Shown here: piece by piece, positions 1 to 64,000 of the stretch
Layout of the letters: each line of letters starts with the position of its first letter
Position numbering within the stretch: position 1 is the stretch's first letter
Origin: Geomicrobium halophilum
GTDB taxonomy: Bacteria > Bacillota > Bacilli > Bacillales > Marinococcaceae
Assembly (NCBI RefSeq): GCF_014207655.1
Contig: NZ_JACHHJ010000004.1
Span: 124,001 to 188,000 of the forward strand
DNA: 64,000 nt
Reading direction: 5' to 3'
Translations under genes and position numbers: made by a program
The notes under the pieces: generated by a model
Seen by the model: only the letters and a program-made list of their open reading frames with translations
Database searches by the model: none
Told to the model about the DNA's origin: nothing

Positions 1-2
1 AC

Positions 3-671
3 ATGAAAAAAGAACGCCACATCTTATTACTTTTCCCCCACCCGGATGACGAAACTTTTGGCGCCGCCGGCACAGTACTCATGCATAAACGAAAGCACGG
101 GACGAAAGTGACGTGCGCGACGTTAACTTCCGGAGAAATGGGCCGAAATCTTGGAAACCCACCCGTAGCTAATCGAGAAACCTTACCGATCGTGCGCCGT
201 CAAGAGTTTGAGCGTGCCTGTGAAATCATGGAGATTGATGAGCTCCTCCATCTTGGGTATCGGGATAAAACGTTGGAATTCGAAGATATACAAGAGGTGG
301 CCTCCCATTTAAAAGAAGTCATTGAAAAGGTGAACCCAACGCTTGTCATTTCCTTTTATCCAGGATTAAGCATCCACCCCGATCACGACGCCACCGGCGA
401 AGCTGTGGTGGAAGCCATGAAACAAATCCCGGAAGCCGAACGTCCAACGTTGCACACGAAAGCAATTGCGGCCCACTCGGTTAAGGAGATCGGGGAACCT
501 GATATCGTTCACGATATTGATGAGCTAATGGATCAGAAACTGAAGGCGATTGATGCTCATGAAAGCCAAATGCAAGAAGTATCGGCCATCACGAAACAGA
601 AACTAAGCGAAGGCGACGAAGACACTGAAGCATGGATTCGCTATGAAGAGTTTTGGACATATGAATTTTAG
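3..671 (+). CDS. bshB2: Bacillithiol biosynthesis deacetylase BshB2
   Basis: A 222-residue LmbE/PIG-L family zinc deacetylase. The metal-binding signature PHPDDE lies at residues 12-17 and a second signature, HPDHDATG, near residue 123. In Bacillaceae the family removes the acetyl group from N-acetylglucosaminyl malate during synthesis of the thiol bacillithiol, or acts on bacillithiol S-conjugates. BshB2 (YojG type) is the closest match by length and motif spacing. The ATG lies three bases from the window edge, so its ribosome binding site and any upstream operon partner cannot be seen. It is followed directly by a strong terminator. The family is certain; the choice between BshB2 and the paralogue BshB1/Bca is inferred. 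Confidence 0.85.
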   Translation: MKKERHILLLFPHPDDETFGAAGTVLMHKRKHGTKVTCATLTSGEMGRNLGNPPVANRETLPIVRRQEFERACEIMEIDELLHLGYRDKTLEFEDIQEVASHLKEVIEKVNPTLVISFYPGLSIHPDHDATGEAVVEAMKQIPEAERPTLHTKAIAAHSVKEIGEPDIVHDIDELMDQKLKAIDAHESQMQEVSAITKQKLSEGDEDTEAWIRYEEFWTYEF

Positions 672-676
672 CCATT

Positions 677-710
677 AAAAAGAGGGATGTCGATGGGACG
701 TCCCTCTTTT
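677..710 (+). terminator. Rho-independent terminator after bshB2
   Basis: A stem of about 14 bp formed by AAAAGAGGGATGTC and GACGTCCCTCTTTT (one G-U pair), with a short GATGG loop and ending in a T-run. It lies six bases after the bshB2 stop codon. Confidence 0.85.
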
Positions 711-719
711 GGTATGCGG

Positions 720-833
720 CGCGGCGGTCGGTTTCGTTGCACCAGTTTCTTTTTTCGATGCTTTGATGAGATCATTCAGCGCTTCTGGTCTTTTTTCGGC
801 GCTTGGACAGGTTAATTCGGCGTTTTGCCTCGG
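720..833. repeat. Short cluster of degenerate TTCGGCGC motifs
   Basis: The spacer between bshB2 and the convergent thioredoxin-like gene holds spaced variants of one motif: ATTCAGCGCTTC, TTCGGCGCTTGG, ATTCGGCGTTTTG and TTATTCAGTG. The same motif recurs at 22.3-22.6 kb and 53.0-53.2 kb, always between genes. No coding potential is evident here. Confidence 0.5.
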
Positions 834-1385
834 TTATTCAGTGTTCGCTTGTTCCAGCGCTATTATAATGCTTTCATAAACGTCATTCCAGACGTTGTCA
901 TCTTCGCGATAAGTTTTCGTGATCGTTACAAGGGTTTCTTTCCACTTTTCTTCATAATTGGGGGCGTCCTTGGACGGCAAGTCAGCAAAAAGCTTATCGA
1001 CCCTCGCTTGTAATTCGGGAGCGCGCGGTCCCCAGTTTGCTACTTCATTTCCATTTTCATCAATAAAAATAAAAACTGGGATCGAGCGGGATTTTCCATT
1101 CGTTAAATATTGATCCATCAGTTCCAAGTTACTGTCTCTAAGCAAGAACGATGTCTGAATATCAGTCTGCTCTGCGATCCGAAGCAAAATGGGAACATTC
1201 AACATAGCATCTCCGCACCAATCTTCTGTGAGGACGATGACGCGCAATGGTTTCTTTTCTAGCCTGTTGTCTGCCGAAATGCTAAAGTTTTCATAAATAT
1301 GCTGAAGATTTTCCTTGTGTTCGGTCATATTCTCGATATATCTTTTTGCGCTCATGCCCTTCGAATACCATTCATTTAATTCCAT
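834..1385 (-). CDS. Thioredoxin-like protein with WCGD motif
   Basis: A 183-residue cytoplasmic protein of the thioredoxin fold. The segment LTEDWCGDAMLNVP (from residue 52) takes the place of the usual CXXC loop, leaving a single cysteine. RSIPVFIF near residue 100 carries the cis-proline expected opposite the active site. This pattern fits the Thioredoxin_9-type family, which is poorly characterised. Lack of the second cysteine argues against a classical dithiol reductase and for monothiol or bacillithiol-linked chemistry (inference). The start ATG overlaps the last 10 bases of the upstream patatin gene, so the two are probably translationally coupled. Confidence 0.75.
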   Translation of the reverse strand: MELNEWYSKGMSAKRYIENMTEHKENLQHIYENFSISADNRLEKKPLRVIVLTEDWCGDAMLNVPILLRIAEQTDIQTSFLLRDSNLELMDQYLTNGKSRSIPVFIFIDENGNEVANWGPRAPELQARVDKLFADLPSKDAPNYEEKWKETLVTITKTYREDDNVWNDVYESIIIALEQANTE

Positions 1386-2305
1386 TCCTCTGTCCCTTCT
1401 TTCCTTCGTTTGTCTTTATGTTGTTCAAAATCCCATTCAGACAAAAATTTTTTCGCCGAAGAATAACCTGATTCATACAGCCATTCAATGTCCTCATCCT
1501 TCAGATCGAAATCAGTAGCGTCAATATCACCGGTGGGTACCTGTATGGTACGTTCTCTTGTTTTTTCATTCATATGACGTAAATCATGGGCTTGAAGCAT
1601 CGTTTTAAATATATTTGTAAAAAGATGGATCGGTGAAGGTATAACAGCTCCTGTACTAATTTCCTCTCTTACAAAATGGAAACCGAAGGTAGGAAAACGG
1701 GGTTCCTCGTCTGTATCAAAGATCCATATCGGAAAATTACTAAGCAAGCCTCCATCTAAAATATAGGATTTTTTCTCTTCTTTTGATTCCCAAATCACTG
1801 GACGGAAGAAAAAAGGGAGTGAAGAACTCATCCGGACGGCCGTTGACACCTTCACATCATCTGGGGCTAGCCCATAACGTTCTAAATCATCAGGGAAAAT
1901 CAGCATTTTACCGCTCGAAATATCAGAGGCAATAATCTTTAATTTTCCTTCTGGGAGATCAGCAAAGGTCTGAACCCCTTTTTCATAAAGAAGAGTATCA
2001 ACATATTCTTCCAAATAATCATTGGTATAAAAACCAAGGTGAATGAATAATTGCAAAAGATTGCCAACCAAAGGGATCCGATTCAGAAACGTTGTGCCCC
2101 GAAGCTTCTCGTAATCAATATCTCTAAGCACACCCTTGATTTCTTGACTGCTATAGCCGCTTGCAACAAGAGAGGCGATCACAGCTCCTGCTGATGTTCC
2201 AGCTAGCCGTACCCACTCTACGTTCTCTTCCTCCATGGCCTGAATCGCTCCGGTAAAAGCAATACCCCGAACCCCTCCACCTTCAAAGACGGCATCTGCC
2301 TTCAT
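1376..2305 (-). CDS. Patatin-like phospholipase
   Basis: A 309-residue patatin-family lipid acyl hydrolase. The oxyanion-hole glycines FEGGGVRG lie at residues 8-15, the nucleophile elbow GTSAG (catalytic serine) near residue 38, and the dyad aspartate in LDGGLLSN near residue 185. No signal peptide is seen, so it should act on membrane lipids from the cytoplasmic side. It is the first gene of a two-gene unit with the thioredoxin-like gene, overlapping it by 10 bases. Such proteins occur as uncharacterised phospholipases in Bacillaceae and the substrate cannot be read from the sequence. Confidence 0.85.
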   Translation of the reverse strand: MKADAVFEGGGVRGIAFTGAIQAMEEENVEWVRLAGTSAGAVIASLVASGYSSQEIKGVLRDIDYEKLRGTTFLNRIPLVGNLLQLFIHLGFYTNDYLEEYVDTLLYEKGVQTFADLPEGKLKIIASDISSGKMLIFPDDLERYGLAPDDVKVSTAVRMSSSLPFFFRPVIWESKEEKKSYILDGGLLSNFPIWIFDTDEEPRFPTFGFHFVREEISTGAVIPSPIHLFTNIFKTMLQAHDLRHMNEKTRERTIQVPTGDIDATDFDLKDEDIEWLYESGYSSAKKFLSEWDFEQHKDKRRKEGTEEWN

Positions 2306-2340
2306 TATTCCACCTCAACGATCGTAGTTTGATATCCCTT

Positions 2341-2561
2341 AAAGTGCGTGTTCAAAAAGAGCCGAGAAGTTTTAGAAAATGTTAGCTTATCGCCAAAATG
2401 GCGAGTCTAAATTTTCTTGTCCCCCGGAGTAGCAAGGGAGCCCGTCTTGAGCATCCTGCTTGCACCACGAAAACATTCACTTCTGTGGCATTCCTCCGCA
2501 CGATGAAAAAACGGTTTTCTTTTTCGAGGAAGTTTTCCCGGACGTTTTGAACTACCCCTTA
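2341..2561. repeat. Degenerate copy A of the MITE-like intergenic repeat
   Basis: The left end (AAAGTGCGTGTTCAAAAAG followed by AGCCGAGAAG) and the right end (TTTTCCCGGACGTTTTGAAC) match the two ends of the repeat family seen more clearly at 18.4, 25.6, 38.7, 44.2 and 49.9 kb. The interior is diverged. It fills the spacer between the patatin gene and sfsA. The 68-codon open frame starting inside it is not supported. Confidence 0.5.
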
Positions 2562-2598
2562 AAGGAGAAATGGTCACACGTTTATCAACATGTCTTCC

Positions 2599-3312
2599 TT
2601 ATCGATGAACAACTACCGGAACTTCCTCTCCCAGCTGTACCCCCTCTAGGAAAACTTCGGTCGTAACAGCCAGAAGACGTACGCCATGCCTATCTGCTTC
2701 TTGCAAAGCTGAGGAAAATGCAGGATCAATATGTTCAGCGGGGCGCACCTTCGAGACATCTCCTCTTTGTACGACAAACAAAACAGCCGTATCGTATATT
2801 CGTTCTTTTTGTAAACTTGTCAATGTTTGTACGTGCTTCTTTCCGCGCACTGTAACCGCATCAGGGAAATAAGCAACACCGTCACTTGCGAGCGTAACGC
2901 TTTTGACCTCTAGCAATAAACGCTGGTTTCCATGCTCGAGTAAAAAATCCCAACGTTCGTTCCCTAAAGCATACTCAGCCTTTACAAACGTAGATTCTTT
3001 TAAACTTTTGATTCTTCTTTCCTTCAAAGCCTGGGCGATCAGGCGATTGGGAAGTGTCGTATCTAAAGAAGCGAACCCGCATTCATCTTCTCGTTCACAA
3101 AGAACTGCCGACCATTTCGTCTTACGCTTTGGATGACCCACATAACGAAGCCAAATTTTCCGCTCAGGGGTGAGCAATTCTTTTAACCTCCCAGGATCCG
3201 GAAGGTGGGCGGTGACGATTTCCCCGTCTTCTTTTTTTGCATAAATGATAAAACGATTAGGGCGTTCGATAAATACTGCCTTATATAACGAAGCGGGATG
3301 AGCCATGAACAT
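2599..3312 (-). CDS. sfsA: SfsA family DNA/RNA nuclease-like protein
   Basis: A 237-residue SfsA homologue of the usual family length. The N-terminal half has the OB-like region with TAHLPDPGRLKELL. The C-terminal half has the PD-(D/E)XK-type core, with RWDFLLE and LLLEVKSVTL near residues 118-140. SfsA was named for sugar fermentation stimulation in E. coli; its true role is uncertain and binding or cleavage of nucleic acid is suspected. The start at 3312 is chosen because AGGAGA lies seven bases upstream; a second ATG two codons later is possible. It is 11 bases downstream of the glcD-like gene and probably co-transcribed with it. Confidence 0.88.
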   Translation of the reverse strand: MFMAHPASLYKAVFIERPNRFIIYAKKEDGEIVTAHLPDPGRLKELLTPERKIWLRYVGHPKRKTKWSAVLCEREDECGFASLDTTLPNRLIAQALKERRIKSLKESTFVKAEYALGNERWDFLLEHGNQRLLLEVKSVTLASDGVAYFPDAVTVRGKKHVQTLTSLQKERIYDTAVLFVVQRGDVSKVRPAEHIDPAFSSALQEADRHGVRLLAVTTEVFLEGVQLGEEVPVVVHR

Positions 3313-3323
3313 GGTATCGTCTC

Positions 3324-4724
3324 CTATCCATCGGTTAACTCTAGTTTCGCACCTGATTCAGCAAAAATCTTTCCGGGATTCATCATGTTTTTTGGATCCC
3401 AAGCTTTTTTCAGCCGCTTCATCATTTCAACGCCTTCAGCCCCTAATTCTTCTTCTAAAAAGGGGGCTTTCATCGTGCCAATCCCATGCTCGCCAGACAA
3501 CGTGCCGCCAAGTTCAATGGCAGCTGTGAACATTTCTGCTACCGCTTTTTCCACACGTTGCATCTCTTCAGAATCTCTTTTATCTGCGAGAACATCTGGA
3601 TGGAGATTGCCGTCACCTGCATGGCCAAACACGACGAGATTTATATCATAGCGGTCGCGGATGTCGTGGAGCTTTTCCATCATTTCCGGAATCTTACTCC
3701 TTGGAACGGTAGCATCTTCAGATATTTTCGTCGGCTTAATTTGTGAAATTGCCGGCGACACCATTTTACGGGCCGTCCAGATCTGCTCGGCCTCCCTGAC
3801 ATTCTCGGCAATTTTCGTCTCCCTTGCACCCACGCTTTTTACAATCTCTGAAACTTCCTCGGCTTCTTCCTCCAGAGCGTCTGCATGTCCGTCCAATTCA
3901 ATCAAAATAACTGCCTTTGCATCGGCAGGGAGCCCAGAGGGCTGATAATTCTCTACAGCGACAATGGAACCCTCATCCATCAGCTCCATTTTCGAAGGAA
4001 AAATCCCGGAAGTAAGGGTCTTTGAAATGGCCGCGCCTGCGTCAACAATATCATCAAACACAGCCATCATGGTTTTCGTTGTTTGGGGCTTCGGGATGAG
4101 CTTGAGCATGGCTTCCGTGATCACTCCAAGCGTCCCTTCGGACCCCACAATCAGTGTGGTTATATCTAAATCTTCATCTCCCGCTCGCTGCCCCGTTTGA
4201 ATCACATCTCCCTTAGGAGTGACCACTTCCAATCCTAAGACGAAATTCTTCGTAACCCCATATTTGAGCCCCCTCGGCCCTCCTGAGTTTTCGGCCAGAT
4301 TTCCACCTATCGTCGAAACGTGGGCGCTGCTTGGGTCCGGCGGATATAACAGGCCATAAGGTTCACACGCTTGATTAATATCCGCTGTTAATACCCCCGG
4401 TGAAACCGTCACCGTTCGATTTTCCTCATCGACCTCTACCTTCTGTGACCATAAGGCAAAGTCAAGAACAATTCCCCCCTGAACAGGCAAGGGCCCCCCG
4501 CTTAAGGAGGTACTCTGGCCCCGAGGTGTGACAGGAATTTCATATTGATCCGCAACCTTAATAATCGCAGCCACTTCTTCTGTGGACATGACCTGTACAA
4601 CCGCTTCCGGCAAAAATTCACCAAAAGATGCATCGAAGCTATAACTGAATCGATCCGGCAATGTCGTCAGCAGGCGGTTTTCCGGTAAAATATCTGCTAG
4701 TTCTTCCAACCATCTTGTTTCCAT
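3324..4724 (-). CDS. glcD: FAD-linked glycolate/lactate oxidase subunit, GlcD type
   Basis: A 466-residue FAD-binding PCMH oxidoreductase. The FAD region holds TPRGQSTSLSGG near residue 67, then LYPPDPSS and STIGGNLAENSGG near 125-150. The C-terminal FAD-oxidase domain carries HAGDGNLHPD and GGTLSGEHGIG near residues 365-425. Relatives oxidise glycolate or D-lactate and pass electrons to quinone. No GlcE/GlcF partner lies next to it, so the electron acceptor and exact 2-hydroxyacid are unknown. A glycerate kinase elsewhere in the window (22.6 kb) could take part in the same C2/C3 acid metabolism (inference). It is followed closely by sfsA. Confidence 0.85.
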   Translation of the reverse strand: METRWLEELADILPENRLLTTLPDRFSYSFDASFGEFLPEAVVQVMSTEEVAAIIKVADQYEIPVTPRGQSTSLSGGPLPVQGGIVLDFALWSQKVEVDEENRTVTVSPGVLTADINQACEPYGLLYPPDPSSAHVSTIGGNLAENSGGPRGLKYGVTKNFVLGLEVVTPKGDVIQTGQRAGDEDLDITTLIVGSEGTLGVITEAMLKLIPKPQTTKTMMAVFDDIVDAGAAISKTLTSGIFPSKMELMDEGSIVAVENYQPSGLPADAKAVILIELDGHADALEEEAEEVSEIVKSVGARETKIAENVREAEQIWTARKMVSPAISQIKPTKISEDATVPRSKIPEMMEKLHDIRDRYDINLVVFGHAGDGNLHPDVLADKRDSEEMQRVEKAVAEMFTAAIELGGTLSGEHGIGTMKAPFLEEELGAEGVEMMKRLKKAWDPKNMMNPGKIFAESGAKLELTDG

Positions 4725-4734
4725 TCAATCCCTC

Positions 4735-5559
4735 CTAAAAATCATCTGGATGGGGGCCGAAACGGTGATTCTCATTCATCGCTTCAAGCTTCCCTACATC
4801 TTTGGCATCTAATTGGAAATCAAAAATATCTGCATTCGCGTATATACGGTCTTTATGGACAGATTTAGGGATGGTGACGACCTCGTTTTCTAAATCCCAG
4901 CGCAAAATGACTTGGACAGGCGTTTTTCCATACTGCTCACTTAGCTCTACTAAAGTCGGATGGTCTAGAGATTCTCCTCTCATTATCGGTCGCCAAGCTT
5001 CTAATTGAATGTTCTGTTCTTTGCAGAACTGGTGCAAGTCTTTTTGTGTTAATCGTGGATGGTATTCCACTTGATTGACCATTGGTTTGATTTTACATTC
5101 TTCTAGTAAATCTTCCAGGTGATGAATCTGAAAGTTACAGACACCAATGGCTTTCACACGTCCTTCTTCATACAGCTTCTCCATCGCTTGCCATGTTTCT
5201 TTGTACATTCCGGACACTGGCCAATGAATAAGGTACAGGTCAATGTAGTCTAGCTTTAATTTTTCCAAACTTTGTTCAAAAGCCGCTAGAGTGTTTTCAT
5301 AGCCTTGATCATCATTCCATACTTTCGTCGTTACGAAAATGTCTTTTCGAGCAATCGTGGATTCACCAATGGCCTTCCCAACCCCTACTTCATTTCCATA
5401 AAAAGAAGCAGTATCTATACTCCGGTATCCAGCTTCTAAAGCCGTGTGAACGGCATGCTCAACCTCTTCTCCCTCTTCTGTTTTGTATACACCTAAACCT
5501 AACCAGGGCATTTTCACACCATTATATAATGTCGTTTCGTCAAATATGGATTGAATCAT
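4735..5559 (-). CDS. Aldo/keto reductase
   Basis: A 274-residue NADPH-dependent aldo/keto reductase of the AKR5/YvgN-YtbE type. The catalytic tetrad reads Asp49, Tyr54, Lys79 and His112, within GYRSIDTASFYGNE, TTKVW and YLIHWP. The cofactor pocket motif IPKSVHKDRI is near residue 230. In Bacillus such enzymes reduce methylglyoxal and other reactive carbonyls. AGGAGG lies a few bases before the start at 5559. It sits between the cyclo-ligase-like gene and glcD on the same strand with small gaps, consistent with a shared transcript. Confidence 0.9.
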   Translation of the reverse strand: MIQSIFDETTLYNGVKMPWLGLGVYKTEEGEEVEHAVHTALEAGYRSIDTASFYGNEVGVGKAIGESTIARKDIFVTTKVWNDDQGYENTLAAFEQSLEKLKLDYIDLYLIHWPVSGMYKETWQAMEKLYEEGRVKAIGVCNFQIHHLEDLLEECKIKPMVNQVEYHPRLTQKDLHQFCKEQNIQLEAWRPIMRGESLDHPTLVELSEQYGKTPVQVILRWDLENEVVTIPKSVHKDRIYANADIFDFQLDAKDVGKLEAMNENHRFGPHPDDF

Positions 5560-5576
5560 TGTATGTACCTCCTTAG

Positions 5577-6293
5577 TTATTTTCTACGAAGCTGCCAAAT
5601 TTCAGCCAGCACGGGCATTTCCTCTTTTTCTGCTTCAGTCACCTGATCCCAGTCGATACCGGTTGGCTTCGGATAAGGTGTTTCTGTCGGGAACATTTCT
5701 TCGTTCGTCGCAATCCAATCCACAGTTAAATCATAATGATCTACAGGAATCTTATCGTCGACCAGTTGTACGGAATGGATCGTCGTCACCACAGCAACTT
5801 CGGGATTTCCAAGCTCACGCAAAATCGCATATTCCCGGTCATAGCCTTCTCCCTTTCCTAAACGGCGACCATCTTGGTGAACGGCAACTGATCCTACAAT
5901 AATCAGATCAATGCGTGGGATATCAGTTAATGGAATTTCTTTTCCGTAGCTTTTCATATGAGTTAAACTCGCTGCTTTCTTCTCTTCCCCATGCGGCACC
6001 CATTCAGGCTTTACTTGAATAAACCCTGCCTTTAATCGGGGCGTCGGAACTAGAAGTGTCTTGCCGTCTACTAAAATCTGTGTCCGCAGCGGCAATTGTG
6101 GAGCATCTGGGTTCACTTTCACCGTCATGGCTTCCCGGTATTCAGCTAAGGTTGTGACGCGATGAGCGGCCTGTTCAGCGCCTTTAAAATTAGAGATCCG
6201 GTGCTTCAGCGGGAAAGGAAAACGCCCTACCTTTTGTTCTTCCATATGCTTCCATACTTTTTCGCGGATACGCATTTTATCTTCTACACCCAA
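5577..6293 (-). CDS. 5-formyltetrahydrofolate cyclo-ligase-like protein
   Basis: A 238-residue member of the cyclo-ligase (COG0212) superfamily. The diagnostic region is GSVAVHQDGRRLGKGEGYDRE near residue 133, a variant of the nucleotide/phosphate-binding GRLGxGxGYYD motif. The start is a TTG at 6293, eight bases after GGAGG. It is longer than, and diverged from, classical MthfS (about 190 residues) and resembles the methenyltetrahydrofolate-synthetase-domain proteins, so the exact reaction is uncertain. The position between an RpiR regulator and an aldo/keto reductase does not add to a function. Confidence 0.75.
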   Translation of the reverse strand: MGVEDKMRIREKVWKHMEEQKVGRFPFPLKHRISNFKGAEQAAHRVTTLAEYREAMTVKVNPDAPQLPLRTQILVDGKTLLVPTPRLKAGFIQVKPEWVPHGEEKKAASLTHMKSYGKEIPLTDIPRIDLIIVGSVAVHQDGRRLGKGEGYDREYAILRELGNPEVAVVTTIHSVQLVDDKIPVDHYDLTVDWIATNEEMFPTETPYPKPTGIDWDQVTEAEKEEMPVLAEIWQLRRK

Positions 6294-6311
6294 TGGAAAT
6301 TCCTCCTTCCA

Positions 6312-7166
6312 CTAACGAAAAGCCTTTTGAATCGCCGCTCGTGTCCGATCAAAATAATCTACCGACTCGTCGTAATCCATGGAAGCAACAGCTGTAAATA
6401 AAATATCAATCACATTTAGCTGCGCGATTCTTGAAGACGTAGCAGAGCTGCGAATCTCGGATTCCGACGAAGACGCATAAAGCGGAATATCTACCAATGA
6501 ACTTAGCGGATTCGTACCATAACGAGTTAAAGAAATCGTCGTTGCACCGGCATCTTTTGCATATTGGATGGCATCCAAAATATGTCGGGTCTCTCCGGAA
6601 TAAGAAATGGCAAAAGCCACATCCTCATTCGTGAGCGTAACCGCTGATGTCAATTGCAGATGAGTATCGGAAAACGCAGAACATTGACGGTTGATCCGAA
6701 TGAATTTCTGCTGAGCATCTTGTGCAATAATCTGCGAGGCAGCCGCCCCGTAAAATTCAATACGTTTTGCGTGGTAGATCTCTTTGACCGCTTTTTCCAC
6801 ATCTGCTTCGTTAAGAATATGCAGCGTCTCTTTGATAGAAAACATATTGTTTTCCGAGATATTATGTATAAGCGTCCCGACGTCATCATCCGGACGTATT
6901 TCCTGATACATACTCTTTCTGCTCTCCATCATTTGCAAATCGCCGGCAATTCTAACTTTTAATTCTTGAAAACCATCCAGACCAATCGTTTTGCACATAC
7001 GAATAATCGCTGCTTGACTGGAACCGCTTCTTTCTGCTAACCCTTTCACCGAAAGCTGAACGACTTCTTCCGGATGCTCCAGGATGTAGTTGGCCGCTTT
7101 ATGTTCTGAAGGTTTGATTGAAGGCATTGCCTCACGCAAACGCACAATACCACCGTTATGAGCCAT
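6312..7166 (-). CDS. MurR/RpiR family transcriptional regulator
   Basis: A 284-residue regulator with an N-terminal RpiR helix-turn-helix (residues 1-80; SGSSQAAIIRMCKTIGLDGFQELK is the recognition region) and a C-terminal SIS phosphosugar-binding domain (about 125-255, with GAAASQIIAQDA and AISYSGETRHILD). Proteins of this type sense a sugar phosphate or amino-sugar phosphate and repress a local catabolic gene. No sugar operon is adjacent. It starts the minus-strand run leading to the cyclo-ligase-like gene, 18 bases away, and may regulate that unit or a distant target. Confidence 0.88.
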   Translation of the reverse strand: MAHNGGIVRLREAMPSIKPSEHKAANYILEHPEEVVQLSVKGLAERSGSSQAAIIRMCKTIGLDGFQELKVRIAGDLQMMESRKSMYQEIRPDDDVGTLIHNISENNMFSIKETLHILNEADVEKAVKEIYHAKRIEFYGAAASQIIAQDAQQKFIRINRQCSAFSDTHLQLTSAVTLTNEDVAFAISYSGETRHILDAIQYAKDAGATTISLTRYGTNPLSSLVDIPLYASSSESEIRSSATSSRIAQLNVIDILFTAVASMDYDESVDYFDRTRAAIQKAFR

Positions 7167-7370
7167 GATGTTCTGTCCTTTCCGTTCGTATTGGTGATAG
7201 TATAACTTGAGATAAATATGGCTTCAAATAAAAACTAGGGAAAGAAAAGCGGGAATATCCCCAGGAAACGAGTCAGATGTTACCTCTCCTAAATAAAAAT
7301 GATTATTTAAACAAGGATAAGATTCTCCGCCCCTATAAATGGGTAAAATAGTACAAAGGGAGTGATTCAT

Positions 7371-8318
7371 GTGAAAGCGGTTGGGATTCAGCAATTCGGC
7401 GGCCGGGAGCAATTGCATCTCCTCGACATTGAAAAACCTGCCTTAGGAAAGCACGACGTCCTCATTGAAATGTACGCGACATCAGTTAATCCCATTGATT
7501 TTAAAATTAGGGAAGGCAAGCGGCAAAACTTGAACTTCCCCGTCATTCTCGGTAGTGACGTCGCAGGTATTGTTATTGAAAAAGGGACTGAAGTTACGCA
7601 TTTTTCCGTTGGCGATCGGGTCTTCGCAACCCCTGAGAAAATTCCGGGGGCTACGTATGCAGAAGCTGTTGTCGTTCCTGAACATTTGCTTTCCCGTCTT
7701 CCGTTACAAGCCACCTTTCAAGAAGCTGCCGCCGTCCCGTTAGCCGCACTTACTGCCTGGCAAAATCTAAACGAACGAATGCACATCAAAAAAGGAGATC
7801 ACCTGCTTATCGTCGGCGGCGGGGGCGGCGTTGGAACATTCGCAATCCAAATCGGCAAATATTTAGGAGCGACCGTCACTGCCATTGGAGGGTCAAACAG
7901 CCAATCACTTATGAAAAAACTCGGAGCAGATCGTGTGATCAATTATAAGAAAAAATCAACGCGGAATCAGGCTGATTCCTTCGATGCGATTTTTGATTGC
8001 GTCGGGGGAGTACAGCAAAGCCAATTATTTGAAGTTCTTAAGCCAGGTGGCCGCTTCGTCTCCATTGCACGTAAACCGGATGAACACGCCGCCAAGCAAG
8101 TGGGAGCAAAGGCAGCATTTACTTCGATCTCTCCATCTGGAAGATTAATGTCTGAAATTCGTCAACTTATCGAGGCCAATGCGATCCATCCGGTCGTTAC
8201 AAAAGTCTATCCCTTCACCGAAAAAGGGCTAAAAGCAGCCCACGAGCAAATTGAAAGCGGGCATACGAAAGGAAAACTTGTGATCGAAATCAAGCAGAAT
8301 CATAATGATTCATCATGA
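7371..8318 (+). CDS. NADP-dependent quinone oxidoreductase-like MDR protein
   Basis: A medium-chain dehydrogenase/reductase of about 315 residues, zinc-free quinone oxidoreductase type. The GroES-like N-terminal domain carries NPIDFKIREG, and the Rossmann domain has the nucleotide loop VGGGGGVGTFAIQI near residue 150. GTG at 7371 (MKAVGIQQFGG) is preferred over GTG at 7362 because AAAGGGAG lies about eight bases upstream and the family typically begins MKA. It stands alone, divergent from the RpiR gene. A second, related MDR gene lies at 45.6 kb. Likely substrates are quinones or enones; this is not readable from the sequence. Confidence 0.85.
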   Translation: MKAVGIQQFGGREQLHLLDIEKPALGKHDVLIEMYATSVNPIDFKIREGKRQNLNFPVILGSDVAGIVIEKGTEVTHFSVGDRVFATPEKIPGATYAEAVVVPEHLLSRLPLQATFQEAAAVPLAALTAWQNLNERMHIKKGDHLLIVGGGGGVGTFAIQIGKYLGATVTAIGGSNSQSLMKKLGADRVINYKKKSTRNQADSFDAIFDCVGGVQQSQLFEVLKPGGRFVSIARKPDEHAAKQVGAKAAFTSISPSGRLMSEIRQLIEANAIHPVVTKVYPFTEKGLKAAHEQIESGHTKGKLVIEIKQNHNDSS

Positions 8319-8348
8319 ATAAGATCAATGATTGCTCATTAGGAAGAG

Positions 8349-8378
8349 GAGGGTGGCATTTCCACGAATGTCATCCTC
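8349..8378. terminator. Hairpin between convergent genes
   Basis: A 12-bp stem, GAGGGTGGCATT with AATGTCATCCTC (two G-U pairs), lies between the convergent MDR and TauE genes. There is no clear T-run on either strand, so its action as a terminator is uncertain. Confidence 0.35.
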
Positions 8379-8407
8379 GGTAAAACGTAAGGTGCATACA
8401 CCATCGT

Positions 8408-9202
8408 TTAACCAAAAATCATCATAAACACGACGATCGTAAGCAATACAAGATAAGCTTTTGAATAGATCGCATCCGGGAGGACCTGTGCTATGCGTCT
8501 TCCAATTGGCACCCCAAAAAATCCGCCAAAAACAAATCCAAAAAGCGCAGGGACATAAATAAAACCAATGGTGGAGTCAGGCATACCGTTTGCCTGAAGT
8601 CCTATCAGTAAATACATGAGGGAGCCTGCCATCGCAATCGGTAACCCAAGCGGTGTCGCGAGGGCAACCGCATGCAGCATGCTCAACCCCCTTTTTCGTA
8701 GATAAGGGATCGTCATCACGCTCCCCCCTATTCCAAGAAGGGTAGAGACCGAACCAATACCTGCTCCTGCCACCATCCCGGCCGGATAACTCGGGAACGA
8801 AAATAACCCTGTAGCTTGCTGGGTAAACGTTCTCTTTAGTATACTTGATAGTATTACATAACTTAAGAAACCGATAAACGCCCACCGTAACATTTCGCTC
8901 GTTACAAAATGAGCAAAAAAACCACCAATTAGCGCCCCTAAAGATATGTACATAGCAAAAAATCGAAAAATGCCCCATTGAACATTTCCTTTTCTAGCAT
9001 GATTAAGCGTAGAATTTAATGAATTGACTATCATCACCGCTAATGAAGTGCCGATGGCCGTATGCATCGTATACGCTGACGGAATAGTATCAGGCAAAAA
9101 TGCGTATAGAACCGGAACAACCACCACTCCCCCGCCAAAACCAAACAAACTCGAAAGAATACCAATCAATATACCGATCAATGAAAAAAGAACTATCGAC
9201 AT
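8408..9202 (-). CDS. TauE/SafE family anion exporter
   Basis: A 264-residue polytopic membrane protein with about eight hydrophobic segments and two inverted copies of the TauE/SafE repeat. The first has LFGFGGGVVVVPVL near residue 20 and the second has LLGIGGSVMTIPYL near residue 155. Family members export sulfite, sulfoacetate or related organosulfur anions across the cytoplasmic membrane. ATG 9202 is preferred to the upstream in-frame ATG at 9226 because GAGGAG lies nine bases before it. It is divergent from the malonate operon; a role in anion handling for that island is possible but unproven. Confidence 0.85.
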   Translation of the reverse strand: MSIVLFSLIGILIGILSSLFGFGGGVVVVPVLYAFLPDTIPSAYTMHTAIGTSLAVMIVNSLNSTLNHARKGNVQWGIFRFFAMYISLGALIGGFFAHFVTSEMLRWAFIGFLSYVILSSILKRTFTQQATGLFSFPSYPAGMVAGAGIGSVSTLLGIGGSVMTIPYLRKRGLSMLHAVALATPLGLPIAMAGSLMYLLIGLQANGMPDSTIGFIYVPALFGFVFGGFFGVPIGRRIAQVLPDAIYSKAYLVLLTIVVFMMIFG

Positions 9203-9426
9203 GAATATGATCTCCTCAACGAACATAAAAAATCCTGCGAAATTTTGAGCTATTGAATTGATAAAAATAAATAACTAGGTTTTTCATCATCTCATGCCTT
9301 TACATCCATAGCAATCATCTTCTTTCGTATCAAATAGGAAGAAAAACAAAGGACGTTCAACTGTTATCATTCATTAGTAAGCGACTATTTTCACCGAAAT
9401 AATTTTATTTATTTTCTAAATTGTCA

Positions 9427-9455
9427 TTGATTTCTGTTAGTACACACTGTATAAT
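9427..9455 (+). promoter_or_regulatory. Sigma-A-type promoter of the malonate operon
   Basis: TTGATT at 9427-9432 and TATAAT at 9450-9455 are separated by exactly 17 bases. The predicted transcription start, near 9462, falls beside a perfect palindrome and upstream of a cre-like site. The rest of the 320-base gap between the TauE gene and madL shows nothing else clear. Confidence 0.6.
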
Positions 9456-9464
9456 CCTCCTCAA

Positions 9465-9476
9465 ACAGTCGACTGT
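9465..9476. promoter_or_regulatory. Palindromic operator candidate for the GntR regulator
   Basis: ACAGTCGACTGT is a perfect 12-bp palindrome just after the -10 box, where a bound repressor would block the start of transcription. The GntR-family gene at the end of the operon is the natural candidate to bind it (inference). Confidence 0.5.
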
Positions 9477-9488
9477 ATACATCTATTT

Positions 9489-9502
9489 TGAAAGCGCTTA
9501 CT
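9489..9502. promoter_or_regulatory. Putative CcpA cre site
   Basis: TGAAAGCGCTTACT matches the catabolite-responsive element consensus TGWAANCGNTNWCA at every position but the last. It lies about 30 bases into the predicted transcript, a position typical of CcpA roadblock repression. Confidence 0.55.
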
Positions 9503-9522
9503 AAATGAGGGGGGGATGATGA

Positions 9523-9921
9523 ATGGTTATTTATGGTGTCGCATTGTTGGCAACTTGTATGCTCGTTGGTCTTATTATTGGAGAAGTATTAGGAGTTGCG
9601 ATTAACGTGGAGGCTAATGTTGGCGGGGTTGGGATCGCGATGCTTCTCCTAGTTCTCATTATTGATACGTTACGAAAAAGAGAACGATTAGGTGAGCCCA
9701 CTCAAGATGGTTTATCATTCTGGGGAGCGATGTATATCCCTATTGTTGTAGCTATGGCTGCAAACCAAAATGTTGTAGGGGCGATAGAAGGCGGACCATT
9801 AGCAATTGCCGCTGGAGTAGCTGCTGTAATCGCTGGTTTTTTATTTGTCCCCGTTATTAGCAAAATAGGTAAAGGACGTTCGAATTCTTATGATCACAGA
9901 GAGGACGGCAGACCACTATGA
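9523..9921 (+). CDS. madL: Malonate transporter subunit MadL
   Basis: A 132-residue hydrophobic protein with four predicted membrane segments, matching the small MadL subunit of the malonate:Na+ symporter first described in Malonomonas rubra. It works with MadM to import malonate, using the sodium gradient, which suits a salt- or alkali-adapted cell. AGGGGGGG lies just upstream of the ATG at 9523. The stop overlaps the madM start (ATGA), so the two subunits are translationally coupled. First gene of the malonate operon. Confidence 0.88.
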   Translation: MVIYGVALLATCMLVGLIIGEVLGVAINVEANVGGVGIAMLLLVLIIDTLRKRERLGEPTQDGLSFWGAMYIPIVVAMAANQNVVGAIEGGPLAIAAGVAAVIAGFLFVPVISKIGKGRSNSYDHREDGRPL

Positions 9922-10685
9922 TTGATGTTATATTTGATACATTGATCGACAACGGCCTAGTCTTTGCTTTTGCACTCATAGGTGGAATTATGCTTATTGC
10001 ATACTTTATCTCACGTTATCTAACTCGTGGTCATGTCCATGGATCAGCGATCGCGATTATTCTTGGCCTCGTTCTTGCTTACGTTGGTGGTGTACAATCC
10101 GGTGGTGAAAACGGCATAGCTGATGTACAACTGTTTGCGGGTATTAGTATACTAGGTGGTGCAATGATGCGTGACTTCGCCATCGTTGCTACAGCATTTG
10201 GTGCAAGTATGGATGAGTTAAAACGTGCTGGTTCAATTGGGGTATTATCCCTCTTCGTTGGAGTCATTTTGTCATTCGTCGTTGGTGTCGTCATAGGGTT
10301 GTTATTCGGGTATACCGATGCTATTAGTTTAACTACCATTGGAGCTGGAGCAGCTACTTATATTGCTGGTCCAGTAACGGGGACCGCTATTGGTGCAACC
10401 TCTGAAGTGATTACTATAAGTATTGGTGCTGGAATTGTTAAATCTGTGCTCACGATGTCAGCAACTCCCTTTATAGCAAAATACATTGGTTTAAATAATC
10501 CTCGCTCTGCAATTGTTTTCGGTGGATTATTAGGAACGACTAGCGGTGTAGCTGGCGGTCTAGCAGCAACGGACCCTAAACTTGTTCCTTACGGAGCATT
10601 AACCGCTACATTCTACACAGGACTTGGCTGCTTGCTAGGACCATCGGTTCTATTCTTAATCATGGGTATGATTTTCAGTATGTAA
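9918..10685 (+). CDS. madM: Malonate transporter subunit MadM
   Basis: A 255-residue membrane protein with about eight hydrophobic segments, including glycine-rich stretches such as AYVGGVQSGGENGIADVQLF near residue 55 and GTTSGVAGGLAATDPKLVPY near residue 215. This is the large subunit of the MadLM sodium-dependent malonate importer. The ATG overlaps the madL stop by four bases. About 60 bases follow before mdcH, containing a double GTCGACC repeat. Confidence 0.88.
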   Translation: MIDVIFDTLIDNGLVFAFALIGGIMLIAYFISRYLTRGHVHGSAIAIILGLVLAYVGGVQSGGENGIADVQLFAGISILGGAMMRDFAIVATAFGASMDELKRAGSIGVLSLFVGVILSFVVGVVIGLLFGYTDAISLTTIGAGAATYIAGPVTGTAIGATSEVITISIGAGIVKSVLTMSATPFIAKYIGLNNPRSAIVFGGLLGTTSGVAGGLAATDPKLVPYGALTATFYTGLGCLLGPSVLFLIMGMIFSM

Positions 10686-10692
10686 TTTATTA

Positions 10693-10706
10693 GTCGACCG
10701 TCGACC
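10693..10706. promoter_or_regulatory. Tandem GTCGACC pair before mdcH
   Basis: Two adjacent copies of GTCGACC lie in the madM-mdcH spacer. They share the GTCGAC core of the palindrome at the operon promoter, so they could be a secondary regulator-binding site. No promoter boxes are obvious beside them. Confidence 0.3.
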
Positions 10707-10746
10707 AAAATGATTAACGAGATATATACTAGGGGGTGAAGCATAA

Positions 10747-11664
10747 GTGGTGGTATTTTTATTTCCAGGTCAAGGATCACAATTTCCCGACATGTTCTAT
10801 ACCCTCCCTAACCATCCAAAAGTAGAAGAAACCATTGAACGAGCGAATATTTGTGTCGGCGAAAACCCCTATGATTGGAGTAAACATAGTGCCCTTCAAT
10901 CCAGTCGAAATGTACAATTATCTCTGTTAACGATTGGTGTAGGCTGTGCACAAGCCTTACTATCAGAAGGAATTTCACCTCAATTTGTAGCCGGTCACTC
11001 TGTAGGTACATTTTCAGCTGCAGTCACTGCAAATGTACTTTCATTCGAAGATGCACTACAGGTGGTAAAGTATCGGGGTGAAAAGATGGAAGAGGCCTAT
11101 CCGTACGGGTATGGAATGGGTGTCATCCAGGGACTCGATAATTACACGGTGGACCATCTTCTGCAAGATGCCCGCAAGGAAGGTCACACCGTCTATATTG
11201 CCAATGAAAACTCCGAAACTCAAATTGTCATTTCCGGGTGTTCTAAAAGTATCGAACACGCTTTTTCCATTGCAAGCGAGAAAGGAGCAAAGAAAATGCA
11301 GTGGTTAGATGTGAAAGTCCCTTCTCATAGCCCGTTATTTTCAGAACTGGCTGAAAAAATTGATCAAAAGTTACAGACTATCAATCTCTCAGCACCTAAG
11401 ATCCCTTACGTTTCCAACCGATCAGCAAGACTGCTCCGTGATTCAGAAAAAATTAGAGAAGATTTGGCTTTTAACATTGAGGCACCTGTCCGTTGGCATT
11501 CTGGAATGACCATGCTGTATGAGCGTGGGGCTCGACAGTTTTTACAACTCCCTCCTGGACGGATCTACGCAGAGCTCGCGAGTCAGGTCTTTGAAGATGT
11601 ACGTGCGCTATCACTAACGAACAATTTAGATTCCATTGCCAAGTTTCTAAGAAGGAGTGGATAA
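10747..11664 (+). CDS. mdcH: Malonyl-CoA:ACP transacylase MdcH of malonate decarboxylase
   Basis: A 305-residue acyltransferase of the FabD fold. GQGSQ lies at residues 8-12 and the nucleophile motif GHSVG at 83-87 (Ser85). A conserved histidine is in VPSHSPLF near residue 196. In biotin-independent malonate decarboxylase, MdcH charges the special acyl carrier protein with malonyl from malonyl-CoA to start the cycle. The start is a GTG at 10747, six bases after AGGGGGTGAA. Being inside the mad/mdc operon separates it from the fatty-acid FabD. Two bases separate it from mdcA. Confidence 0.88.
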   Translation: MVVFLFPGQGSQFPDMFYTLPNHPKVEETIERANICVGENPYDWSKHSALQSSRNVQLSLLTIGVGCAQALLSEGISPQFVAGHSVGTFSAAVTANVLSFEDALQVVKYRGEKMEEAYPYGYGMGVIQGLDNYTVDHLLQDARKEGHTVYIANENSETQIVISGCSKSIEHAFSIASEKGAKKMQWLDVKVPSHSPLFSELAEKIDQKLQTINLSAPKIPYVSNRSARLLRDSEKIREDLAFNIEAPVRWHSGMTMLYERGARQFLQLPPGRIYAELASQVFEDVRALSLTNNLDSIAKFLRRSG

Positions 11665-11666
11665 CA

Positions 11667-13325
11667 GTGACTCAAGCCTCTAAAGCAAAGCGTTCTTGGA
11701 CAACTAGACGGGATGCAAAACGTAAGCGTATGCAACAAGCCGATCATCTATTGGATGGAAAGTATGTAGAAACTAATCAAGTGACTCAAGCGTTAGAAAT
11801 GTTAATTCACCCAAAGGACAGGGTGGTTTTAGAAGGGAATAATCAAAAGCAGGCGTCGTTTCTATCAGAAGCACTTGCTGATGTAGACGTAGACACTGTC
11901 CATGACCTTCATATGATAATGTCGAGCTTATCACGCCCTGAACACCTCGACATTTTTGAGAAAGGTATTGCTAATCAAGTAGATTTTTCTTTTTCAGGCC
12001 CTCAAAGTTTACGTGTATCCCAAATGATTGAAGATGGGCAAATGCAAATGGGGAATATTCACACGTATTTGGAATTGTATGGGCGACTATTTATTGATTT
12101 AATTCCAAATGTTGCACTTATCGCCGCTGACCAAGCAGATGCAGCAGGTAACCTTTATACAGGTGCGAATACGGAAGAAACCCCGACTATTGTCGAAGCT
12201 ACGGCTTTCCGTGAAGGCATAGTCATCGTGCAAGTGAATGAGCGAGTAGATGAACTTCCAAGGGTGGATATCCCTGCATCATGGATAGATGTCATCGTTG
12301 TTGCCAATCAACCCTATCAACTAGAGGCATTGTTCACTCGTAACCCTCGTCATATTACCGAGATTCAAATTTTAATGGGAATGATGACACTGCGAGGTAT
12401 TTATGAAAAACACCAAGTACAATCTTTAAATCACGGCATCGGTTTTAACACAGCCGCTATCGAATTACTTCTTCCCACTTACGGGGAATCTCTAGGGTTA
12501 CGGGGGAAGATCTGTCAACACTGGGCTGCTAATCCACACCCTACCCTTATTCCGGCCATCGAGAGTGGATGGATTGATAGTATACACTGCTTCGGTGGCG
12601 AGCGAGGGATGGAAAAGTATATTGCTGAGCGTCCAGATGTATTTTTTGTGGGGCGAGATGGATCACTCCGATCTAACCGAACTTTATGCCAGATGGCAGG
12701 TCAATATGCTGTGGACCTCTTTATAGGTTCGACCCTGCAAATGGACTACGCAGGAAATTCCTCTACCGTTACACGCGGGCGTCTGGCTGGATTTGGTGGT
12801 GCTCCGAACATGGGGCATGATCCAAAAGGAAGGCGGCATTCAACACCTGCTTGGCTTGATATGATGAATCCAGACGAGACATTAGTCCGGGGGAAAAAGC
12901 TCGTTGTTCAAATGATGGAAACCTATCAACAAGGGAACACTCCAGTATTTACTGAACGACTCGATGCGGTCGATGTTGCCAAAGAGTCAAATATGGATAC
13001 CCCGCCGGTAATGATTTATGGGGAAGATGTGACCCACCTCGTTACCGAAGAAGGTATTGCTTATCTTTACAAAACGGACAGCATAGCTGAAAGAAAAGAA
13101 GCCATTGCAGCAGTTGCAGGTGTAACCCCTATTGGTCAAGAGCAGAGCCTTAAGCAAAAGGAACGGCTACGTTCCAATGGAATCGTTGCTTATCCGAATG
13201 ATTTAGGAATTCGGCACTCTGATGCAAAGCGATCTCTATTAGCAGCACAAAGTGTAGAAGATTTAATCACATGGTCCGATGGCTTATACGATCCACCCGA
13301 ACAATTCAGGAGCTACTGGTCATGA
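11667..13325 (+). CDS. mdcA: Malonate decarboxylase alpha subunit (acetyl-S-ACP:malonate ACP transferase)
   Basis: A 552-residue protein matching MdcA in length and motifs, including QADAAGNLYTGANTEETPTI near residue 154 and GFGGAPNMGHDPKGRRHSTPAW near residue 375. MdcA swaps the acetyl group on the holo-ACP thioester for malonyl, releasing acetate. It belongs to the coenzyme A transferase superfamily, like citrate lyase alpha. The start is a GTG at 11667. The stop overlaps the mdcB start (ATGA). Confidence 0.92.
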   Translation: MTQASKAKRSWTTRRDAKRKRMQQADHLLDGKYVETNQVTQALEMLIHPKDRVVLEGNNQKQASFLSEALADVDVDTVHDLHMIMSSLSRPEHLDIFEKGIANQVDFSFSGPQSLRVSQMIEDGQMQMGNIHTYLELYGRLFIDLIPNVALIAADQADAAGNLYTGANTEETPTIVEATAFREGIVIVQVNERVDELPRVDIPASWIDVIVVANQPYQLEALFTRNPRHITEIQILMGMMTLRGIYEKHQVQSLNHGIGFNTAAIELLLPTYGESLGLRGKICQHWAANPHPTLIPAIESGWIDSIHCFGGERGMEKYIAERPDVFFVGRDGSLRSNRTLCQMAGQYAVDLFIGSTLQMDYAGNSSTVTRGRLAGFGGAPNMGHDPKGRRHSTPAWLDMMNPDETLVRGKKLVVQMMETYQQGNTPVFTERLDAVDVAKESNMDTPPVMIYGEDVTHLVTEEGIAYLYKTDSIAERKEAIAAVAGVTPIGQEQSLKQKERLRSNGIVAYPNDLGIRHSDAKRSLLAAQSVEDLITWSDGLYDPPEQFRSYWS

Positions 13326-14176
13326 GTATCGTTAAATCATCGACACCCTTTATTGAATCTTCCATTGCTAAAAAAAGATCCAATCAAGCTTTAGATGCTT
13401 TGCTGGCTGAAGTCCATTTAACTCCAAAGCCAGGTCTTGTTGATGCTGATGATGGGGGAGCCCATGACGATATGAATCTAGAGCTTATGCAACGTTCCGC
13501 ACGGTCATTGGGGCCGACATTTACGCAAATCGCCATTGCTGCCATAAACCAGGTCCCATCACAAGATTTACGCGAAGAGATTGCCGCAATTGGCCGCGAA
13601 GGTGAGCAAACCATGTTCCAAGCCACTGGCGGGATAAACACGCATAAAGGAGCAATATGGGCCCTTGGATTATTAACAGCTGCTTCCGTTTTTTTTACTC
13701 CTTTTGATAAAAAATCTCATGATATTTGTCATTTAGCTGCAAAGCTAGCAAGTTATCAAGATAAACGTTACACCTCTAATAGATTTACACATGGTGATAA
13801 GGTGAAAAAACAATTCAAGGTAGGCGGGGCTTATGAAGAAGCTGTTTACGGCTTCCCTCATGTCATAAGCATTGGATTACCAATACTCCGAACTGCAAGG
13901 CAGCGTGGGTACAGCGAAGAAAGATCACAGCTTCACGCATTACTCGCCATTATGGCTGTTCTTAACGATACATGCATCCTTTACAGAGGTGGCAAAGCAT
14001 CCTTAGAAACGGTCCAAAAGGTGGCTAAAAAAATGATCGCTAAAAATAAGGTGAACCGAGATGAAATTCAAAGTCTTAATACAAAAATGATTAAACTTGG
14101 CGTATCTCCCGGTGGCAGTGCCGATTTACTAGCTGCGACCATATTTCTCGACCGGATTGAAAATGAAAGGGGTTGA
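13322..14176 (+). CDS. mdcB: Triphosphoribosyl-dephospho-CoA synthase MdcB
   Basis: A protein of about 284 residues in the CitG/MdcB family. EVHLTPKPGLVDADDGGAHDDM near residue 24 and ATGGINTHKGAIWALGLL near residue 97 are the family signatures. It makes 2'-(5''-triphosphoribosyl)-3'-dephospho-CoA from ATP and dephospho-CoA, the precursor of the MdcC prosthetic group. The frame is open further upstream, but ATG 13322 is chosen because it overlaps the mdcA stop as ATGA and gives a normal N-terminus. MdcG, which attaches the group, is encoded at 20.1 kb. Confidence 0.9.
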   Translation: MSIVKSSTPFIESSIAKKRSNQALDALLAEVHLTPKPGLVDADDGGAHDDMNLELMQRSARSLGPTFTQIAIAAINQVPSQDLREEIAAIGREGEQTMFQATGGINTHKGAIWALGLLTAASVFFTPFDKKSHDICHLAAKLASYQDKRYTSNRFTHGDKVKKQFKVGGAYEEAVYGFPHVISIGLPILRTARQRGYSEERSQLHALLAIMAVLNDTCILYRGGKASLETVQKVAKKMIAKNKVNRDEIQSLNTKMIKLGVSPGGSADLLAATIFLDRIENERG

Positions 14177-14180
14177 CAAA

Positions 14181-14480
14181 ATGGAACGGATCACACTTTC
14201 TTACCAAGCTAAATCTCTGTTGAAAAAGCGAACTCACGTTGGAGTTGTTGGTTCAGGGGATTTAGAGATTCTGATGGAACCAAATGAAGAGAAGAAAGCT
14301 AACGTCCTTATCCGTACAGGAACAGAAGGATATACTCCAACGTGGGAAGCGGTGTTAGAACGATTTTTTGCCAAGCACGATCTTGCTGCTTCTATTGAAA
14401 TTAATGATTTTGGAGCAACACCCGGTGTCGTTCAACTCCGATTAGAGCAGGCATGGGAGGCGAGTAGGATAAATGAATGA
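14181..14480 (+). CDS. mdcC: Malonate decarboxylase acyl carrier protein MdcC (delta subunit)
   Basis: A 99-residue carrier protein. With the start at ATG 14181 (AAAGGGG eight bases upstream) the serine in VVGSGDLEIL is residue 25, which as I recall is the position carrying the phosphoribosyl-dephospho-CoA arm in the Klebsiella protein. The alternative upstream start in the open frame would overlap mdcB and has no binding site. Acetyl and malonyl groups are carried on the terminal thiol of this arm. Its 3' end overlaps the next gene by eight bases. Confidence 0.9.
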   Translation: MERITLSYQAKSLLKKRTHVGVVGSGDLEILMEPNEEKKANVLIRTGTEGYTPTWEAVLERFFAKHDLAASIEINDFGATPGVVQLRLEQAWEASRINE

Positions 14481-16158
14481 TATTCGTACAAAGATCAGTT
14501 TCGTAGAATCTAACGCGAGAGACAGAGTGAAGCAAATACTTGATTCAGAATCTTTCTATGAAATGTTAGGGCCGTTTGAGCGTATTTCCTCTCCTCATTT
14601 AGAAAAGCAAGGGATTGTCCCTCAAAATGATGATGGTGTCATTGTAGCCAAAGGAAAAATAGAAAACGAACCAGCCGTCGTTATATCTATCGAAAGCGCC
14701 TTTCAAGGAGGTGGTATCGGGGAAGTTTCCGGTGCTAAGATTGCTGCCGCTTTGGAAATGGCGTTAGATGATCATCATAACGGCATTAAAACGAGACCTG
14801 TTATCATTCTTGATTCAGGAGGCGTGCGCCTGCAGGAAGCAAACTATGGACTATTAGCCATCGCTGAGATTCAGTCCGCCGTTGTTGCTTTACGCCGCTA
14901 TATGCCAGTTGTTGGTGTTATTCCGGGGAAAATCGGTAGTTTTGGCGGCATGTCCATCACAGCTGGATTATTTAGCAAGATTATTATGACTGCTGAGGGA
15001 CGCCTAGGTTTAAATGGACCCGAAGTCATCGAGCAAGAAGCAGGAATTACCGAGCTTGATAGTAAAAACCGTCAACTGATTTGGAAAACCATCGGGGGTA
15101 CTCAACGTGTGGCTACTTCCCTCGCAGATGAGCTCGTTGAAGATGATCGTAAACAGATTGTGAATGCAGTTCAAAACGCATTTAAGACAAAGCCTTCAAA
15201 ACCCAGATCTGCACAGGTTGAAAAATATATATCCATACTGAAACAAGTAAACCCTAAGGAAAATATCAATCCCAATTATTTTAGAGAATTCACTCCATCA
15301 TTACATCCTTATATGCAATCGAATCTTCAACGCCCCCTAGAAGCAAAGAGTCGTGGTCAAAGATGGTTTTATGCGCTAACTTCACTTGAGGCTCCTAATA
15401 CTAAAATATCAACGACAGTTTGGAGTGGGGATGCCAAGCTTGGCAATGAAAAAGCTCGCTTTATTACGGTTGGGCCTGATCCTGGTCACCGTTTTCCTCG
15501 CGTTCGAGAAGGAGAAGTTGGTTTAGAAGAAGGATGGGCACTCGCTCATACGATCAATGAAGTCATACAAGCAGATGCGGGGAAAGAACAGCCGCGGCCA
15601 ATTATTGCAATTGTTGATGTTCCGAGCCAAGCCTATGGTTATGTGGAAGAGTTATTTGGGTTACACCAAGCTTGTGCCGCAGCCGTAAACGCATACGCAG
15701 ATGCGCGTAGAGCAGGACATCCAATTGTTGCTCTTCTTGTAGGAAAAGCCATATCTGGAGCATTTTTAAGCCATGGTTTACAAGCCAATCGATTGCTCGC
15801 ACTTGATGACAAGGAAGTGAATGTACATGTCATGTCTAAAGGTTCAGCAGCGAGAGTGACAAAACGTACCATTGCCGAGCTGGAGCAAGTGACTGCTGAT
15901 GTGCCAGCAATGGCCTATGATGTCCAGTCCTTTCAACAATTAGGTGCACTATACGAACTTATTAGTGGTATACGTGCAGACCACCCTACAAAAGAGGATG
16001 TAGATGAGATTTACAGAAAGCTACAACAAGCGGTAGATGACATCCATTCAAAAAGAGATCAAAGCCTAGCAGAAAGACTTTACTCATCTCTAGCTAAAAA
16101 AGAACGCTCCACCTCTATCCAAGTAAGAGAAAAGATGCAGAAACAATGGAATGATTAA
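14473..16158 (+). CDS. mdcDE: Fused malonate decarboxylase beta-gamma subunit (MdcD-MdcE)
   Basis: A 561-residue protein joining two carboxyltransferase-like (crotonase-fold) domains. Residues 1 to about 270 match MdcD: ESAFQGGGIGEVSGAKI, DSGGVRLQEANYGLLAI, GKIGSFGGMSITAGL. Residues about 290-561 match MdcE: TVGPDPGHRFPRVREGEVGLEEGW, DVPSQAYGYVEELFGLHQA, GKAISGAFLSHGLQANR. Together they decarboxylate malonyl-S-ACP to acetyl-S-ACP and CO2. In Klebsiella and Acinetobacter these are separate genes. The frame is continuous through the linker (about 250-290), with no stop or internal start suggesting two products. Its start overlaps the mdcC end by eight bases. Confidence 0.9.
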   Translation: MNDIRTKISFVESNARDRVKQILDSESFYEMLGPFERISSPHLEKQGIVPQNDDGVIVAKGKIENEPAVVISIESAFQGGGIGEVSGAKIAAALEMALDDHHNGIKTRPVIILDSGGVRLQEANYGLLAIAEIQSAVVALRRYMPVVGVIPGKIGSFGGMSITAGLFSKIIMTAEGRLGLNGPEVIEQEAGITELDSKNRQLIWKTIGGTQRVATSLADELVEDDRKQIVNAVQNAFKTKPSKPRSAQVEKYISILKQVNPKENINPNYFREFTPSLHPYMQSNLQRPLEAKSRGQRWFYALTSLEAPNTKISTTVWSGDAKLGNEKARFITVGPDPGHRFPRVREGEVGLEEGWALAHTINEVIQADAGKEQPRPIIAIVDVPSQAYGYVEELFGLHQACAAAVNAYADARRAGHPIVALLVGKAISGAFLSHGLQANRLLALDDKEVNVHVMSKGSAARVTKRTIAELEQVTADVPAMAYDVQSFQQLGALYELISGIRADHPTKEDVDEIYRKLQQAVDDIHSKRDQSLAERLYSSLAKKERSTSIQVREKMQKQWND

Positions 16159-16225
16159 ACGAAAGGTTCATTACAAGGACCTTCTCATTCCATATCGAAA
16201 TATATAACGTCAGGAGATACTGACT

Positions 16226-16858
16226 ATGGAAATTAATAAAGATGCACTTTCAAATCAAATTGCAGAACACATTACCTCACAAATTATCACTGGTGATCTA
16301 AAACCCGGGGATAAGCTTATAGAGAAAAGTTATGCTGATACTTTTGGGGTTAGCCGAGCGCCGATTCGAGATGCTCTCTACATCTTAAAACTAGAAGGAG
16401 TTGTAGAGAAGCTGCCGCGCAAAGGTGCGATTGTTCGTAATTACTCACGAACCGAAATCTTTGATCTATTAGAAATCAGGAACTTACTTGAATCATTAGC
16501 TATGAACCGAATCGCAACTTCTGGCGTTGATGATAAGAGATTAAGCTTGATGATTGAAAAGCTTCATGAAATGAAATATGAAAAAAACCCCAGTAGGTAC
16601 TCTCATCTTAACCATTCTTTTCATCAACACATTATTGATATGAGCAAAAGTCAAATGATTCAGGACATGTATAAACGTCTCGGCACACCGTTATTAATGG
16701 TACAAAGCGCTTCTTTTTCTAAGGAAGGAAATATTAATAAATCATTGGAAGAACACGAATTACTCGTTCATTACCTCTATAACGATGAACTAAAAAAAGC
16801 CCAACAGTTACTAGATCAACACAATGCAGACGTTTTGGAGGGGTATAAGAAAAATTAA
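16226..16858 (+). CDS. GntR/FadR family regulator of the malonate operon
   Basis: A 210-residue regulator with an N-terminal winged helix-turn-helix (residues 8-75; LIEKSYADTFGVSRAPIRDAL) and a C-terminal all-helical FCD ligand-binding domain (about 80-205). It closes the mad/mdc operon, 67 bases after mdcDE. In Acinetobacter a GntR-type protein (MdcY) controls malonate decarboxylase, so the same role is likely here, with the palindrome at 9465-9476 as operator. The ligand is presumably malonate or malonyl-CoA (inference). Confidence 0.82.
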   Translation: MEINKDALSNQIAEHITSQIITGDLKPGDKLIEKSYADTFGVSRAPIRDALYILKLEGVVEKLPRKGAIVRNYSRTEIFDLLEIRNLLESLAMNRIATSGVDDKRLSLMIEKLHEMKYEKNPSRYSHLNHSFHQHIIDMSKSQMIQDMYKRLGTPLLMVQSASFSKEGNINKSLEEHELLVHYLYNDELKKAQQLLDQHNADVLEGYKKN

Positions 16859-16902
16859 GGACACTACCTATTACAAGCAGATAGGTAGTGTCCCCTGCTT
16901 TT
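16859..16902. terminator. Terminator at the end of the malonate operon
   Basis: A perfect 12-bp stem, GGACACTACCTA with TAGGTAGTGTCC (16859-16870 and 16882-16893), is followed by CCTGCTTTTT. It lies between the GntR gene and the convergent amidase gene and probably serves the plus-strand operon. Confidence 0.85.
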
Positions 16903-16907
16903 TACCT

Positions 16908-18305
16908 TTATTTCCGTAAAGATGTAGCTTGTTCGAAGGCATACGCTGCTTGCAGTACTTCAAAATCGCCTCCATGAGGACCAACGATTTGCAGCCCAAA
17001 AGGAAGCCCGTCATTTGTAAAACCACCGGGGACTGAAATAGCAGGATGTCCAGTGACAGAGATCATTGAACACGATCGCATCCAGCTAATATAGGAATCC
17101 ATCTTCACCCCATTTATCCTTGTTGGGTATTCAATCTCCACATCAAATGGCGAAACTTGACTAACTGGAAGAACAAGATAATCATATTGTTCAAAAAATT
17201 CATGCATACGGGAGAAGATCTCAGTTTGCAACCGAGCTGCTCGCCCGATATCCGTACCGGAAAGCTTACGCCCTAGTTCCACATTTTCTACAAACGTAGA
17301 TTTGATCCTGTCTTGATGTTCCTCAACGAATTCACCAGCGGCTGCTTCCATGTCATGCGCGCGCATAACATTAAAGACCTCATCCGCATCACGTATATCC
17401 GGAAAATTCTCTTCTACTACGAATCCGGCCTCATTAAGTATGGGAATTTGCTTTAAAAATGCCTCCCGGACCATTGGATCGACAGGTACTTGCCCCCCAA
17501 GGTCTGGAGAATAAGCAACACGAACGTCTTTAAATTCACGTTGAAGCGACCTAGCAAAAATGTGACCACCCTCTTTAATCGAGAGAGGATCCCGATTATC
17601 CGGCCCTGCAATAACTGACATCATATAGGCTGTATCTGCAACAGTACGTGCCATTGGCCCTTGGACACTTAGCCTTGTAAAAGCATTTTCTTTTGGATAG
17701 CTAGGAACACGCCCAGGTGTAGGACGCAGTCCTACTACATTGTTAAATGCTGCAGGGTTACGAAGAGATCCGCCCATGTCGCTGCCATCCGCAAGTGGAA
17801 CCATACTCATTGCCAACGCAGCACCAGCCCCTCCACTACTACCACCCGCAGAACGATCTAGGTTATAGGGATTTCGAGTTACTCCAAACACTTCATTGAA
17901 TGTATGAGATCCCGCGGCAAATTCAGGTACATTTGTCTTTCCAAGAGTTATAGCACCTGCATTTCGTAAACGCTCAACTAATAATTCATCCTTATCTGCC
18001 ACATTGTCCCTTAAAATCATAGATCCCTTTGTAGTAGGTAGGCCCGCCACATCGTGTGTATCTTTAAACGCCATAGGAACACCGTGTAGCGGTCCATCCC
18101 ACTCACCCTTCGCCAGACGCTGATCGGCTCCCCGCGCCTCCATTAACGCGCGCTCGGGACAAAAAGAAACAATCGCGTTAATACTAGGATTATACTTTTC
18201 AATCTGTGAAATAAATGCATGGGCAACTTCGACTGCAGAAATTTCCCTTTCCCTAATTTTAGCCGAAAGTAATGATAAAGAATCGTCGATGAATTCTGAA
18301 CCCAT
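16908..18305 (-). CDS. Amidase signature family enzyme
   Basis: A 465-residue amidase. The Ser-Ser-Lys triad is recognisable: lysine in AFKDTHDV near residue 81, and the serines in DRSAGGSSGGAGAALA near 155-165. GSDMGGSLRNPAAF follows near 178. The enzyme hydrolyses a carboxamide to acid and ammonia; the substrate is not readable. Malonamidase E2, which makes malonate from malonamate, belongs to this family, so its position beside the malonate operon suggests it may feed malonate into the pathway (inference). It is convergent with the mdc operon and divergent from the DUF5058 transporter. Confidence 0.8.
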   Translation of the reverse strand: MGSEFIDDSLSLLSAKIREREISAVEVAHAFISQIEKYNPSINAIVSFCPERALMEARGADQRLAKGEWDGPLHGVPMAFKDTHDVAGLPTTKGSMILRDNVADKDELLVERLRNAGAITLGKTNVPEFAAGSHTFNEVFGVTRNPYNLDRSAGGSSGGAGAALAMSMVPLADGSDMGGSLRNPAAFNNVVGLRPTPGRVPSYPKENAFTRLSVQGPMARTVADTAYMMSVIAGPDNRDPLSIKEGGHIFARSLQREFKDVRVAYSPDLGGQVPVDPMVREAFLKQIPILNEAGFVVEENFPDIRDADEVFNVMRAHDMEAAAGEFVEEHQDRIKSTFVENVELGRKLSGTDIGRAARLQTEIFSRMHEFFEQYDYLVLPVSQVSPFDVEIEYPTRINGVKMDSYISWMRSCSMISVTGHPAISVPGGFTNDGLPFGLQIVGPHGGDFEVLQAAYAFEQATSLRK

Positions 18306-18376
18306 AAAAACCTCCTACAGATTCCATAAAAAATATTTATTTACTTACCCTTAGAACAAGCATATCACATAGACCA

Positions 18377-18524
18377 TTTAAGAGGTTGTTCAAAATGTCC
18401 AGGAAAAATAACATTCGTATCTCTTCGTCGTCTTGCCTCTGTGCTCTTACGTAACGCTCCGGTACTCGAAGGACGTCTCCTCGACTTACTCAGCTCTTTT
18501 TGGCATTCTTGTTGAACACGAACT
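18377..18524. repeat. MITE-like intergenic repeat, copy B
   Basis: About 148 bases from TTTAAGAGGTTGTTCAAAA to GTTGAACACGAACT, ending in the imperfect inverted repeat TGTTCAAAA / TTGAACA. The interior holds the family core CTCTTCGTCGTCTTGCCTCTG and CTCGAAGGACGTCTC. It lies in the 324-base gap between the amidase and DUF5058 genes; the rest of that gap shows no clear feature. Confidence 0.7.
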
Positions 18525-18629
18525 ATAATATTTTATTTTTGCAGGAATTATGAAAGTTTTTGTCAAATTACTATGGTTAAGGAAATTGAGATATTTAATG
18601 AAAAACAACTGTAAAGGAGTTGTTCAGCA

Positions 18630-19337
18630 GTGAAAGAAGTGATGACAGTAGCAAATAGTATCCCCCTTTGGATTATCGCGTTTCTTGTTGTAGCCTTAGT
18701 TATTTTTCAAGCTGTGATCTTTTTGAGAATCACAACAAAAACCGCACCAAATGTAGGGATGAGTGCAAATGAAGTAAGAAGTGCCGTAAAAACTGGTGTT
18801 ATTAGTTCAATCGGTCCTTCGTTTGGAATCGCGATCGTTGTAGTAGCGTTAATTACTTTGATCGGCTCCCCCCTTACCTTGATGCGAATCGGCATTATAG
18901 GTTCAGCAGCAACAGAAACAGCAGCCGCAGGAATAGGTGCCCAATCATTTGGCGTTCAGTTAGGCGGCGATGATTTTACTACCCAGGCTTTAACAAACGT
19001 CGTTTGGACCATGTGTCTTGGTGGCACAGGTTGGTTAATCTTTACAGCACTTTTCACGAAATCCTTGGGAAATATTCAGAAAAGAGTAGCTAAGAAAAGT
19101 GCAAAAACGATGGCCACTGTATCTTTAGCTGCAATGCTAGGAGTTTTTGGCTTCCTGACTAGTGAAGAAATGATGCTGAGCGTAAATCATACAATCACCG
19201 CCATTGTAGCAGCGGGATCAATGGTCATTATTATGGGAATCGCGGAAAAAACAAAAACCCAGTGGCTTAAGGAATGGGCGTTAGGGTTCGCTTTAATCAT
19301 TGGGATGAGTACTGGCTATCTTTCAACATTGATTTAG
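18630..19337 (+). CDS. DUF5058 family membrane transporter subunit
   Basis: A 235-residue membrane protein with five or six hydrophobic segments and a conserved polar central region (MRIGIIGSAATETAAAG near residue 90, QLGGDDFTTQALTNVVW near 112). It matches the DUF5058 family as I recall it; the function is not established. The start is a GTG at 18630, ten bases after AGGAG. The next gene starts 12 bases later and is also a membrane protein, so the two probably form one transporter. The adjacent amidase suggests an amide or small-acid substrate (inference). Confidence 0.75.
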   Translation: MKEVMTVANSIPLWIIAFLVVALVIFQAVIFLRITTKTAPNVGMSANEVRSAVKTGVISSIGPSFGIAIVVVALITLIGSPLTLMRIGIIGSAATETAAAGIGAQSFGVQLGGDDFTTQALTNVVWTMCLGGTGWLIFTALFTKSLGNIQKRVAKKSAKTMATVSLAAMLGVFGFLTSEEMMLSVNHTITAIVAAGSMVIIMGIAEKTKTQWLKEWALGFALIIGMSTGYLSTLI

Positions 19338-19348
19338 GGGGATTTCAA

Positions 19349-20011
19349 ATGGATACCTTTCATCATCAAGCACACTTCTGGGGACGTTTAACACTGATTG
19401 GGATGATTATTGCCACACTCATGGCACCTTTCTATTTATCGTTTGTTTTAGGTGCTCATCCTGGTTGGGAAACCATTATTGCTGGACTCATAGGCTATGC
19501 GGCCTTTATCGGAGTGATGTGGGTGCTAGAACCCATCACTTATTATCCGACGCTTGGGATCGCAGGTACGTACATGGCATTTATGCAGGGGAATGTCGCC
19601 AATTTATGTCTTCCATGTTCGGCTTCAGCTCAAAGCGCCGTTAATGCGGAAACCGGTTCCCGCAAAGCAGAAATCGCAGGCACAATTGGAATAGCAGTCG
19701 CTTGCCTGGTTAATATATCTGCTATTGTTGTCGTTATTCTAAGCGGCGCATATATCGTATCTATTTTGCCTCCTGCTGTTGAAGCAGCTTTTAACTTTGT
19801 TCTCCCAGCTATCTTTGGTGCGATTCTCGGTCAATTTGCTTATAAAACCCCTTTATATGGAGGGATTGCTCTCGCTATTGGCATAATAGTATTATTTTCG
19901 CCAATTCCAGATACTGTTAAAATTGTATTCGCTGTCATCCTTACCGTTTCTGTTATCGTACTGCTCGAAAGACGAAAGGACAAAAGGCAAGAAGAAAAAA
20001 GCACTACTTAA
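19349..20011 (+). CDS. Membrane partner of the DUF5058 transporter
   Basis: A 220-residue membrane protein with about six hydrophobic segments and a charged C-terminal tail (LLERRKDKRQEEKSTT). A conserved polar loop, GNVANLCLPCSASAQSAVNAE, near residue 87 could form a substrate or ion site. I do not recognise a named family. ATG 19349 is used because AGGGGGA lies directly upstream; the open frame extends further into the preceding gene but that extension overlaps it. The two-gene order and tight spacing support a two-component permease. Confidence 0.7.
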   Translation: MDTFHHQAHFWGRLTLIGMIIATLMAPFYLSFVLGAHPGWETIIAGLIGYAAFIGVMWVLEPITYYPTLGIAGTYMAFMQGNVANLCLPCSASAQSAVNAETGSRKAEIAGTIGIAVACLVNISAIVVVILSGAYIVSILPPAVEAAFNFVLPAIFGAILGQFAYKTPLYGGIALAIGIIVLFSPIPDTVKIVFAVILTVSVIVLLERRKDKRQEEKSTT

Positions 20012-20029
20012 CCAATAGTGGGTGCTTTT
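19997..20029 (+). terminator. Terminator of the DUF5058 pair
   Basis: AAAAGCAC and GTGCTTTT form a stem that begins inside the last codons of the preceding gene and ends in a T-run. Confidence 0.6.
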
Positions 20030-20122
20030 CAAAGGATACCCCTTGAAGAGCATTTATGGAACCTCAACCACTGATAAAGAACATTCACCATACTTTTCTA
20101 GGTTCCCTTATTTGCCCTGCTT

Positions 20123-20758
20123 TTATTCGTTCCATGGATCTTCGACAAGCCTTGGACCATCTGCCGTTTTGAGCAATACGCCTTCACCTCTTGCCCACTC
20201 CCTTAAAGAGAAGGCGCCTTGGGAGATCATCACCTGTGCATCGACATACATTGGAAAGGAGTCTAACTGCTGAACAAGTATCCGTGCCTCATTTACTCCC
20301 AAGGTCTTGTGTGGGGTAATAACAATATCAAAATCGCTCCGGCGTGTCATCACTTCTTCCCCTGAAACCATTTCATAACCTGCACTACCCGCAGGCCCCC
20401 ATTCCATATCGTCATTAAACAATAATCCCAACTCTCTGAGTATCTTTTTCGCCTGAGGGAGATGCAAGGATTTGGATCCGAATTCCAGAACATCATTCGG
20501 CTGATAGCAGGCTTTTACACTATTGGGTGAAATGTAAGCAGCGAAACGCTGCGATCGATAGAAACCTCGCACCCCCACCGGAATATTCTCTTTAAATGTT
20601 TTCGCCCGTCTAACAACGACAATAGGTGCAACCGCTAATGAATCTTTCACCCATTGAGGGATATATTCATTTTCACTTGTTTGTAGATCCTTCCAACTAG
20701 AGATTATTAACAAATTGTTGGGTTCTTTTATCATTAGTACCTCTCTACTAGTCAACAT
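20123..20758 (-). CDS. mdcG: Malonate decarboxylase holo-ACP synthase MdcG
   Basis: A protein of about 211 residues matching the phosphoribosyl-dephospho-CoA transferase MdcG. The nucleotidyltransferase core reads GPAGSAGYEMVSGEEVM then RRSDFDIVI near residues 123-148, with paired aspartates for metal binding. VVVRRAKTFKENIPVGVRG near residue 47 is also typical. It attaches the prosthetic arm to the MdcC serine. The start is ambiguous: ATG 20758 has AGGA nine bases upstream, while ATG 20734 follows GAGAGGT and gives an N-terminus like other MdcG proteins. It is on the opposite strand and about 4 kb from the main operon. Confidence 0.85.
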   Translation of the reverse strand: MLTSREVLMIKEPNNLLIISSWKDLQTSENEYIPQWVKDSLAVAPIVVVRRAKTFKENIPVGVRGFYRSQRFAAYISPNSVKACYQPNDVLEFGSKSLHLPQAKKILRELGLLFNDDMEWGPAGSAGYEMVSGEEVMTRRSDFDIVITPHKTLGVNEARILVQQLDSFPMYVDAQVMISQGAFSLREWARGEGVLLKTADGPRLVEDPWNE

Positions 20759-20830
20759 AAAAACTATTCCTGTTCCAAATAATACGAATCCACTTTTTCA
20801 TTTTCAAAGAGAGTTGCTCTGTATTCGTTT

Positions 20831-22225
20831 TCACCTACGCATCAACTGCGTTACACTCTCCACATGCGCCGTCTGCGGGAACATATCGACGGGCTGCACT
20901 TCTTTTACTTCATAGCCGCCTTCAGAGAGAATGCGAAGATCACGGGCAAGGGTAGCCGGGTTGCAAGAGACATAAACGATGCGCTCGGGCTTCATCTCAA
21001 TCATCGTTTGCAGCAGCTTTTCATCGCAGCCTTTACGTGGTGGATCAACGACGATAACGTCAGCTTGAACTTCGGCAAAGGCTCTCCACCAAGGTACGAC
21101 TTCTTCTGCTTTGCCTACGGAAAACTCTACATTTGATATACGATTGAGTTTCGCGTTCTTGCGCGCATCACGAATCGCTTCCCCTGATACTTCAACACCA
21201 TAGACCTTCTTTGCTTTTTCAGCTAAAAAAAGTGAAATTGAACCAATGCCGCAATAAGCATCAATCACCGTTTCCTGGCCGCGTAAATCAGCGTATTCGA
21301 GGGCCTTTTCATAAAGAGCTTCCGTTTGTACAGGGTTCACTTGAAAAAATGAAAGCGGAGAAAGGGCGAAACGTAGTTTTCCAACTTGTTCCTCAATGTA
21401 TGATTCTCCCCAGAGGATTTCTGTACGTTTTCCGAAAATGACATTCGTTTTTTTATCATTCATGTTTTGGACAATGGAGTGAATGCCTGAGACTTCCCGG
21501 CGGATATCCTCTACAATTGCATCCCTTTTCGGTAATGTCTCACCATTTGTAACGAGCATAACCATGGTTTCACCGCTCAGCCGCCCGTTACGAGCTACGA
21601 TGTGGCGGATAACTCCTTTTCCGCTTTCTTCATCATAAGGTTGAATGTTGTATCGTTTTAATATGGTTTTGACGACCTGAATGGCTGCATCGTTCTGATC
21701 ACCTTGAATTAGACAATGATCCATGTCAACGATGTGATGCGATTGTTTTGCATAAAATCCGGCAATGAGTTCCCCGTTTCGCTCGGCCACAGGTACTTGT
21801 GCTTTATTGCGATACGCCCACGGTTCCTCCATCCCCATCGTTTTATGAACAGGAATGTCATCGCGTCCCATGTACTTGTGGAGAGCATTGACCACTTGCT
21901 CGCGTTTCAATGAAAGCTGAGCTTTTTGATCCATATGTTGAAGCTGACAGCCGCCACACCAGTGATAAATCGGACAAGGCGGGTCGACACGTTGATCACT
22001 CGTCGTATGGCGCTTCATTAAGCGCCCAAATCCAAAACTTTTCCCTACTTTTACAACTTTAATCTCTGCTTCTTCCCCCGGAAGGCTGTCCGGGACGAAT
22101 ATCGGATAGCCGTCAACCTTAGCCACTCCAGCTCCTTCATGAGTGAGATCTTCAAAGGTGACGTTGAGGAACTCATTTTTTTGTACCGGTATATTCTTGT
22201 TTATACGTTTATTAGACATAGACAC
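20831..22225 (-). CDS. rlmCD: 23S rRNA (uracil-5-)-methyltransferase RlmCD
   Basis: A 464-residue TrmA/RumA-type RNA m5U methyltransferase. An N-terminal TRAM domain (about 17-75) binds RNA. The iron-sulfur cysteines lie in CPIYHWCGGCQLQH near residue 84. The SAM site is DAYCGIGSISLFLAEKA near residue 323, and the catalytic cysteine is in VYVSCNPATLARD near residue 418. In B. subtilis the homologue YefA (RlmCD) modifies U747 and U1939 of 23S rRNA and is encoded near dgkB and gatB, as here. The start has two possible ATGs two codons apart. Confidence 0.9.
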   Translation of the reverse strand: MSMSNKRINKNIPVQKNEFLNVTFEDLTHEGAGVAKVDGYPIFVPDSLPGEEAEIKVVKVGKSFGFGRLMKRHTTSDQRVDPPCPIYHWCGGCQLQHMDQKAQLSLKREQVVNALHKYMGRDDIPVHKTMGMEEPWAYRNKAQVPVAERNGELIAGFYAKQSHHIVDMDHCLIQGDQNDAAIQVVKTILKRYNIQPYDEESGKGVIRHIVARNGRLSGETMVMLVTNGETLPKRDAIVEDIRREVSGIHSIVQNMNDKKTNVIFGKRTEILWGESYIEEQVGKLRFALSPLSFFQVNPVQTEALYEKALEYADLRGQETVIDAYCGIGSISLFLAEKAKKVYGVEVSGEAIRDARKNAKLNRISNVEFSVGKAEEVVPWWRAFAEVQADVIVVDPPRKGCDEKLLQTMIEMKPERIVYVSCNPATLARDLRILSEGGYEVKEVQPVDMFPQTAHVESVTQLMRR

Positions 22226-22331
22226 GTTCCTTTTCGTGGTTCTTATCTACACAATTGTTGTTGCGGCAAGGACTGGAAACTGAAAGCGCTTGCCGGTAAA
22301 ATGCCCGGAAGTATCACTAGGCCCACGCATT

Positions 22332-22556
22332 TCGACGAATGACCGTCGGGATTCGGCGCACCGGGCGATTTATTCGGCACGGGCGCTTTTCAGCCATCGG
22401 ACGCAGGCACAGGATTATAGCGCACCAGCAAGGATTTCAGCGCTTCATCCGCGGAATACGGCGGAACACGGAATAATTCGGCGCTTCATCCCGAGAGAAT
22501 TCAGCGTACCAGTTCTTTATTCGGCGCACAAGCAAATCATTTAGCGCACCTCTCCA
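22332..22556. repeat. Array of degenerate TTCGGCGCACC-type repeats
   Basis: The 334-base gap between rlmCD and glxK holds roughly ten spaced variants of one motif, including ATTCGGCGCACCGG, TTATTCGGCACGGG, TATAGCGCACCAGCAAGG, TTTCAGCGCTTCATCC, AATTCGGCGCTTCATCC, AATTCAGCGTACCAG, TTATTCGGCGCACAAG and TTTAGCGCACC. Spacing is about 20-25 bases. There are no identical repeats with unique spacers, so it is not a CRISPR array. Related clusters occur at 0.7 and 53.0 kb. Confidence 0.65.
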
Positions 22557-22559
22557 TTT

Positions 22560-23705
22560 TTACGGCCGCGCTTCGTCGTGCCACATGACCTTGGCAATGT
22601 TTCGTGCTACCTGTGTTAAGTAAGCGGCCCCGTTCTCCATAGCGTCCTTCACATCTATCGCACCGGGAACCAGGGTGAAAGCTGCATCAATACCGTGTTC
22701 ATGTACACGCTCGTACTCATCGCCCAATTGTCCGCAAATAGCAATCACGAACGTGTCATTTTCTTTTGCTGCTTTTGCCACGCCGACCGGAGTTTTGCCG
22801 TACACCGACTGCCCGTCGATTTTTCCCTCACCGGTAATGACAACATCCGCTCCCTGGGCACGCCTGCGAAAATCAGTTTCTTCCAGAACAAGGTCGATCC
22901 CAGGCTTTAGTTCAGCATCTAAATAAGCGAGCAATCCTGCTCCTAGACCGCCTGCAGCCCCTGCACCGGCTGTATCTTTTACATCTTTGCCCGTTGCCTC
23001 TACCGATAATTCGTGAAAATGAGCCAGAGCGTCATCCAGCCGTTTGACCATTGACTCATCGGCCCCTTTTTGCGGACCGTAAATCGCGGTAGCCCCACGC
23101 TCTCCGAGCAAAGGATTTGTTACATCACAAGCAACCACAATTTCCGTCATCTTCAGGCGAGGATCCAAGTCTACAACATTAATAGCAGAAAGTGCTTCCA
23201 GTCCAAGCCCTCCTCTTGCTATCGCTTCTCCTTGGTCATTTAACAAACGAGCACCAAGCGCTTCGATCATTCCCGCTCCTCCATCATTCGTGGCGCTTCC
23301 CCCAATACCGAGAATGATTTTTTGAGCGCCTTGATCCAGAGCTGCTTTTATCATCTCTCCTGTTCCATACGTTGACGCCTCTCCAACCTTGCGGGCATCT
23401 TCAGATACATGATCAAGCCCCGAAGCCTGTGCCATATCCATAATTGCTATTTGTCCATCTGCTGATAGAGCGTAGGTGGCCTCTACTGGGTGGGCATTCG
23501 GACCTTCGACGCGGACGGTCTGCTGCTTCCCATCGAAGTTCGCTGTCAACGCTTCCATCGTTCCTTCACCGCCATCACCCATTGGAATTAAATCATATTT
23601 ATGTTCTTTTCCTACCTCTAGAAAGCCTTCTCGTATAGCTTCTGCTGCTTCTTTCGCGCTCATACTTTCTTTAAAGGAATCCGGTGCGATTATGATTTTC
23701 GACAT
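22560..23705 (-). CDS. glxK: Glycerate kinase
   Basis: A 381-residue glycerate kinase of the GarK/GlxK family, with the N-terminal signature IIAPDSFKESMSAKEAAEAI (residue 5 on), PMGDGGEGTMEAL near 41, ILGIGGSATNDGGAGMIEALG near 130 and TGEGKIDGQSVYGKTPVGVA near 291. It phosphorylates D-glycerate, to 2- or 3-phosphoglycerate depending on subclass, and acts in the cytoplasm. It lies downstream of a small membrane-protein gene, three bases away. It could link to glycolate-type metabolism through the GlcD-like oxidase at 3.3 kb (inference). Confidence 0.92.
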   Translation of the reverse strand: MSKIIIAPDSFKESMSAKEAAEAIREGFLEVGKEHKYDLIPMGDGGEGTMEALTANFDGKQQTVRVEGPNAHPVEATYALSADGQIAIMDMAQASGLDHVSEDARKVGEASTYGTGEMIKAALDQGAQKIILGIGGSATNDGGAGMIEALGARLLNDQGEAIARGGLGLEALSAINVVDLDPRLKMTEIVVACDVTNPLLGERGATAIYGPQKGADESMVKRLDDALAHFHELSVEATGKDVKDTAGAGAAGGLGAGLLAYLDAELKPGIDLVLEETDFRRRAQGADVVITGEGKIDGQSVYGKTPVGVAKAAKENDTFVIAICGQLGDEYERVHEHGIDAAFTLVPGAIDVKDAMENGAAYLTQVARNIAKVMWHDEARP

Positions 23706-23708
23706 ATT

Positions 23709-23921
23709 TTACCCCTCCCAAGTTGGAAACCACCCTAGACTCCACAATATCAAGGCAATACCAAGGATGATCGCGATCTGCACAAATGTATGGAGTAATA
23801 TTTTTTTATATGGCATTCCTGATTTTAGAAAATAAACATGTGCCGCGATGTTTAACGTTGCTAACAAAAGAAAAAGCAACGACAAAAGAACCAACACGAC
23901 TACAATGGTATATATAATCAT
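23709..23921 (-). CDS. Small hypothetical membrane protein
   Basis: About 70 residues with two strongly hydrophobic segments separated by a short basic loop (KSGMPYKK) and ending SLGWFPTWEG. I do not recognise the family. The start is uncertain: ATG 23921 follows GGAGG at a long 12-base spacing, while upstream in-frame ATGs at 23960 and 23987 lack a binding site. It ends three bases before glxK, so the two are probably co-transcribed. Confidence 0.5.
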   Translation of the reverse strand: MIIYTIVVVLVLLSLLFLLLATLNIAAHVYFLKSGMPYKKILLHTFVQIAIILGIALILWSLGWFPTWEG

Positions 23922-24055
23922 TAAAATTAAAAACCTCCGAACGTAATCGCCTAAGCTCATTATAGTGAGAAAATTCGATCTCAGCAAGCAACAGGATTAG
24001 AAATATAAGAACAGGGCAGGATAGTGAAATACAAAGGTGAAAGGAGGATAACAAC

Positions 24056-24505
24056 GTGAATTATACCTGGCCATTAATTATTAAATTTATTATGATGACT
24101 GTCGTATTATGGATCGTATTAGGCCTATTTGGTGCATCATTTGTCAATATTTTGCTCATCAGTATCTTACTGACACTCGTGTCGTATATGCTTGGTGACT
24201 TATTCATATTACCTAATTACGGAAATCTTTGGGCAACGGTTGCGGATTTTGGCCTAGCATTCATCGGTGTGTGGGCATTGGGATCCTTTTTTGATCAAAT
24301 CGGCTTTTGGGCTGCGTTCATTTCAGCCATTGTTATCGCGATCGGTGAAGCGTTCTTCCACTGGTTTATGAATCAGCAAGTATTAGAGGACGAAGAGCCC
24401 ATCAGGAACGATATGTCAGAAAGAAATCTGCAGACAGAATTTGGTTCAGACATGGATGTTAAATCCGATGCTGAAAAAGCAAACAAAAACAAAAATCAAG
24501 AATAA
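24056..24505 (+). CDS. DUF2512 (YndM-like) membrane protein, copy 1
   Basis: A 149-residue protein with four hydrophobic segments (about 8-30, 32-54, 60-82, 88-108) and a hydrophilic tail ending SERNLQTEFGSDMDVKSDAEKA. This matches the DUF2512/YndM family found in spore-formers, of unknown function. The start is a GTG at 24056, eight bases after GGAGG. A paralogue with the same tail follows after a terminator. Confidence 0.75.
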   Translation: MNYTWPLIIKFIMMTVVLWIVLGLFGASFVNILLISILLTLVSYMLGDLFILPNYGNLWATVADFGLAFIGVWALGSFFDQIGFWAAFISAIVIAIGEAFFHWFMNQQVLEDEEPIRNDMSERNLQTEFGSDMDVKSDAEKANKNKNQE

Positions 24506-24531
24506 AAATGCCTCCCATATTTTGAACGATG

Positions 24532-24566
24532 ACCTGAATCCTTGAAAGCTGGATTCGGGTTTTTTG
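24532..24566 (+). terminator. Terminator between the two DUF2512 genes
   Basis: ACCTGAATCC and GGATTCGGGT form a 10-bp stem (one G-U pair) with a nine-base loop and a T-run. The second paralogue therefore probably has its own promoter or depends on readthrough. Confidence 0.8.
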
Positions 24567-24621
24567 ACATTGGAATGATCCAAATAAAACGGGACAAGAT
24601 AATGAAAGGAGGTGCAATATT

Positions 24622-25062
24622 ATCAAGTATTTTGTGGCTTTAATAATTAAGTTGATTATGACAACCGCAGTTTTATGGATCGTTATGGGTGGGATTTTTG
24701 GGATCCCCCTTACAGAAATTTTGCTGATCAGTGTCTTATTAACGGGTGTGTCATTTATTGTTGGTGATTTATGGATCTACCCAAAAGCAGGAAATTTAGC
24801 GGCTACCATTTCAGATTTCTGTCTTATATTGATCGGGATTTGGGTGTTAGGCGGGTTATTTACCCAATTGGATTTTGGAGAAGCTGCGATGACCTCAGCT
24901 GTCATCCTTGCGGTAGGAGAGTGGTTTTTCCACCGGTACATGGACACACAAGTATTCGAGGAGCAAGCCTCTGAAAATCCCCCAGAGAGAAACTTACAGA
25001 CCGAATTTGGCTCAGATATGGACGTTAAATCTGACGCTAAAAAAGCAAAAAAGAAGAAATAA
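24622..25062 (+). CDS. DUF2512 (YndM-like) membrane protein, copy 2, likely non-ATG start
   Basis: A paralogue of the preceding gene, with the same four hydrophobic segments and the shared tail ERNLQTEFGSDMDVKSDA. No ATG, GTG or TTG lies at the right distance from the strong AAAGGAGGTG at 24605-24614. The first GTG in frame, 24634, is 21 bases from GGAGG. Aligning with copy 1 (GTG-Asn-Tyr-x-x-x-Leu-Ile-Ile-Lys) puts the start at ATC 24622 or ATT 24619. A rare ATT/ATC start is therefore the best reading; automated annotation would choose GTG 24634. Confidence 0.65.
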   Translation: MKYFVALIIKLIMTTAVLWIVMGGIFGIPLTEILLISVLLTGVSFIVGDLWIYPKAGNLAATISDFCLILIGIWVLGGLFTQLDFGEAAMTSAVILAVGEWFFHRYMDTQVFEEQASENPPERNLQTEFGSDMDVKSDAKKAKKKK

Positions 25063-25081
25063 CCGATCACATATTAGAAAA

Positions 25082-25103
25082 CTTGGCTTTTCGCCAAGCT
25101 TTT
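25082..25103 (+). terminator. Terminator after the second DUF2512 gene
   Basis: CTTGGC and GCCAAG form a short stem with a TTTTC loop, followed by CTTTT. Confidence 0.6.
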
Positions 25104-25160
25104 ATGACGAATGCCTTAGTTGCACTTATGCAGATAAGAAAGTTAATTTAGACTTTCTTA

Positions 25161-25197
25161 CCTACTAAAAAGAGACCTCGTATTGAAAAGGTCTCTT
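25161..25197 (-). terminator. Terminator of the minus-strand gene at 25.2-25.5 kb
   Basis: AAGAGACCT and AGGTCTCTT form a 9-bp stem; on the minus strand it is followed by a T-run (TTTTTAG). Confidence 0.75.
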
Positions 25198-25207
25198 CAT
25201 GAATGGT

Positions 25208-25513
25208 TTAACTTCGCCGGCTCGTATTTGGAGCATCTTTAAACGGATCCTCCCGATCTTCATATTTCTCATCATGGGGAAGGTGAGCTCCTGGAGACTT
25301 TCGCGGCCGATCTTGATGCAGGTTTCGATCTTCGTAGGCAAAATGGCTAATAAACTGTTGTCCAGGTTCCCACGGTGTATCTTTATTCTCAACCGGATCA
25401 GTTTCACCACCGGGAGACCCATACGTCCCCTCCGGGTATTCTTCAGCAGTTAAAAATCTTCTTTGATCTTCCACGTTCGCAAAATCCGTATATTCTTCGT
25501 CTTTATCTCTCAC
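25208..25513 (-). CDS. Hypothetical small acidic hydrophilic protein
   Basis: About 101 residues, rich in Asp, Glu, Pro, Arg and His, without membrane segments (for example GSPGGETDPVENKDTPWEPG near residue 35). I do not recognise a characterised family. GTG 25513 is chosen because GGAGG lies seven bases upstream; the longer open frame begins inside the neighbouring repeat element and is not credible. Composition resembles small stress or sporulation proteins, but no function can be assigned. A terminator follows. Confidence 0.6.
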   Translation of the reverse strand: MRDKDEEYTDFANVEDQRRFLTAEEYPEGTYGSPGGETDPVENKDTPWEPGQQFISHFAYEDRNLHQDRPRKSPGAHLPHDEKYEDREDPFKDAPNTSRRS

Positions 25514-25570
25514 TTCATCACCTCCGTATCTTATGGGCTTAGCATAGCCATAATAAAGGAAATTATCATT

Positions 25571-25722
25571 GTTCTTTAAAAACGTGGAGGACAAAAAGAG
25601 CCGAGAAGACGTAGCTTCGAGCATCGAAGCGTATGATTTTTATACGTGAGGAGCGCAGAGGCAAGACGACGAAGAGATACGAGGGCTATTATTTTCCCGG
25701 GCTATTTTAAACAGCTTTTTAA
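25571..25722. repeat. MITE-like intergenic repeat, copy C
   Basis: About 150 bases in the orientation GAGGACAAAAAGAGCCGAG ... GCAAGACGACGAAGAGAT ... TATTTTCCCGGGC. The core AGCTTCGAGCATCGAAGCGTATGAT matches the reverse complement of copy F. The outermost ends are degenerate. It lies in the 311-base gap before the small membrane-peptide gene. Confidence 0.7.
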
Positions 25723-25753
25723 GACAATATAAGAGGGGTGGCAACAATCTTCC

Positions 25754-25782
25754 TTGACGTCAACGGAAAAACCGTCTATCCT
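25754..25782 (+). promoter_or_regulatory. Promoter candidate for the 30-residue membrane peptide
   Basis: TTGACG at 25754-25759 and TATCCT at 25777-25782 with a 17-base spacer, 43 bases before the start codon. Confidence 0.45.
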
Positions 25783-25824
25783 TTTTATAGATGAAAGTGA
25801 ACGTGATCAGGAGGGACAAGACTT

Positions 25825-25917
25825 ATGGAAATGCATTGGATGATGCTTTTAACAACGGTCATTTCAATCGGGGTACTAGGGTGGTCCCTATATGCACTCA
25901 TAATTGAAAAGAACTAA
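25825..25917 (+). CDS. Single-pass membrane micropeptide (30 residues)
   Basis: A short frame, ATG 25825 to TAA 25917, encoding a peptide with Met-rich start (MEMHWMM), one hydrophobic segment (about residues 7-27) and a charged end (IIEKN). AGGAGGGAC lies seven bases upstream, a promoter-like pair lies before it, and a strong terminator follows, so the unit looks complete. The function is unknown; single-pass membrane peptides of this size are common in Bacillaceae. Confidence 0.6.
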   Translation: MEMHWMMLLTTVISIGVLGWSLYALIIEKN

Positions 25918-25921
25918 CGCA

Positions 25922-25958
25922 AAAAACACGATGGGTTATGTTCCCAGTCGTGTTTTTT
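25922..25958. terminator. Bidirectional terminator
   Basis: AAACACGATGGG and CCCAGTCGTGTTT form a stem flanked by A-run and T-run, placed between the convergent micropeptide gene and dgkB so that it can end both transcripts. Confidence 0.85.
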
Positions 25959-26851
25959 TATTCTGGATTAGGTACCAGAACTTCAAAGTGGTGCCTTAAA
26001 TTGATGAATTCACTTGGAAGAAGACCTCCCCGTTCCCCATCCAGGTTTAGCTGCATATCATCTTCGATTTGCATTTTAATACGGTTTGCTTGAACATAAA
26101 GAATTTTATCATCGTTAATATGTTGACCACTCAAGGCCAGGCTGCCAATGCGTACAAAATCTGGCAGGTTTGTTTTTTTCACGATAATCATGTCGAACAT
26201 TCCATCATTAAGTTCGGCGTCCGGACAGAGTTTTTCGAACCCACCAACTGAATTCGTATTTGCGATTAAAAACATCATAATTTTGCCTTCAAATAACTTG
26301 CCATCATATTCAATGCGTGCTTGTCTTGGCTTAAGAAAAAATAACTTTTCAAACCCTTTAACATAATAGGCCATATGGCCGAGCATCGTTTTCAAGCGGC
26401 TCGGGGTATCATATGTAAGTTCGGTTAAACTACCGCCGGCAGCAATATTAACAAAGTACTGATCTCCTGCTTTGCCCACATCCACCATTTGTGTATCATT
26501 TCCAATAAGCACATCGCAAATGCCCTCAATATCTAATTCATTCAATCTGAACGCTCGGCCCAAATCATTCGTTGTTCCCGCTGGAATGATTCCTAGCCGT
26601 GGACGCTTTTGAAAATGAGCAAGACCGTTCACGACTTCAAAAATCGTCCCATCACCCCCAGCTGCAATGACAAGATCGTAATTGCCTTCCCCCGCATGAA
26701 AAGCCGCGGTTTTGGCACACCCTTCTTTTTTCGTCATATGTGCTGAAGCTTCGTATCCTGCTTGTTCAAGGCGATCCAATATATAAGGAAGATGCTTTTT
26801 CATCTGTTCCCGTCCAGATGTCGGGTTATAGATTAGCCGGGCTCTTCTCAT
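25958..26851 (-). CDS. dgkB: Diacylglycerol kinase DgkB
   Basis: A 297-residue soluble lipid kinase. YNPTSGREQ lies near residue 8, the nucleotide motif AAGGDGTIFEVVNGL near residue 62 and GTTNDLGRAF near residue 91. It phosphorylates diacylglycerol to phosphatidic acid, recycling the by-product of lipoteichoic acid synthesis. The place between gatB and rlmCD matches B. subtilis dgkB (yerQ), although here copC-copD separates it from gatB. The start ATG 26851 is followed by the typical MRRARLIYNP. Confidence 0.9.
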   Translation of the reverse strand: MRRARLIYNPTSGREQMKKHLPYILDRLEQAGYEASAHMTKKEGCAKTAAFHAGEGNYDLVIAAGGDGTIFEVVNGLAHFQKRPRLGIIPAGTTNDLGRAFRLNELDIEGICDVLIGNDTQMVDVGKAGDQYFVNIAAGGSLTELTYDTPSRLKTMLGHMAYYVKGFEKLFFLKPRQARIEYDGKLFEGKIMMFLIANTNSVGGFEKLCPDAELNDGMFDMIIVKKTNLPDFVRIGSLALSGQHINDDKILYVQANRIKMQIEDDMQLNLDGERGGLLPSEFINLRHHFEVLVPNPE

Positions 26852-27046
26852 AGAACATCCCCCTTTTCATGTTTTATTGTAGCTCACTTATCTATAAACA
26901 TCAAAACGGCTTCTATTTAGAAAATGTGAGCATATTATTAAAACTGGGGCTATCCTCTCTATGTCGCTTGATTATCCAATTTTCATCCTTTACGATAATA
27001 ATAGTTTAGAATCTCCTAATATTTTACCTTTTTGAAGGAGGAACAT

Positions 27047-27649
27047 ATGCAAGCATTTAAGTATTTGGCCCTGATAACCGTAACTACTTTTCTATCATTG
27101 TCATTCGTCTCACTTGCCTCTGCACATTCGTATGTAGAGGAGTCCGACCCCGAGGATGGCTCAACGAGTGAAGAAGCAATCGATACAATCACCCTTTCCT
27201 TTGATGCTGGGATCGAATCAGCAACTACAGCAACAGTGATTGATGAAGAAGGAAATGAGGTTGAACTTGCTGACGAAACAATTGAAGAGGGGCAAGAATA
27301 TATAGCAACCCTTAATGAGCCCCTAACATCCGGAGACTATACGGTGGAATGGCAAGCGCTTGGTGACGACGGGCATACGACCGAAGGGGAGGTCGCTTTT
27401 AGTGTAGATGCCGATGAAGTCGTTGAAGAAGATGCTACGGAAGAAGAGAACGGCACAGAAGAAGCAGGGACCGTTGAAGAAGAAACGACGACTACAGAGG
27501 AAGCTTCTGAAGAAGAAGAGAGCGCTGCTGCCGGGGGAGCCGAAGAAGGCGGCGGTCAAGCAGCAGGCTGGATGATTACCGCTATTCTAGGCGTTATCAT
27601 TGCGGGAGCTTTAATCTTCTTTATTTCCCGTAGCAGAAAGACAACTTAG
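27047..27649 (+). CDS. CopC-domain exported protein with acidic linker and membrane anchor
   Basis: About 200 residues: an N-terminal signal peptide ending near SLASAHS, a CopC copper-binding beta-sandwich (residues 25-120, beginning HSYVEESDPEDGS; the histidine after cleavage is the usual first copper ligand), a Glu/Thr-rich linker (about 125-170) and a C-terminal membrane helix followed by RSRKTT. It should sit outside the membrane, handling copper with CopD. ATG 27047 is chosen because AAGGAGGAAC precedes it. In B. subtilis the two domains are fused (YcnJ); here they are separate genes six bases apart. Confidence 0.82.
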   Translation: MQAFKYLALITVTTFLSLSFVSLASAHSYVEESDPEDGSTSEEAIDTITLSFDAGIESATTATVIDEEGNEVELADETIEEGQEYIATLNEPLTSGDYTVEWQALGDDGHTTEGEVAFSVDADEVVEEDATEEENGTEEAGTVEEETTTTEEASEEEESAAAGGAEEGGGQAAGWMITAILGVIIAGALIFFISRSRKTT

Positions 27650-27655
27650 ATACCC

Positions 27656-28792
27656 ATGGTTATCATTGCGAATGCAGTGTTGTTCATTGCCTTATCGCTT
27701 TTTATCGGGATTCATATTCTCGAAGTTGTGTCCAACGATAAGCGGCCGACATTACGCATTCCGAAGTTTCTCCTGCCGGCACTGGCCGTCGCGATGATTG
27801 TCTTTAGCTTTATTCCGATCGGACTGATTGCGGAACAGACAGCCATCATTTCACCAGAGCCTTTCACCTCTGTACTCGCTTCCAGTTTATTTGAGTTTTC
27901 TATCGGCCAAGGGTTCGTCGCGTTTGTTTGTTTTCTTGTCATTGTATTCGTTGCACGATTCATGGTAAAAGGACGGGAAAAGGGGCGGGCACTCCTCTTT
28001 ATTCCCGTTTTTGGAATGGTTTTAGCCACGAGTTGGAGCTCTCATGCGGGATCGCTTTCCAATCAAGGGTATATTTTCGATGTCATACACACGACTTCGG
28101 CATTATCCTGGACGGGAGTACTCCTCATTGCCAGCTTCTTCTCGATCGGTGAAGATCGTTGGCACCGTTTTTTTCAATGGTTCACCCCATTTGCGATCAC
28201 GATGGTACTGCTGCTCTTCGCAAGCGGTTTTGGGATGTTGACTTTAATTACACCGGAATATACAAACAGTTGGCTCCTATCGTATGGTCAATGGCAATTG
28301 CTTAAGCATTTGTTATTCATTCCGCTTGTGTTCTATGGATTTGCCCATGGATTTATCATGAAAAAACGTCTCGATGACCCATTGAAATACGGAAACAAAC
28401 GCACGCCGCGCTTCTCTTTACGAATGGAGAGCGCTGTGCTTGTCGTGGTTTTCGGGGTTACGGCAATTATGGCCGAGCAAGAACCTCCCCACGAAGTTGC
28501 GGCAACGCTAGAGTTTACGGAAATGTCCGGATTTGCAATGCAAATGATCGCCACAGATTTGCTCCCTGGAGAAATCGTCACCTGGACCGCTAGCGTCCCA
28601 ACGATTTTGCTAGCCGGAGCAGCGTTGACCATTCTTATCTTTTTCATTTATAGCATCGGCACTGGACGTCCATTCTGGTTTGCGCCCATCTATATTGCCT
28701 TATTTGTGTTAACCGCTTATACAGCAATCATGTTGGGCGCAGACGTAGAAACGGCGAATGCAGCTATATTCAATAAGCCAACCTCTCCATGA
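27656..28792 (+). CDS. CopD family copper-transport membrane protein
   Basis: A 378-residue protein with about eight or nine membrane segments. Conserved CopD features include WSSHAG near residue 124, DVIHTTSALSWTGVLL near 140 and the His-containing KHLLFIPLVFYGFAHGF near 225. Family members move copper across the membrane, often for cuproprotein supply. It starts six bases after the CopC gene with no obvious ribosome binding site, so translation probably depends on coupling. Confidence 0.85.
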   Translation: MVIIANAVLFIALSLFIGIHILEVVSNDKRPTLRIPKFLLPALAVAMIVFSFIPIGLIAEQTAIISPEPFTSVLASSLFEFSIGQGFVAFVCFLVIVFVARFMVKGREKGRALLFIPVFGMVLATSWSSHAGSLSNQGYIFDVIHTTSALSWTGVLLIASFFSIGEDRWHRFFQWFTPFAITMVLLLFASGFGMLTLITPEYTNSWLLSYGQWQLLKHLLFIPLVFYGFAHGFIMKKRLDDPLKYGNKRTPRFSLRMESAVLVVVFGVTAIMAEQEPPHEVAATLEFTEMSGFAMQMIATDLLPGEIVTWTASVPTILLAGAALTILIFFIYSIGTGRPFWFAPIYIALFVLTAYTAIMLGADVETANAAIFNKPTSP

Positions 28793-28815
28793 AAAGGAAA
28801 GGTTGGCTATTTTTA
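28776..28815. terminator. Terminator between convergent copD and gatB
   Basis: AGCCAACCT and AGGTTGGCT form a 9-bp stem overlapping the 3' end of copD, followed by ATTTTTAT. It can act for the plus-strand unit and possibly for gatB. Confidence 0.75.
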
Positions 28816-30246
28816 TCGGGATTCCATGCCTTCTTTGATTAACTTATTCACCACTTGCGGATTGGCTTTCCCTTTTGTTGCTTTCATCGTCTGTCCAACG
28901 AGGAAACCAAACGCTTTGTCTTTTCCATTTTTGAAGTCCTCAATCGATTGTGGGTTCTCATTTAAGATGCCCTCAACGATGTCCTTGAGTTCGCCTTCAT
29001 CAGAAATTTGGATAAGCCCTTGATCTTTTACAATCTGTTCCGGGCTTCCTCCCTTTTCAATTAATTCCTGAAACACTTTTTTAGCAATCTTACTTGAGAT
29101 GGTCCCTTTTTCAATGAGACCGATTAATTCAGCCAGCCCTTGCGGGCTCATAGCAACATCATCAAGCTCTTTATGATTCGCATTCAAATACGCGTTCACT
29201 TCTCCCATCAACCAGTTTGCTGCCTGTTTAGCATCCGCTCCCGCAGCAACCGTTTCTTCGAAAAAGTCCGCACTTGCCTTCGCTTGCGTGATGACACCGG
29301 CATCATAAGCCGGAATTTCCCAATCTGCCATATACCGGGCTCTCCGGGCATCCGGAAGTTCAGGGATCTCTGCCCCTATACGCGACTCCCACTCCTCATC
29401 AATATAGAGGCGTACGAGATCCGGCTCAGGAAAGTAGCGGTAATCATCGGAACCTTCCTTAACACGCATAAGAACCGTTTCCTTGCGATCATCATTCCAC
29501 CTACGAGTTTCTTGTAAAATTTGACCGCCGGAAAGAAGTTCTTGGGCTTGGCGCTTTTCTTCAAACGCCAGACCTTTTTGTACATTGGTAAAAGAATTTA
29601 AGTTTTTTAACTCTGTTTTTGTGCCAAATGCTTCTTGACCGGCTGGTCGAAGGGATATATTCGCATCACAGCGGAGCGATCCCTCCTCCATTTTACAATC
29701 GGAGACTTCTGTGTATTGCAGAATCGCTTTTAGCTTTTCCAAATATGCATATGCTTCATCTGGGGTAGCAATATCAGGTTCCGAGACAATTTCGATAAGA
29801 GGGGTTCCAACACGATTAAAGTCGACCAGCGAGGAACCACCGTCTTCATCGTGCGTTAATTTCCCTGCATCTTCTTCTAAGTGAATGCGGGTAATGCCGA
29901 TTGATTTTTTCTTCCCATCCACTTCAATCTCTATCGAGCCGTTTTCACCGATCGGTTGATCAAATTGGGAAATTTGATAAGCTTTGGGATTATCCGGATA
30001 AAAGTAATTTTTACGGTCAAACTTCGTATATTGAGCGATATTACAGTTGGTCGCAAGTGCTGCTTTAATTGCAAAATCAACAGCCCGTTGATTTAATACC
30101 GGGAGTACTCCTGGATGTCCAAGACAAACCGGGCATGTTTGCGTGTTCGGCGGCGCTCCAAAATTAGTGGAGCAACCACAAAAAATCTTCGTATCGGTTT
30201 TTAACTCTGCATGCACTTCCAAACCGATAATGGTATCAAATTTCAT
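28813..30246 (-). CDS. gatB: Aspartyl/glutamyl-tRNA amidotransferase subunit B
   Basis: A 477-residue GatB of normal length. The N-terminus holds [19 protein letters not shown] and the zinc-type cysteines CPVCLGHPG; the kinase-like core has [17 protein letters not shown] and [12 protein letters not shown]; the C-terminal YqeY-like tRNA-binding domain covers about 330-477. It activates misacylated Glu-tRNA(Gln) for amidation in the GatCAB complex. It is the last gene of gatC-gatA-gatB, 12 bases after gatA. Confidence 0.97.
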
Positions 30247-30258
30247 TGGTTAGCCCCC

Positions 30259-31710
30259 TTATAACGCCGGTCTTTCTTTTGTATGTTCCGTTGCCTGCTC
30301 ATAAGCATGAGCAACACGGTAAAGGATTCGTTCCTCAAATGGTTTACCAATCAGCTGCATTCCCACCGGCAAGCCGTTTGAAAAGCCACACGGCACGGAA
30401 AGCGCCGGGTTCCCAGCCAGGTTAACTGGGATCGTTAAAATATCATTCGTGTACATCGTGAGAGGGTCATTAATGTTATCCCCGATTTTGAAGGCAGTCG
30501 TCGGTGCTGTTGGCCCAAGAATCACATCATAACTGTGTAATACCTGATTAAAGTCCTCGCGAATGAGCGTCCGCACTTTTTGCGCTTTTTTGTAGTAAGC
30601 GTCATAATAACCGGTGCTCAATGCAAATGTACCTAACATGATCCGTCGTTTCACTTCTTCACCGAAGCCTTCGCTTCTTGTATTTTTGTAGACATCAATG
30701 AGGTCGTCTCCATCTTTGCGAACACCGTAACGGATCCCATCAAAACGTGCAAGATTGGCAGAAGCTTCAGAAGAGGCAAGGATGTAGTACGCGGCCACTG
30801 CATATTGGGAGTTAGGCAGAGAAACTTCATTAACTTCCGCCCCTAATCCTTCAAGTGTCTTAATGGCCGTTTGGATTTGCTCCTTCACTCCTGCATCGAC
30901 GCCTTCTTCAAGGAATTCTTTCGGCACAGCAATTCGCAGCCCATTAATATTCCCCTCCATCGCGCTGAGGTAATTAGGCACGGAAACGTCCACAGATGTA
31001 GAATCACGATCATCGTGGCCGGCAATTTGTTGCAGTACATAAGCATTATCTTCCACTGTGCGGGTAATCGGCCCAATTTGATCAAGGGAAGAAGCAAATG
31101 CCACAAGGCCGTAACGGGAAACTCGTCCATATGTAGGCTTTAAACCGACAACTCCGCAAAATGATGCAGGCTGACGGATCGATCCTCCTGTATCCGAACC
31201 TAGGGTAAAAGGAACTTGACCGGCAGCTACAGCAGCAGCCGAGCCTCCGCTTGATCCTCCAGGCACGTAATCTGTATTCCAGGGGTTTTTCGTTACATGA
31301 TAACCAGAGTTCTCATTTGATGAGCCCATCGCAAACTCGTCCATATTCAGTTTACCGACCGTAATGATGTTTTGTTCGTTCAAACGCTCCATCACTGTTG
31401 CATTATGAATGGGATCAAAATCATCGAGCAATTGACTGGCACACGTCGTTTTTAGTCCAGCCGTCATAATGTTATCTTTAATACCTGCAGGAATTCCAAA
31501 TAACGGTTGATCCCCATTTTCTGCAACTTTTTCATCAAGCTCGCTTGCCTTGGACATCGCATTCGATTCATCCAATGTAAGAAATGCGTTGATAGAATCA
31601 TCAACCTCTTGGATTCTTTGATAAGCAGATTCGGTAATCTCAGAGACTTTTACTTCCTTATTCTTGATTTTCTCATGTAATGAAGATATGGATTCTTCCA
31701 TAAAAGACAT
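30259..31710 (-). CDS. gatA: Glutamyl-tRNA(Gln) amidotransferase subunit A
   Basis: A protein of about 483 residues, the glutaminase subunit of GatCAB. The amidase-signature triad is visible: lysine in AGIKDNIMT near residue 78, and serines in [20 protein letters not shown] near 150-158. It releases ammonia from glutamine and passes it to GatB. ATG 31710 (MSFMEES) is preferred to GTG 31719, which overlaps the AAAGGAG binding site. It begins 26 bases after gatC ends. Confidence 0.96.
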
Positions 31711-31736
31711 GGCTTTCACTCCTTTAATCCTCCTCT

Positions 31737-32027
31737 TTAATCGAGGACAGATGGCACTTCCACTTGTCCATCTTTCGACGCTGGTGCATTTTTAAGGGCC
31801 TCTTCTCTCGAGACGGATGGGCGTTCTTCATCCGCACGCAACACATTGTGTACATTCATCACATGGGTGGTGGGCTCTACGTCTTCTGTGTTGAGATCGT
31901 TCAAACGTTCAGCATATGTGATAATCTTACCCATTTGCTCTGTGAACATTTCCTTCTCTTCCTCACTAAATTTTAACCGAGCAAGGTCGGCAACATGTTC
32001 GACTTCCTCTTTTGTAATCTTGGCCAA
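31737..32027 (-). CDS. gatC: Glutamyl-tRNA(Gln) amidotransferase subunit C
   Basis: A 96-residue GatC, the belt subunit that holds GatA and GatB together. The N-terminal [21 protein letters not shown] and central [14 protein letters not shown] are family signatures. TTG 32027 is the likely start: GAGGTG lies at the right distance and the product length equals the B. subtilis protein. The in-frame GTG at 32036 overlaps the binding site. It is first in the operon, with a structured leader of about 150 bases. Confidence 0.93.
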
Positions 32028-32184
32028 TGTTTTCACCTCACATTCAAAAGCTCAAAGATGGTTTTTTGTAATCAAAAAGGCTGACAAAAGATCGAGTGTT
32101 CAGGGTGACGTCGCTTGTTCGGCAACAGAACGACTTTGCCCCGGAACACCCTCCCTTTGACCATCCTCTTACAGCAATAATATG

Positions 32185-32213
32185 ATCATATCAAAACGCT
32201 TCTCTACGAGCAA
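32185..32213 (-). promoter_or_regulatory. Promoter candidate of gatCAB
   Basis: On the minus strand TTGCTC (32208-32213) and TATGAT (32185-32190) are 17 bases apart. The -10 box lies in the palindrome ATATGATCATAT. The leader to gatC (32028-32180) can form alternative pairings; no T-box sequence is present. Confidence 0.5.
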
Positions 32214-32225
32214 TCTTCACTCCGC

Positions 32226-33437
32226 CTAATCGTAGATATGCACACTGGCTTTTTCACCAGCATCCCTTGTAATCAGGGCTTCCGGTTGGTCGTTAGAGGT
32301 CACCGATACGGAAATATCGATGTCTGTTTGAAAATGTTCTTCCATTTCACTTGTCACTTGTTGAGTAATCGCAATCGTTTCCATCTTGCTCTGGAAGCGT
32401 ATCGGTACTTCGATCGTGAGGCTTTGGAGCTCACTGTTTTGATAATATCCCTGCGCGGTAACCCCTATATGATCGCTAAAATAGCTGTTTAGCTCGCTGT
32501 TAAACTGATCAAAACGATCAGCATCCCCAGGGACACGATCCGAAGCGTGGTCAGATGGGAAAAAATAATATTCCTCATCTAGCATTTCCCAACTTCCAAG
32601 TTCATTTTCAGCCTCGGCCGTAGCTGTTGCGATAAACTCACCAGTTGTGGTGGAATTACGCGGAGCCTCCCGAAAAAGTGCAACAACGATCGGTACGTCG
32701 TTTAACATTCCTTCTTCACGCTCTTCTGCCCGCAAACGGGAAACCACTTCATCAGCGATCTCCTGGCCAGCTTCTAAGGCCTCCTCCTCAGGTATGGCCT
32801 CCTCCCGCCACGCCTCATACGTTCCATCCTCATTTTGCTCACGAAAATAGTAGACACTATTTAAAGAGAGTCCAATAGAGACACCACTTAAGTACAAGTC
32901 TCCTTCGTCATTTTCGGTATAATAGTTTTGCTCATTAATATGTGATAAAACCCGGGGATTGCTGCGCTCTTGTGCTTCAAAACTATCCCCTTCACCAAGA
33001 GGCGGATTTAACCCTAATGGGGGCTGTTGCTCTTCCTCGTCATCTTCTTCCTCAGGCTCCTCATAACGAGCCAGCCACTCGTGTAGCTCTTCACGAGAAA
33101 TAAACTGACCTTCTTGAAAAAAATAATCCTCAGGGTTAAACGTTTCTGAAGAAATCTCAGTCAACCCTACCTCTAAACGATCCAGATCTAAACGGTTATG
33201 CACTGCCCCCGAACTATAGCCCCTAGCTTCCCCGTATTCGTATTGCCCTTCAGGAAATACATGTCGGTAATGTTCAGACAAACTAGGAATCGAAGAACCT
33301 ACGTCTACAGCGGTTTCTTCATGACCGACTTCTCCATCCACTGCTTCGTCTGCCGTATCCGGTTCCAAAAATTGCATACAACCCGCAAGCATGAAAAGCA
33401 TCCCCATAATGGACGCAATTGTGACCTTTTGCTTCAT
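32226..33437 (-). CDS. camS: CamS family lipoprotein (YerH)
   Basis: A 403-residue lipoprotein with a signal peptide and lipobox LAGC (Cys20), followed by an acidic low-complexity region and the CamS domain (about 50-400). Enterococcal and staphylococcal homologues release a sex-pheromone peptide from the signal sequence; in Bacillus (YerH) the role is unknown. It lies between ligA and gatC as in B. subtilis and should be anchored to the outer face of the membrane. A Glu-rich stretch (EEPEEEDDEEEQQP near residue 130) is striking and fits a salt-adapted proteome. Confidence 0.88.
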   Translation of the reverse strand: MKQKVTIASIMGMLFMLAGCMQFLEPDTADEAVDGEVGHEETAVDVGSSIPSLSEHYRHVFPEGQYEYGEARGYSSGAVHNRLDLDRLEVGLTEISSETFNPEDYFFQEGQFISREELHEWLARYEEPEEEDDEEEQQPPLGLNPPLGEGDSFEAQERSNPRVLSHINEQNYYTENDEGDLYLSGVSIGLSLNSVYYFREQNEDGTYEAWREEAIPEEEALEAGQEIADEVVSRLRAEEREEGMLNDVPIVVALFREAPRNSTTTGEFIATATAEAENELGSWEMLDEEYYFFPSDHASDRVPGDADRFDQFNSELNSYFSDHIGVTAQGYYQNSELQSLTIEVPIRFQSKMETIAITQQVTSEMEEHFQTDIDISVSVTSNDQPEALITRDAGEKASVHIYD

Positions 33438-33474
33438 TTCGTCTCTCCCCTCCCTGGAAAAGGCTGCATGCTAT

Positions 33475-37693
<4,219 letters not shown>

Positions 37694-37730
37694 GCGATGC
37701 ACATCCCTTACGCGCCTTCGCGCTGTTCAT

Positions 37731-38429
37731 TTATCGGTTAGCTTCTTTAACAGCCTTCACAGTGTCTAATGCTTCTTCCTTATTTTCATAGATCGCATTG
37801 CCTACGACAACGGTGTCGGCCCAAACGGCCATTTGGGCAGCCTGTTGTGAATTCCGGATCCCGCCACCGTAAAAAAGCTGGGCGTGTTCAAGCGTTTCGC
37901 TTACTTTCTTCACGACTTCCTCGTTGCCATATGTACCACTATATTCAAGATAAAAAATCGGCATTTGGAGAACATTTTCTGAAAAACGCGAAAATGCCAC
38001 AATATCATCCATATCCATAGCTGCATCTGCGTTGGTCCGTCTCGCAGCACTAGAATTGCGATTAAGGATACAATAGCCTTCTCCTAAAACCTCTTCGGTT
38101 TCAAGGAGTTGGCCGTGCGCTTTTAGTGCTTGCTGGTGGAGACCACTAATAAATGCAGGATTGTGCGCATTTAATACGACGGGGATAAAATATGCATCAA
38201 ATCCGGGGGTGAGCGCCTCTAGTTCTGTCACTTCAAGCACACACGGAACAGAGAAGCGGCGCACGGCTGCCAAACATTCCGTGACATTATCAATGGTAAT
38301 TCCTTCGCTGCCCCCAACGATGATCGCATCTGTTCCCGACTCACATATATCTGCAAGCCAGCTCTCAGAAAATGATTTTGCTGGATCAATCTTGAAAGCA
38401 TGGCGCCAAGCTTTAATTTCTTCTTTCAT
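37731..38429 (-). CDS. pcrB: Heptaprenylglyceryl phosphate synthase PcrB
   Basis: A 232-residue TIM-barrel prenyltransferase. Family features include GTDAIIVGGSEGIT near residue 33, a FYLEYSGTYG segment near 158 and FYGGGIRNSQQA near 186. It joins sn-glycerol-1-phosphate to heptaprenyl diphosphate, making an archaeal-type ether lipid precursor. It is the first gene of pcrB-pcrA-ligA. A 9-bp inverted repeat (CGTTATCCA at 38453-38461, TGGATAACG at 38495-38503) lies in its leader. Confidence 0.93.
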   Translation of the reverse strand: MKEEIKAWRHAFKIDPAKSFSESWLADICESGTDAIIVGGSEGITIDNVTECLAAVRRFSVPCVLEVTELEALTPGFDAYFIPVVLNAHNPAFISGLHQQALKAHGQLLETEEVLGEGYCILNRNSSAARRTNADAAMDMDDIVAFSRFSENVLQMPIFYLEYSGTYGNEEVVKKVSETLEHAQLFYGGGIRNSQQAAQMAVWADTVVVGNAIYENKEEALDTVKAVKEANR

Positions 38430-38576
38430 TCGAAAGCCTCCGCTTTGAGTTTCGTTATCCAGGCTCGGCTTGGTTTAGCTGTTCAAATATCACTTGGATA
38501 ACGGGTCATCATTTCTATTTATTCTCCTAGTTATTCAATCATAACTGGCAAGGAGTAAGGGTTCTTCAGCCTTCAA

Positions 38577-38585
38577 TTATAGCAG
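38577..38585 (-). promoter_or_regulatory. Extended -10 promoter candidate for pcrB
   Basis: On the minus strand the sequence TGCTATAAT carries a perfect -10 box with the TGn extension, about 150 bases upstream of pcrB. The -35 region is weak, as is usual for extended -10 promoters. Confidence 0.45.
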
Positions 38586-38705
38586 AAATCACGCGAATTT
38601 CATAAACAGGAATGTTAAAAGGGAAGTAAAGATATTTTCATATTATCAAACATTTGTTCCCTTATCAACTTTTCATTCTCCTAAATGATAAACACCATTT
38701 TTCAC

Positions 38706-38922
38706 TAAAAGTGCGTATGCAAAAAGTAGGAAAAAACAAATATGACGCTTCGCGACACCCCGATGAGTATAAGAATGAATCGCTAATGTAACCATTCCTT
38801 TCATAGAAAAGAGCCAAGGAGAGAGAGCTTGGAGTACCAAACGTATGGCTTTCATATGTGAGAAGCACAGAAGCAAGACGACGAAGAGATGCGAAAGCTA
38901 TTTTCCCGGATTTTTTGAACAA
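38706..38922. repeat. MITE-like intergenic repeat, copy D (long variant)
   Basis: About 217 bases, from AAAAGTGCGTATGCAAAAAG to TTTTCCCGGATTTTTTGAAC. It has the family core (GAGCCAAGGAG, GCAAGACGACGAAGAGAT) plus about 70 extra bases (CTTCGCGACACCCCGATGAG through CATTCCTTTCATAGAAAAG) shared only with copy E. Confidence 0.7.
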
Positions 38923-39359
38923 TCAACAAGCCCGCTACATTTGAAATGACTTTAAGGCAAGAAGGTTTGGATTTATTCAAAGGGCTCAAAGCCAATCATT
39001 TTTAAAATGGTCCTCAGGGGAGGCCAAACGATCAGCGGAGCAACTACCGCAAAAGACGTTTGTGGGTACCCATGGGACCTTACGCCTCATCATGCGAGCT
39101 TGTACTCCTTGCCAGAATTTCTTTCTTTTTTCGGCTAATGCTGCTCGCCGCGCCGAATCCCGTTTCACTCGCGCTCGATCAAGCGACCTTATGATCCATC
39201 ATGCAGGCTTTCGTAGAGGATCCCGCGGCGGGGCAGTGGATTCATACCACCTGGGCTCACCTCAAGGTTGTTATAAACTACACAAAATTCTATAGGAACG
39301 ATATGATTATTGGTAAACAAAGAAGGATATACCAGTAAAAGGAAGGAGGCGCTTCTTTT
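38923..39359. other. Intergenic stretch without a recognised gene
   Basis: This stretch, before the YitT gene, holds only a weak 60-codon minus-strand frame rich in Arg and Lys that lacks a ribosome binding site. It may be a decayed gene. TTGTTA (39268) and TATAGG (39291) with a 17-base spacer could be the YitT promoter. Confidence 0.4.
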
Positions 39360-40247
39360 ATGAAAAACATTCTTTTTTTAACATTAGGAACCTTTTTGTT
39401 TGCTATATCAATTACACAATTTGCCATGCCGAATAACCTGGCGGAAGGCGGGGTGCCCGGGCTAGCTCTTTTGCTTTTCTATGCGTTTGAATTTTCTCCC
39501 GCGGTTGTCACCTTTATTTTCAATGCAGTACTTCTTGCGATTGGCTATCGAGTATTACCACGGCATATGATTTATAAATCGCTATTAAACGTGCCTTTAT
39601 TTTCGTTTTTTGTCTTTTTGATGGAAGATTATGGCCAACCGATCGAAGACCCATTATTGGCTGCTATTTTCACCGGGGTTTTTACCGGAATGGGCTTTGG
39701 CTTTATATTCCAGGCGGGTAGTACAACTGGAGGCACTTCAACCATTGCCCGCATGCTCAATCATAAATTCGGTTGGGAACTGACAGGCGCAAACTTTATA
39801 TTAGATGCCGGAATTATTGTCGTTGGGATTTTCATCATCGGGCCCCTCTATACGATGTATACGATTGTTGCTCTCTATATTGGAAAGAAAATTACGGATT
39901 ACGTACTGGAAGGATTTGAGTCAAGGAAGGCTCTTAATGTCATTTCAAGAAGAGGGAATGACATCGCACATGCCGTGAACAACTTCATGAATGCTAGCGC
40001 TACTCTTTATGAAGGTTATGGAGCTTACTCACAAAAAAAACATACAATGGTTTACATCGTCATCGAAAAGCAGCGGTTGTTTCACTTAAAACAATTAATA
40101 TATGATATCGATGAATCAGCCTTCATCGTTGTGCACACGGTCAAGGACGTTTCCGGCGGCACTTTCTTAAAGAAATATCACCCTTCTCAACAGACTTTCC
40201 CTACTGATGACACCTTCGATGAGGAAGATTTTGAGAAGCAGTCTTGA
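39360..40247 (+). CDS. YitT family membrane protein
   Basis: A 295-residue protein with five or six membrane segments in the first 190 residues (FAMPNNLAEGGVPGLALLL near residue 21, FQAGSTTGGTSTIARML near 117) and a C-terminal cytoplasmic DUF2179 domain (about 210-280, ending VKDVSGGTFLKK). The family is widespread in Firmicutes with several paralogues per genome; its transport role is not settled. AAGGAAGGAGG precedes the ATG. It is probably monocistronic. Confidence 0.87.
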   Translation: MKNILFLTLGTFLFAISITQFAMPNNLAEGGVPGLALLLFYAFEFSPAVVTFIFNAVLLAIGYRVLPRHMIYKSLLNVPLFSFFVFLMEDYGQPIEDPLLAAIFTGVFTGMGFGFIFQAGSTTGGTSTIARMLNHKFGWELTGANFILDAGIIVVGIFIIGPLYTMYTIVALYIGKKITDYVLEGFESRKALNVISRRGNDIAHAVNNFMNASATLYEGYGAYSQKKHTMVYIVIEKQRLFHLKQLIYDIDESAFIVVHTVKDVSGGTFLKKYHPSQQTFPTDDTFDEEDFEKQS

Positions 40248-40329
40248 ATGTCCCTGTAGCCATGATCAACCTTTTCCGGTTATAATCATACTTATGTAGT
40301 ACTCACCACGAAATCAAGGAGGAACGATC

Positions 40330-40887
40330 ATGAAAATTGCTGCAATCATAGGAAGTACACGTAGAGATTCCTATAATTATAAAATTGCTCAACACATACA
40401 AAAGCGCTATATCCATCAGTTTGACCTTGAGATTTTGAACATCGGCGAGCTTCCTTTTTATAATCAAGACACCGAAAATTCACCATCTCCTGAAGTGGTT
40501 ACATTCAAGCAAAAGGTGGCAGATGCAGATGCCGTTCTTTGGGTCACACCTGAATACAATGCCACCATTCCCGGCGTGTTGAAAAACGCCATTGATTGGT
40601 TATCCCGTGTGAATCAAGTGATGATTGGCAAACCGTCATGGATCATAGGTGCATCCATGGGGGCACTTGGAACCGTAAAAGCCCAGGCCCACTTACGTGA
40701 TATTCTTTTTGCACCAGGGCTTTCTTCACCTGTGCTTCCCGGTAATGAAGTTGTCATTGGACACGTTCACCATAAACTTGACGACAATGGCAACCTTGTA
40801 GATGAAGGGACGGTCTCCTTTTTGGACAAGGTAACCGAGAACATGGTGACTTGGATTGAGCAGCAGCAAACAACGGTGAACCATTGA
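40330..40887 (+). CDS. NADPH-dependent FMN reductase family protein
   Basis: A 185-residue flavodoxin-like reductase. The phosphate-binding loop GSTRRDSYNYKIA lies at residues 8-20, and the flavin motif TPEYNATIPGVLKNAIDWLS near residue 74 is diagnostic. Relatives reduce FMN, quinones, azo dyes or chromate with NADPH. AAGGAGG is just upstream. Its last codons (Asn-His-stop) form one arm of a terminator shared with the convergent carboxypeptidase gene. Confidence 0.9.
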   Translation: MKIAAIIGSTRRDSYNYKIAQHIQKRYIHQFDLEILNIGELPFYNQDTENSPSPEVVTFKQKVADADAVLWVTPEYNATIPGVLKNAIDWLSRVNQVMIGKPSWIIGASMGALGTVKAQAHLRDILFAPGLSSPVLPGNEVVIGHVHHKLDDNGNLVDEGTVSFLDKVTENMVTWIEQQQTTVNH

Positions 40888-40921
40888 TAAGGGGCCTCCC
40901 CCCTTTTTTCAATGGTTTTTT
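40879..40921. terminator. Shared bidirectional terminator encoding both C-termini
   Basis: AACCATTG and CAATGGTT form the outer stem, with an inner G/C-rich pairing and T-runs in both directions. Each arm encodes the Asn-His-stop end of one of the two convergent genes. Confidence 0.8.
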
Positions 40922-42420
40922 AATTGATACAGATCACTGTACTTTGTTTCCAAATAGTTCAACAATGGTTCTGCATCGATGCTGCCCCCGGTTGTTTCTT
41001 GAATAATCTCAGCAGGAGTTTTTAGTTTCCCATGTTGGTGGACATTTTTCGTCAGCCACGCCTTTATTGGAGTAAAATCTCCATGTAAGAGCTTTTCATC
41101 ATACATTGGAACATCCTTGACGAGCACTTCTTTTAATTGTGCAGCGTAAATATAGCCAAGGGCATACGATGGGAAATACCCAAATTCTCCTCCTGCCCAG
41201 TGTGCATCTTGTAACACACCTTCGCGATCCGTGGACGGACGAATCCCTAAGTATTCCTCCATTTTATCATTCCAAAGTTTAGGTAACTCGTGCACTTCAA
41301 TGTTGCCTTCAAAGATCCCTTTTTCCAATTCGTAGCGAACAATGATGTGTAAACAATAGGTTAATTCGTCCGCATCGACACGAATGAATGATGGCTTAGC
41401 TTCATTCAAGGCAAAAAAATAATCATCAAAAGATACATCTGTGAATTGTCCATCACTATGCTCGATAAGCAGTGGATACATAGCTTTCCAAAAATTTTTG
41501 TTCTGGCCAATAAATTTTTCCCATAACAACGATTGAGATTCATGAATACCAAATGAAGTACCCTCGGCCATCGGCGTATCTTTTAGTTCAGTCGCGATGT
41601 TTTGTTCATACAGCGCGTGCCCTCCCTCATGAATGGTACTGAGTAATCCTGATAATACATCTTCTTCTTTAAAATGGGTGGTCACTCGTACATCTTCAGA
41701 ATGCAGGGCCATCGTAAATGGGTGAAGCGACTCATCTAAACGGCCGGATTCAAAATCATAGCCTATTTTTTCTAAAAAGCATTTACTTAGCGCTCGCTGG
41801 TTTTCCTTGGAAAATGATTGAAATAAAAAATCTGTTTGCGGTTGGTGCGGGGATTTGCGGACAGCTTCTACAAGCGGAATGAGCCGTTCTTTCAATTGTG
41901 CAAAAAGCCGGTCAATCGTCTTCACAAAAACACCCGGTTCGAAGTTATCTAGCAACGGATCGTATGGATGATCTTCATATCCTAAATACTCAATAAAGCA
42001 TTTGTTATATTCAACAAGTTTTTCCAAGTATGGTTCAAGCAAAGAAAAATCATCGTTTTCCTTTGCTTCTTCCCAAACCGTCGCTGCATTTGACTTCAAA
42101 ATGACATAATCCTTGTACTCATCTTCTGGGATTTTGTTATTTTTATTGTATTCTTTGGCACATTCCTCCACAGATTTTTTCAGCACTTCGGATTGTAGAT
42201 CTGCTTTTTTTAGTTCATCAAGGCTTTTTTTCATCTCCTCCGATATGGAAAGTCGGAAGAGCTCAGCCGATATACTCCCATTCACTTCCGCTCGTTGTTC
42301 AGCCCCTTTTTTCGGTGCACCGGTCTGCGTATCCCAGGAAAGAAGCCGAGAGATTTGCTGGTAATGATTTCTTTTCTTCAAGATATCCTTGAATTGTTGC
42401 TCACTCTTTTCAACGTCCAT
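40909..42420 (-). CDS. M32 family metallocarboxypeptidase (Taq/YpwA type)
   Basis: A protein of about 503 residues. The zinc motif HEGGH lies in STIHEGGHALYEQ near residue 266, and the third ligand is in HESQSLLWE about 30 residues later. DTQTGAPKKGAEQRAE near residue 29 and the C-terminal DREGVLQDAHWAGGEFGYFPSY are family features. It removes C-terminal residues from peptides in the cytoplasm. ATG 42420 (MDVEKSEQQ) is chosen because AAGGAGTG precedes it and the length matches B. subtilis YpwA; the longer open frame overlaps a weak leader. Confidence 0.92.
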   Translation of the reverse strand: MDVEKSEQQFKDILKKRNHYQQISRLLSWDTQTGAPKKGAEQRAEVNGSISAELFRLSISEEMKKSLDELKKADLQSEVLKKSVEECAKEYNKNNKIPEDEYKDYVILKSNAATVWEEAKENDDFSLLEPYLEKLVEYNKCFIEYLGYEDHPYDPLLDNFEPGVFVKTIDRLFAQLKERLIPLVEAVRKSPHQPQTDFLFQSFSKENQRALSKCFLEKIGYDFESGRLDESLHPFTMALHSEDVRVTTHFKEEDVLSGLLSTIHEGGHALYEQNIATELKDTPMAEGTSFGIHESQSLLWEKFIGQNKNFWKAMYPLLIEHSDGQFTDVSFDDYFFALNEAKPSFIRVDADELTYCLHIIVRYELEKGIFEGNIEVHELPKLWNDKMEEYLGIRPSTDREGVLQDAHWAGGEFGYFPSYALGYIYAAQLKEVLVKDVPMYDEKLLHGDFTPIKAWLTKNVHQHGKLKTPAEIIQETTGGSIDAEPLLNYLETKYSDLYQLKNH

Positions 42421-42528
42421 AACAACACTCCTTCGACCCTCCCTATGATTGACCATTTCTCGTTCTGTTATCATGCCAAAACTTCCCAAATTAAATTCAG
42501 ACCGTTTTCATAGGTTTTTCGACTCCCC

Positions 42529-42570
42529 TTGATATTTATCTTCAATAAGTTTATACTTACCTAGGTAAGT
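42529..42570 (+). promoter_or_regulatory. Promoter and palindromic operator of the marR-yczE unit
   Basis: TTGATA (42529-42534) and TATACT (42552-42557) are 17 bases apart. ACTTACCTAGGTAAGT at 42555-42570 is a perfect 16-bp palindrome overlapping the -10 box, as expected for autorepression by the MarR protein encoded just downstream. Confidence 0.7.
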
Positions 42571-42578
42571 TTTTAGAG

Positions 42579-43022
42579 ATGGAGCAACGTATTATTATGA
42601 GATTATACGGTCATTTTATAAATCAAACGGCACGAAACTTTGTAAAAACGCTAAATGAACGCATTTCTCCTCTAGGTCTCTATAGCTCTCAATGGGGAGT
42701 TATTTTATTTTTAGCTGAAAAAGAAAAGGCCACGCAACGGGAAATTAGTGATTATCTTCGCGTTGAAGCACCGACGATGACTCGCACGCTGACCCGCATG
42801 GAGAAAGAAGGGCTGATCACAAAAGTACCCGGTGAAGACCGCCGTGCACGAGCGATTCAGTTAACAGACAAAGCCCATGAATTGTATGAAGTTTGGTTAA
42901 AAGAATCAGATGAAATGGAGAAGCAAGCGATGAAAGGGATCAGCAAAGCAGATTTGGAAACTTTTCATAAAGTCTTGGAAACTATGAATGCGAATTTAGA
43001 CGAGTCAAAGCGTAAAGAATGA
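42579..43022 (+). CDS. MarR family transcriptional regulator
   Basis: A protein of 141-147 residues with the MarR winged helix fold: recognition region LRVEAPTMTRTLTRMEKEGLI near residue 61, wing GEDRRARAIQLT near 86, and dimerising helices at both ends. It probably represses itself and the adjacent membrane-protein gene, 13 bases away, through the palindrome over the promoter. ATG 42579 is only a few bases past that operator; ATG 42597 has a GGAG upstream and is an alternative start. Confidence 0.85.
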   Translation: MEQRIIMRLYGHFINQTARNFVKTLNERISPLGLYSSQWGVILFLAEKEKATQREISDYLRVEAPTMTRTLTRMEKEGLITKVPGEDRRARAIQLTDKAHELYEVWLKESDEMEKQAMKGISKADLETFHKVLETMNANLDESKRKE

Positions 43023-43035
43023 AAGAAGGTTTAGA

Positions 43036-43755
43036 ATGGAAGAACACCTTAGAAAACCTAGGCATCACCGAAACTTTTCTTTTTTTATAATAAGAATTGC
43101 TTTATTTTTTGCTGGTTTGTTGACGCTATCTCTTGGCGGAAGCTTAATGATTCAATCAACACTTGGCTCGGCCACATGGGATGTTCTTCATATTGGTCTT
43201 TCGAACTTTAACCCTTTATCGATTGGAATGTGGGTTCAAATTGTAGGGATATTGATGATTACTATGACCTGCTATATTGAACGCCAAAGGCCGCAAATCG
43301 GAAGTTTCGTCAATATCTTATGTATTGGTTTTTTCCTCGATTTATGGTTACAGCTACCTATACAAGAGATCTTCGAAAGTACGTGGCAATTATTTTTCGT
43401 ATTGGTTCTAGGAATTGTATTCATGGGTATTGGCGCAGGCATGTATGTATCAACACGTCTTGGTGCAGGTCCCCGCGATGGTATGACGCTGGCTCTTTCC
43501 AACAAGCTGGGATGGTCCATCAGGCTTGTACGGACACTGTTAGAAGGTTCTGCTTTGTTCCTCGGCTGGCTGCTTGGCGGGCCAGTAGCTTTCGGTACAT
43601 TTGCATCCGTATTTTTGATCGGACCTGTCATGCAATCATCACTTGGTTTTTGGCGAAAACAAATGACGAAATGGGAGTGGGTCACTTCGCGTAAGCATGT
43701 GCACAAAAGAACCTCCAAGACATCTTCACATGTACAATGGGGCCATACAGACTGA
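43036..43755 (+). CDS. YczE/YitT-like membrane protein
   Basis: A 239-residue membrane protein with five hydrophobic segments and the repeat-like motifs GSATWDVLHIGL (near residue 50) and RLGAGPRDGMTLALS (near 141) that mark the YczE branch of the YitT superfamily. The C-terminal tail is basic and hydrophilic (SRKHVHKRTSKTSSH). Function unknown; some homologues affect antibiotic production indirectly. Co-transcribed with the MarR regulator, which suggests an export or stress role (inference). Confidence 0.82.
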   Translation: MEEHLRKPRHHRNFSFFIIRIALFFAGLLTLSLGGSLMIQSTLGSATWDVLHIGLSNFNPLSIGMWVQIVGILMITMTCYIERQRPQIGSFVNILCIGFFLDLWLQLPIQEIFESTWQLFFVLVLGIVFMGIGAGMYVSTRLGAGPRDGMTLALSNKLGWSIRLVRTLLEGSALFLGWLLGGPVAFGTFASVFLIGPVMQSSLGFWRKQMTKWEWVTSRKHVHKRTSKTSSHVQWGHTD

Positions 43756-43794
43756 GCCATACTACTTTTAAAGAGAAGTATGGCTCTTCTTTTT
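43754..43794 (+). terminator. Terminator after the YczE-like gene
   Basis: GAGCCATACT and AGTATGGCTC form a perfect 10-bp stem followed by a T-rich run (TTCTTTTT), between convergent genes. Confidence 0.85.
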
Positions 43795-44086
43795 ATCGAT
43801 AATGAAAGGGGTGATCGTTATACGGATATTCGGTGATAGGGATCTGCTCCCTGGGATGTTGATCTGGAAAATGGTCATGAACATGATTGACTGTCTCATA
43901 ATTTTCCTGCCAGTGCGGATAATGATGGACATGTTTATAGACATTGTTTTTCACATATTTCGTTTCCACTGTAAAAATCTCCGGCACGATATACTCTTCG
44001 ACATATGGTTCAAGTGGCCTAGGCTGATCCATCATATGAGGCGGATAAAAAGGTGGGCCAGGTGGCCCTGGGTGCCTTCCAAACAT
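43793..44086 (-). CDS. cotD: CotD-like spore coat protein
   Basis: A 97-residue protein rich in His, Pro, Tyr and aromatic residues, starting MFGRHPGPPGPPFYPPHM, with a central KYVKNNVYKHVHHYPHWQEN and a His-rich tail. This composition and the KYV..NVYKHVHHYPH block are typical of the inner spore coat protein CotD, which predicts a spore-former and sigma-K/GerE-type late expression (inference). AGGAGGGG precedes the ATG. Confidence 0.82.
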   Translation of the reverse strand: MFGRHPGPPGPPFYPPHMMDQPRPLEPYVEEYIVPEIFTVETKYVKNNVYKHVHHYPHWQENYETVNHVHDHFPDQHPREQIPITEYPYNDHPFHYR

Positions 44087-44248
44087 TTGGTAACCCCTCC
44101 TAATGAAAAGTAACTCCTTATCAATTTATGTCAAAATGGGTAAGATGGTACTGAACATGCGCCCCATTCACCGACATCAGCCATTTTTGTGCAAGAAACT
44201 CTATAAAATATAAAATTTTTTTCAATAAAAGACATTTCGGACTTTACA

Positions 44249-44495
44249 CGGTTGTTCAAAACGTCCGGGAAATCGTCGTCTTGCTTTCAAAAGTCCTCAC
44301 GTATGAAACCATATATCCTCGAAACAGAAACCCACTTTTTCTTCATGCGAAGTATCGCTTATGTAGAGACGGGCTTAGGTTCAAATACTCGAAACTACGT
44401 CCTCGGCTCTTTTCTGTGAAAGGAATGGTGGTGACCGTAGCCATTCATTCTCAAACTCAGCAGGGTGTCGTTTTTGTCCTTTTTGAACACTCTAC
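44249..44495. repeat. MITE-like intergenic repeat, copy E (long variant)
   Basis: About 247 bases, from CACGGTTGTTCAAAACGTCC to GTCCTTTTTGAACACTC, opposite in orientation to copy D. It includes GTCGTCTTGCTTTC, CTCGAAACTACGTCCTCGGC and the extra block TCTGTGAAAGGAATGGTG through GCAGGGTGTCG shared with copy D. It occupies most of the 470-base gap between cotD and the SDR gene; the remainder is A+T-rich with nothing recognised. Confidence 0.7.
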
Positions 44496-44560
44496 TAGAA
44501 ACATATTCAAATCTATCCTGGCATAGGGTAATGGTAGAAACCTAAAGTCAGGAGGATATG

Positions 44561-45547
44561 ATGACAAATTATTATCATAAGAAAGAAGAAGAAGCGGAAG
44601 ATATCAGACAATTACAGGAGTGGTTTCATAAACATCTGTTAAAAGATCCTTACCCAAAGTATCCAAACTACGGCAAAATCACTCAGTACGAAGACATTCC
44701 CCTAAATTTCCCGGAACAACGTCAGCTTCGACAGCCTGGTGTAGAAAGACTGATGGTACCCAGGCCCATTGTTGAAAACCCGAATTATAAAGGAAGCGGT
44801 AAACTAAAAAATAAGGTCGGCCTCATTACAGGCGGAGATAGCGGAATCGGTGCTGCTGTCGCGATTGCCTTTGCTAAGGAAGGCGCGGATATCGCGATTG
44901 CTTATCTGGATGAACATGAAGATGCAGAGCGAACGAAAAGGAGAGTCGAGGAACTGGGCCAGCGTTGTCACTTGATGGCGGGTGACCTTAGAGAAAAGGA
45001 CCAGAGCATTGAAATTGTAGAAGATACAGTTCGAACATTTGGTCAGCTCGATGTTTTAGTCAATCATGTTGGTATTCAATTTCAACAATTAAGCTTGCTC
45101 GACATCACAGATGAACAGTTTGACAATACGTTCAAGGTCAATGTTTATTCTCATTTTTACACCACACGTGCGGCACTCCCTTATTTACAACCGGGAAGTT
45201 CTATTATTGGAACAACATCTGTTGTCACATATGCTGGTGAAGAACACATGATTGACTACACGTCTTCAAAAGGGGCGAATGTTGGCTGGACCCGGGCACT
45301 CGCCAATAATGTTATTGAGCACGGCATACGCGTAAATGCCGTAGCCCCGGGGAGAATTTGGACCCCTCTCATTCCTGCTAGTTTCTCCTCCGATCAAAAC
45401 GCAATATTTGGAACTGACAACCCTATGGAGCGGGCGGCACAACCATTTGAACTAGCACCTACTTATGTTTACCTTGCCTCCGATGACTCTCGCTTTGTTA
45501 CTGGGCAAGTGCTCCATGTGAACGGTGGCGAAACGATGCATACGTGA
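44561..45547 (+). CDS. SDR family oxidoreductase (YhxC/YdaD-like)
   Basis: A protein of about 328 residues. A 50-residue N-terminal extension ([19 protein letters not shown]) precedes a classical short-chain dehydrogenase: TGGDSGIG near residue 91, VNHVGIQ near 168, catalytic Tyr and Lys in DYTSSKGAN near 231, and a C-terminal [12 protein letters not shown]. This extended architecture is that of Bacillus general-stress oxidoreductases such as YhxC and YdaD. ATG 44561 is better spaced from GGAGG than ATG 44558. The substrate is unknown. Confidence 0.88.
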
Positions 45548-45644
45548 AATATGTCAGACATTTCTATCTTCCGCTTTACAATGGTTCCATGTGTTATAAG
45601 CACATAAATAGGGAAAACCGTTGTAGAGAAGGAGGAATTTTTTT

Positions 45645-46613
45645 ATGAAAGGGATCGGAATTCATAAATATGGAGATGAAACACAACTGACGATCATTGA
45701 AGCAAAGCCTATGAACCTCGCCTCTGATCAAGTGAGGGTTTCCATTCGCGCTAGCGGTGTAAACCCTATCGATTGGAAATTACGAGAAGGGTATTTAAAG
45801 GACGTCACACCCTTTGACCCTCCCCTCACATTAGGGTGGGATGGTGCTGGTAAAATTACAGAAGTCGGTGAAGACGTAAAGGACTTGCAGGTGGGGGATG
45901 ACGTATTCTTCCGTCCTGAGCTCACAGAACACGGCACATATGCAGAAGAAATCGTCACAGAAGCAGATTTAGTTCAACGCTTACCGGAAGGTTTAAGTTA
46001 TGTAGAAGGGAGTTCTTTACCACTTGTTGGTCTGACAGTGATTCAGGGATTATCTGAAATTGGAAAATTACAATCCGATCAGCATGTCCTGATCCTCGGC
46101 GGTAGCGGTGGTGTAGGTACGATTGCCATTCAAATAGCCAAGGCCATAGGGGCGAATGTGACAACCACGTGCAGCGCCAAAAATGCAGATTTTGTAACGG
46201 AACTAGGTGCCGATCATGTCATCGCCTATGACCAAGCTTCCATCCAAAAAGGAGGTCCATCGTTCGATTTATTATTCGATGCTGTCGGCCCCGAAGCCTA
46301 TCAAGAAGCGATCACTAGGGTGAATTTAGGGGGAACAGCGGTAAGTATCGCCGGCGGTGCAAGTGCAAATGATGAGATCTCTGCTGTAGAAAAAGAACAG
46401 AACATCTACGCCGAAAACATGTTTATGACTCCAGACAAGGAAAAGATGGCAAAGCTCAAAACGTATGTCGATCAAGGACAAGTGAAACCCATTATTTCGC
46501 ACACCTCCCCCATGACCATCGAAGGCGCCAGGCAAGCGCACATCGACAGCCAAAGCAACCGCACCCAAGGGAAGATTGTTTTAACTCGCGAAGCTGACGG
46601 CAAAATCGAATAA
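45645..46613 (+). CDS. NADP-dependent MDR oxidoreductase
   Basis: A 322-residue zinc-free medium-chain reductase. NPIDWKLREGYL lies near residue 40, the coenzyme loop ILGGSGGVGTIAIQIAKAIGA near 150, and DLLFDAVGPEAYQEA near 209. It is a paralogue of the gene at 7.4 kb. GGAGGAA lies upstream of the ATG. It likely reduces quinones or reactive carbonyls; proximity to a stress-type SDR gene would fit detoxification (inference). Confidence 0.88.
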   Translation: MKGIGIHKYGDETQLTIIEAKPMNLASDQVRVSIRASGVNPIDWKLREGYLKDVTPFDPPLTLGWDGAGKITEVGEDVKDLQVGDDVFFRPELTEHGTYAEEIVTEADLVQRLPEGLSYVEGSSLPLVGLTVIQGLSEIGKLQSDQHVLILGGSGGVGTIAIQIAKAIGANVTTTCSAKNADFVTELGADHVIAYDQASIQKGGPSFDLLFDAVGPEAYQEAITRVNLGGTAVSIAGGASANDEISAVEKEQNIYAENMFMTPDKEKMAKLKTYVDQGQVKPIISHTSPMTIEGARQAHIDSQSNRTQGKIVLTREADGKIE

Positions 46614-46634
46614 GGGAAACGCTGAGCACCCAAC

Positions 46635-46678
46635 AGGACATCTGTAAGTTCCCGCAACTTGCGGATGTCCTTTCCTTT
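46635..46678. terminator. Strong terminator after the MDR gene
   Basis: A 16-bp stem (two G-U pairs) from AGGACATCTGTAAGTT and AACTTGCGGATGTCCT, loop CCCGC, followed by TTCCTTTTC. It lies between the convergent MDR and yerC genes. Confidence 0.85.
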
Positions 46679-46693
46679 TCCGTATGATCCCCA

Positions 46694-46990
46694 TTAATCT
46701 TCGCCGTGCACGCGCCCGAGTGTCATTTGATAACTTTCGTTTCCGTAATTGAGACAGCGTTTCACACGGCTGATCGTAGCTGTGCTCGCGCCCGTTTCCA
46801 CTTCAATTTTGTGATACGTGTGACCTTCTTGAAGCATGCGGGCAACTTCCAGCCGCTGCCCGAGAGACTGTATCTCGTTAATGGTGCAAAGGTCGTCAAA
46901 AAATTGATAACATTCTTCAAGGTTATTTAGGGACAGGATCGCGTTGAACAACTGATCAAGTTCCTTCCCGCGTAACTTGTCAATTTGCAT
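46694..46990 (-). CDS. yerC: TrpR-like protein YerC
   Basis: A 98-residue YerC/YecD family protein with the Trp-repressor-type helix-turn-helix: LGQRLEVARMLQEGHTYHKI near residue 42 and ETGASTATISRVKRCLNYG near residue 64. It belongs to the yer locus next to yerB; the DNA target and ligand are not established. Confidence 0.9.
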   Translation of the reverse strand: MQIDKLRGKELDQLFNAILSLNNLEECYQFFDDLCTINEIQSLGQRLEVARMLQEGHTYHKIEVETGASTATISRVKRCLNYGNESYQMTLGRVHGED

Positions 46991-47020
46991 AGAAAATCCT
47001 CTCTTTCATCATTCTGTTTC

Positions 47021-48049
47021 CTAACTATCTATGGTTACTTGATCCAATGAAGGAACGATATTAATCCATGTAGCTCCTTCTTTCAACGGGGCAATCTCCT
47101 CACCATCTGTAGGTAAAATACGCCCCCCATCATTTTCCCACTGAAGCTCACGCATTTCACCGTCCTGCAATAAGAGTGCTCTCCCGCCTGCATCAAGCTC
47201 GATCGAGCGTCTGCCCTCATCATCCACAACTTCATGGGCTGCTTCCGCGATCAACACGTTATCAGCTGTCAATGCTTCACCTGTCTCAGCATCATGCATG
47301 GGGGTGCCATCGCTTGTTCGCAGATAGTGACCATCGACTTCATCATAGTTGTATCCGGCAGTGGAAACGTCCCGGTATGTAATGGTTACATCCGCAGCCA
47401 TTTCTCCTTCAAGGGGTGTTTCTTCAATAAAAAGGGGGTCAATCTCTCGCTCAATAGGGAAACCCATGCTCTTTAGTCCCTCTATTACATCCGTAAAAGA
47501 AATGTACGAATTGTGAGGTGCTGATCGTTCAGCGTCCCGTATAAAAATAGGTTCGTCCTCTTCCATTCCATTTAAATGATCAATTTCCCCCGCTTGTAAC
47601 CTACGTTCCGATCCGGGACTCCAGCCATGAGCAATAAACATCGCATCATACCCTTGAGCAATATCGATAAAATACTCACGTGCACTTCGAACTGGTCCTA
47701 TACGCTCTGGTTGTTCACTGTGGTAAAGCGCCACAAACCGCGTAACCGCCCCTTCGGTTAACACTTCATAAACGATATCCGCTTCACCAAGCCCTGATAA
47801 GGGACGTGCATCTCGGGCATTGCTGATGACAACGGCAAGCGGACGATACGGAGTTTGTCCCTTCTCCTCAATATTTTCCCCGGTTAACGGGTAAGACCGA
47901 TCAGGTTCCACTCCCGTTTCTTCCGCTTCCCCATCTTCTTGTGGCAGGGGCGGATCGTCATGTTGCTCATCATCATTACAGGCAACAGTCAAAGTAAACA
48001 TGCCGGCCGCCGCCACTTTACATAGCCACCGTATCTCTCTTCTCATCAT
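47021..48049 (-). CDS. yerB: DUF3048 lipoprotein YerB
   Basis: A protein of about 342 residues with a signal peptide ending in a lipobox-like TVAC (Cys24), then an acidic linker and the DUF3048 domain (about 50-340: PLAVVISNARDARPLSGLGEADIVYE, RIGPVRSAREYFIDIAQGYD, FIAHGWSPGSERRL). The function is unknown. It is placed between yerC and yerA as in B. subtilis. Two adjacent ATGs could start it. Confidence 0.88.
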   Translation of the reverse strand: MMRREIRWLCKVAAAGMFTLTVACNDDEQHDDPPLPQEDGEAEETGVEPDRSYPLTGENIEEKGQTPYRPLAVVISNARDARPLSGLGEADIVYEVLTEGAVTRFVALYHSEQPERIGPVRSAREYFIDIAQGYDAMFIAHGWSPGSERRLQAGEIDHLNGMEEDEPIFIRDAERSAPHNSYISFTDVIEGLKSMGFPIEREIDPLFIEETPLEGEMAADVTITYRDVSTAGYNYDEVDGHYLRTSDGTPMHDAETGEALTADNVLIAEAAHEVVDDEGRRSIELDAGGRALLLQDGEMRELQWENDGGRILPTDGEEIAPLKEGATWINIVPSLDQVTIDS

Positions 48050-48132
48050 CTCTCTCCTTGCCGTGATATTCCATCCATTAGAGTATCACCATAAGGAACT
48101 AGAAAACTAGCGATTCTTGTCTCTTCTTTATT

Positions 48133-49869
48133 TTAACGCATTATCGTAGGAAAGAGCATACTTTTCTTATGCACATCATAGATTCCTTGAGCCGTTATTC
48201 TTACATATGGCAAGTGCGTCGAAGTGAAAAAGAAAATGCTGTATAAAGGATCTTCATACGGATAACCGCAATCTTTCAGGACATTAACGAAGGTAGCATG
48301 TTGCTCCATAACCCCTTCCATTGACTGATCAGACATCATGCCAAAGTAAGGGAGTGGCACTTCGAGCCGGCGATCTTCACGCTCATCATCTTCGATAAAA
48401 ATCCCGCCACCCTTTGCTTTTAGCTTCGCAAACGCTTCTTTCATAGCGGCTTTCTTTTTACCAATCATAATGATATCGCCAGTGATTGAAAATGTCGTTG
48501 CCAAACCGTCAAGATCCGTCGCAAAGCCTTTAAGGATCGTACTCATCCGCCAGTGTCCATTTTTATCGATCATAACAAAATAACATTCATCATGTTCGTT
48601 GCTGAGCGTGTCTGTTGTCCCGTCAATATCAATCCGGTAGGGTTTCAGTAATACGTTATTAACGAGATGAATCCCCATAGGCATCGAAAAATGCAAGTCT
48701 TCTTCCTGTAAATCCCAAGGAATCCCTTTCACTTCGGAAACGTACGGTTCCCAATTAAAAGGTTCCGGTTCGTTCACTACGTTCTTGTCTTGTACGATCC
48801 ACTCACCTTTCGCGATGACCCCGGACGGTGTCGGTTCCTGCAAATCATCTAGGAAATTAAGATGAGCAACCCGACCTGGCGCAATCATACCGTGGATATC
48901 ATCAATCCCATAATGCCGGGCAACATTATAAGATACCATCTCATAGGCCGTCAAAGGATCAACACCTTCATCGAGCACGATTTTGAGAAGCATATCCATA
49001 ACCCCTTGTTCATAAAAGCCTGGATTTCCTCCGTCGGTCGTAAGCAAGAATCGGCTGTAATCTTCAATGCCGGCCTCTTTCAGCTCCTTGATCAGGTATG
49101 GCAAGTCAGGCCGTAATGATGAATGCCGCAAGGTGGTCGTATACCCGGCATCGAGTCTGCGCACAATTTCCTCACCAGTAATCGCTTCGTGATCGCTTGT
49201 TACCCCGATTAAAGCGAGTTGCGCCAATGTCTTTTCCGATGCCCCCGGCAAGTGCCCTTCAATCGGTTTATTCGCCTTTTGCACCTTTTCCATCCAATGT
49301 AACATGGAATCATCACCGGCAATAACCTTCGGCCAGCCGCTTAATTCGCCCCCCTGAACTACGAGCGGATGATTGATCCAATCATTGATCGATTGCGGAG
49401 TGAATAAACGATTTTCTTCCTTCGTCTCCGTTTGAGCATCTAATCGGCTTGCCCAATACATGGATGAAGGGCCTTTGTTTAAGTCTTCAATTAATGACAG
49501 CGCTTTCTTTTTTTTCAAATGCATGAGGAAAATCAGATTATCATTGAAGATGGTACTTGTTCCTCGTTTCAACGCATAATCCGAAAATGCACGGGGATGA
49601 TATAACATGAATGGATGGGCATGATGTTCGATATATCCAGGTACGACATATTGATCTTTAGCATCATACCACTTCGTCCCTGTCGTCTCTGTTGGCAAGC
49701 TCTCCCCCACGTACACAATTCGGTCGTTATAAATCCAAATGTTCGCTTTCGTCCATTGTTTACGTCCACTATTCAAGTACGTCGCATTTGTGATCACAAG
49801 AGTCGGAGCCTGTTCACCACGTACAACACTGATTTGGTTCCGTTTCGTATCTTTATTCCATAATGACAA
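48133..49869 (-). CDS. yerA: Adenine deaminase-like amidohydrolase YerA
   Basis: A 578-residue protein of the adenine deaminase superfamily. The metal site is HHAHPFM near residue 82, in VVPGYIEHHAHP; the other ligands lie in KPIEGHLPGASEK near 216 and TSDHEAITGEE near 240, and LLTTDGGNPGF near 290. In B. subtilis YerA is annotated as a putative adenine deaminase, but it differs from AdeC and the substrate is not proven. It may deaminate adenine to hypoxanthine in purine salvage. Confidence 0.85.
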   Translation of the reverse strand: MSLWNKDTKRNQISVVRGEQAPTLVITNATYLNSGRKQWTKANIWIYNDRIVYVGESLPTETTGTKWYDAKDQYVVPGYIEHHAHPFMLYHPRAFSDYALKRGTSTIFNDNLIFLMHLKKKKALSLIEDLNKGPSSMYWASRLDAQTETKEENRLFTPQSINDWINHPLVVQGGELSGWPKVIAGDDSMLHWMEKVQKANKPIEGHLPGASEKTLAQLALIGVTSDHEAITGEEIVRRLDAGYTTTLRHSSLRPDLPYLIKELKEAGIEDYSRFLLTTDGGNPGFYEQGVMDMLLKIVLDEGVDPLTAYEMVSYNVARHYGIDDIHGMIAPGRVAHLNFLDDLQEPTPSGVIAKGEWIVQDKNVVNEPEPFNWEPYVSEVKGIPWDLQEEDLHFSMPMGIHLVNNVLLKPYRIDIDGTTDTLSNEHDECYFVMIDKNGHWRMSTILKGFATDLDGLATTFSITGDIIMIGKKKAAMKEAFAKLKAKGGGIFIEDDEREDRRLEVPLPYFGMMSDQSMEGVMEQHATFVNVLKDCGYPYEDPLYSIFFFTSTHLPYVRITAQGIYDVHKKSMLFPTIMR

Positions 49870-49907
49870 TGAAGGATGGATGATGGATCACCTGCTTTTC
49901 AAATTGT

Positions 49908-50070
49908 TTTAAGAGGTTGTTCAAAAGACCCGGGAAAAATAGCTTTCGTTTCTCTTCGTCGTCTTGCTTCTGCGCTCCTCACGTATAAAATCATACGCTC
50001 CGGTGCTCGAAGCTACGTCTTCTCGGCCTACTCGTCTCTTATTGTCCTCCTTTTTGAACACCCACTTTAA
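49908..50070. repeat. MITE-like intergenic repeat, copy F (best-preserved)
   Basis: About 160 bases bounded by TTTTAAGAGGTTGTTCAAAA and TTTTTGAACACCCACTTTAA, giving the terminal inverted repeat TGTTCAAAA / TTTTGAACA. The interior has CCCGGGAAAAATAGC, CTCTTCGTCGTCTTGC, CTCACGTATAAAATCATACG, CTCGAAGCTACGTCTTCTCGG and ATTGTCCTCC. It lies between yerA and the DUF2892 gene. Confidence 0.75.
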
Positions 50071-50197
50071 CGCTTTCCGATTCCTTTTAATACTATCGTA
50101 ACATATGTTCACTACTTTTATTATAAAAGTGAGTGACATCCTTGTAACAATGTTCGGCAGAAATTCTTCCACGAAAATTATCAGAGAGGTGATGACG

Positions 50198-50401
50198 ATG
50201 AATATTAGTAGAATGAATGGAATTATAAGGGTGGCTTGCGGGTGTACGCTCGTTGCTTGCGCTGCAGCGAAACTGAGTCGAAAACCTATGTGCTTCACCG
50301 GTTTGTTGTTCGCCATGTGCGGGGGCACAAAGATTGGGTCCGGTCTTCTGCGATATTGCCCGATTACCGCTCGTTTTTCTAAGAAAAAATACAACAGATA
50401 A
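50198..50401 (+). CDS. DUF2892-type small membrane protein
   Basis: About 67 residues: MNISRMNGIIRVACGCTLVA, a hydrophobic segment, the loop RKPMCFTGLLFAMCGGTKIG and a basic tail (ARFSKKKYNR). This matches the YgaP-type transmembrane domain family (DUF2892), here a stand-alone inner-membrane protein with several cysteines. ATG 50198 has AGAGGT seven bases upstream; the longer open frame starts within A+T-rich intergenic DNA. Confidence 0.7.
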   Translation: MNISRMNGIIRVACGCTLVACAAAKLSRKPMCFTGLLFAMCGGTKIGSGLLRYCPITARFSKKKYNR

Positions 50402-50466
50402 TTGACTTTAAAATTCACCTTTGGTTACGATGAATGGACCAAAGGTTTTCTATTTGCGGTGATATA

Positions 50467-51261
50467 GTGTCAGAAAACAAGCTTGTCTTACATAACTTAT
50501 CGAAATCGTTTAGCTCTGCTACTGTCGTAAAAGACCTTAATCTTACGGTTAAACAAGGAGAATTATATGGATTCCTAGGTCCAAATGGATCTGGGAAAAC
50601 AACGACAATGAAAATGATCTGCGGGCTTCTAGAACCGAGTAGAGGATCGGTGGAAGTCGCGGGTTTTGACGTTTGGAAACATCCTTTGGAAGCAAAAAAA
50701 CGTCTCGCTTACGTCCCAGATCAGCCTCTTCTTTACGAAAAATTAAGCGGAGAGGAATACTTATCTTTTATCGCAAGTGTTTTTCACATCCATCAAGATG
50801 AATTCCAAGAAAGAAAAGATAAATATGTCGAATGGTTTGATCTTCAAGGTCAACTCTCTCAATGGATTGAATCATACTCACATGGAATGAAGCAGAAGTT
50901 AAGCTTAGTCGCTGCACTCATTCATCAGCCAGACATTATTTTTTTGGATGAGCCAACGGTTGGTCTTGACCCCAAGGCTGCCCGAGTAATGAAAAATTTG
51001 TTAAGAGAACTGTGTGATAATGATGGCTTAACGGTTTTTATGAGCACCCATATCCTGGAGATTGCTGAACAAATGTGTGATCGAATTGGTATCATCCGCA
51101 ACGGTGAATGGATTGCTGAAGGGACGATGGAACAACTGCGTTCCAAGGAAGGGGCTCAAGATTCTTCCCTGGAAGAACTATTTTTATCTCTTACAAGTCA
51201 AGAGGCTGGCGTCCAGTCCATGATCAATGAAATGAAGCAAGGAGAAGAAGGACCCTCGTAA
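50467..51261 (+). CDS. ABC transporter ATP-binding protein
   Basis: A protein of about 264 residues. Walker A GPNGSGKT lies at 38-45, the signature region reads SYSHGMKQKLSL near 140 (a variant of LSGGQ common in export-type ATPases), and Walker B is IIFLDEPTVGLDP near 163. GTG 50467 (MSENKLVLHN) is preferred to ATG 50434, which lacks a binding site. Its stop overlaps the permease start by one base, so the two form one ABC exporter resembling the YthP/YthQ or EcsAB group; the substrate is unknown. Confidence 0.85.
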   Translation: MSENKLVLHNLSKSFSSATVVKDLNLTVKQGELYGFLGPNGSGKTTTMKMICGLLEPSRGSVEVAGFDVWKHPLEAKKRLAYVPDQPLLYEKLSGEEYLSFIASVFHIHQDEFQERKDKYVEWFDLQGQLSQWIESYSHGMKQKLSLVAALIHQPDIIFLDEPTVGLDPKAARVMKNLLRELCDNDGLTVFMSTHILEIAEQMCDRIGIIRNGEWIAEGTMEQLRSKEGAQDSSLEELFLSLTSQEAGVQSMINEMKQGEEGPS

Positions 51262-52946
51262 TGATGCTAAGAACGCTTATCCGATTATTTACAAAAATGG
51301 CCATATATGACATAAAGTATTCCTCTTCAAAACAGCAAGCGTCACTGATCTTTGCCGGGGGGTTTTTAGGGCTTTTCGGAATTTTTGTATCCTCTTTGCT
51401 TGGAGCATCCTTTACAGTTATGGACGACCATCTTATCGTTTTCATGATGACAAGCCTGGTGATTTCCATCATTGCTGGAACGATCATCTTTAGTGTGCCC
51501 CACGTTTTTCAACGTCTCTACAGCTCAACTGACCTAGAGTTGCTCTTTTCCTTACCGATTCCGACACAAACGTTATTCATCGCCAAGTTTTATCAACATC
51601 TTCTCTCCGTTCCTCTCCTGATTTTCATTGTTGGTGTTGGGTTAGGGACGATTACAGGGGTAACAGGAGGCGCTCATTGGAGCTTCTATCCGCTCTTATT
51701 GATCAACTTCTTCCTATTCATACTCTTTGCCCTTGCAATCGTTTATTTTCTTAATTTACTATTGGCTCAGTTTATTCCTGGGTCTCGATCTAAAGAGTTA
51801 ATGACCGTGATGAGCGCGCTCGGAGGACTCGTATTTATTTTGATGATCCAGATCCCCCATTTATTCATGCCGCAAGTAGACGATATGGAGGTAGGGTTTA
51901 CATATCCCGGATGGCTCCCATTTACATGGATCGGTGAAAGTTGGGCAGCCTCCTTTACCGGAACATTCTCGGGTTGGAATGTCGTGCAAGTGATTGGTTT
52001 TTCATCCGTCACAGCGGCTCTGCTCATCCTTTCGTCCCTGCTCGTAGAACGTGGTTTCCGTCGCGGCTGGGTTCAAATGCAAAGCGAGAAAAAGACGAGA
52101 AAAAAGCCTGGGACAAAAAGAAACTCGTCGATTCGCACCCCCGTGGTTGCGGTTCTTGGCAAGGAGTTCCGCTCCTTAAAACGCGATATGCGGGAATGGC
52201 TGCATTTTATGCAATTTCTTTTTGTGCCTTTACTGGCTTATGTTTTTCTTTCAGGGCCCGCTTGGGAAACGATTCAAATGCATCCGGAAATCTCCTGGTT
52301 TGCCATTCAGATCACAATCTTTTTTCCATTACTTCTTGTTAGCGGTCAATTCTCCTCCACATCTGTGGCACGGGAAGGGCGATCCCTTGACCTTCTACAT
52401 GTATTACCCATCCGTGGGATCCATATTGCCTCGGGGAAGTTGCTGTTTCATTGGTTAACGATCATCGCGATCATCAGCATCACCCAAATCATTTGCTTTA
52501 TACTATTTGGATGGTCGATCACCCATACGATCACCGGCATCTTTTGGCAAAGTATAGCCATTGCTGGGATCTGCGGAATTGGTTTATATATCGGCACGCA
52601 GTTTGCACGCTTAAACGAGAAAAATCCTCAGCAACGGATCGATGTTGCAGGAACCTTTACCTTGTTGGCAATGGTTACCCTCTATTTTCTCGTTTCGTTA
52701 TTTCCATTAGGGCTAACCATTGCCCCTGTTGAAATCGTTTCTGTCGTAGACGACATCGAAACGAGCGGATGGATCCTTAACTCCTTGAGTACCATTATCG
52801 ATATTCGTACCCGTTTAGGAGCTATGGGTGTTGGAATTGCTGCAACCATTATTACGGCTTTCTCCTTCACAATCATGATCCTCACCTTACGGATGAGCGG
52901 CCGCAGCTTTGACAAAGGGATCTCCATCGATCACGTACGGAAGTAA
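51261..52946 (+). CDS. ABC transporter permease
   Basis: A 561-residue membrane protein with about ten to twelve hydrophobic segments and a hydrophilic central loop (about 260-310, QSEKKTRKKPGTKRNS). It is the membrane half of the exporter encoded with the preceding ATPase, starting at TAATG over its stop codon. The size and two-block layout resemble large Bacillus export permeases; no substrate can be inferred. Confidence 0.82.
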   Translation: MMLRTLIRLFTKMAIYDIKYSSSKQQASLIFAGGFLGLFGIFVSSLLGASFTVMDDHLIVFMMTSLVISIIAGTIIFSVPHVFQRLYSSTDLELLFSLPIPTQTLFIAKFYQHLLSVPLLIFIVGVGLGTITGVTGGAHWSFYPLLLINFFLFILFALAIVYFLNLLLAQFIPGSRSKELMTVMSALGGLVFILMIQIPHLFMPQVDDMEVGFTYPGWLPFTWIGESWAASFTGTFSGWNVVQVIGFSSVTAALLILSSLLVERGFRRGWVQMQSEKKTRKKPGTKRNSSIRTPVVAVLGKEFRSLKRDMREWLHFMQFLFVPLLAYVFLSGPAWETIQMHPEISWFAIQITIFFPLLLVSGQFSSTSVAREGRSLDLLHVLPIRGIHIASGKLLFHWLTIIAIISITQIICFILFGWSITHTITGIFWQSIAIAGICGIGLYIGTQFARLNEKNPQQRIDVAGTFTLLAMVTLYFLVSLFPLGLTIAPVEIVSVVDDIETSGWILNSLSTIIDIRTRLGAMGVGIAATIITAFSFTIMILTLRMSGRSFDKGISIDHVRK

Positions 52947-52977
52947 GCAGCCTTCTAAGGGGAAGGTTGCTTTTTTT
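52947..52977 (+). terminator. Terminator of the ABC exporter
   Basis: GCAGCCTTC and GAAGGTTGC form a 9-bp stem (one G-U pair) followed by a run of seven T, right after the permease stop. Confidence 0.88.
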
Positions 52978-53011
52978 ATCCTCTTCACAGTGATTGGGGT
53001 GACGTATTACA

Positions 53012-53160
53012 AATTCGGCGTGGGGGAAGGGTTTTTCGGCGGTTCAGCACGTTTATTCGGCGCACAACCTCGAGAATTCGGCGCGGGGGAAGGGTTTTTC
53101 GGCGCAGCAACACATTTATTCGGCGCACAACCTCGAGGATTCGGCGCGGAAGAAGGCTTC
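53012..53160. repeat. 63-bp tandem repeat built of TTCGGCGC motifs
   Basis: Units start at 53012, 53075 and 53138 (the last partial), each with AATTCGGCGNGGGGGAAGGG, then TTTTTCGGCG, CAGCA, TTATTCGGCGCACAACC and TCGAG. Because 63 is divisible by three, a frame stays open across it and gives a repetitive GEGFFG/LFGAQPR pattern; this is not a supported gene. Same motif family as at 0.7 and 22.4 kb. Confidence 0.75.
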
Positions 53161-53299
53161 TTCCTCGTATGTTTCAGCCGGTCTCTATCCCTTGCTTATT
53201 CTATAACTCCAACAAATGCCTAACACATCCAATCTCCGCTTTCATAACGTATGGTATAGAGGCGGACACAAAGACCGTCTGATGGAAGCGGGGGTTGTC

Positions 53300-54712
53300 A
53301 TGGAGTTTACACATCTGTTTTTTCTACTGGTAATCGTCACTGTTTTCATCTTCATCTTGTGGCGGAAAAACGTTGTATTCCCGGTGATGCTTGGAACGTT
53401 TTTACTCGCCTTCTTTTTCTACACAGATCTTGCACTATTAGACCGGTTGATTTCTTCAGCGCAGGCCGTATTTCTCGCTTTCTTAAACGCAGGCGTTGAA
53501 CTTTTTGATATTATGCTTGTGATTACGTTGATGGTTGCGATGTTACAAGCGATGCGGGCTATTGGGGCTGCGGAATTAATGTTCTCACCGCTGAAAAAGT
53601 TAATGGTGAATCCAACCACAGCTTTTTTTGTGCTTGGGGTTACGATGTATATCGCCTCTCTTTTCTTCTGGCCGACCCCAGCGATTGCACTCGTGGGCAC
53701 TGTTTTAATTCCGATTGCTGTAAAAGCTGGCCTCCCTGCCATTGGTGCCGCTGTCGCAGTGAATCTGTTCGGCCACGGGATGGCGTTATCGGGCGACCTT
53801 GTGGTTCAGGGCGCTGGACGTTTAACTGCTGCCGCTGCCGGCCTGGACATCTCTGAAATTTTGCCATATACAGCCTTATTTTCTTTAGTTGTTGGCCTTA
53901 TTGCCATTACGGTTGCTTTCTTTTCAATTAAAAGAGGTATGAAAAAAGGAAAGTGGGTCGCCGATGAGACAGTTCTAGATACACAGGATTCTTCTGATAC
54001 GCATCAATCTCATCCAAAGACTTCAAAATCGATGGCCATATTTGTGCCCCTCATGTTACTTGCCATCGTTGGTCTTATGCTTTACCGTGCCATTTTTCAA
54101 CCGGAAGCAGCGATTCAAGGCCAAGATGCAACCGCCCTCCTCGGGGGAACCGCCGTCTTGCTTATGATGGTAACGACCTTCGTTAAAAGCGGCGTTCAAG
54201 GCATGAGCAATGTTGTAGAATACTTGAAAGAGGGGTTCTTTTTCTCTCTGAAAATCTTTGCACCGATTATTCCATTAGCTGGTTTCTTTTTCCTCGGTCA
54301 TCCAGAACACGCAGAAGCGGTACTCGGTGAAGGGGCACCAGGGTTTTTATTCGAACTTGGTGAAACATTTGCGCAATACATTGATGGCAATCCGATCATG
54401 CTCGTCATTGGTCTCGTGATCATTTCGATCCTCGCCGGTTTAGATGGAGCTGGATTTTCAGGATTACCTCTGGTAGGAAGCTTGTCAGCAGCGCTCGGGC
54501 AGGCGGTAGGCGTCGATGTCGCCATTCTCGCTGCATTAGGGCAAGTGGTTACTATTTTTGTTGGAGGTGGAACACTAGCCGTATGGGCTTTCGGTGTAGC
54601 GGCAGACGCGGGGATCGCTGGGGTGAAACCAGCGGAACTTGTGAGACAGAACCTCATCCCTGTATTGATTGGTATTGTCTGCGCTTCAATATTGGCGATC
54701 TTGTTACTTTAA
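53300..54712 (+). CDS. Nucleoside-recognition (gate) domain membrane transporter
   Basis: A protein of about 470 residues with ten or eleven membrane segments and two gate-type regions (MVAMLQAMRAIGAAELMFSP near residue 80; GLDGAGFSGLPLVGSLSAALGQ near 385). Mirrored halves fit the nucleoside/purine-recognition superfamily of ion-coupled transporters. A hydrophilic loop (TQDSSDTHQSHPKTSKS) separates the halves. ATG 53300 is chosen because GCGGGGGT precedes it. The substrate is unknown; purines or similar compounds are possible. Confidence 0.72.
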   Translation: MEFTHLFFLLVIVTVFIFILWRKNVVFPVMLGTFLLAFFFYTDLALLDRLISSAQAVFLAFLNAGVELFDIMLVITLMVAMLQAMRAIGAAELMFSPLKKLMVNPTTAFFVLGVTMYIASLFFWPTPAIALVGTVLIPIAVKAGLPAIGAAVAVNLFGHGMALSGDLVVQGAGRLTAAAAGLDISEILPYTALFSLVVGLIAITVAFFSIKRGMKKGKWVADETVLDTQDSSDTHQSHPKTSKSMAIFVPLMLLAIVGLMLYRAIFQPEAAIQGQDATALLGGTAVLLMMVTTFVKSGVQGMSNVVEYLKEGFFFSLKIFAPIIPLAGFFFLGHPEHAEAVLGEGAPGFLFELGETFAQYIDGNPIMLVIGLVIISILAGLDGAGFSGLPLVGSLSAALGQAVGVDVAILAALGQVVTIFVGGGTLAVWAFGVAADAGIAGVKPAELVRQNLIPVLIGIVCASILAILLL

Positions 54713-54735
54713 CAGGTAACAGATCGCCGATGTTT
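54694..54735 (+). terminator. Terminator overlapping the transporter 3' end
   Basis: GGCGATC/GATCGCC and GTTAC/GTAAC pair in one stem with a small internal mismatch, partly inside the gene; the following T-run (GTTTTG) is short. Confidence 0.5.
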
Positions 54736-54744
54736 TGCCAGGAA

Positions 54745-55188
54745 TTATATACTTGGTACAAAGGACTGGTCACGAACCACCACTGTTTCTGGAACAAAAC
54801 GAACGAAAATATTGCTATCCCCTAAATTTCTGAACCTGGGGTCCCAATTCTCTTCTTCAGGACCAAGATAGCGCGATAGCAGGCGTTTTGCAATTCCTTG
54901 ATCAAAAGGTTCTACTGTTGCTTGACCTCTAAATCCTGCGTGCAAAACCTTTCCTGTGGTATGATCCAGCTCGACGATACCAATAGCACATCTAGGTTTT
55001 TCTTTTATCCTTCCTGGAAAGCTATCTGAAGAAGTACCGATGATCCAAATACATTCATTGTCCCAATAAAACCACACAGGTGATTCTCTCGGGCGCTCAT
55101 CCTTTGTTATCGTGGAGAGATGAGCAAATAAAGGTCTCTTTAAAAACTCATTCAAGTCGAAACTATTGCTCCCCCGTATGATTTCCAT
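54745..55188 (-). CDS. Pyridoxamine 5'-phosphate oxidase family protein
   Basis: About 147 residues with the split-barrel flavin-binding fold: FLKRPLFAHLSTITKDERPRES near residue 15, PVWFYWDNECIWI near 38 and GRIKEKPRCAIGIV near 59. Such small PPOX-fold proteins bind FMN, F420 or heme and act on varied substrates. ATG 55188 has AAAGGGTGT upstream. It is downstream of and on the same strand as the amidohydrolase, so they may share a transcript. Confidence 0.8.
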   Translation of the reverse strand: MEIIRGSNSFDLNEFLKRPLFAHLSTITKDERPRESPVWFYWDNECIWIIGTSSDSFPGRIKEKPRCAIGIVELDHTTGKVLHAGFRGQATVEPFDQGIAKRLLSRYLGPEEENWDPRFRNLGDSNIFVRFVPETVVVRDQSFVPSI

Positions 55189-55278
55189 AGCAAACACCCT
55201 TTCGAAATTATTGGACAAAAGCATCAGTATGTCTTCTTCATCAAAAAATGACTCGATAGATTCAAGAACTAGAATATT

Positions 55279-56640
55279 TTAATGATTACTAACCGGATTA
55301 CCATATATGTTAAATATGTGATCTCTGGCTTCATTCGCAAGTTTGCGAACCCTTTTTAAATCTGTATTCAGCATTCTTCCATGTCGTTTGACAGCATTCC
55401 CGGCTACATAAACAGAGTCAACATTTCCTGTGTGTGTACATTGAGTTACGGTTCCAACAGGATCATTCACAGGAACAATATTTAAATCTGTCGCTCGTAT
55501 CATAATCATATCTGCATCTTTTCCTGGGGTTAATGTACCAATCTTATCTTCTAGCATTAAGGCTTTGGCGCCTTCAATGGTCGCAGATTCCAGTATCTCT
55601 TCAGCAGAAATATGTAATTCAGGCCCTGGCATTATTCCTTCTGATAAAGTCTTCTGGTTCACCCGTGCTCGTTCAGCTTGGAGGGCAAATTTCATTTGTG
55701 TAAACATATCCCCGCCCGTAGAAGTAACTACGTCAACTCCTAAGGTTGGTTTTACCCCGTTCTCGATTGATAAACCCGTTGCCGGATACCCGTGCCCCAT
55801 CATCATTTCAACTTCTGGAGTCACAGAGATGCTCCCACCTTTTGCAGCTAACATTTGCATTTCTTCAGGGCTTATTGCATTAGCATGGGTGAAATTCAAG
55901 TCTCTCCCTAACAATCCCGCTTGATCTAACTTTTCAATAGACCGTTCAGTAGACCCCCAAGTACCAAATCCAAGATGCATGCTGCAAACTGCATCTAATT
56001 CCCGAGCTACTTCAATTTCCTTTACAGTCGTTTTCCATGAGCTAAATTCAGGACCTCGAATAGCCATCCCCATCGTAAGAAGTTGATCTCTGGATGAAAA
56101 ATGTTTTTCTTTTATACGACGTGCTTCATCTGTATTATCGATTTCGCTTGCTTGATCCCAATACTCAGCATCTCCAGGAGAACCATGGGCGAAAACAGCG
56201 CGGACCCCTGATTCTTTTAAACCTCGGATCATTTCTTCCGTATGATCAGGTGAAATGATCATGGTCCAGTCAAGTAATGTAGTTACCCCTGACTCAAGCG
56301 CTTCAAGTGCTCCGAGTAAATTGCCAACGTAATCATCTTGCGGCCGTCTTTGAGAACCAATGTTTCCATAATAAATGCTCCCAAGATATGTTTGCAGCGA
56401 CCAGTCTGCCCCTACGTTTCGAATAATGGACTCCCATGTATGTCTGTGAGAATCAACTAGACCAGGCATCACAATCATGTTAGAAGCGTCAATAATTTCA
56501 CAATCATCGAACCCTATTTCTATATTCGGTTTTACTTCAACAATTTTTGAACCCTCAACCAGGACATCAGCCTTATTAAAATTGCCGATCTCTTTATCAA
56601 GCGTAATTACAATCCCATCTTTAAACAATTTTTTTGCCAA
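55279..56640 (-). CDS. Metal-dependent amidohydrolase (TrzN/SsnA-like)
   Basis: About 453 residues of the cytosine-deaminase-like amidohydrolase superfamily. Metal ligands are His65 and His67 in VDSHRHTWES, histidine in SMHLGFG near 222, histidine in FTHANAIS near 252 and aspartate in LGVDVVTSTGGDM near 303. Relatives hydrolyse C-N or C-Cl bonds on heterocycles such as guanine, S-adenosylhomocysteine and triazines. TTG 56640 is the likely start, seven bases after AAAGGGG; the ATG at 56646 is too close to that site. The substrate is unknown. Confidence 0.82.
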   Translation of the reverse strand: MAKKLFKDGIVITLDKEIGNFNKADVLVEGSKIVEVKPNIEIGFDDCEIIDASNMIVMPGLVDSHRHTWESIIRNVGADWSLQTYLGSIYYGNIGSQRRPQDDYVGNLLGALEALESGVTTLLDWTMIISPDHTEEMIRGLKESGVRAVFAHGSPGDAEYWDQASEIDNTDEARRIKEKHFSSRDQLLTMGMAIRGPEFSSWKTTVKEIEVARELDAVCSMHLGFGTWGSTERSIEKLDQAGLLGRDLNFTHANAISPEEMQMLAAKGGSISVTPEVEMMMGHGYPATGLSIENGVKPTLGVDVVTSTGGDMFTQMKFALQAERARVNQKTLSEGIMPGPELHISAEEILESATIEGAKALMLEDKIGTLTPGKDADMIMIRATDLNIVPVNDPVGTVTQCTHTGNVDSVYVAGNAVKRHGRMLNTDLKRVRKLANEARDHIFNIYGNPVSNH

Positions 56641-56726
56641 TTTCATACCCCTTTCTAAATGTAAATACATTTTTAATTTCATAGATAGCAAGATTTCAGC
56701 TCATGATACGATTGAAATCCCTTTTA

Positions 56727-56768
56727 TAGTGCGTGTTCAAAAAGGAGGACAAAAAGAGCCGAGTCGTT
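56727..56768. repeat. MITE-like intergenic repeat, truncated copy G
   Basis: TAGTGCGTGTTCAAAAAGGA and GGACAAAAAGAGCCGAG form one complete end of the family; the other end is missing. The rest of the 332-base gap before the HD gene is A+T-rich. Confidence 0.55.
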
Positions 56769-56869
56769 CAAGAACACGTACTTATAAGAATATAACGAAA
56801 ACATTTATGATTAAAATCTTCACACCGTCACTAATATTGAGCGATTTGATTCCCTTTTTACTGATCTTT

Positions 56870-56896
56870 CATAAATGCCCACATCGGGCATTTATG
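56870..56896. repeat. Perfect 11-bp inverted repeat
   Basis: CATAAATGCCC and GGGCATTTATG flank ACATC. There is no T-run, so it could be an operator or a structured RNA element rather than a terminator. It lies downstream of the HD gene. Confidence 0.4.
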
Positions 56897-56972
56897 TAGG
56901 CATAGCAACTTGGCCGTTTTAAAATCTTCAGAGTTGTGGTTTTATCTGAGGCGGATTGCTCATTCTTAGCGA

Positions 56973-57608
56973 TTATTCTGACCACGGAGAATGAAGGATG
57001 CATTGACAGAAGTTTTTCTGTTGATAATTCGGGTCCATATAATGCACAACATCTGTTTTGACGTTGCCAAAGGTCGTTTCCGGCTTATGTTTAAAGCCTT
57101 CGTAAAATGCGGGAATAATTCGTTGTTTGAAATCATTACGTGGGAAAGCCTTTACGATTTCGTCACGTGAATCAGCAGGGAACTCCTCAAATCCATCTCC
57201 CATTACATCTAATCCGACACCTGAATAGAGGAGTGCCACTTCAGGCTCTTTATGCTCAGCAACTCCGAGCGTTGTATGCAACGCAATCGCATCCCACACC
57301 CGACGAATTGATTCATCTGGAATCTGATATTGCTGCAAAAAACTTCTTGCTGCATTTGCACCATCCACTTCAAAACGTAAATCCGGGCTGCTGTATTCTT
57401 TTGTTAGTCCAAGATCGTGAAATAAAGCACTCACATACAGAAGCTCCAGATCATAATTCTGCTCTAATTTTTGGCCATTGATCGCGCTAAACAGAAAGAC
57501 GCGATTGGAGTGATTCCATAACAAATCATCCCCATGATCACGCAAAATATCAGCTGCATCTTTTGCTAATTGAGAATCTGGGACTTTAATTCCTGCTACT
57601 TCCTGCAT
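56973..57608 (-). CDS. HD-domain hydrolase (cyanamide hydratase-like)
   Basis: A 211-residue HD-domain metalloprotein. His33 (WNHSNRVFLF), His64-Asp65 (ALFHDLGLT) and a histidine in AIALHTTLG near 112 give the metal site. The spacing and motifs resemble the cyanamide hydratase (Cah/Ddi2) branch of the HD superfamily, which hydrates cyanamide to urea, but that assignment is inferred. AGGAGG lies upstream of the ATG. It is the last host gene before the mobile element. Confidence 0.75.
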   Translation of the reverse strand: MQEVAGIKVPDSQLAKDAADILRDHGDDLLWNHSNRVFLFSAINGQKLEQNYDLELLYVSALFHDLGLTKEYSSPDLRFEVDGANAARSFLQQYQIPDESIRRVWDAIALHTTLGVAEHKEPEVALLYSGVGLDVMGDGFEEFPADSRDEIVKAFPRNDFKQRIIPAFYEGFKHKPETTFGNVKTDVVHYMDPNYQQKNFCQCILHSPWSE

Positions 57609-57785
57609 TCACAGACTCCTCCTAGAAATTTCATTTATTTTTCTATTTCCCTTATTATTCGATTTTAATCATTGGAATCAAAATCAGGCATCGACGGTTT
57701 CTTATGTTACTCGTTCCAAAGATTGAGGAAGAAAACTTCATCATCATCCGCTATTCTCCACTTTTTAATTTCATTCGTTTTCATG

Positions 57786-57829
57786 AAGTGTCAAAAAGCC
57801 TGGTATAACAGGTTTTTGACACTTTTTTT
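57786..57829. terminator. Strong hairpin terminator near the element boundary
   Basis: AAGTGTCAAAAAGCCTG pairs with CAGGTTTTTGACACTT (one bulged G) around GTATAA, followed by TTTTT. It lies between the HD gene and the mobile-element integrase and may mark the edge of the element. The flanking 57609-57785 region shows nothing else. Confidence 0.7.
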
Positions 57830-57861
57830 ATTTCAGCGGATTTCATCAAATTTCATTTAAG

Positions 57862-57883
57862 CGTAGTCAAAAACGTAGTCAAA
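57862..57883. repeat. Direct repeats near the integrase 3' end
   Basis: CGTAGTCAAA occurs twice, 12 bases apart, with a weaker GAAGTCATTT next to it. Short direct repeats beside an integrase gene are typical integrase arm-binding sites (inference). Confidence 0.4.
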
Positions 57884-57896
57884 TTGAAGTCATTTT

Positions 57897-58899
57897 TTAT
57901 AAATCTATATAGCTTGAAAATTTTTGTATTGCCTGTTCTTGGGCTTTGTCAGTAACGTGTGTGTATATATTCATAGTGGTTTTTATGTCACTATGCCCAA
58001 GCCGATCTTGTACTTCTTTTAAAGTAGCACCAGCTTCAAATAACAGTGAACAATGCGTATGCCGTAAACCATGTTACTCTCATTAAATGTTACTTCTCTT
58101 GCACGTATATAATCCAATCATGAGTTTTGTTAGGTTGTAGTAGTTCATTCTCTGTATTGCTGAAAACAAGTTGAGTTGGCTCAGAGGTATTGAAACCCAG
58201 TTTAAAGTATTCATCTTTCTGTTTCTTTTTCCACATTTTTAATACGCTCATTGTTTGTTCATCCATCTTAATCGATCTGGCTTCATTCGTTTTTGTTGTC
58301 TTAACGTAAAGTTTATTGGCTTGTCCCCGAGAAATGGCTTTATTTATCCTTATTTCATTAGTATTAAATCTTATGTCATTCCAGGTAAGCGTAAAGGCCT
58401 CCCCTTTTCTCATTCCACTAAATGCGAGTAAACGGAAAAATACGTGTGCTTTGACGTTTGTTTCGTTTTCAAGGCATGAAAGAAATTCAATAAGCTGTTC
58501 CCGGGTGTAGAAGTTCTTCTCGTCTGTTTCATCCGGTTGTTTGTTCTTTTTCCTTGGGACTTCAACTAAATCAAATGGGTTTTTTTGAATATAATCACGT
58601 TTTATAGCGAAGTTAAATACTCGCGATGTGTATGCCTTAACTTTGCTGATGTTTTTGATTTTTTCCGCCCAGTTGACAGCTTTTTGACACCTATCAATTT
58701 TTTTCACTCTTTTAATACCGTCAATTTCAGCAACTTTCAAACCCAATGTGCGGAATTTAATAAATGTGTTATAGGATATGTTTGCGTATTTTGCGGCAGA
58801 TTTCAGGTCAAGCCATTCCTGTTGCTCGTTTATATAATTAAAGTATTTTTCGAATTGTGCTTTGATCGTTTTTAAAATATCATGCTCACCTGGTTGCAT
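57897..58899 (-). pseudogene. int: Chimeric excisionase-like/integrase pseudogene
   Basis: The open frame (58090-58899) begins with an excisionase-type helix-turn-helix (EWLDLKSAAKYANISYNTF, then GLKVAEIDGIKRVKKID; residues 27-71) and then joins the middle of a tyrosine recombinase (CQKAVNWAEKIKN onward) with catalytic FSGMRKGEAFTLTW. It stops after DWIIYVQEK. The rest of the recombinase (HGLRHTHCSLLFEAG, RLGHSDIKTT, catalytic tyrosine in NIYTHVT) continues in another frame at 57897-58073 after 19 bases with stops. Two events are implied: a deletion fusing xis-like and int genes near 58693, and a small deletion/frameshift near 58075-58090. It should be non-functional. Confidence 0.82.
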
Positions 58900-59042
58900 C
58901 GCCTATTTCACTCCTTGGTTTTATACATCCATATTTTCATTGATGAATATATTGCAGTATCAATTTTGGGTACTCCAGAATGTATAATGCATTATTTTTA
59001 AGGTGGCCTCTGTCGGCCTCTGTCAAATTAGAGAGGTTTCCT

Positions 59043-59147
59043 TTATTTGGATTCCCTTTTCCTTTCTTTATCTAATTCAAGCTGTAGATTTGTGTATCGG
59101 TCATTGAACAGCCTGAACTGGTAATTTACCATATTAAATAACTCCAT
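59043..59147 (-). CDS. Hypothetical 34-residue frame in the element
   Basis: A short frame starting at ATG 59147, inside the end of the preceding 42-codon frame, encoding a charged peptide ending LDKERKRESK. It overlaps its neighbour in the style of coupled mobile-element genes, but may be a remnant. Downstream, 59005-59024 holds two tandem copies of GGCCTCTGTC. Confidence 0.35.
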   Translation of the reverse strand: MELFNMVNYQFRLFNDRYTNLQLELDKERKRESK

Positions 59148-59262
59148 CGTCGGACAGTGTGAAATTATCAACTCGTCCAAGATTTGCATAAATGTATGCC
59201 TCAATAGTGTCCATGTTTGCTTTAAGCTCTTTTAAATCGTGTGAAATATGGTTAATTCGCAT
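59134..59262 (-). CDS. Hypothetical 42-residue frame in the element
   Basis: Starts at ATG 59262, overlapping the relaxase stop by 11 bases, with AAAGGATG upstream. The product is MRINHISHDLKELKANMDT and so on, partly helical. Small genes follow the relaxase gene in ICEBs1-type elements too. Function unknown. Confidence 0.4.
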   Translation of the reverse strand: MRINHISHDLKELKANMDTIEAYIYANLGRVDNFTLSDDGVI

Positions 59263-60427
59263 GTGTATCATCCTTTCCCCAAGGCATTCCTTGAGTTAAA
59301 TAATATGGTTTATATTTATTTATCCACGAGATATGATCATCGTTAGGCTCAAACCCCTCAAAATATTGGGTGTACAAAAACTCTATTAAATCTTGCGCTG
59401 TATTATTGCCCCATATTTGTTGAACTTTCCACAATGTGGGGAGAAGGCCAGAACCTTTAATTAAATGTTCTATTGATTGTTCTAACAGATTGTTACGTGG
59501 AGATGGTGACTCAAAATGGAAATCTTTTTTATCTAGCAAATCAAGCATCAACCTAGTTATCTTATGAGGTCGATTAGAATTAGTATAAAAGAACATATAG
59601 CGATCAATTAGAGAACTAATAATGATATTTTTTAATTCTTCATCGCAGTTACATTCTTTAATTACATCTGTTAATTGATGTGCGTATTCACCAGAAAATT
59701 CTGCTTCGACACGTGTCCAGTCATCGACTTGCTTGGCAATATGGCGCATATGCTTCATGATAGTTGTTCCTCTTTTTTATCATAAATACGTAAATGGACT
59801 TTAGTGTTTCGCCCTTTTGCCCCTATATACAAAGTTTGTGCTTGGAAGTCTTTGGATACATCGGACAATTTTGAGTTGTTCTTCTTATAAGGTTTTTCTT
59901 TGTTATCTTCAATAACTTTTTGTAGATAGCTTTTATTAATATTTCCCATAACGCAATTCAGTCCTTCCTTCCTCTATGGAACGTTTTAATTTAGCAATGT
60001 CAATGTTCTCATTTAAAAAGTCACAGCACATGTCGATTCGTGAAAGTCTAAACTCATAATCATCTGATTCAATCATCTGGAAGAAGTTGTGTAAATGAAT
60101 TGGCTCATTAAATTTCTCCGCATATCGCTTTCGATACTCGTGCCATGCGTATGCACTGAATTTAACAATCACGCCCATTTTAGAAAATGCTTCATGGTAT
60201 GCGATACAAAAGTAAAAAGGTGCATTAATTAGTGAATAGCCTACAGTGTAGCCTTCTGGCAGTTTAGTGTCGGATTCACCTAATTCGTCGAATAGCATAT
60301 GCATTTTAGAGTTTATTAAGAATGTACTGACTATGTTTTTTGCAACCCATTCACGCCAATCATCAAAGTCGAATACATCCGTTGTTTGTAGCACGAGTGT
60401 AAATTGATCAATGTCTGGTTTAATCAT
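59252..60427 (-). pseudogene. nicK: Rep_trans-type relaxase (NicK-like), broken by two frameshifts
   Basis: Three frames together make a relaxase of about 390 residues. Part 1 (60427-59936) begins MIKPDIDQFTLVLQTTDVFD and has SRIDMCCDF. It shifts at GGGAAATATT near 59945, where one extra A changes RYG-NINK to RYGKY-stop. Part 2 (59949-59755) has QTLYIGAKGRNTKVHLRIYDKK, a Rep_trans core motif. It ends at LS-stop where part 3 (59758-59252) starts (MKHMRHIAKQVDDWTRVEAEF), giving a second shift. NicK nicks oriT and leads the transferred strand. The ATG 60427 has AAGGAG upstream. Confidence 0.8.
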
Positions 60428-60524
60428 GTACTTTTCACTCCTTAATATATAAAACTTTCGGAAAAGTTTTATAAGGTTCATAGCCTATTAGGACAGGCTT
60501 GGTTATGGTTTTTGCTCCTAACTG

Positions 60525-60624
60525 GAGCTGGGGTGATTACCTGCACCCCAGCTCTCCTAAAGGTTGTAAAGCACGGGCGGAACCTTCCCCGCCTAAACGG
60601 CGGGGAAGGTTCCGCTCTCTGTGC
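60525..60624. other. oriT-like region with two perfect hairpins
   Basis: Between the coupling-protein and relaxase genes lie GAGCTGGGGTG / CACCCCAGCTC (60525-60535, 60544-60554) and GCGGAACCTTCCCCGCC / GGCGGGGAAGGTTCCGC (60577-60593, 60599-60615; 17 bp, five-base loop), the latter with an outer GCAC/GTGC pairing. ICEBs1 and Tn916 have their transfer origin at this position. G+C-rich hairpins in A+T-rich DNA support this, though they could also form a single-strand origin. Confidence 0.65.
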
Positions 60625-60653
60625 CGGTATTCCTTAAGGAAAAGCTAGGTTCC

Positions 60654-61958
60654 CTAATTCAAAAAGCTACAGTATGGTACTGTCAACAACCGTGGTTTGT
60701 CTGTGCCGGCTAACCCTGGGTAGCTATAAATCCCTTGACCAGCAACAAACAGAACTGGCGGTACATCTACACCAGAAGAAAACAGAGTTCTATATGTTTG
60801 CTCATCACTATCACCTAAAGCAATCTTTAAAACGAGCTGTTCTCTAATCGCTGTTGGCATCGTCTGTGCATTCATTTGTTGCGTAGCGACCCATAGAATA
60901 CACCCTAGTTGACGGCCCATGAAAGCAACGTCAGACAGTATGCTATCGACTTTATCACGTTCCTTTTTTGCTAAAGTCTTCCATGACTCTCTTAAGGCAC
61001 CGAACTCATCAATAAGCATGAATAAGGCAGGTAAGCCAGCATCCTTGTAAGTTTTGTTACGGTTTGATTTGAAATACTCTTGTAACTCATTTTGTCGTTT
61101 TTTCATTCGGTCATGAAATTGTTTAATCAAATTAATAGAGTTGGTTTTGTCGGCAGTACGATCACTACCAATGGTGCATTTAGCCATTTGGTAAACGTCT
61201 GTGCGCTTCGGATCAATAATGAATAACTCATGATTTACATTTTTTGAAAGTACTTGTTCAACTAGCATTTGGATAAAAAACGATTTACCACTACCTGTTT
61301 GCCCGACTAATCCCATATGATGAAACGGTACAGTTGCACGTTCATCTAAGCGTAAGGCATAGTCGTCTGATGTCTTGTTTGACCATTCAATCAATGTCTT
61401 TGCTGACTTAATCTCAAGTTGTTTCTGCGCTCCAATAGAATAGAACTCGTACACATACCAATTGCGATCTTGTGATAAATATTGACGTTCGCTAACGAAT
61501 CCTTTTAATGCTGCATCAATTCGCATATCCTCAAGCTTTTTATCGAAGTTAATAGAATTCTGTATTAGCACTTTTCCAGTTGTCCTAATTCGATTATCAT
61601 CGAATACAATCTTTATCTTTGGTAATCTCACTAAACGATTGTCAAATTCCCGTTCATCCTCAAATCGTGCATCTTTTATTTGCCTTCTTACCCTTTTAGT
61701 TATTGAGTAATAGCTGATGGCAAAAGACAGGCCTTTCCAGCATTTATTACGAATTCCCCAGCAAATAAGTAAGCAGCATGTTACTGATCCAGCGAGTGCT
61801 AAGAAAATGTTTGATTCAACGGTCGGTAATTGGATGATTGTAATTCGCTCAACGAATAATGGATAATATTTATTAAAGAACAGCCAAAAGATTAGGGAAA
61901 TGATTATGATTGAAAACGAGAAAATACCGCGTTGCATCCTATATGTTTTCTTTTTCAT
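60654..61958 (-). CDS. conQ: FtsK/ConQ-type coupling ATPase
   Basis: A 434-residue DNA-transport ATPase. Two N-terminal membrane segments (about 12-30 and 50-68) precede a cytoplasmic ATPase with Walker A GQTGSGKS at 219-226 and Walker B LFMLIDEFG near 310, then ILWVATQQMNAQTMPTAIREQL. It matches YdcQ/ConQ of ICEBs1 and Orf21 of Tn916, which link the relaxase-DNA complex to the conjugation channel. The frame is intact, unlike the relaxase and integrase. It ends just before the oriT-like hairpins. Confidence 0.88.
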   Translation of the reverse strand: MKKKTYRMQRGIFSFSIIIISLIFWLFFNKYYPLFVERITIIQLPTVESNIFLALAGSVTCCLLICWGIRNKCWKGLSFAISYYSITKRVRRQIKDARFEDEREFDNRLVRLPKIKIVFDDNRIRTTGKVLIQNSINFDKKLEDMRIDAALKGFVSERQYLSQDRNWYVYEFYSIGAQKQLEIKSAKTLIEWSNKTSDDYALRLDERATVPFHHMGLVGQTGSGKSFFIQMLVEQVLSKNVNHELFIIDPKRTDVYQMAKCTIGSDRTADKTNSINLIKQFHDRMKKRQNELQEYFKSNRNKTYKDAGLPALFMLIDEFGALRESWKTLAKKERDKVDSILSDVAFMGRQLGCILWVATQQMNAQTMPTAIREQLVLKIALGDSDEQTYRTLFSSGVDVPPVLFVAGQGIYSYPGLAGTDKPRLLTVPYCSFLN

Positions 61959-62040
61959 CTAATTTCACTCCACTATACTTCCATTCCGTCTTCGCTTCGC
62001 TACGGCGGTCACAATCAATAACGAAGTATTGACAAAGGAA

Positions 62041-62059
62041 CAGGGGCTAGTTGCCCCTG
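62041..62059. terminator. Hairpin between helP and conQ
   Basis: CAGGGGC and GCCCCTG pair around TAGTT, five bases after the helP stop. The T-run is on the plus-strand side (TTTTTC); for the minus-strand genes it may only attenuate or protect the RNA. Confidence 0.45.
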
Positions 62060-62064
62060 TTTTT

Positions 62065-62415
62065 CTATGGTTGAATATCGATATCATCAGCCTTGACTGA
62101 GAGTTCAGACATAAAAGTTCCATATACACTTGCAGTTGGGTTAACAAACTTAATTTTGCTAAATTTCTTATACTTTTTCGGTTGCTGTGGTACTTTAATT
62201 ATAATTTGTTCTCCAGCATTCAAATCGGGCTCGACATCTTTACCTTCGTATTTGGTATTGTCTGTAGCGATAACACATTTATATTTCGTACCCAGTTGCT
62301 TTGTAACCTTTCCGTCCTCATAATCGCTCCAAGGTTCATGAGCCATCACACGAACGTCTTTTTCTTTGAAAAAAGCATTGCAATCAAAAACATTAAAGCT
62401 CCTTAATTTCTTCAT
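62065..62415 (-). CDS. helP: HelP-like helicase processivity factor (DUF961)
   Basis: About 116 residues: MKKLRSFNVFDCNAFFKEKD, then VRVMAHEPWSDYEDGKVTKQLGTKYK and KIKFVNPTASVYGTFMSELSVKADDI. This matches YdcP/HelP of ICEBs1 and Orf22/23 of Tn916. HelP raises the processivity of host PcrA in replicating and unwinding the element. ATG 62415 follows GGAGTGAAG; the longer frame to 62442 is less likely. It is divergent from the cargo gene at 62.6 kb. Confidence 0.82.
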   Translation of the reverse strand: MKKLRSFNVFDCNAFFKEKDVRVMAHEPWSDYEDGKVTKQLGTKYKCVIATDNTKYEGKDVEPDLNAGEQIIIKVPQQPKKYKKFSKIKFVNPTASVYGTFMSELSVKADDIDIQP

Positions 62416-62597
62416 TTTAATCTTCACTCCTTTTCTGGACACTATTATTTTTTATTGAAAAATAATCCTGCAGGAATTACTTTCAAATCCTATTTTACGG
62501 GCTTTATAAGCGTTCAACAATGGTCGAGTAATGGGTGGGTTTTTTGGACACTTTCCGATAATTGTGCTAGTTTGTTTAATGAAAGGAGGGGGAAATA

Positions 62598-63188
62598 GTG
62601 GATAAAACTATGATTAATATAGAAGAAGTATTGTGGTTGGTTAATTCTGAAATGGGATATGGTACAGATAGTTACTCACTTAACGTTTTTAAGACATTAG
62701 ATAAAAAAGACGAAAAAAAGTATTTAGTGCCTGCTAAAGCTATAAAGCGCTATATAAGAAGTTATATTGAGAGAAAATTTAAAGAAAGAAATAACAAACC
62801 TCCTGTTACTTACGAAGATTTTGACTCGATTATAAAAATCGTAGGGGATGGTAAGGGGAGAAAGTACGAGAAAGATGGTATCCTCCGTATGTTAGAAGAT
62901 GAAAGAATAAATGAATTGATAACAGGTAGGTTATACGAAAAAGCTTACCTGTTTGAAAACGGGAACGGTAAACGTATGATAGTTCCTAATTTCGTTTGGG
63001 AATATTACAATGAAGAAACAAATATGAAGTTTGAAGATATTGAGCAAGCGCAACATTATGTTGATATTAAGGATGATACGACAAATACATTAAAAATGAA
63101 GTTGCACATTATTCAACAAGAAATTGAGAACAGGAAAAAGTTTGAGAACATGATTGAGAATACAATACAGAGACAAACGGATGCATGA
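62598..63188 (+). CDS. Hypothetical cargo protein
   Basis: A 196-residue basic, helical protein without membrane segments that I do not recognise. The first 60 residues contain INIEEVLWLVNSEMGYG and VPAKAIKRYIRSYIERKF; the C-terminal 45 residues (LKMKLHIIQQEIENRKKF) look coiled-coil. The start is a GTG at 62598 after GGAGGGGG. It is divergent from helP and in the same direction as a helicase gene 233 bases downstream, with a possible terminator between. Low G+C and position mark it as element cargo; a DNA-binding or defence role is speculative. Confidence 0.6.
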   Translation: MDKTMINIEEVLWLVNSEMGYGTDSYSLNVFKTLDKKDEKKYLVPAKAIKRYIRSYIERKFKERNNKPPVTYEDFDSIIKIVGDGKGRKYEKDGILRMLEDERINELITGRLYEKAYLFENGNGKRMIVPNFVWEYYNEETNMKFEDIEQAQHYVDIKDDTTNTLKMKLHIIQQEIENRKKFENMIENTIQRQTDA

Positions 63189-63224
63189 GTTCCTAATAAT
63201 AAAAAGTGCTCATGCTTTTAATTT
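63183..63224 (+). terminator. Terminator candidate after the cargo protein gene
   Basis: GCATGAG and CTCATGC pair; the left arm overlaps the stop codon and the right arm is followed by TTTTAATTTT. If active, the helicase gene has its own promoter. Confidence 0.5.
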
Positions 63225-63421
63225 TGTGAAGATTTGTATTAGGTACTCTGATTGATGAAGTGTTAGATGAAAGAATTTTAAATGGGTACTTGGAAATGGG
63301 AGTTTGTATGAAAAAATGGTAAAATATTGTACAATTAAATTGCTAGATTCCACCACCTCTTTTATTAAATATGGTTAATAATACATGGGGGTATCTAGTA
63401 TTTATATAGGGGGGTATTAAA

Positions 63422-64000
63422 ATGGGGAAATACTTTAAAGAAACAAAAACGTTTATTTCAAATAATATTTCACTTAGGAAACCACAAAGGTTAGCTCATA
63501 AGAAATTAAAGGATAGCTTCGAGGGAGAAAATTACACACACAAAATTATTGTCCTTCCAACTGGGGCGGGGAAAACAGGAGTAATTGGATTAGCGCCGTA
63601 CGAGATTAGCGAGGGTAAAGTCCTTATAATAACGCCTAGCTTAGTGATTAGAGAAGGAATCTCCGATGATTTCGATACTCGTACTCAGTATAATTTTTGG
63701 ACGGAAAGAAATGTTATTCTAAATGATGAGAATTTACCTTCAGTATATAGGTTTGCTGGGTATAATACACCCGGCGATAAAAAAAGGGTTACAAGGTATT
63801 TGGATAATGCTGATATTGTGATTGCAAACATTCACAAGGTATATAGCTCAAACTCTAAAAAGACTCTTAGAGATATTTTGGACGAAGATTATTTTGATAT
63901 GATTATTATCGATGAGGCTCATCATTCTGCAGCTAATTCATGGTTGAAAACATTAGAACACTTCTCTGCAAAAAAGATAGTTAAACTAACTGCTACTCCA
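63422..64000 (+). CDS. DEAD/DEAH-box helicase, N-terminal part (cut by window end)
   Basis: The first 193 codons of a superfamily 2 helicase. A Q-like motif LRKPQRLA lies at 18-25, motif I LPTGAGKT at 45-52, motif Ia LIITPSLV near 68, motif II IIIDEAHHSA at 161-170 and the first half of motif III, KLTATP, ends the window. The ResIII-like arrangement is common in restriction, anti-phage and mobile-element helicases. GGGGGT precedes ATG 63422. The remainder, with any nuclease domain or partner genes, is outside the window. Confidence 0.8.
   Translation, partial: MGKYFKETKTFISNNISLRKPQRLAHKKLKDSFEGENYTHKIIVLPTGAGKTGVIGLAPYEISEGKVLIITPSLVIREGISDDFDTRTQYNFWTERNVILNDENLPSVYRFAGYNTPGDKKRVTRYLDNADIVIANIHKVYSSNSKKTLRDILDEDYFDMIIIDEAHHSAANSWLKTLEHFSAKKIVKLTATP

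What the first reader, a model, noticed from the sequence alone, without database searches (positions are those of the whole stretch)
22332..22556. Array of about ten degenerate TTCGGCGC(A/T) motifs between rlmCD and glxK
The gap is almost wholly built of spaced variants of ATTCGGCGCACC. Related clusters occur at 720-833 and 53012-53160. The motif family differs from CRISPR, REP and common IS ends. It might be a protein-binding array, a recombination hotspot product or a slippage-expanded element specific to this lineage.
Basis: seen in the sequence. Interest (0 to 1): 0.6.

Follow-up and report, generated by a model that had tools for sequence, protein, structure and literature searches.

The report
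Two-helical-turn DNA repeat arrays between genes
The gap holds one worn copy of a genome-wide family of DNA arrays, in which a short conserved word recurs every 20-21 bases (two turns of the double helix) between genes; similar arrays turn up patchily in related bacteria and look like landing strips for a DNA-binding protein that has not been identified.

Summary
22330-22547 has 8 scored cores of (A/T)TTC(G/A)GCG in 11 unit positions 20-21 bp apart; 714-844 and 53013-53147 are sister arrays. In the stretches read, the genome has 72 arrays with 390 cores. All 63 exact core pairs are 19-21 bp apart although 16-24 was allowed. The core is constrained, the spacer free: related units in different arrays differ at 6.4% of core and 25% of spacer sites. 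Arrays lie between genes, prefer convergent to divergent gaps (15:3 against 5:19), ignore transcription direction (20:20) and show no RNA fold. Many copies lie in two dispersed, possibly MITE-like elements; the window array in neither. A related architecture (TTYNGCGC at 19-21 bp) is abundant in 19 of 299 genomes of the order, own included, and falls from 590 to 8 matches in those 19 at 23-25 bp. Best explanation: phased binding sites for an unidentified chromosomal protein, spread by dispersed carriers and unit duplication. The protein is inferred, not shown. Nearest known kind: staphylococcal STAR elements; these are a variant, not members.

The parts
22330..22547 (+). degenerate 20-21-bp-phased array, 8 scored cores in 11 unit positions, all cores in one orientation; not grouped with the dispersed elements
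714..844 (+). sister array, 6 scored cores, between convergent genes (its end overlaps the 3' end of the 834-1385 ORF by 11 bp)
53013..53147 (+). sister array, 7 cores at exact 21-bp steps; a 63-bp (3-unit) tandem repeat of S1-type units
52947..52978 (+). hairpin plus T-run after the upstream gene's stop codon, just before the 53013 array; read by eye as an intrinsic terminator
   Evidence: sequence; no terminator scan was run
20831..22225 (-). 23S rRNA (uracil-C5)-methyltransferase gene, RlmD/RlmCD type (TIGR00479, 552 bits)
22560..23705 (-). glycerate kinase gene (TIGR00045, 496 bits); the array lies beyond its stop codon

Best explanation
The gap is one worn member of a genome-wide family of helically phased direct-repeat arrays. 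Each 20-21-bp unit has a constrained, non-palindromic 8-bp core ((A/T)TTC(G/A)GCG) and a free 12-13-bp spacer, so successive cores face the same side of the double helix. Shown: phasing, core constraint, location between genes, preference for convergent over divergent gaps, indifference to transcription direction, two related groups of array-bearing sequence at many unrelated places, duplication in whole units. Inferred: each core binds one molecule of a chromosomally encoded DNA-binding protein that assembles in register along the array, giving a local nucleoprotein patch at gene 3' ends that may insulate neighbouring genes or manage supercoiling. Also inferred: MITE-like carriers copy arrays to new sites, unequal exchange or slippage adds and removes whole units, and selection on the core keeps binding while spacers drift.
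For: All 63 exact pairs lie 19-21 bp apart although the pattern allowed 16-24; nearest-core spacings without a fixed grid are 20 or 21 in 201 of 254, overlapping loci counted more than once. In 72 arrays, 12 of 330 unit positions lack a scored core. Information in 379 units sits in the core: 1.1-1.9 bits per position against 0.04-0.44 in the spacer. Core against spacer difference: related units in different arrays 854/13258 against 6612/26153; within arrays 8/1001 against 192/1998; units with unrelated spacers still share the core (0.065); of 21 phases the 7-base block on the core is the least diverged (0.057). S1 and S2 alignments: core 0.128 and 0.096 against spacer 0.284 and 0.310; 0 of 110 and 0 of 101 circular shifts as low. 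Gaps with arrays 15 convergent, 32 tandem, 3 divergent; without 5, 27, 19; Fisher convergent against divergent p = 1.1e-4. In 40 tandem gaps 20 arrays follow and 20 oppose transcription. 14 of 14 RNA folds (7 stretches of 6 arrays, both strands) have z from -1.35 to +1.24. At 19-21 bp the order-wide pattern is strong in 19 of 299 genomes; at 23-25 bp none of 299 reaches 7.
Against: No protein has been identified; there are no binding, expression or phenotype data. Units were found by their core, which biases core divergence downwards; the 12-of-330 figure limits this but was itself obtained with a rule that chained cores only at 19-23 bp or multiples. Preference for convergent gaps also follows if insertions are merely tolerated there. 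Presence is patchy within genera, so arrays may be dispensable. In stretches of G159, G184, G198 and Bacillus sp. BA3 the rest of the unit is nearly as conserved as the core (20-27 bits over 16 positions), as plain tandem repeats would be. The reversed control pattern is itself enriched in 5 of 299 genomes, so this core is not the only word that forms such arrays.
Confidence: 0.42

Rival explanations
1. Selfish or mutational amplification: the core is kept because the copying machinery (a transposase, nuclease, recombinase or replication-restart factor) needs it, not because the host uses it. Arrays spread in mobile carriers and grow by whole units.
For: Duplications come in whole units of 21, 42 and 63 bp. 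Distribution is patchy within genera.
Against: The two groups have unrelated ends yet share the core. 9 of 72 arrays, the window's 22330 and 714 arrays among them, link to no other array. Both ends were found together in only 2 of 17 S1 rows and 6 of 19 S2 rows, and no consistent target duplication was seen, so mobility itself is not proved.
Confidence: 0.3
2. Neutral tandem repeats: slippage products that drift without function.
For: They lie between genes, and some arrays are nearly pure tandem repeats (C5:34518, C4:101769); in some other genomes the whole unit is conserved.
Against: In this genome core and spacer diverge at very different rates, and unrelated spacers share one core and one period.
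Confidence: 0.13
3. A transcribed RNA element (terminator, rut-like site, processing site or structured RNA).
For: Few arrays in divergent gaps, many beyond gene 3' ends.
Against: Orientation is 20:20 relative to transcription; 14 of 14 folds lie within z -1.35 to +1.24; no Rfam family in the window at gathering threshold.
Confidence: 0.08
4. Recognition words of another kind: DNA-uptake or Chi-like signals, plasmid iterons, or a short-peptide-coding repeat.
For: 21 bp keeps frame, and arrays often give open frames; iterons recur at similar spacing (recalled).
Against: 20-bp steps break frame (69 of 318). The window array is flanked by an rRNA methyltransferase and a glycerate kinase gene, with no replication gene. 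Uptake words would be scattered singly through genes (recalled).
Confidence: 0.05

Closest known systems
STAR elements (Staphylococcus aureus repeat)
   Same: Interspersed intergenic direct repeats: short conserved motif, spacers that differ between lineages, loci that expand and contract, numbers not following species relationships, different loci in each species, function unknown in 2012 (passages of PMC3532100 read).
   Different: STAR motif is 14 bp, T(G/A/T)TGTTG(G/T)GGCCC(C/A), with at least 40 bp between motifs (PMC3532100); here an 8-bp core at a 20-21-bp period, with related cores in many genera.
REP / BIME elements
   Same: Between genes, mostly in tandem and convergent gaps; a DNA role as gyrase target at ORF 3' ends is discussed (passages of PMC3733652 read).
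   Different: REPs are palindromic; these cores are non-palindromic, all in one direction within an array, and show no RNA fold.
MITEs such as bcr1 of Bacillus cereus (named in a passage of PMC3733652)
   Same: S1 and S2 groups are short, apparently non-coding, dispersed, and have consensus ends that are inverted repeats.
   Different: The array is not the carrier: two unrelated carriers and ungrouped arrays share one core. Target duplications were not established.
BOX elements of Streptococcus pneumoniae (recalled, no call)
   Same: Dispersed intergenic element with a variable number of internal modules.
   Different: Module sequence and unit length differ as recalled; not compared here.

Membership tests
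STAR elements | 14-bp motif T(G/A/T)TGTTG(G/T)GGCCC(C/A) | tested here: not met
   Unit logo of 379 units is (A/T)TTC(G/A)GCG; the genome was not searched for the STAR word.
STAR elements | motifs separated by at least 40 bp | tested here: not met
   63 of 63 exact pairs are 19-21 bp apart where 16-24 was allowed.
STAR elements | intergenic | tested here: met
   ORFs overlapping arrays look spurious, over-extended, or overlap only an end (judged by eye, own genome only)
STAR elements | numbers do not follow species relationships | tested here: met
   In genus g47, 2 of 8 genomes have 11 matches each, the others 0-1.
REP / BIME | palindromic hairpin unit | tested here: not met
   14 of 14 RNA folds z -1.35 to +1.24; the core is not a palindrome.
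REP / BIME | gyrase, IHF or Pol I binding (gyrase from PMC3733652, the others recalled) | not testable with these tools
   needs binding experiments
MITE (S1 and S2 groups) | terminal inverted repeats | tested here: inconclusive
   consensus ends match 22 of 29 and 13 of 15, but both ends were found together in only 2 of 17 S1 rows and 6 of 19 S2 rows
MITE (S1 and S2 groups) | target-site duplication | tested here: inconclusive
   no consistent duplication seen in the printed flanks
MITE (window array 22330-22547) | terminal inverted repeats | tested here: not met
   no S1 or S2 end found by the fuzzy search, and no blastn partner among the arrays; ends of another family were not sought
CRISPR | repeats of roughly 23-47 bp with unique spacers of similar length (recalled) | tested here: not met
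   8-bp core, 12-13-bp spacers that duplicate in pairs; cas genes were not sought
Plasmid iterons | next to a replication initiator gene (recalled) | tested here: not met
   window array flanked by rRNA methyltransferase and glycerate kinase genes; flanks of the other arrays outside the window were not annotated

The most novel reading that the evidence does not exclude
An order-wide class of two-helical-turn 'landing strips' in these bacteria: arrays of TTYNGCGC-like cores at 20-21 bp, re-evolved or re-spread in scattered species with species-specific spacers, recognised by a conserved but unidentified nucleoid protein that polymerises in phase and marks or insulates gene 3' ends.
Probability: 0.3. 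Interest if true: 0.8.

Novelty: new variant of a known kind. Interest (0 to 1): 0.6.

Why it matters
STAR elements, the nearest kind, had no known function in the paper I saw passages of (PMC3532100, 2012). These arrays add handles for the question: a measured constraint on the core, a two-turn period that recurs in many genera with an off-phase control, and array-rich species beside array-poor congeners. That makes 'does a protein read these repeats?' directly testable by bait pull-down and by presence/absence comparison, and could reveal a sequence-specific chromosome-organising protein.

Tried and rejected
RNA element: disfavoured by orientation 20:20, 14 of 14 ordinary folds and no Rfam hit in the window.

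Coding repeat: disfavoured. ORFs of 100 aa or more that overlap arrays looked spurious, or were upstream extensions of a gene past a likelier internal start, or overlapped an array end only; that judgement is by eye.

Phage or plasmid origin: a three-core pattern in viral contigs gave 0 and one S1 copy against plasmids gave 0. S2 and the window array were not tried there, and the phage collection was not searched.

I looked at 7 stretches. In counts over their records: Pseudogracilibacillus auburnensis 37 against 1 control; Bacillus sp. BA3 3 against 2, all 3 in one array; three non-Bacillota MAGs (L053, L060, L101) 16/2, 9/4 and 6/0, not studied further.

A less strict gap count gave 18 convergent, 40 tandem, 7 divergent array gaps, against 15, 32, 3 with a 150-bp minimum.

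RemA was considered from memory as a candidate binder; the listing showed nothing usable and I opened none of its papers. Paper searches aimed at these repeats were made; no listed title or abstract describes them. One search listed 10 of 106 papers and one search listed 12 of 19, and the library is open-licence PMC only, so this does not show that none exists. One search covered a guessed genus name (Salicibibacter); no call names the organism, and 'Bacillales-like' is my inference.

Contig order relative to origin and terminus could not be set; the best DnaA match lies on C3.

Full report
OBSERVATION. The gap between an RlmD/RlmCD-type gene (20831-22225, minus) and a glycerate kinase gene (22560-23705, minus) contains 8 scored cores in 11 unit positions at 22330-22547. 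Within the window alone the single word is only weakly enriched (9 against 4.54 expected, 6 of 100 shuffles as high). Across the genome (window = G000:C4:124001-188000) the evidence is strong: 288 against 53 single words, 63 against 0 exact pairs, 251 against 10 pairs with up to two mismatches.

ANATOMY. All 63 exact pairs are 19-21 bp apart although the pattern allowed 16-24. I built a sequence-only model from 14 three-unit stretches; it gives 135 matches at E <= 0.1 in the genome, with 150 of 537 first-look candidates scored. I then read 57 stretches round places plus the window. These hold 72 arrays and 390 cores. The 318 steps are 227 of 21 bp, 69 of 20, 9 of 19, 2 of 22, 2 of 23 and 9 multiples; the chaining rule admitted only 19-23 bp and multiples, so one search is the fairer test of the period. 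12 of 330 unit positions lack a scored core. The logo of 379 units has 1.1-1.9 bits at each position of (A/T)TTC(G/A)GCG and 0.04-0.44 in the spacer. The set is not exhaustive.

CONSTRAINT. For units in different arrays with related spacers (identity 0.6-1.0; 1894 pairs), cores differ at 6.4% and spacers at 25.3%. For units in one array (143 pairs) it is 0.8% and 9.6%. For units with unrelated spacers (18119 pairs) cores still differ at only 6.5%. Scanning a 7-base block over the 21 phases, the block on the core is the least diverged. In alignments of the two dispersed groups the core is 2.2 and 3.2 times less diverged than the spacer, and no circular shift of the labels does as well (some rows may not be true copies). 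Two cautions: pairs share units and are not independent, and units were recognised by their core.

CARRIERS. Blastn links 63 of 72 arrays (with flanks) into one component and leaves 9 alone, the 22330 and 714 arrays among them. From the linked arrays I picked two groups by eye: S1 (20 sequences), with ends beginning CTAGTGC, and S2 (25 sequences), with ends GGGGCTGTCCCAAAA and TTTTTGAGACATCCCC. Consensus ends match as inverted repeats at 22 of 29 and 13 of 15, but both ends were found together in only 2 of 17 S1 rows and 6 of 19 S2 rows, and no consistent target duplication was seen. They may be MITEs; that is not proved. The S2-type end word occurs 12 times in the genome against 1 control, once as a 151-bp element without a core by eye (L229). 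The 53013 array is an S1-type array with a 63-bp tandem repeat. Of 8 spacers of the 22330 array, 2 resemble spacers elsewhere at p <= 0.01.

CONTEXT. Among gaps of at least 150 bp between ORFs of at least 100 aa in the stretches read, array gaps are 15 convergent, 32 tandem, 3 divergent; the others are 5, 27, 19 (convergent against divergent p = 1.1e-4; convergent against the rest p = 0.013). A less strict count gives 18, 40, 7. ORF calls are greedy and starts approximate. In the 40 tandem gaps 20 arrays follow and 20 oppose transcription. This argues for a DNA-level rather than an RNA-level role, and 14 folds agree. Arrays are uneven: no model match lies between 0.70 and 1.52 Mb of contig C1, and density runs from 0.83 per 100 kb on C3 (which carries the best DnaA match) to 4.7 on C4 and C5.

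BEYOND THIS GENOME. The exact two-core pattern is in 2 of 41 genomes (own and G019), and the own-genome model finds nothing in 28 other family members at E <= 0.001. With the looser pattern TTYNGCGC at 19-21 bp, 106 of 299 genomes of the order have a match. In 23 the count is at least 7, and in 19 of those, own included, it is also at least 5 times the reversed control, for example 105/0, 95/0, 82/0 (own), 79/0, 37/0, 33/0. The 19 fall in 14 of 47 family codes. Results against: the reversed control reaches 7 in 8 genomes, and in 5 of them it exceeds the forward count at least five-fold (G198 52 against 4), so other words make such arrays too. At 23-25 bp, the one off-phase period tried, no genome reaches 7 with either pattern, and the 19 together fall from 590 matches to 8. 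So the period is the common property, and the TTYNGCGC core is frequent but not universal. I read 20 stretches from 10 genomes, 8 of the 19 plus G019 and G198. Cores and spacers vary between species, though ATTCAGCGC recurs in G019 and P. auburnensis. In 11 of 11 groups with enough units the commonest step is 20 or 21, but the stretches were chosen by a 19-21-bp pattern. In some of them (G159, G184, G198, Bacillus sp. BA3) the whole unit is conserved, so core constraint is shown for this genome only. Whether arrays elsewhere are intergenic was not tested with ORF calls. Presence is patchy within genera: in genus g47, 2 of 8 genomes have 11 matches each and the others 0-1.

MECHANISM. A non-palindromic core repeated every two helical turns, in one direction, with free spacers, is what sites for a protein that assembles side by side on one face of DNA would look like. 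I put 0.42 on that reading and 0.30 on the rival that the core serves the copying machinery. The window's own array is worn (3 of 11 positions without a scored core) and may no longer work.

COMPARISON. STAR elements are the nearest kind (passages of PMC3532100): same architecture and patchiness, different motif and spacing, so these are not members. REPs share the gap preference (passages of PMC3733652) but are palindromic.

VERDICT. Real, genome-wide and constrained; a new variant of interspersed intergenic direct repeats, with a phased class of wider reach behind it. I saw no description of it in the rows listed (open-licence library, two of these lists cut).

Noticed in passing
G000:C1:0.70-1.52 Mb: No array-model match in about 0.8 Mb, while C4 and C5 carry 4.7 arrays per 100 kb; cause unknown.
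   Followed up: no
L229 (G000:C1:1381432-1381582): A 151-bp element with GGGGCTGTC-type inverted ends and no array core by eye, i.e. an array-free element with S2-like ends.
   Followed up: partly
G000:C1:1-180 and G000:C5:1-180: Both contigs begin with near-identical DNA and an array (by eye); assembly may have broken at this repeat.
   Followed up: no
G198 (L226, L227): 52 matches of the reversed control pattern against 4 forward; L226 also shows a repeat of roughly 50-60 bp of another kind.
   Followed up: no
L101 (Phycisphaerales MAG), L053 (Deltaproteobacteria MAG), L060 (Eremiobacteria MAG): 20-21-bp arrays with TTCRGCGC words in records from unrelated phyla.
   Followed up: partly
G159 (L214, L215): Arrays in which the spacer stretch AATCTCTCGG looks at least as conserved as the core.
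   Followed up: partly
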